Shown: positions 1 to 21,190 of the stretch, in pieces | Position numbering within the stretch: position 1 is the first letter of the stretch | How the letters are laid out: every line of letters begins with the position of its first letter | DNA from: Intoshia linei | Taxonomy: Eukaryota; Orthonectida; Rhopaluridae | DNA: 21,190 nt | Reading direction: 5' to 3' | Assembly: GCA_001642005.1 (NCBI GenBank) | Contig: LWCA01000658.1 | Coordinates: 1-21,190, forward strand | Translations under genes and position numbers: made by a program | Notes under the pieces: model-generated | Databases searched by the model: none | The model's input: the letters and a program-made list of their open reading frames with translations, nothing else | Told to the model about the DNA's origin: nothing

Positions 1-262
1 AATTTTGATGATAAAAATGTTAAATGTTAACAGTTTCTATAGAATAATGTTCTACAGTAAATTCTCCAAAGATGAACACCAAAATATTACTTTTGAACAA
101 AATGTTCAATATAAAAGAGATAAAAAAATTATTTTTAATTTTTATTTATTTTTTAAATACATTGATATATCATATTACGTGTAAATAATCAGTTATTTTA
201 TTTTTTGATTTGTGTTTATATTGAATAATCTTGGACTTAAAATCAAATAAACTTGACAACCC
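1..262. other. AT-rich stretch without a gene
   Basis: No coding pattern, tRNA or clear repeat is visible here. It follows, in minus-strand order, the stop codon of the Tigger/jerky transposase remnant at 263, so it may include that element's 3' non-coding part, but no terminal inverted repeat was found. Confidence 0.4.
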
Positions 263-590
263 TTAATGGATATTATTCTCGATTAGATAATATTCCATAT
301 TATTAATATACATTTTTATTTCAGCAAATCCTATTGTCTTTGGATGTGAATTATGAACAACTGCATCAGATTCATCTATAATTGATTCATCTTCATTTTT
401 ATTAGATTGACAAAAAATATTAATGATATCTTTATTGTCTTTTTCTTCTAAAATTTCAAAAAAATTTAGATTTTCACTGTCATCTTCATTAATATTTATT
501 TTAAAGATATTTTCCCAACTGTTGAGAATTGACTCACTTTTTACATTTAACCACGCGAAATGGATCCCACATAAACAAGGATGTATGTTT
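263..590 (-). pseudogene. C-terminal remnant of a Tigger/jerky-type (pogo, DDE_1) transposase
   Basis: The minus strand is open for about 100 codons and ends at TAA (265-263). It contains the block AWLNVKSESILNSWENIF, which matches the 'AW..V...TI..CW' signature that follows the catalytic domain in Tigger, jerky and CENP-B-like transposases. An acidic Asn/Asp/Glu-rich stretch and a short helical tail follow, as in that family. The catalytic DDE core and the N-terminal helix-turn-helix are absent: upstream, the frame runs into sequence with no family resemblance. It is therefore a truncated fossil. An acidic tail open this long could also come from a domesticated jerky-like protein, but no N-terminal part supports that. 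Confidence 0.65.
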
Positions 591-834
591 TGCTGGTACC
601 CGCATGGGCTTGTTGGTTTTTTTTAACAGCATTAAAAAAATGGTACCAGCCCAATTATATATAATAGAAATTTTAGATTAATAATTTGTAGTATTATTTC
701 TATTTCCAATAAGATAGAAATAATAAAAGAAGGTTAAGGTTAAATGATTCATACAGTACATATAAATGTATATATTATGGTAGTGTCAATAAAATAAAAT
801 ATTATTTATTATGTGGTAATGTACAATTAATTGA

Positions 835-2290
835 TTATTCATAAAATTTTTCCCAATTGTATTGAATAAACAATTGATCATTCAATTTTTCTGTGGATAG
901 ATTTGTTCTTAGATAATTATGAAATTGACAATGTTTCGAAAAGGCTCTTTCAACTTAAGCTTCGGTTAATGGCATATTACATAACATTCTGAATAAAATG
1001 TTATGCACTGGTAATTTTTCAAATGATATTTCCAATCTTAATGCTAATTTTTCTTGTATATTAGATTCTTCTACCTTAAATTCATTGAATTTTTTATTTA
1101 TAATGCAGTAGAAACCCAGTTATTGAAAATATTGTCGTCTAAATCGGAATTTTCAGTAAACATATTAATGCTATCATAATTAAAAAAATATCGAAAATGT
1201 CTAATAATTATTCCAATGTTACTAATTTCGAACATAATCCACCTATTTTTCCATATATTTCGCAAATTATTAATAGTTGAAATTGATAATAAAGATGTTA
1301 TTTCATCAAACCATTCAATATAAATCTTTCTAAAGGCACAAATGACATCAAGTACATTAATCTCATCCTTTTGAATAATCATAAGTTGGGTTGATATTAT
1401 TTTTAAAATTATCACTGCTTGTTTCAATGTATTTTGGGCAACAACTCTACCAAATTCTTTTTTTATAGATATTACTAATTTTCTTATCTAGAATTCCAAC
1501 GTGTTAAATTATATCGGTCCATTAATTTATCTCCTATAAAAGTATCGACAAGTTTTAATGTCTCTTTAGCCTCAGTAATACATGTAAAAATGTCACCTAT
1601 TATCAGATTTAGGATATGAGCAGCACATTTAATATTTATAATATCTATTAACATTCCTTAGACTTTTTTGCATATTTCTAGCATTGTCTGAAACGCAGCA
1701 AAGAACTTTAGCCCCACAATTCTGTAGTTCCAGTATTATTGTATTCAAATGCTCATACAATTTGTCACCACTCTGTTCTTCCATTTCGACGCTACTCCAA
1801 TAAAATACTTTTTTGTTGATATATAACATGACGCATACATGTCTGACTGAGTTGACTGGATTTTTCCATGAATCAAACATTATGGATATTAGCTCAGATT
1901 TAAAGTATCGTTTCATATTTAATTTTTAAGGATAAAGTTTAAACTCTTTCAGATATTATAAATCTTGATTTGCAATGCACACCATAAGCCCACTGAAAAA
2001 TAGGGTCTTCTACAATGTTGAATGGCAAAACGTGATTGCAACAACTTTGTAATTACTTGTCTGTCTATATAAGGCAAATTTGGAAATTTTTCATCTTAAT
2101 TGCTAAAATACTCGTTATTTTTGGCGTGACAGAAACATTGTCCAAGTTACCATGTATTTTTAAATGGTACCTTAATGACGCCACGTGTGAATGAGAATTT
2201 ATGTATTTGATTCTTTTTAAGCATACTAAACATTGCATGTAATTAACTCCGTCTTTTTTAAAGTGTTTTAGTGAATTTATGCTGTTGAAC
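835..2290 (-). pseudogene. Decayed hAT transposase (BED finger, RNase H-like core, dimerisation tail)
   Basis: Conserved hAT pieces lie in the correct order on the minus strand but in different frames. Near 2250-2140 is a BED-type finger (CLVC followed by HLKIH). Near 2030-1980 is VLPFNIVEDPIFQWAYG. From 1910 to about 1640 comes the start of the RNase H-like fold (ISIMFDSWKN, then VSDNARNM). Near 1630-1590 is the KCAAHILNLIIGD block. At 960-835 is the C-terminal dimerisation tail, with ERAFSKHCQFHNYLRTNLS and the final stop at 837-835. The tail has an in-frame TAA at 957-955, where the family normally has Ser or Cys before VERAF, and frameshifts separate the other blocks, so the gene is dead. 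Terminal inverted repeats were not securely found; the GC-rich block near 2484-2541 may be part of the 5' end. Confidence 0.85.
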
Positions 2291-2483
2291 GATAATATAA
2301 AATGATAATAAGAAATTTTATTCTAAATCAATGCAAATTGTGATTATACATCAAAACTTAATTGTATTTTAAAAATCAATTGATTTTGCTGGTATCATCT
2401 TTGCACAATGTGCAAAATTTTCTGTGCAAACAATCGAAAATATTGATTTTTTTATATTAATTACTTTTTAAAATATTTAAAAA

Positions 2484-2541
2484 GTGCCCCAAAAAGCGAG
2501 GGTGCCCTGCTGCCGAGGTTCGCTCCAAACCGGGGTCGGGC
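2484..2541. other. Isolated GC-rich block upstream of FITM
   Basis: About 58 bases rich in G and C, with several CpG steps, stand out in sequence that is otherwise mostly A and T. On the minus strand the block reads CAGCAGGGCACCCTCGC and onward. A CAG-starting, GC-rich end with this orientation fits a hAT terminus for the dead transposase at 835-2290. It could instead be a CpG-type promoter element for the FITM gene. No matching second terminus was found near 600-830, so the assignment is open. Confidence 0.35.
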
Positions 2542-2548
2542 TATATAA
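2542..2548 (+). promoter_or_regulatory. Possible TATA box of the FITM/PPP1R3 unit
   Basis: TATATAA directly follows the GC-rich block and lies about 210-250 bp upstream of the FITM start codons. Its spacing to a GC-rich upstream element resembles a core promoter. In such AT-rich DNA a TATA-like string is expected often by chance, so this is only a candidate. Confidence 0.2.
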
Positions 2549-2791
2549 CAGTATTTATATTCTACAACTGAAGACGTTGAGTACTAAGCACCATTGTTTC
2601 TCAGACTCGTGTGACATCCTACTATACACCGGTATTATCGTGAATATTTCAAAATTTATCTGACAAGTTTACTTTTACAATACATACATTGGGAATCCCA
2701 ATCGTGTACCTGAAATAACGAATATTAACTTTAGTGAGCCAAATAAAATATCACTATGGTATGTTTATTTTGAATTTTAAATGAAACGTGA

Positions 2792-3544
2792 ATGATTATT
2801 ATAATTGGCGAAAACAAAATTAATGTAAAACAGAGCAATGTTTGCATTTTTCGGAGAATTGTTGCATACGTTTTCGGAGTATTTTTTATATCCCTCATGG
2901 CTGATTACACAAAACCAGATAATATTTTCAGTTTTTCTCAAAAAAACAGCAATGTAAACAGAATAATGATTAAATATTGTGTCTTTTGGACTCTGTTGCC
3001 ATTGATAGTATACTCAGTAATATCGAAAAATTTTTATTTGAGCATGCAATGTCTAGGAAGAACATTTTATTACTTGTTTACATGGATTATGGCTGTCAGT
3101 GTTATACAACTTGTAAATTATTTTACAAAACAATGTATTTTGTTTGAAAATAGAGAATGTATCAAATTTTGGTCATTTGATATCGGTGGTCATGTAGCAA
3201 TGTTGTCATTTTTATCTTTGAGTATATCACACGAACTGTACTTTATAAGTGATTCTACAGGATATCATGTAAAAAATAATGTAAGTTGGATGTCAAAAAG
3301 TTTGAAAGAAAAAATGGTGTATACTTTATCTGGTAAGAATCTGATTAAATTACCATATAACGGACTTGTGCAACCAATATTTATTCTAGCGACTTTAGTT
3401 TATTGGAAGTATTTACAGATTTTATGGGATGTATCAATATGTATCACTTGCATGTATTACCATAACATGCCACAAAATTTTGCAGGGCTAATCCTTTCGT
3501 TTGCATTGTATTATTGTCGATGTGAATTTTTTTCTCAAATATAA
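2792..3544 (+). CDS. Fitm: FITM (fat storage-inducing transmembrane) family protein
   Basis: The open frame gives 250 residues of an ER multi-pass membrane protein. FITM proteins cleave acyl-CoA at the ER and are needed for lipid-droplet budding and ER integrity (family knowledge). The family signature is present: FDIGGHVAML, with His134, and YYHNMPQNFAG, with His224. These correspond to the two conserved histidines of FIT2. Several hydrophobic segments surround them, for example around residues 24-37, 65-80, 93-110 and 193-222. The start is uncertain. ATG 2792 has an overlapping mini-ORF upstream (2781-2795). An alternative is ATG 2756-2758, which ends exactly at a good donor (GTATGT at 2759) and joins in frame to codon 2834 if AG 2832-2833 is the acceptor (75-nt intron). 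That would replace the first 14 residues by one Met. The stop lies only 35 bp before the next gene. Confidence 0.88.
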   Translation: MIIIIGENKINVKQSNVCIFRRIVAYVFGVFFISLMADYTKPDNIFSFSQKNSNVNRIMIKYCVFWTLLPLIVYSVISKNFYLSMQCLGRTFYYLFTWIMAVSVIQLVNYFTKQCILFENRECIKFWSFDIGGHVAMLSFLSLSISHELYFISDSTGYHVKNNVSWMSKSLKEKMVYTLSGKNLIKLPYNGLVQPIFILATLVYWKYLQILWDVSICITCMYYHNMPQNFAGLILSFALYYCRCEFFSQI

Positions 3545-3579
3545 ATTTAGAAGAACAATTAACTAATTCTACCTCAATC

Positions 3580-4215
3580 ATGCCTTCATGTATCATTAGA
3601 TCAACATCTTTGAAAAGGTACAATTCAAAAAAAAAAGTTAAATTTGCAGATTCTGTGGGTTTACAACTTGAAAAAATTCAATATCTTAATCTATCTCTGC
3701 AGTCCTATGGATTTCAATCAAATGTAAAACTGAAAGTTTCTCAGATAATTGACAATTCAAAAAGAAAATTAGAATTTATATGTCTATTCTTACCCTCCAT
3801 CAATCATTATAAATTTGTGGATAATGTTCGAAAATTTTACTTAAAACTCAGTTCATGTCTTCCAGATCCGAACAAATTAGTGATAACTTATATTGTTGCT
3901 GTAAACAATATATCATTTGAAAAAAAGGTTGATTTAATTCTGATTTTATAATTTAAATTTTAGGTATTTGTAAGATATTCCATCTCAAATTGGAAGACAT
4001 ACACTGACGTATATGGAAAATTTCAACAACACATCAAACGTGATAACATCGATTATTTTGGTATAATCACCTCTATTCCACACATTTATGCTACTTGTTC
4101 AAATTTTATTGAATTTGTGATAGCTGTAACAATAAACGGGCAGACTTATTGGGACAACAATATGGGATCAAATTACAAAATTATTATCAAATTAAATAAT
4201 ACATTAGATTTTTGA
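3580..4215 (+). CDS. PPP1R3: PPP1R3-type glycogen-targeting subunit of protein phosphatase 1 (CBM21)
   Basis: Two exons, 3580-3927 and 3964-4215, encode 199 residues. These subunits bind PP1 through an RVxF motif and glycogen or glycogen synthase through a CBM21 domain, promoting glycogen storage. The RVxF motif is KVKF at residues 19-22, in the usual 'KKxVxFAD..GL.L' setting. The CBM21 domain covers about residues 68-195, with KFVDNVRKF at its start and the family hallmark WDNNMGSNY at 179-187. The intron 3928-3963 is only 36 nt (GTTGAT...TTTTAG) and contains an in-frame TAA. Removing it joins NISFEKK to VFVRYSISNW, exactly as the family requires. The protein is shorter than the vertebrate paralogues, closest in size to a minimal core. 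It begins 35 bp after the FITM stop on the same strand. Confidence 0.92.
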
Positions 4216-4704
4216 ATGAATTATCTTTATCTGTGTCTAATTAAACATGTGCCATCCAGTTTTAACTATGTATTTTAGTTTTTATCAAACGTTGAGCATA
4301 ATATAACTCGGCAAGATACATACATGTGATATGTATACATGAAAATATATAATATGGTGGTAATCGATAAAAAATTAAAACTCAATAAACTAATTTCATA
4401 CAACTATCTTAGTATACTGAAAGAGTGTTTAAAAGTCAATCGGAAAAGTATTTAATATAGAATAAGTCGGTACAGAATAGAGACTGAAACCGACGAATAA
4501 CTTAAAATTTTATTAAATTTAAGATTATATTTAATCGTACATCTTGTATTCAATACAATGTATTGTTACGTTAATTACTATGTAATTAACTAATTTAATT
4601 AAAATAACCCTCTTTGATTATTATATTTTAATTCTAACTTTATCTGTGATAACAATTAGTAAAATTTCAAAAATAGACTTCCAATAACTTAAAACGAAGT
4701 ACAG
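4216..4704. other. 3' flank of PPP1R3, no gene seen
   Basis: No coding block was recognised on either strand. An AATAAA on the plus strand near 4383 could serve as a poly(A) signal for the PPP1R3 transcript. The rest is AT-rich sequence. Confidence 0.4.
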
Positions 4705-4767
4705 TATAACCTCCGTTATTCGCGTGATATTAAAAACCTTTATTTTTGGCAAATAACGGAGGTTATA
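4705..4767. repeat. Short perfect hairpin with Tigger-like terminal sequence
   Basis: TATAACCTCCGTTATT at 4705-4720 is the perfect reverse complement of 4752-4767, with a 31-nt spacer. The left arm is preceded by CAG (4702-4704). Together CAGTATAACCTCCGTTATTC resembles the terminal repeats of pogo/Tigger transposons. It could be a minimal Tigger-derived MITE or two termini left by internal deletion. A gene-regulatory hairpin is less likely. Confidence 0.55.
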
Positions 4768-4780
4768 ATATACACTATAT

Positions 4781-5308
4781 TAGTGGTGTGAATTTTAGTA
4801 GTTTTTTTGGAAATTTTATGGTGCAGGAACGGATAAAGTCGCGTATGAAAATTTTATGGTTACTTTCAATAATCATATTATGATAATAATAATATATTTT
4901 ATTAATATCATTATAACTTATGATGCTATTTTTTGAGTGGTCATGTTTGGTTATTCATTTTGCATTTTTAAATTCAATTCTATCTCATTTATTTTTGTTT
5001 TTAGTTAAAATTTTTATAAAAATATAAGAATTTCAATAAAATAAAAAGTAAACTAGGTAGAATTGAATTTAAAGATGCAAAGTGAACAACCAAATATGAC
5101 CTCTCAAAACATAGCTAACCCAGTCGATGGTAACATTCCATTAAATAAAGTTATATTTTAATTTTTGTATGGTATCGCAAGCGTCTCCGCAAATTTTTAT
5201 CAAATTTAAATAATTTTTTTTGTAGTCACTTTTGATTAATTACTCTAAATTAAATTAATAACATCTTCCGATCCTGCACTTTATTTTTAAAATTTTGTCA
5301 CACCTCTA
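4781..5308. mobile_element. Palindromic non-autonomous DNA transposon (hAT-like MITE)
   Basis: The ends are imperfect inverted repeats: TAGTGGTGTGAATTTT at the left and, read on the minus strand from the right, TAGAGGTGTGACAAAATTTT. Further in, GGTGCAGGAACGGA is mirrored by GTGCAGGATCGG. A second, longer inverted pair of about 75 bp lies at roughly 4930-5010 and 5037-5112, so the element can fold on itself. It has no open reading frame. The TAG(t/a)GGTGTG ends suggest the hAT superfamily. The 8-bp flanks (CACTATAT and GTGTATAT) match at only 5 of 8 positions, so the target duplication is not secure. Confidence 0.7.
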
Positions 5309-5583
5309 GTGTATATCTTATTCATTATCTCGATCTCTGAATTTTCAAGGTAAATGAATATTGATTTCGGCATAACAACGTGCCAATCCCAAATCACCCT
5401 GAAGAGAGGAAGTCAACATTAAAATTCTAATTAGATTTAGATTGATACGCAGTGCACATTTAAAATTTTTATATTGCATTTTTGTATAACATACATAAAT
5501 AAATAACATTAATGATTAAAAGAAATAATGTAGTGGAACAAATTAACAATAATGTAAGTAATGTATTTATTGTTATAAAAAAA

Positions 5584-6381
5584 TTATCCGACCATATTAA
5601 TAACAGTCAAATGTAAAATGACGTGGGCAAACAAGAAATCAGCTATAGCTCTTTGTTCAGATATTCCCTTAAAAATACTTGCATTTTCACTGTTGAGTTG
5701 AATTCGAAGTGAAACTAAATAATGAAATTATAATGTTTATATAATTTGATAATTATTACGTCCAGACTACCTGGACTTTTTTGAAAATTAAATTGATTTA
5801 ATCAAAAATTAAGAAAATGCATTGCCATAATACTATTAATTCTAAGCATAAAATTTGGTAGATATGAAAACGTAGAAAAAATTAGTGACGTCACAAAGTA
5901 TTCTGACGATTGGAAAAAAAGGTTATAAAATTTTTGTTGGCTAATAGATTAGACCAGAGATTGAGAACATAAAAAATCAACAACAATGTTTTTAATTTAA
6001 AATTTTAGACACTAAGAATGTTATAAAAATATTTAAGTTTTATTTTGGGATTTTACCGCTGGAAATATAAATTAGAAGTTAAAATTTTGGGAATCACAAA
6101 TATTAAGGATATAATAGTTTATATCAATTACCTGCCAAAACAAAGGCGGCAACAGAAGAAATAAATCCAGCCAAAAATGAATTATAAGCAATAGATCCAA
6201 TAGTAATACAATATAGAAATTGACAAATTCCAGTAAATAGTATACATAACAAATACACGTCAATAATTTTCAATGTACTGCCAGTATTAGCGTTATAAGA
6301 ATCACATATTTCATAAAATATACTCTTTGAACTGAATTTTGTGTTTTTAGTGGGAAATTTTGAATTTTTTTTGAATTTCAT
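5584..6381 (-). CDS. Dad1: DAD1, oligosaccharyltransferase subunit
   Basis: Two exons, 6381-6132 and 5714-5584, join in frame (GCA G|TT TCA) to give 126 residues. DAD1/Ost2 is a small ER membrane subunit of the complex that transfers the N-glycan precursor to nascent proteins. The match runs along the whole length: [48 protein letters not shown], and the C-terminal [19 protein letters not shown] followed by a terminal Gly. Three hydrophobic segments are present as in the family. The N-terminus is about a dozen residues longer than the usual 113, starting at the first in-frame ATG (6381); an open frame continues upstream without an ATG. The intron (5715-6131, 417 nt) has a GTAATT donor and a TTTAG acceptor. 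An AATAAA lies on the minus strand just after the stop. Confidence 0.95.
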
Positions 6382-7375
6382 TGGTAGATGAATGTATCGA
6401 ACAATAAATATTAACGTTGTCAATAGAGCATTATTAAAATCTAGATGATGTGTCCTTAAAATGTAAAGTTCAATTTTTTACTTGTTTAAAGTGTTTTAAA
6501 ATTAAAAATAACGGTGTATTTGTTAGTTATACGGTAATTTTCAAGAAAAATACTGAATTACATTGTAATGCTAACCATCAAACTGGTTTTATTTTCAAGT
6601 AATGGAACCAGTTTTATTAATAGACTTTTGTGTCTCCGTTTTGAAATACGACATAGATTATTAACTAAATATATCAGAAATCAGACATTAAAAATTTTAA
6701 CATTTTTGAAATGTTAAATTATCATGTTTCAATTAAACTTTAAAAGAAAATTTAAGGTTATAAAAGATACATTAACTTAAAATTGGAATATTACATTCGA
6801 GGAAGATGACATTTCTTGCGACCTAATGATGGGAAGATTCCTCAATGTTTTTAGAGTGTGCGTCTGTTTCTCGGTATTTGAAATGCATCGAATAATTTAC
6901 CTTTTAATGTTGGAAATCACAACTGTTGAGATAATCTAAGCTTTCCAAAAATCTCAGATTACAGAAAAAATAGAAAAATAGTTGTTCATAGCTAAAGAGT
7001 CACGATCATTCGAAAAATTGAAAAACTGGTTTTCGAATAATTCCGGTTAATCTGAAATATATTTTTTAATCGTAAACTAAAAAATTTCGACTATCCTAAT
7101 AATGTCATTAAAAACACTTCATGTTGATTAAACTTATAAAATATTTTTTAATGGAGATGGTTTACATTCCGTTAGATTAGCTAGGTCAATAGTATTTTGA
7201 AATCATTCCTGAATTAATATGTCAATTAAGTTTCTACTTTCATAATTGGAAGCGGTTTCAGTTAGATATGATTGAGTTACTAAATTTGATAAAATATCTA
7301 TTCGTAATTTTTTCTCAGTATTTGATTTACTCTCCTAGAATCTAAGACCTAGATAATCAAATTTATGGTATAAGG
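6382..7375. other. Long AT-rich stretch, no gene recognised
   Basis: This contains the upstream region of DAD1. At about 6782-6940 the plus strand is open for about 50 codons with fairly mixed composition (it contains WNITFEEDDISCDLMMGRF), but I recognise no family. Near 7010-7040 is a small palindrome, ATTCGAAAA...TTTTCGAAT. Nothing else could be assigned. Confidence 0.3.
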
Positions 7376-7510
7376 CAGGGGTTCCCAAACTCAATTTCGA
7401 TCTCAACTCTCAATCCCAAAGTCGATATTTAATAATTAAAAAAAATATATTTATTACTGTCACATTATATCAGTGGATCCTCAACTTGTTATAAAAATAT
7501 CCCCTTACAA
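7376..7510 (+). mobile_element. Two adjacent hAT-type terminal sequences
   Basis: CAGGGGTTCCCAAACTC starts at 7376 and CAGTGGATCCTCAACTTGT starts at 7471. Both match the widespread hAT terminal consensus (CAGxGGTTCTCAAxCT). They lie downstream of the ZBED-type transposase remnant in its own reading direction, where one terminus of that element is expected. Two termini about 95 bp apart imply a nested or duplicated insertion. The opposite termini were not found. Confidence 0.6.
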
Positions 7511-7744
7511 CCAAAAAATTCATCAACGCTCCACTCTATCCATCTAAAATCGTTTTTTGGGTATAGTGTTTTTATATATTTTTTGCACTTTACAAATTGT
7601 TTAAACAAAACTGCATTGTTTATAATTAAATAAAGTACAAAAAAAATATAAAACCACTTGTAAATAGAATATATAATTTATTTTATAATAAAATTTTACA
7701 ATAAAAATACAAAATGTAGTATTATTAATGTGATATGATATGAT

Positions 7745-8113
7745 ATTTTTTAAAATAGTTTGCAAAACTTCACCAATGACGGGAAATAGTAATGATTCAC
7801 CAATGTTATGGGGTTTTCCAGATTTAACAATCATGAACGAAATGTTGTAAGATGCGATCAAGCCCTCGTTTTGATTTTTTATAGAGTTATTAAACATGTT
7901 TTAAATTGGTGGTTGATTATTAAATGTATCTCGTAGAGTTTTAAAATATAACAAGTCACTATTTAGTTTAACAGGATGAATATTTTTTAAATGATTTAAT
8001 AACCTTGAAGGTTTCATGGCTTCGTTGCTATATACTTTTTGACAAACTAAACACATTGGTAGTGATTTGTTTTGAGGTGATGTGATGAAACCAAATTTTA
8101 AATATTCAATACT
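7745..8113 (-). pseudogene. N-terminal remnant of a ZBED5/Buster-like hAT transposase
   Basis: The minus strand encodes YLKFGFITSPQNKSLPMCLV, then VCQKVYSNEAMKPSRLLNHL, then HLKNIHP. This is the BED-like zinc finger typical of ZBED5-type hAT transposases, with CxxC and two His ligands. An in-frame TAA follows near 7901-7903, after which the same frame resumes with SYNISFMIVKSGKPHNIGE. This is the conserved 'ASY..A..IAK..KPHTIGE' block of the family. After about 7745 the similarity stops. The stop codon and the missing catalytic part show that it is dead. Confidence 0.85.
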
Positions 8114-8248
8114 GTACTGTCTACATTTTTTTGTATGTATTTGTATGTATAAAATATAACAGCGATAATTAAAAGTATAATTGACGTCACAAATTGTCAC
8201 TGTCAACTTGACAGTAATTAACAATAAAGTAAAATAATATAGAAACAA

Positions 8249-8645
8249 TTAAATAAATTTTTAGATTAGTTATCAAGTTTACTAATCATTAGTCATTTCA
8301 ATAAAACATGTGTTGTAAATGTATGTAATTAATAATTAAAATGTTATAATAAAACAATGAACATTGACATAGAACTATATTTTAAATTTGGTACCGCATC
8401 AATTTTACTATACTGAAATATATTAAAAAAAATTTATATTTATGTTTTTATAATCGCCCACTTGTAGTACAAGGCTTGTACCAGTTATGTTTAATTCAGT
8501 CATGGCAATTTTAATAGATCGTTCAATAATTTTATTTTGAGAGAATTATATCTTGTTATGCGATATAAACAAATAATTATCTCGAGTAGAGTAGTTTATC
8601 TTCATCTACGATGCAATTATAATTACTAACTAAACATTAGCAAGG
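8249..8645. other. Non-coding stretch
   Basis: AT-rich, with no coding block recognised on either strand. Part of it may belong to the 5' end of the ZBED-type element, but no terminal repeat was found. Confidence 0.3.
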
Positions 8646-8828
8646 GTGATCGATTTTCTGGTACCAAAAAATTTTTTGAAAGAAACTGAATACAATGACG
8701 CCTGTAAATCTCATAAATTGTCAACGTTTATAACCAAGTTCAGGGAAAAAGACCAATTGCTAAAAGCGGATCAATTTTTGAAAAATCTGTCGCTAATGTA
8801 CTGTAGTGATATATCACTATCGTACTAA
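8646..8828 (+). other. Unrecognised small open frame, possible exon
   Basis: About 60 codons are open, bounded upstream by TAA (8631-8633) and downstream by TAA. The frame has no ATG near its start. The translation is mixed and fairly hydrophilic (it contains FITKFREKDQLLKADQFLKN). A possible splice acceptor, CATTAG, ends at 8640. I do not recognise a family. It may be a single exon, a transposon fragment or chance. Confidence 0.2.
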
Positions 8829-8873
8829 TCGAGATTCGAATATAATATACTTTCGATATAACTCACTTGTGAT

Positions 8874-8946
8874 GTCTAACTGTCAGAGTGGTTATAGCCA
8901 TATCATTGTATTATGCGTGACTAGAGTTTGAATCCCGCTTTGAACA
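8874..8946 (+). repeat. tRNA-like sequence, possibly a SINE head or tRNA fossil
   Basis: TGTCAGAGTGG (8881-8891) resembles the A box and AGTTTGAATCC (8925-8935) the B box of a tRNA-type internal promoter, with the usual spacing of about 34 nt between them. A short T run follows (8949-8953). The acceptor stem does not pair and the T stem is poor, so it is not a working tRNA gene. A tRNA-derived SINE or a tRNA pseudogene would fit. Confidence 0.35.
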
Positions 8947-8953
8947 TCTTTTT

Positions 8954-9301
8954 ATTTAAGATGAATTTATTCGAGTTCCTTTCTGCCAATCGTTACATGT
9001 ACTATAAAAATGAAATTTTTACAATTTATTTAACAGCTATTATCAGTTTTTACCAATTCTATTAACGTATTTTCTAAATATATGGTCAATATTAGTTAAC
9101 AAAAATTTTAAATTAGTATGATGATTAATAGTGGGCTTAGTAAAAATTAATCAGGAGGCTTGACAAATATTAAAAAAAAAATTTCTACTACAACTATTGC
9201 CTCCTAATAATAAAGTAATTTTTTAATGAAACGCTTGGCACATAATAATTATTTAGAGTACCAGTTTAAGATCTATTATTATGGCATAAACCCTTTAAAA
9301 T
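8954..9301. other. Non-coding stretch downstream of the small gene at 9302
   Basis: No gene seen. It includes a short inverted pair, AGGAGGC near 9152 and GCCTCCT near 9199, separated by an A/T-rich run. The pair may mark a small decayed element. Confidence 0.3.
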
Positions 9302-9836
9302 TTACTTTAATGCGGTTTGAAATAAATTCCTTCTTTGTTCTCTAAATAAACTATGTCTATTACATGCGAGGGTTGTATCAATTTCTTTTAAATTATAATC
9401 ACTAAATATAAACATAATAAAATATAAACGTTATAGAATACACAGATTTTTTATTTGTAAAAATATCTACAGAAGCATCCCTATCATCCACCAATCGAAG
9501 ATATTCCTTAAATGATAATAAAAATAAAAGAATATTTTATAATATAATTAATACAATATGTATATTAGGGCTGTTAGTTTTTGACAAAATTCCACCCCCT
9601 ACCTTGAAGAGGATACTCGAAAACCCATAAAAATTTTTTTTATAAAAAAACACTGTAAAAACATCTACACTTTTTGAATATTTTCTTACAAAAAGACAGT
9701 CAAGATTGTCTCCTAATACTATTTTTAAAAACCTATTTTTAACCTGAAAGACTGAATAAATAAACTTTTTATTATATTTTTGCTTATAATGTTTAATCGT
9801 AGAAAATATTCTAACTTGCACTGAAATTAAATTCAT
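9302..9836 (-). CDS. Small three-exon gene, possibly a mitochondrial RRM-like protein
   Basis: Exons 9836-9603, 9506-9442 and 9401-9302 join without breaking the frame and give 132 residues. The introns are 96 nt (GTAGGG...TTTAAG) and 40 nt (GTATTC...TATTTAG). The N-terminus (VRIFSTIKHYKQKYNKK) is basic with hydroxyl residues, like a mitochondrial targeting peptide. Residues 37-100 alternate as in an RRM: LKIVLGDN as strand 1, VDVFTVFFYKKN as strand 2, YGFSSILFKE as strand 3 with an RNP1-like pattern, and SVDIF as strand 4. The last exon is a basic, helical tail (LACNRHSLFREQRRNLFQTA). I could not name the protein. The frame closure over three exons is the best evidence that the gene is real; the RRM reading is inference. 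A decayed copy of something larger is the main alternative. Confidence 0.45.
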
Positions 9837-10428
9837 TGTATTTTTAATTTCAAGGTGAAAAATAAAAAATGTTTATCATTTCGACAATTAGAGAAAATTT
9901 TTTGACGTCTCATCTATTGATGAAAATTTTTATTGTGTATTTATGATGAAAAACTGTATGTGAAATTGTTTGTATGTGTTCATAATGAATACTTCATAGT
10001 AAAAGTCATTATATTCTTTATTATACTTTAATACATTTAAAGATGATTTAAGTTATTCTTAAAAAAGTAATTGCCGGTAGTGAAAATTTTATTCGGTAAA
10101 TTAACAGTAATGAAAAACTCCGTAAAATTGAAACACTGATACATACAAAATCATGACAGAAGATAGAAAATATACTACAAGTAATTAAAATTTTACTTTT
10201 TTCTGAAATAGATGTTTTTTTACAATTTACTAGGGTCCTAACTATGATTATATTGTTTTTAAGATTAACAGTCATTATCATTAGTATTTAAATAGTTAAT
10301 TATAGATAATTAACTAAAAACATAATAATTATTTTAAAATCGGTCTTAAAATGAAAACGTCTGCCTGTGGGAGAGCTAGCTGACGTTTATACAAAGTACT
10401 TAACCATCAGGCTAATAATTTATAAAAT
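9837..10428. other. Intergenic stretch between gp78 and the small gene at 9302-9836
   Basis: The minus strand is open for 77 codons at 10281-10048, but the translation is low in complexity and has no family pattern; I treat it as chance. The stretch must contain the gp78 3' UTR and the promoter of the next gene. Nothing else could be assigned. Confidence 0.35.
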
Positions 10429-12926
10429 TCAAAGTTTAATTACTGGATTTTGGATAATTTCAGAAATAGCGTTATCCATTGAATCGGAGTTATTCATGAC
10501 CGCAGATAGAACCATATTGTATGTTGCACACGGTAATAAATTCATTATTTGAGGTATCTAAATTAATTATAAAATGATTTTAAAGGAATGAACCATATCC
10601 GTGTATGAAAATTGATATTGTGGAAATTCTGTAACTCTACCACTTTCATTAAAGTTGATATTGTTGGTGCGATTTATTTCAAAAGTAAAAACAGGAAACC
10701 AAGATATATATCTGGAAACTACGCAATAGTGAATATTAAATAAAAAATAAGATGTAAAATTACGATTCACAAATAATCTAGAATTTTGATTGTATGAACC
10801 AAAATAATGACTTTGCGTATAAGTATTAGAATATATACAATAAGTTTTTCTACAAGTTGGACATGTCCTATCACGTTCAAACCAAGTTTGTATACAGTGA
10901 CTAAATTAATATAATAATGTACATTTATAAAACCGCAAGTAAAATAAACACATAAACAATAAACCAGTGGTCATAAGTAATATCAAATTAAAATTCTAGT
11001 TTTATTATTCGGACCTTAATTTAAAAAAACCAATTCTAGACAATGGATACAAAAACATACAAAATATAGAAATAAATAAATATTTTACATTTTTAATTGA
11101 CATCAATATAAAGGTAAAATAATGGCCACCCTGATTTATACAATATGACGTTTACCATTCCTTCATAATCAAGTTCATTAAAAATATGTATGAGTCATAT
11201 TTTCTAGAAAAAAATACACGGTAACTCAATATCAACGTTTTTTTAGGTGAAACCAAAGTAGAAAAATAGAATCAATAATTATAAAAGGCTTGAATCTACA
11301 CAATCACATAGTAAAGGGTTAACTGTATTTACAAAAAAATAATACTGATGAAAATAGTGATTGCAAGGTAATTGACGAGCAGTATTCATAGGCATCCAAC
11401 AAATAGAACACATTTGGTGAATAGTTCCAATTTGATCATTTGTAATTAATGGGAATCTAATATTAAATAACTAAAACAAATATAATGAAAACTTTAAGTT
11501 CATGTCTTTTGAAATGTTTCTACTTCTAATGTGTCTGATATATTTATTTAGAATTTTCATTAATATTTTATGGATTCTTGTTACAATAACAATAGTCGCA
11601 ACACTAATTACCAAATTTGCAGATGACCAATTCTATTTTAAATATATAAAAATAATCAGATAAATACTACCAACATATGGAAATGATGGAATAGGTCCAA
11701 TAATAGGTACACTGTATCAAATAAAAAGTCATTGGCATAAATGTACGAAAAATATAGATCGTTGGTATTGTCGTTTCGGTACCATAAATGAATTGAGTGA
11801 CTAAATAGTCAAGCATTACAATAAATAATATTTGTCCGGAATGAGGTACATTGTAAAATAATGTTTTATAATACATTGTTCCCTATACCTAGACGGTAGT
11901 GAGACTAAATTATGTAAGGTAAATAAAATCAGAAATATAATAAACTATCCTTTTATTGCAGTTATTTATTTTATTTAAGTGTTTTTAGTAAATTGAAAAT
12001 AAACTCAAATATTCAAAAAAATTTTGAAAAATGTTACTACATTATACAAGTACACCAAAGTACATTATAATCTAGAAGAAATATACTAATCAAATACTAC
12101 TGGGTATTCAATCGACACATATCAGAAATAAATATTAAGAGGAGTAATTCTAAAATTTTTATAATTTTTTGAATAAAATTTATTAATATTTTGGATATAA
12201 ATTACCTTATTATTAAGTGAAGAGTTTCAATAAATAACATTATACTCTAAATTAATGATAATAAAATTAATATCAACACACCTCATTAATTAAAAGAATG
12301 AAGATGTTCCATCCGAGAGATATGCCAGCAAAAACTGCAATTACGGAGAAAACAGCTGTTAAAGACTGTAACCCAAACAAGAGAAACATCATCCTTACTG
12401 ATTTTTTTGAAAAATGAGTTTCATGTAACCTATCCGAGTGGATAGTTTTTTGAGTAAACATGGATAATCGAAAAGAACAAGCTTTTTGAGTAAGGTGGAC
12501 AAATCCAGTAAATGTAAACCAAAGAAACCACAGGCACAGTGTATTTATGGCAACCACAATAACACCGAAAAGTATTGTAAATTTGTGAAAAATAAAATTC
12601 CAAAACGCGTTTTTAATATATTGTAATTCACTGGTGTTGAGAGATGTAAAAACCCACTTTTCAATAATTTTAGAAACTATCAGCAAATAACATATGGACG
12701 TATTGATCAAAACCCAATTTGATGAAATGTTACCGAATAAAAACGTCATCACATAATATATGATGTTAGAACGAGTTTTTCTACAATTATAATTTAAATC
12801 ATTTGGTAAACAGTGAGTTTTCATAGGTGGATAATTTTTATATGCATATATAGCGGTAGAGACAAATAAAATAGAAGAAAATGCACAGTAATACCGAAAG
12901 ATAACATTCTTATACATATAAAACAT
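10429..12926 (-). CDS. AMFR: AMFR/gp78-type ER ubiquitin ligase (RING + CUE)
   Basis: Seven exons give 500 residues with every junction in phase: 12926-12282, 12246-12206, 11800-11671, 11632-11493, 11456-11346, 10900-10594 and 10557-10429. gp78 is a multi-spanning ER E3 ligase for ER-associated degradation. The N-terminal 300 residues hold the membrane domain; landmarks are FWNFIFHKFTILFG, FTGFVHLTQKACSFRLSMF, HSIHLWYRND and LLLDLFHHFHML. The RING has all eight ligands: C335, C338, C350, H352, H355, C358, C369, C372. SRYISWFPVFTFEI (family 'SR..SW.PSFSVEV') follows, then a CUE domain at about 455-495 (MIPQIMNLLP to SMDNAISEIIQ). Introns are 35, 405, 38, 36, 445 and 36 nt. The protein ends six residues after CUE, so the G2BR and p97-binding VIM of vertebrate gp78 (643 residues) are missing. 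About five residues after HHFHML are also missing relative to the human protein. Confidence 0.94.
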
Positions 12927-13191
12927 TTTTCAATAATAGTTTTTAATAAAGATATCATCACTTATCAAGACAACACTAAAAACTAAGCAACCGATAAAAC
13001 GTTAGAAAAAGACCATTCCTGATATCACCCATAGAGTTCATGAATTCTCCAAATCTCGTTTGTAAAGTTAAAATTATGAACTAGACATGTAAATAGTTAT
13101 TCTGTCATTTATAACAAGTAATATATAAACACGCTTTTGTTTCTTTTTGGCTTTTAAAATTGATTGTTTATCATGGTTCACAAATGTTATA
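12927..13191. other. Upstream region of gp78
   Basis: AT-rich, with no coding block. It lies between the gp78 start codon and the Tigger element, and presumably holds the gp78 promoter and 5' UTR. No core promoter motif could be singled out. Confidence 0.3.
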
Positions 13192-14436
13192 CAGTCAACT
13201 CTTGTTAGTAATCAATTCATTAAGAAACAATCGCAATTTGAATAGCAATAGTAGACAAAAATTGAGTGAATTGTTACTATTGACGATTTAATAGTAGACA
13301 AATAAAATAAAAACAAATTTAAAGTGTTAAAAAATTAAAAATAAAAAAAATTTCACTAAATGAAAAATTATTATTGAATTAAAATTATTGTTGATGGATC
13401 AATGTCCGGCACATCCACCCGCACAATTTTTATTTTCAGATAATATGGAGTATTATATAGTCCTCCAAACACAACCTCACTGATCCAACCACAGGATCAA
13501 AGCATAATAAGGTCATTAAAATATAGATATAACCAACATTTCTTTAAAAATCTGGTTAAATGGCGCTTAAACTTAGTAATGAAAAATTACACGATACAAA
13601 TATGCATAGGCAATGTATTTAAATCTTGGAACGAAATAAATCATATTATATTCACTTAGACGTGGAAAAACATTGAGGGAATTGAAAAATCAAACAAAAT
13701 TGAAATGTATCAATTTGATTAAGTGCAGCTTTTAAAAAGTTTAAAAAAATTAGAAATTGATGTTAATGAAGATGATTTGCCTAAATGTATTGATATTAAC
13801 AAAAATACAACTATAATTGATAATTTATCAGATACACAGTTTGACCAGGAGGCAAAAACTTTAGATTATATAAATTCAACTGATACTCTAATAATGAAAC
13901 TCAGAAATATCAGCATAATAACCACTACTGAAATTGAAAAATTATTCAACGTTAGAAAATTTTTGTCTGATAATTATCAGATTATATTATAATCTATGAA
14001 AATTTATAATCAATTTATTATTTTTTTATTATTTATGTTTTCATTGTATACTGATATGAATAATTTCAAAAACATGTCGCGAAAAGGAGAAATAAAAATT
14101 TTATAAAATTTTCTCAAGTTTTTATTTCATTTCATGAATATAAACTATTATAATATAGTTTCGAAATCTTACCCTCATTATTATATTACTAATTTTAGAT
14201 TTTTTTTGAGTATAAATAAAATTTATATTTAACTTACTTATAATTTAATTTATAAGCCATTCTAAACTTACATTGTAAATAAATTAAATAATTAAAATAA
14301 AAATTCTATAATTTTATATCATTATGATTATTAGTAATATAATATAATCATTTATTACATAACTCATTAGTAGACAAAAATGAAATAAGAGACAAAGACT
14401 AGTTTATTTTTATTGTTTACTAACGAGATTTGACTG
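13192..14436 (+). mobile_element. Tigger-type (pogo/Tc1-mariner) transposon with both termini
   Basis: The left end CAGTCAACTCTTGTTAGTAA (from 13192) and the right end, read on the minus strand, CAGTCAAATCTCGTTAGTAA (from 14436) match at 18 of the first 20 positions. TA dinucleotides flank both ends (13190-13191 and 14437-14438), as expected for this superfamily. The CAGT start and the DDE_1 transposase remnant inside (13388-13992) place it in Tigger. At 1,245 bp it is shorter than full Tigger elements and lacks the N-terminal DNA-binding part, so it is an internally deleted, non-autonomous copy. Confidence 0.88.
13388..13992 (+). pseudogene. C-terminal half of a Tigger DDE_1 transposase, frameshifted
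   Basis: LLMDQCPAHPPAQF at 13388-13430 matches the second catalytic-Asp block 'LLLDNAPAHP' of DDE_1 transposases, here with Gln for Asn. After a stop and a frameshift the text resumes as IRSLKYRYNQHFFKNL, the 'IRSLKxxYR..L' block. NVFKSWNEINHIIF and a 'TWKNIEG' block with a preceding TAG correspond to the 'AW..V...TI..CWRKTGI' region. Another TAA precedes the final open stretch, which ends at 13992 in an acidic tail closing with LFNVRKFLSDNYQ. Several stops and the absence of the first catalytic block show that it is non-functional. Confidence 0.85.
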
Positions 14437-15060
14437 TAATTCCATTCAATTAATAAACTGTTCATTTTTGCGCAATGCGTATTAGAATATAATCTAATCA
14501 TTAGAAATAATAAAATCTTCACTTTACACTCATTCAATTAAAAAATTGGACAATTTTTAATTTTTATATATATTTGAGCTGGGTGATGTTTGTACGTACT
14601 AACCTAGCAACATCATATAATATCTATAATACATATACTCTAAAAGACCAATAATACATATATTTCATAAACAAATCTTATGTTAAAAAACCACAAAATG
14701 AACAAGTTAAATTTTACCTTTAAGACTTGAACATAATGACCACATAAGTGACATAACCATAAATAGTGCATCATGCATTACAATAATATTGCCCATATAA
14801 TGAAACTTTTAGATTTATAGTATAAAAATGAGGCCCAATTGTGACACATTTTACAAAAATGTCTGAAAGTTTATACTAAACCAAATTTTAATTTTAATTA
14901 AATTTAATTGTTAAGTTAATAAATAATGTACACAAATTTATATAAAATAAACGATAAATAATACATCAAATTGAAAAATAAAATACATTTGAAATTGGAT
15001 TGGTTCATAACCAAGTAAGTTATGTATAATTACACAGAATTTTCAAACAAAAAAACGAAT
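14437..15060. other. Stretch between the Tigger element and YIPF5; holds a repeated hairpin motif
   Basis: No gene seen. At 14582-14596 is GGTGATGTTTGTACG; its GATGTT (14585-14590) can pair with AACATC at 14609-14614. The same 15-mer with the same pairing partner recurs at 20872. The part near 15000-15060 probably contains the YIPF5 5' UTR or promoter. Confidence 0.4.
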
Positions 15061-15305
15061 ATGCATTCGGATAGATTTGGGTTGTTCATTTTAAATAATG
15101 TACAATTATTAGACCGCGGAAACATCTTACCAGTACGCCGAATGAAGCAAAATATAAAAATTCGGAATTTTCTAGACGAATAATTCAAAAAATGTCTTCC
15201 ACGTACGATGATGAAATCCCCTTATTAGATGGTTAATTTTATAAAATATAAAATAATTACATAAATGTAGAATTGGGAATTAATTTTGATCATATAAGAA
15301 GAAAG
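15061..15305 (+). CDS. YIPF5: First exons of a YIPF5/Yip1-type Golgi-ER protein, rest not found
   Basis: Three short exons join in frame: 15061-15080, 15113-15231 and 15271-15305. The last two give DDEIPLLDELGINFDHIRRK, which matches the highly conserved 'PPLLEELGINFDHIWQK' start of the YIPF5/YIPF7 domain. Yip1 proteins are five-pass membrane proteins of ER exit sites and early Golgi that bind Rab GTPases. The intron 15232-15270 (39 nt, GTTAAT...TGTAG) is strongly supported because it restores the motif. The intron 15081-15112 (32 nt, GTTGTT...TTATTAG) and the ATG at 15061 are less certain; ATG 15192 is a possible internal start. A GTGATT donor follows codon AAG at 15305. No exon for the membrane part was found in the remaining 5.9 kb, so the gene continues beyond the window, across the whole kekkon-like gene, or is a broken copy. 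Confidence 0.78.
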
Positions 15306-15331
15306 GTGATTTAATTTTACTTTTTACAGAT

Positions 15332-17387
15332 TTATAAAACTGTTTCATATTTCAGCATATCTTTTTTAATAGAATGTGTTGTAAGTATTTTTACATTATT
15401 TTCTTTGTATGGTATAATTTGTATAGCAGTTGTTGCGATTGTATTATCTTCACCAACTTCTAAGTCTTCTGTTTGAATATGTAGCAAGTTGTCTATTTTG
15501 GTCCAAACATTATCATTTTTTGAAATGTTTTCTTCAGTAGGTGTGAACGTGGTATCAGTATCTAACATGATATTGTTGTGATAAGTTATGATTTTATTGG
15601 TTTTGAAAGTCGATATTTTTTTAGATTCTATATTTTTCTCTAAAATTCCAGTAATATTGTTAGAATATTTGGTTTTATAAATTCCGGGATCTGAATTGTT
15701 GCGGCGAATGGATTTATTTTTATTACCATATAACTTTTTTTTGATTTTATGATCATTATACTTCCTAAAAATTACGCATACCATTAGCATACAGCTGAGA
15801 CTCAGTAATATAGAAATTCCTATTATCATTCCAATTACGAATTTTTTATTTATTATACTGTTCTTTGATTGAACAGTGTTGGGAATAATTGTCTTAGTGG
15901 CGTTGTTCAAATTAAATATTTTTTTTTCATCCTGTACTAAATTATAGATGAGTTCATACGAACCTCCTATGTTACTGGCTTTGCAATGATACATTTGAAA
16001 ATCATTTAATGTTATATTTTTTATAACTAGAAGACTTGTAATCTCATTGCTTGTTGTGTTAATTTTTTTTTCGTTTTTGTCTATTCCTAAATATAATATA
16101 TATCAATGTTTCGCAGACTGGATTTAATTTATATTTTAGCAATGCATCTAATTTTTAGAACAAAAGATGTATCATTTTTGTGTTACTAATATATCAGCGA
16201 TTACCAAAGTCTTAAATGTACAAATGCTCATTTCATAAAAATGTCTCTCGCCCCACAATCTTTTACAAATTGTCTATCACGCGGGTAATTTGTAATAAAG
16301 CAATTTTAGCCATCCATGATGCGATAATTAATATACAATATTCAAAAATTAAAAATGTAAATAGTAAAGCCTCAAATATCTATTGCTCACAACAAAACAT
16401 TGCGTTATGTTATTAATTTGGACTTTGCTTGAAATTATCATATATTACCTTTGTGTAATGTAGCATCGTAAGCCCAAGTTATATTAGGCCTAGGGTCTCC
16501 ATTTGCATTACATTTTATATTAATAGTTTCTCCTGGCGATGCACTAATAATAGTTTCATTGTATCCATTCGTAATTTTGGGAGGACAAGCAAATTGTAAA
16601 TAATCTATTTCGTCCCAACGCTTATTCTGCAGATTTATGGGAGAATTGCATTTTGGAATATTTATTGAAAATTTCCAGTGTAACTTATGATTTGATTTTG
16701 TTAAAAATTTCTTTAACCACTTTAAGTGGCAAGTACAAGACCAGGGGTTATCGTGTAGTCTGAGCACTTTCAAGGTTGAAGGGAAATATTTTTCCATTTT
16801 ATGACTTAATCCTATTATCCTGTTTTTTGATATATTTATTTCATTTAAATGTACCAGTCCTTCCATCCATTCATAATCTATCCATTTGATTTTACAATTA
16901 GCTAAATTCAATTGTTTCAATGAAGTTAAAACAGTCAAATCCTGTGATTCTATATGGGTGATTGGATTGGATTCTATATTAAGATAGTCTATTTTCTTTA
17001 AATTAGATAGACCAAGTTTTGGTATTGATTCAAGATTATTTCCTTTAAGACTCAATATTCTAAGATGATAAAGTCCCCCAAACGCGTTTTCTGCTATTGA
17101 TTCAATTTTATTATTTGACAAATCCAATTCTTGTAGTCGCGTATATCTCGAAAACCTTAAATTAAAATTGTAATTTTGAAATATTTTGTAACTTACATAT
17201 TAACATATAAATTGACTAAATTGTTATCATTGAATCGTAAGATGGTGATATCAGCATCTATGGAAGAAGGTATTTCATTTAGATGGTGATTTTCACAGGA
17301 TGCTGTTTTTTGACCCAGTATTGTTGTGATGACGCATTGGTTTTGTATGTTTTTTAGAAGAAAAACAAAAAACACATATTTTAGCAT
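15332..17387 (-). CDS. kek: Kekkon-like LRR-Ig transmembrane protein
   Basis: Exons 17387-17197, 17155-16449 and 16086-15332 join in phase to 550 residues. Kekkon proteins are single-pass neuronal/epithelial receptors; Kek1 inhibits EGFR signalling and Kek5 modulates BMP signalling (family knowledge). MLKYVFFVFLL is a short signal peptide. GQKTASCENHHLNEIP (25-40) is the kekkon-type LRR N-cap, but its first cysteine pair is reduced to one Cys. About six LRRs follow, then an LRR C-cap (NPWSCTCHLKWLKKF, near 202-255), one Ig domain (Cys in IKCNANG near 280, Trp in ITW, Cys334 in YHC), a membrane span at about 382-406 and a 145-residue tail. The tail ends in ETVL, a class I PDZ-ligand type. The start is the first ATG in the exon; the longer open frame upstream has no ATG. 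Introns are 41 nt (GTAAGT...TTTAAG) and 362 nt. The stop lies 26 bp from YIPF5 exon 3 on the other strand. Confidence 0.9.
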
Positions 17388-18297
17388 AATATTGAGCGGA
17401 GATATTTTATTTTTATTAGTTGATGTATTCGCAGCATTTAAATGCACGTTATCATGCAAATTTTGATATTAATTTCACCAAACGTTGGAAGTAGATTAAC
17501 TTTGAAAAACTTTTATGTATTTACCTGGATCTCTTGTTTATTTGTAAAAAATAGAGCCAAAAATTTATTTAATGCTCTAAAAAAATGTATCAGTCGATAA
17601 GAAATAAATTACTGTCACCCAGTTTTAACAATTAATAGAATGTGATTTATTTGTATTGAGTAATACCATTGCATTGAATACTAATGCGTGCACATAAATG
17701 TAAAATTATTTTGGAATAGTATCGGACAGTAACATTACATTAACAATTGGTTTTCTAAGAATTTATTTTTAGACTCGTTTGCAAACATAGGTTACCAGAT
17801 TTCATTCACTAACACTTTTGGTATTTTCTCAAATTCTCTTATCAATCAATCGACATATGTTCATATATTATAAATTTTTGACAATTTAAGATATGCATTT
17901 TATTTATGAATTGTGCTAGTTTCCCTATATAGCTGGATGAATACACTTTTGATAGTAATCAATTATAAATAATCAATATTTCTACTATAGTTTAAGTTGC
18001 ATATAGCATTTCAATTTTAATTTTTAATGTTTGACAAATAAAAATCTATATATTTTATGCTCTATAATAACTAATACTTTATATAGCTAATTTCGGGTTC
18101 ACATGTCTTAGTCTCAATTTATTATGTTGATTGGTGTAGTTAATTGGATTATCCATGTACATTAATTAAATTTTCCGTTTAATCAGTAATTTAGTCTGAA
18201 TAGGTTATTTGTTTAATTATTGTCCTGATATTACTTGTATATTTTCAATTTAATTTTTCTCAGCTTCGATGTACTATAGAAAAGGAAACATTTAAAC
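17388..18297. other. Upstream region of the kekkon-like gene
   Basis: AT-rich with no recognisable exon on either strand. On the minus strand a sequence ending CAG|GTAAATAC at about 17525 resembles a splice donor and could end a 5' UTR exon. The only AG dinucleotides before the ATG follow too closely to make a normal intron, so I leave it open. Confidence 0.3.
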
Positions 18298-18832
18298 CAG
18301 GGGTGGCCAACCTTTTACATACCATGCGTCACATTTGTATCATGCAATCTCAGATGCGCCAAAAATTTTTATTAAAGTCTGGATATTAATAGAATTTACA
18401 CATAGAAATATAAACTACATTTTAATTTTTTCACAATATAGAGATATACTGTGTGGTGGTCCTTAATTAATGAGACTTTTAGGGTTGTTTTGATTTTGTC
18501 AATTTTTGGATTTAAATGCGTCACGAGGGTATAATAATGTCCTTCCAGAAATATAATAAATCATTCATTAATTAAGACTTAATTATTAAAATTCCGGTAT
18601 ATCAATGATAAGGATTATCTTGTTAAATTAAGATTACCATTATAATATAAGGTGAACGGATTTTCCAGTAGATTCGGAATATTTTCAGGTTATTTCTCCA
18701 CTATCACGGATTATTGAAAGAAAATGAATCTTATTTAAAATTTAAAATTTTATTTTTAATTATTCCACAATTTAAATATATTAAAATTGCCAATGCGCCA
18801 TAGGTTGACACCTCTTGGTTGGTCACCACCTG
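18298..18832. mobile_element. Non-autonomous hAT element (MITE)
   Basis: The left end is CAGGGGTGGCCAACCTTTT, a classic hAT terminus. The right end read on the minus strand is CAGGTGGTGACCAACC, which matches with one substitution and one extra base. Subterminal ATGCGTCA/ATGCGCC repeats occur near both ends, as is common in hAT elements. The 535 bp between hold no open frame. The 8-bp flanks (ATTTAAAC and GTTAAATT) are similar in composition but are not a clean duplication, so the insertion is probably old. Confidence 0.82.
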
Positions 18833-19765
18833 GTTAAATTTTAATCAGTACCTGTCAGGTAACAGTAGCCCCTAATAAGTAGCTACGATTTAAATGTGAG
18901 ATTTTAAAACCATTAATAAACTGTGGTAATTATGTCGTAGACCATGACAATAAATTTGATTTTGATGAGTTACCCGAAAAAGGATTTTAAAATTAATGAA
19001 TTACTAATAAAATAAATAATTAATTATAATTTTAATTCTATTACTTAGTTACTTATATCATGAATTTTTAACTATACTTAATAAAATAAAAAATGTATTT
19101 AAACATGACTCAACAAAAATCAAATTCATCAATATATAATTTTATATAAATAAACCTAAATTGAGTATACATTAATTACATACTACACCAACTTAGACAT
19201 CACATTAAATATTACTTATTTATTTATAACGGAAGAAGAATTATTAATTTTTAGTTAGCATAACCATTGTAAGATTTTACCAACAGTGTTTAAATAGTTC
19301 TACTTAATCAAAATAAATGTATTTCAATTAAATTAAGTAATGAAATGTAATGTAGTATACTAGCATACTAGAAAAACACTTGTGATAATAATATCCTTGC
19401 TTATATAAAGTAATTTAGTTAAAAATGTGTCTGTATATTTATTTTTCTAATTGTCTGGTACAATTTATTTAAGAAAGTAATAGGTGTAGAGTTGTAAGAA
19501 TATCAATTTCTACATCGTTGTTCTCGGGTGATGTTTTATCGCAAATTTAATTTTTAGAAACTGATTCCTTTATTGTCAAAAACCCAAATTATTTTTTTTT
19601 TTAAAATTGAAACGATTCCTAGAATTATATAAAAAAATCCACAATCTGATTAAGATTTAAAATCATAAACATAACCATAAAGAGAAAACTGCAGATTATC
19701 CGTTTTTCAAAAAATGAAAATAGTCTTGAAATTTTAAAAAATATACAGTTGATACAGCTACACCC
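18833..19765. other. Intergenic stretch with one coding-like patch
   Basis: Mostly AT-rich. At 18901-18990 the plus strand is open with unusually protein-like content (NYVVDHDNKFDFDELPEKGF and TAA). I recognise no family; it may be a single exon or a transposase fragment. The rest shows no gene. Confidence 0.3.
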
Positions 19766-20504
19766 TGTCGTGAAAAATTTTATACTTACCAATTGAACGA
19801 TAATTGAGATCAATATAAAAACATCATTACATTAACAAAACAGTAATTAAGCAGTGTATTTTAAGCCAGATTAATTTTAGGTTAAATAACAGGGGGGAAA
19901 ATGAACGAAATTGTGTATTATTATAAGCCAAAATTATTCTATACTATTTTAGTCACAAATATTAACTAAAATTAAATCGGTAGGCATAAAATTTTTTTTT
20001 TAATTAAAACATATCCTGTTGAGGAGATTTATTTTTGTTTAAATGTGATCTTTGGAAATTTGATAATGTTATAATTCGAGCTGATTATAAATTAGATAAT
20101 TGTTTATCATTGCTCTGATTTAAATTTTTAATTAAACTAATCTTCTCAATTGTTTAAAAACGTAATCTTCAGGAATTCTATTTTTTTTACACATAACTTA
20201 ATTTAATCTTGAAAGCATTTAGACTAAATTAACTCTTTTATTGTAAAAAAATTTTTTTTGGTTTAATTCTACTGATTTAATTTTAGTTAATATTTGTGAC
20301 TAAAATATTATAATATAATTTTGGCTTATAATAATACACAATTTCGTTCATTTTCCCCGCTGTTATTTAACCTAAAATTAATCTGGCTTAAAATACACTG
20401 CTTTATTACTGTTTTGTTAATGTAATGATGTTTTTATATTGATCTCAATTATCGTTCAATTGGTAGGTATAAAATTTTGATAGGCATAAAATTTTTCACA
20501 ACAA
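19766..20504. mobile_element. Long inverted-repeat (fold-back) element
   Basis: The left arm (about 19766-19985) and right arm (about 20269-20504) are near-perfect reverse complements over about 220 bp, with a spacer of about 283 bp. Shared landmarks are CCAATTGAACGATAATTGAG, GCAGTGTATTTTAAGCCAGA and TAGTCACAAATATTAAC. The right arm carries an extra copy of a 16-bp unit (ATAAAATTTT plus YGATAGGC type) near 20470-20495. No open frame occurs. Long arms and an empty centre fit a Foldback or palindromic MITE. A locally generated palindrome from inverted duplication is the alternative. Confidence 0.8.
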
Positions 20505-21190
20505 CCCAGTTAACATAAAAAAACTAAATGTGACATAGTCACAACTTCAGGGTAAAAAAATCACTTTAATATTCACTTATTTGTATTTGTAAATACTTTA
20601 AAACAAAAAATTTGAAATAATTAATGGTTGTAGAATTAAAAAAATGATATTTTTATACAGCTTATTCCAGTTGATAGATACAAAATTTCAACCCTGATAT
20701 CTAGGCATTGCCAGTGAAAAATAACTTTTAATATATCATTAACCAATATTCTTCAAACTTATGCACTCTTTTGAAAGGTTGATGCTAGTGAATTTAGCAT
20801 TTTTAAGTACAATTTTAATTTTGAATTTATATTTTTGGAAGAATTAAAAAAATTCACGCTTGACATATCTAGGTGATGTTTGTACGAAATACATAACATC
20901 TAACATACCAACAATATATAACACTGTCCGACAAAATTGGCGTTTTTTTTTGATCTGGATAAAATTATAATAGTATTATAGATAATTTCAGGGTGAACAA
21001 AATGATGTAACTCTTGTGGTATGAATCGCTCAAGTTTTTGAAATAATCAGGTAATAGCTTTGTTGCTATAGGCAAACTAATTATTTCATTATTTTTATAA
21101 GTGCCTTAATTACACTTATCCTAATATAAATTTTAGAATATAAAGAATCTTTCTAGGGTAAAATTAACTGTAATTTACGATACCAAGGTT
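20505..21190. other. Right edge: repeat fragments, no gene
   Basis: At 20872-20886 is the second copy of GGTGATGTTTGTACG with its pairing AACATC at 20895-20900. At 20922 CACTGTCCGACAAAATTGGC looks like the terminus of a Tc1/mariner- or pogo-like element entering from the right; its other end would lie beyond the window. On the minus strand about 21055-20990 encodes a protein-like string (LFQKLERFIPQELHHFVHPE) that I could not place and that may belong to this element. Confidence 0.35.

Follow-up and report, generated by a model that had tools for sequence, protein, structure and literature searches.

Short introns, an altered donor consensus and U1 snRNA paralogues with complementary 5′ ends predicted in the orthonectid Intoshia linei

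Short introns of Intoshia linei were reportedly described by Mikhailov in 2016. The introns of this orthonectid are given as short, mostly >30 bp, with a median of 57 bp (PMC6543705). The mini-introns of dicyemids are shorter: those of Dicyema measured 26.2 nt in an early set of 16 introns (PMC2222250), and a later source gives a median of 27 bp, about two thirds of the introns being shorter than 30 bp (PMC6543705). As for donors, 53.6% of human sites are GURAG and metazoans stand at about one to one (PMC11732430). In yeasts the absence of METTL16 goes with +4U, SNRNP27K has been linked to the +4 preference, and the U1 sequence ACUUACC is invariant (PMC10581693). U1 paralogues suspected of special roles are described from humans and planarians (PMC5159530; PMC6312358), and unusual donors with a link to U6 m6A are described from an animal, Fritillaria borealis (PMC13326754). 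Here we compare with these systems a stretch of I. linei DNA of 21,190 nucleotides (the window) and further loci of the species. The short size class is real and already known for I. linei; a change at the donor, well supported by prediction with controls, appears to be new relative to the short introns in print, and we found neither it nor the accompanying U1 changes in the limited literature searched.

An earlier note, made from the letters of this DNA, had read nine short introns and five longer ones in the window, and most of them could be placed (Table 1). Five of the nine are well supported: those of 35, 38, 36 and 36 nt in the gp78/AMFR-like gene, where the gene finder or frame reading agrees with the residues of the deposited I. 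linei protein A3Q56_04825, and that of 36 nt in the PPP1R3-like gene. Those of 41 and 39 nt come from the gene finder or from direct reading only, and those which by elimination are 32 and 40 nt, in an RRM-like gene, were not located, no RRM_1 match being listed on the window contig. The longer introns of 362, 405, 417 and 445 nt were all found, and the one of 96 nt was not located in the window.

Table 1. Exons and introns read in the window, with the evidence for each.
Feature	Position	Strand	Support
PPP1R3-like gene intron, 36 nt	3928..3963	+	Pfam CBM_21
DAD1 (OST subunit) intron, 417 nt, donor GTAATT	5715..6131	-	sole frame-consistent pair in searched window; A3Q56_04825
gp78 last exon, to stop	10429..10557	-	direct reading
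gp78 intron 6, 36 nt	10558..10593	-	better of two candidates; A3Q56_04825 residues identical
gp78 exon 6	10594..10900	-	direct reading, A3Q56_04825
gp78 intron 5, 445 nt, interrupts RING	10901..11345	-	sole frame-consistent pair in searched window; Pfam; A3Q56_04825
gp78 exon 5, RING first half	11346..11456	-	Pfam, frame reading, A3Q56_04825
gp78 intron 4, 36 nt	11457..11492	-	sole frame-consistent pair in searched window; A3Q56_04825
gp78 exon 4	11493..11632	-	direct reading, A3Q56_04825
gp78 intron 3, 38 nt	11633..11670	-	two frame-consistent GT..AG pairs; A3Q56_04825 fits 38-nt form
gp78 exon 3	11671..11800	-	direct reading, A3Q56_04825
gp78 intron 2, 405 nt, donor GTAATT	11801..12205	-	sole frame-consistent GT..AG pair in searched window; A3Q56_04825
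gp78 exon 2, 41 nt	12206..12246	-	direct reading, A3Q56_04825
gp78 intron 1, 35 nt	12247..12281	-	gene finder + A3Q56_04825 residues
gp78/AMFR-like exon 1	12282..12917	-	gene finder + deposited protein A3Q56_04825
YIPF5-like fragment (15192-15305) intron, 39 nt	15232..15270	+	direct reading; LLD joined to ELGINFDH
LRR-Ig (kekkon-like) intron, 362 nt, donor GTAATA	16087..16448	-	Pfam Ig_3
LRR-Ig (kekkon-like) intron, 41 nt	17156..17196	-	gene finder only

The residues of A3Q56_04825 are identical at seven of seven junctions, namely the six of gp78 and that of the 417-nt DAD1 intron. A protein search with exon 1 of gp78 by itself gave no match, probably owing to a limit on length. The deposited protein places the gp78 start nine bases upstream of the exon 1 start read here (12917), and it departs from the last gp78 exon ahead of the stop and continues on. 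With 724 aa over 5584-12926 (- strand), it fuses gp78 with DAD1 through a linker, part of which the open frame 7901-8248 also covers; the model looks chimeric, because gp78 in our reading has its own stop at 10429. It also removes 45 nt within exon 6 (10719-10763, - strand, donor GTAATT), a segment that leaves the frame open if retained and that may be an alternative intron or a model error. Second candidates exist for intron 3, for which a 35-nt alternative (11633-11667) likewise keeps the frame, and for intron 6, for which a rival 78-nt form scores lower. The last exon is presumably CUE-like, and the spliced protein has no Pfam CUE match.

The introns have the GT..AG ends of the U2 type and their removal restores conserved protein, except, by Pfam score, at the join 17156-17196. 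Taking out gp78 intron 5 raises zf-RING_2 to 44.1 bits, where the two halves score 21.9 and 20.7, and the alignment to AMFR RING chains runs through the junction. Joined and separate scores are 124.8 against 62.7 and 50.6 bits for DAD at the DAD1 intron, 71.8 against 13.5 and 50.6 for CBM_21 at the PPP1R3-like intron, and 52.9 against 29.1 and 17.5 for Ig_3 at the 362-nt LRR-Ig intron. The 41-nt LRR-Ig join is without Pfam support, because LRR_8 reaches 73.2 bits joined and 110.1 in the open frame of the second exon alone. The motif ELGINFDH, which we take to be that of YIPF5, follows the 39-nt intron; later exons of this gene were not found in the window, where the LRR-Ig gene lies on the opposite strand of the stretch that follows.

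To count introns more widely, we used a two-strand gene finder with a near-flat intron-length prior, trained on 285 kb made up of the window and 55 further sequences, and kept only introns with strong coding flanks in this training set and three further loci (n = 190). The earlier note had proposed a genome-wide count; ours covers about 0.29 Mb, and in it 98 of the 190 predicted introns measure 32-45 nt and four are shorter. The remaining bins hold 4 introns (<25 nt), none (25-31 nt), 15 (46-60 nt), 15 (61-100 nt) and 58 (>100 nt), with a median of 43 nt; scoring by GT/AG only gave 2, 4, 88, 20, 15 and 61 for the six bins in order of length, and a median of 46.5 nt. At least 32 nt were thus found in 186/190 introns, with 4/190 (trained) or 6/190 (GT/AG-only) below. 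The four of 18-24 nt we take, without proof, for errors of the gene finder. A single log-normal class does not describe the lengths in this set, with a BIC of 242.5 for one component against −12.8 for two and −25.2 for three; the centres of the two-component fit lie at 38.7 and 206.7 nt. Of the 59 loci, 20 were chosen because they carry kinase exons next to one another, mostly at short distances, and this inflates the share of short introns.

Several controls bear on whether the class is genuine. In a run that predates the choice of close-exon loci (window, 20 contig starts, three RRM loci and nine snRNA loci), GT..AG yielded 25 introns of 32-45 nt and three decoy dinucleotide pairs yielded 4, 5 and 6; a later coding model found 58 against 5-13 for six decoys. 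This last run, the RBM39 and U2AF2 counts, the G+C contrast, the 16-motif scan and the comparison of +5 with intron interiors used a smaller intron set, in which genes cut at locus ends are lost. Between pairs of kinase exons, with no splice model, 16 of 44 gap estimates fell at 29-53 nt and the rest at 63-2593 nt, some of the latter lying within one reading frame and being insertions. With introns of 33-42 nt removed, the CDK5 and PLK4 orthologues can each be aligned to solved structures with a single gap of one residue. The RBM39-like gene has mostly introns of 33-46 nt, as does the U2AF2-like gene, which has two longer ones in addition. Retention would bring an in-frame stop in 119 of 158 short introns, a figure raised by the gene-finder method; the frame and stop analysis of introns of 3n length was dropped because it is by stops that the gene finder recognises an intron. 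That these segments are retained, or are artefacts of gene finding, is scarcely credible to us: the junctions are predicted ones, but the decoys, the restored domains, the deposited model and the stops all speak against it.

Compared with the published data, most introns exceed 30 bp both in print and here, and the printed median is 57 bp against our 43, taken from 190 predicted introns of a partly chosen sample (PMC6543705). The resemblance to dicyemids lies in a narrow short class in a simplified parasitic spiralian (PMC6543705; PMC6736024; PMC2222250). The dicyemid median of 27 bp, however, lies below the I. linei floor of 32 nt, under which only 4/190 introns fall, and most introns here are not <30 nt. 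The earlier note had placed these introns near the lower limit reported for animals; with short introns already printed for I. linei and shorter ones for dicyemids, they do not mark an animal limit.

The donors were examined in 184 predicted introns of 28-1000 nt (183 with GT/AG-only scoring). The expected metazoan pattern, in which about half the sites are NN//GURAG, was not found: GTRAG donors number 5/184 (4/183 with GT/AG-only scoring). AG precedes the cut in 58 donors, GTRAG follows it in 5, none has both and 121 have neither, so that I. linei is like metazoans in the former and unlike humans, with their 53.6% GURAG, in the latter (PMC11732430). Instead, GTAATT (39, with 3.5 expected) and GTAAAT (17, with 4.0 expected) rank first and second of 256 in enrichment, expectations being taken from 14490 intergenic GT sites; GT/AG-only scoring gave 35 and 16 of 183. 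GTAATT is 11-fold enriched over other GT sites, and the hypothesis that GTAAGT is as enriched was rejected (p = 0.005). At +5 the 184 donors have 102 T, 60 A, 13 G and 9 C, T being preferred over A relative to intergenic GT sites (p = 3.6e-5), and at +4 they have 96 A and 75 T. Misplaced donors are not hiding GTRAG, as it occurs anywhere within −15..+20 in only 6 of 108 short introns. The change is found in short and long introns alike. In the short ones, +5 and +6 are close to interior composition (0.025 bits at +5, with a null 95% point of 0.082), and the +5U preference is therefore clearest against intergenic DNA and in long introns, where +5 is T in 40/71 and T makes up 39% of the interior.

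To look for counterparts in the splicing machinery, we searched 34.65 Mb of assembly in 1319 contigs (those of seen size all >10 kb; possibly less than the whole genome) and found six U1, three U2 and two U6 genes. Three of the six U1 genes have ACUUACC. Of the others, L030 (UCAAUUACCU) has AAUUACC and scores 74.3 bits, above the Rfam cut-off of 69.5, and is complementary to AG|GUAAUU; L031 (UUAAUUUACUU; 58.4 bits, under the cut-off) has AAUUUAC shifted by one base and is complementary to A|GUAAAUU, if, by our reading of the alignment, it starts one base later than the spacing of the other U1 genes requires. The altered ends thus match the pair of donors with the highest enrichment, which two random AT-rich tetramers would do as well with a probability of 0.0015. 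The third, L032, has a diverged 5′ end and scores 36.3 bits, also under the cut-off. Started where the covariance model puts it, it matches no donor; with the start set by promoter spacing, its end UAAUAUAC would fit GUAUAU, a weak case with 6 observed and 3.1 expected.

All six U1 genes keep ATTGCAC, presumably the conserved U1 loop, and the element CGTTCGCG (AATTTAT or AATTTGT), which we take for the Sm site, and 14 of 38 predicted pairs show two-sided changes among them. The loop I sequence GATCA, assumed to be the U1-70K site, is present in L027, L030, L031 and L032; L028 and L029 have GGACA there together with a canonical recognition sequence. Upstream, the promoter element GAATAAATTATG occurs with 0-1 mismatch in 6/6 U1 genes (at −71; at −76 in L032) and exactly at −76 in both U6 genes, and the three U2 genes lack it (3-5 mismatches). 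These same genes served to define the element, whose background of 1.3e-4 per 7-nt window comes to about 1e-3 over the 50 positions scanned; in a scan for shared upstream motifs the score was 92, and 30 shuffles reached at most 87. A candidate common 3′ box, AATTAA..AGA, was noticed by eye only. A U12 candidate (L037, 1399-1529) scores 35.8 bits, under the cut-off of 53; as it carries the snRNA promoter element at −72 with one mismatch, a minor spliceosome may exist. From these features of their sequences we infer that L030 and L031 may be expressed and functional.

The match between U1 and donors is less clear in other measures. With A at U1 position 4, donors are best separated from other GT sites in three of three sets, a gain of about 0.02 AUC over C that carries no p-value; elsewhere, at positions 3, 5 and 6, the canonical base leads in all but one comparison, where it falls 0.001 behind. 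By duplex energy, canonical U1 and L030 separate donors with AUCs of 0.795 and 0.793 in short introns and of 0.836 and 0.830 in long ones, and canonical U1 still forms all intronic pairs but one with GUAAUU, an equality that speaks against the need for a variant. The exon-side donor bases do not track the U1 variants: GTAATT donors are not rich in −1G, to which L030 could pair (16/39), −1A, which would suit L031, is found at 4/17 GTAAAT donors, and −1G is rarer among +5T donors than among +5A donors (p = 0.02 for trained and 0.14 for GT/AG-only scoring).

Both U6 genes carry ACAGAGA and depart from the family consensus at a single base, three positions upstream of it. For the METTL16 family (PF05971) no candidate was found in the 34.65 Mb of contigs, the profile controls having matched in 5 of 14 genomes; human METTL16 as a query gave nothing at E<=10 in the same sequence, without a positive control, and MT-A70 (METTL3/14/4) gave no match, nor did its controls. 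No paper on Intoshia and METTL16 was found in the literature searched. SNRNP27K is present and keeps the stretch QYMNR, whose M we take to be M141. I. linei thus resembles the Saccharomycotina in that METTL16 was not found, in the mixture of A and T at +4 and in keeping SNRNP27K, and it differs in being an animal, in having +5 changed too and in having ACUUACC in 3/6 U1 genes instead of invariably (PMC10581693). Fritillaria borealis, with its non-canonical splicing, is likewise an animal whose donors are unusual and connected with U6 m6A; there, however, METTL16 is present and the U1 5′ end strictly conserved (PMC13326754). Human and planarian variants are alike in being U1 paralogues with altered 5′ ends, and those of I. 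linei stand out in that the ends match the two most enriched donors (PMC5159530; PMC6312358).

We lean slightly towards an account in which introns of the U2 type shrank to a minimum of about 32 nt, +5U/A took the place of +5G in the donor and paralogues of U1 changed in its wake; for this last step, following the donor is the best explanation we have, one that we believe and doubt about equally. The donor +5 base pairs with C42 of U6. Movement of the consensus from +5G to +5U (or A) should therefore weaken this pairing, U1 paralogues with C4->A and related changes would restore pairing with U1, and the failure to find METTL16, the U6 m6A writer, would fit a donor that leans less on U6. A wider version we hold more tentatively and with some doubt: a genome-wide change to +5U/+5A with the U1 set partly rewritten (AAUUAC/GUAAUU, AAUUUAC/GUAAAUU and perhaps UAAUAUAC/GUAUAU), possibly after loss of the U6 m6A writer, as a natural compensatory co-evolution. 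It is conceivable, if rather doubtful, that AT mutation pressure is at work by itself, selection at +4 to +6 having been relaxed so that canonical U1 and U6 splice all introns and the variant U1 genes decay or have another task. The G+C of about 25% in window and loci, the short-intron +5 and +6 near interior composition, the equal discrimination of donors by canonical U1 and the scores of L031 and L032 under the Rfam cut-off would all agree with such pressure. Composition alone, however, would not be expected to enrich GTAATT 11-fold and beyond GTAAGT or to favour +5T over +5A, nor would decay be expected to leave the variants with their promoter element, AUUGCAC and GAUCA loops and paired stems, and with ends complementary to the two most enriched donors.

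The earlier note was right about the short introns of the window, and its interpretation is partly supported. It had seen them as minimal introns near the animal limit, with the key change in the branch point and U2AF, which we consider improbable. In its favour are the sharp floor at 32 nt and the acceptors, TTTAG-like as it had stated (T at −3 in 105, at −4 in 75 and at −5 in 79 of 113 short introns), and also the lack of any branch-point motif: among 16 fixed motifs compared with dinucleotide shuffles in 109 introns the best was TTGAT (17 against 11.0, z 2.3, unconvincing among 16), no 5-mer or 6-mer exceeded the null maxima in 158 introns, and for TACTAAC the best match in the 158 did not surpass that in shuffled sequence (4.20 against 4.33). 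But dicyemid introns are shorter, the donor change extends to long introns, and the branch-recognition sequence of U2 is the canonical GUAGUA in 3/3 genes found. A U2AF large subunit-like gene is present, with TIGR01642 matching exon by exon under the whole-protein cut-off and one RRM_1 match after splicing. The change found here is in the donor and U1, and is absent from the earlier note. A U2AF-independent route for short introns, like that reported for human SPF45/RBM17 (PMC8363638), we think very improbable; the T-rich tract of the short introns, only about four bases before AG, would suit it, but long introns have the same T at −3 (65/71), so acceptors do not look split by length. Under the account we favour, short introns would probably be recognised as units through their AT-richness and TTTAG (U2AF), with a degenerate branch point. 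The branch point of C. elegans is degenerate. The G+C of short introns is 15.0%, against 25.0 in long introns, 31.8 in exons and 25.1 in intergenic DNA; decoy introns are likewise AT-rich (17.5-20.6%), we think from overlap with real introns, and there is no clean control for the short-intron value.

Few RNA sequences are as conserved as the 5′ end of U1, for which Zhuang and Weiner reportedly made a compensatory version in the laboratory in 1986. If our account is true, donors and U1 paralogues that shifted together would be a natural case of such compensation and would make it possible to test to what extent splicing requires U6 m6A and U6 pairing at +4 to +6, and which signals are enough in introns of 32-45 nt. 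Orthonectid genes may be misread where gene finders have been trained on GTAAGT.

Finally, some genes of I. linei were read without introns. The SF3B4 gene is intronless, and its predicted protein is identical to the deposited one. In the window, a gene of the FIT (fat storage-inducing) family, also intronless, lies at 2792-3544 (+ strand; 26.2 bits, cut-off 21.4), and transposase-like remains, presumably of hAT type, lie at 1629-1925 (- strand), with neighbouring frames to 2322 (DUF659, 31.9 bits, under the cut-off of 34.7).
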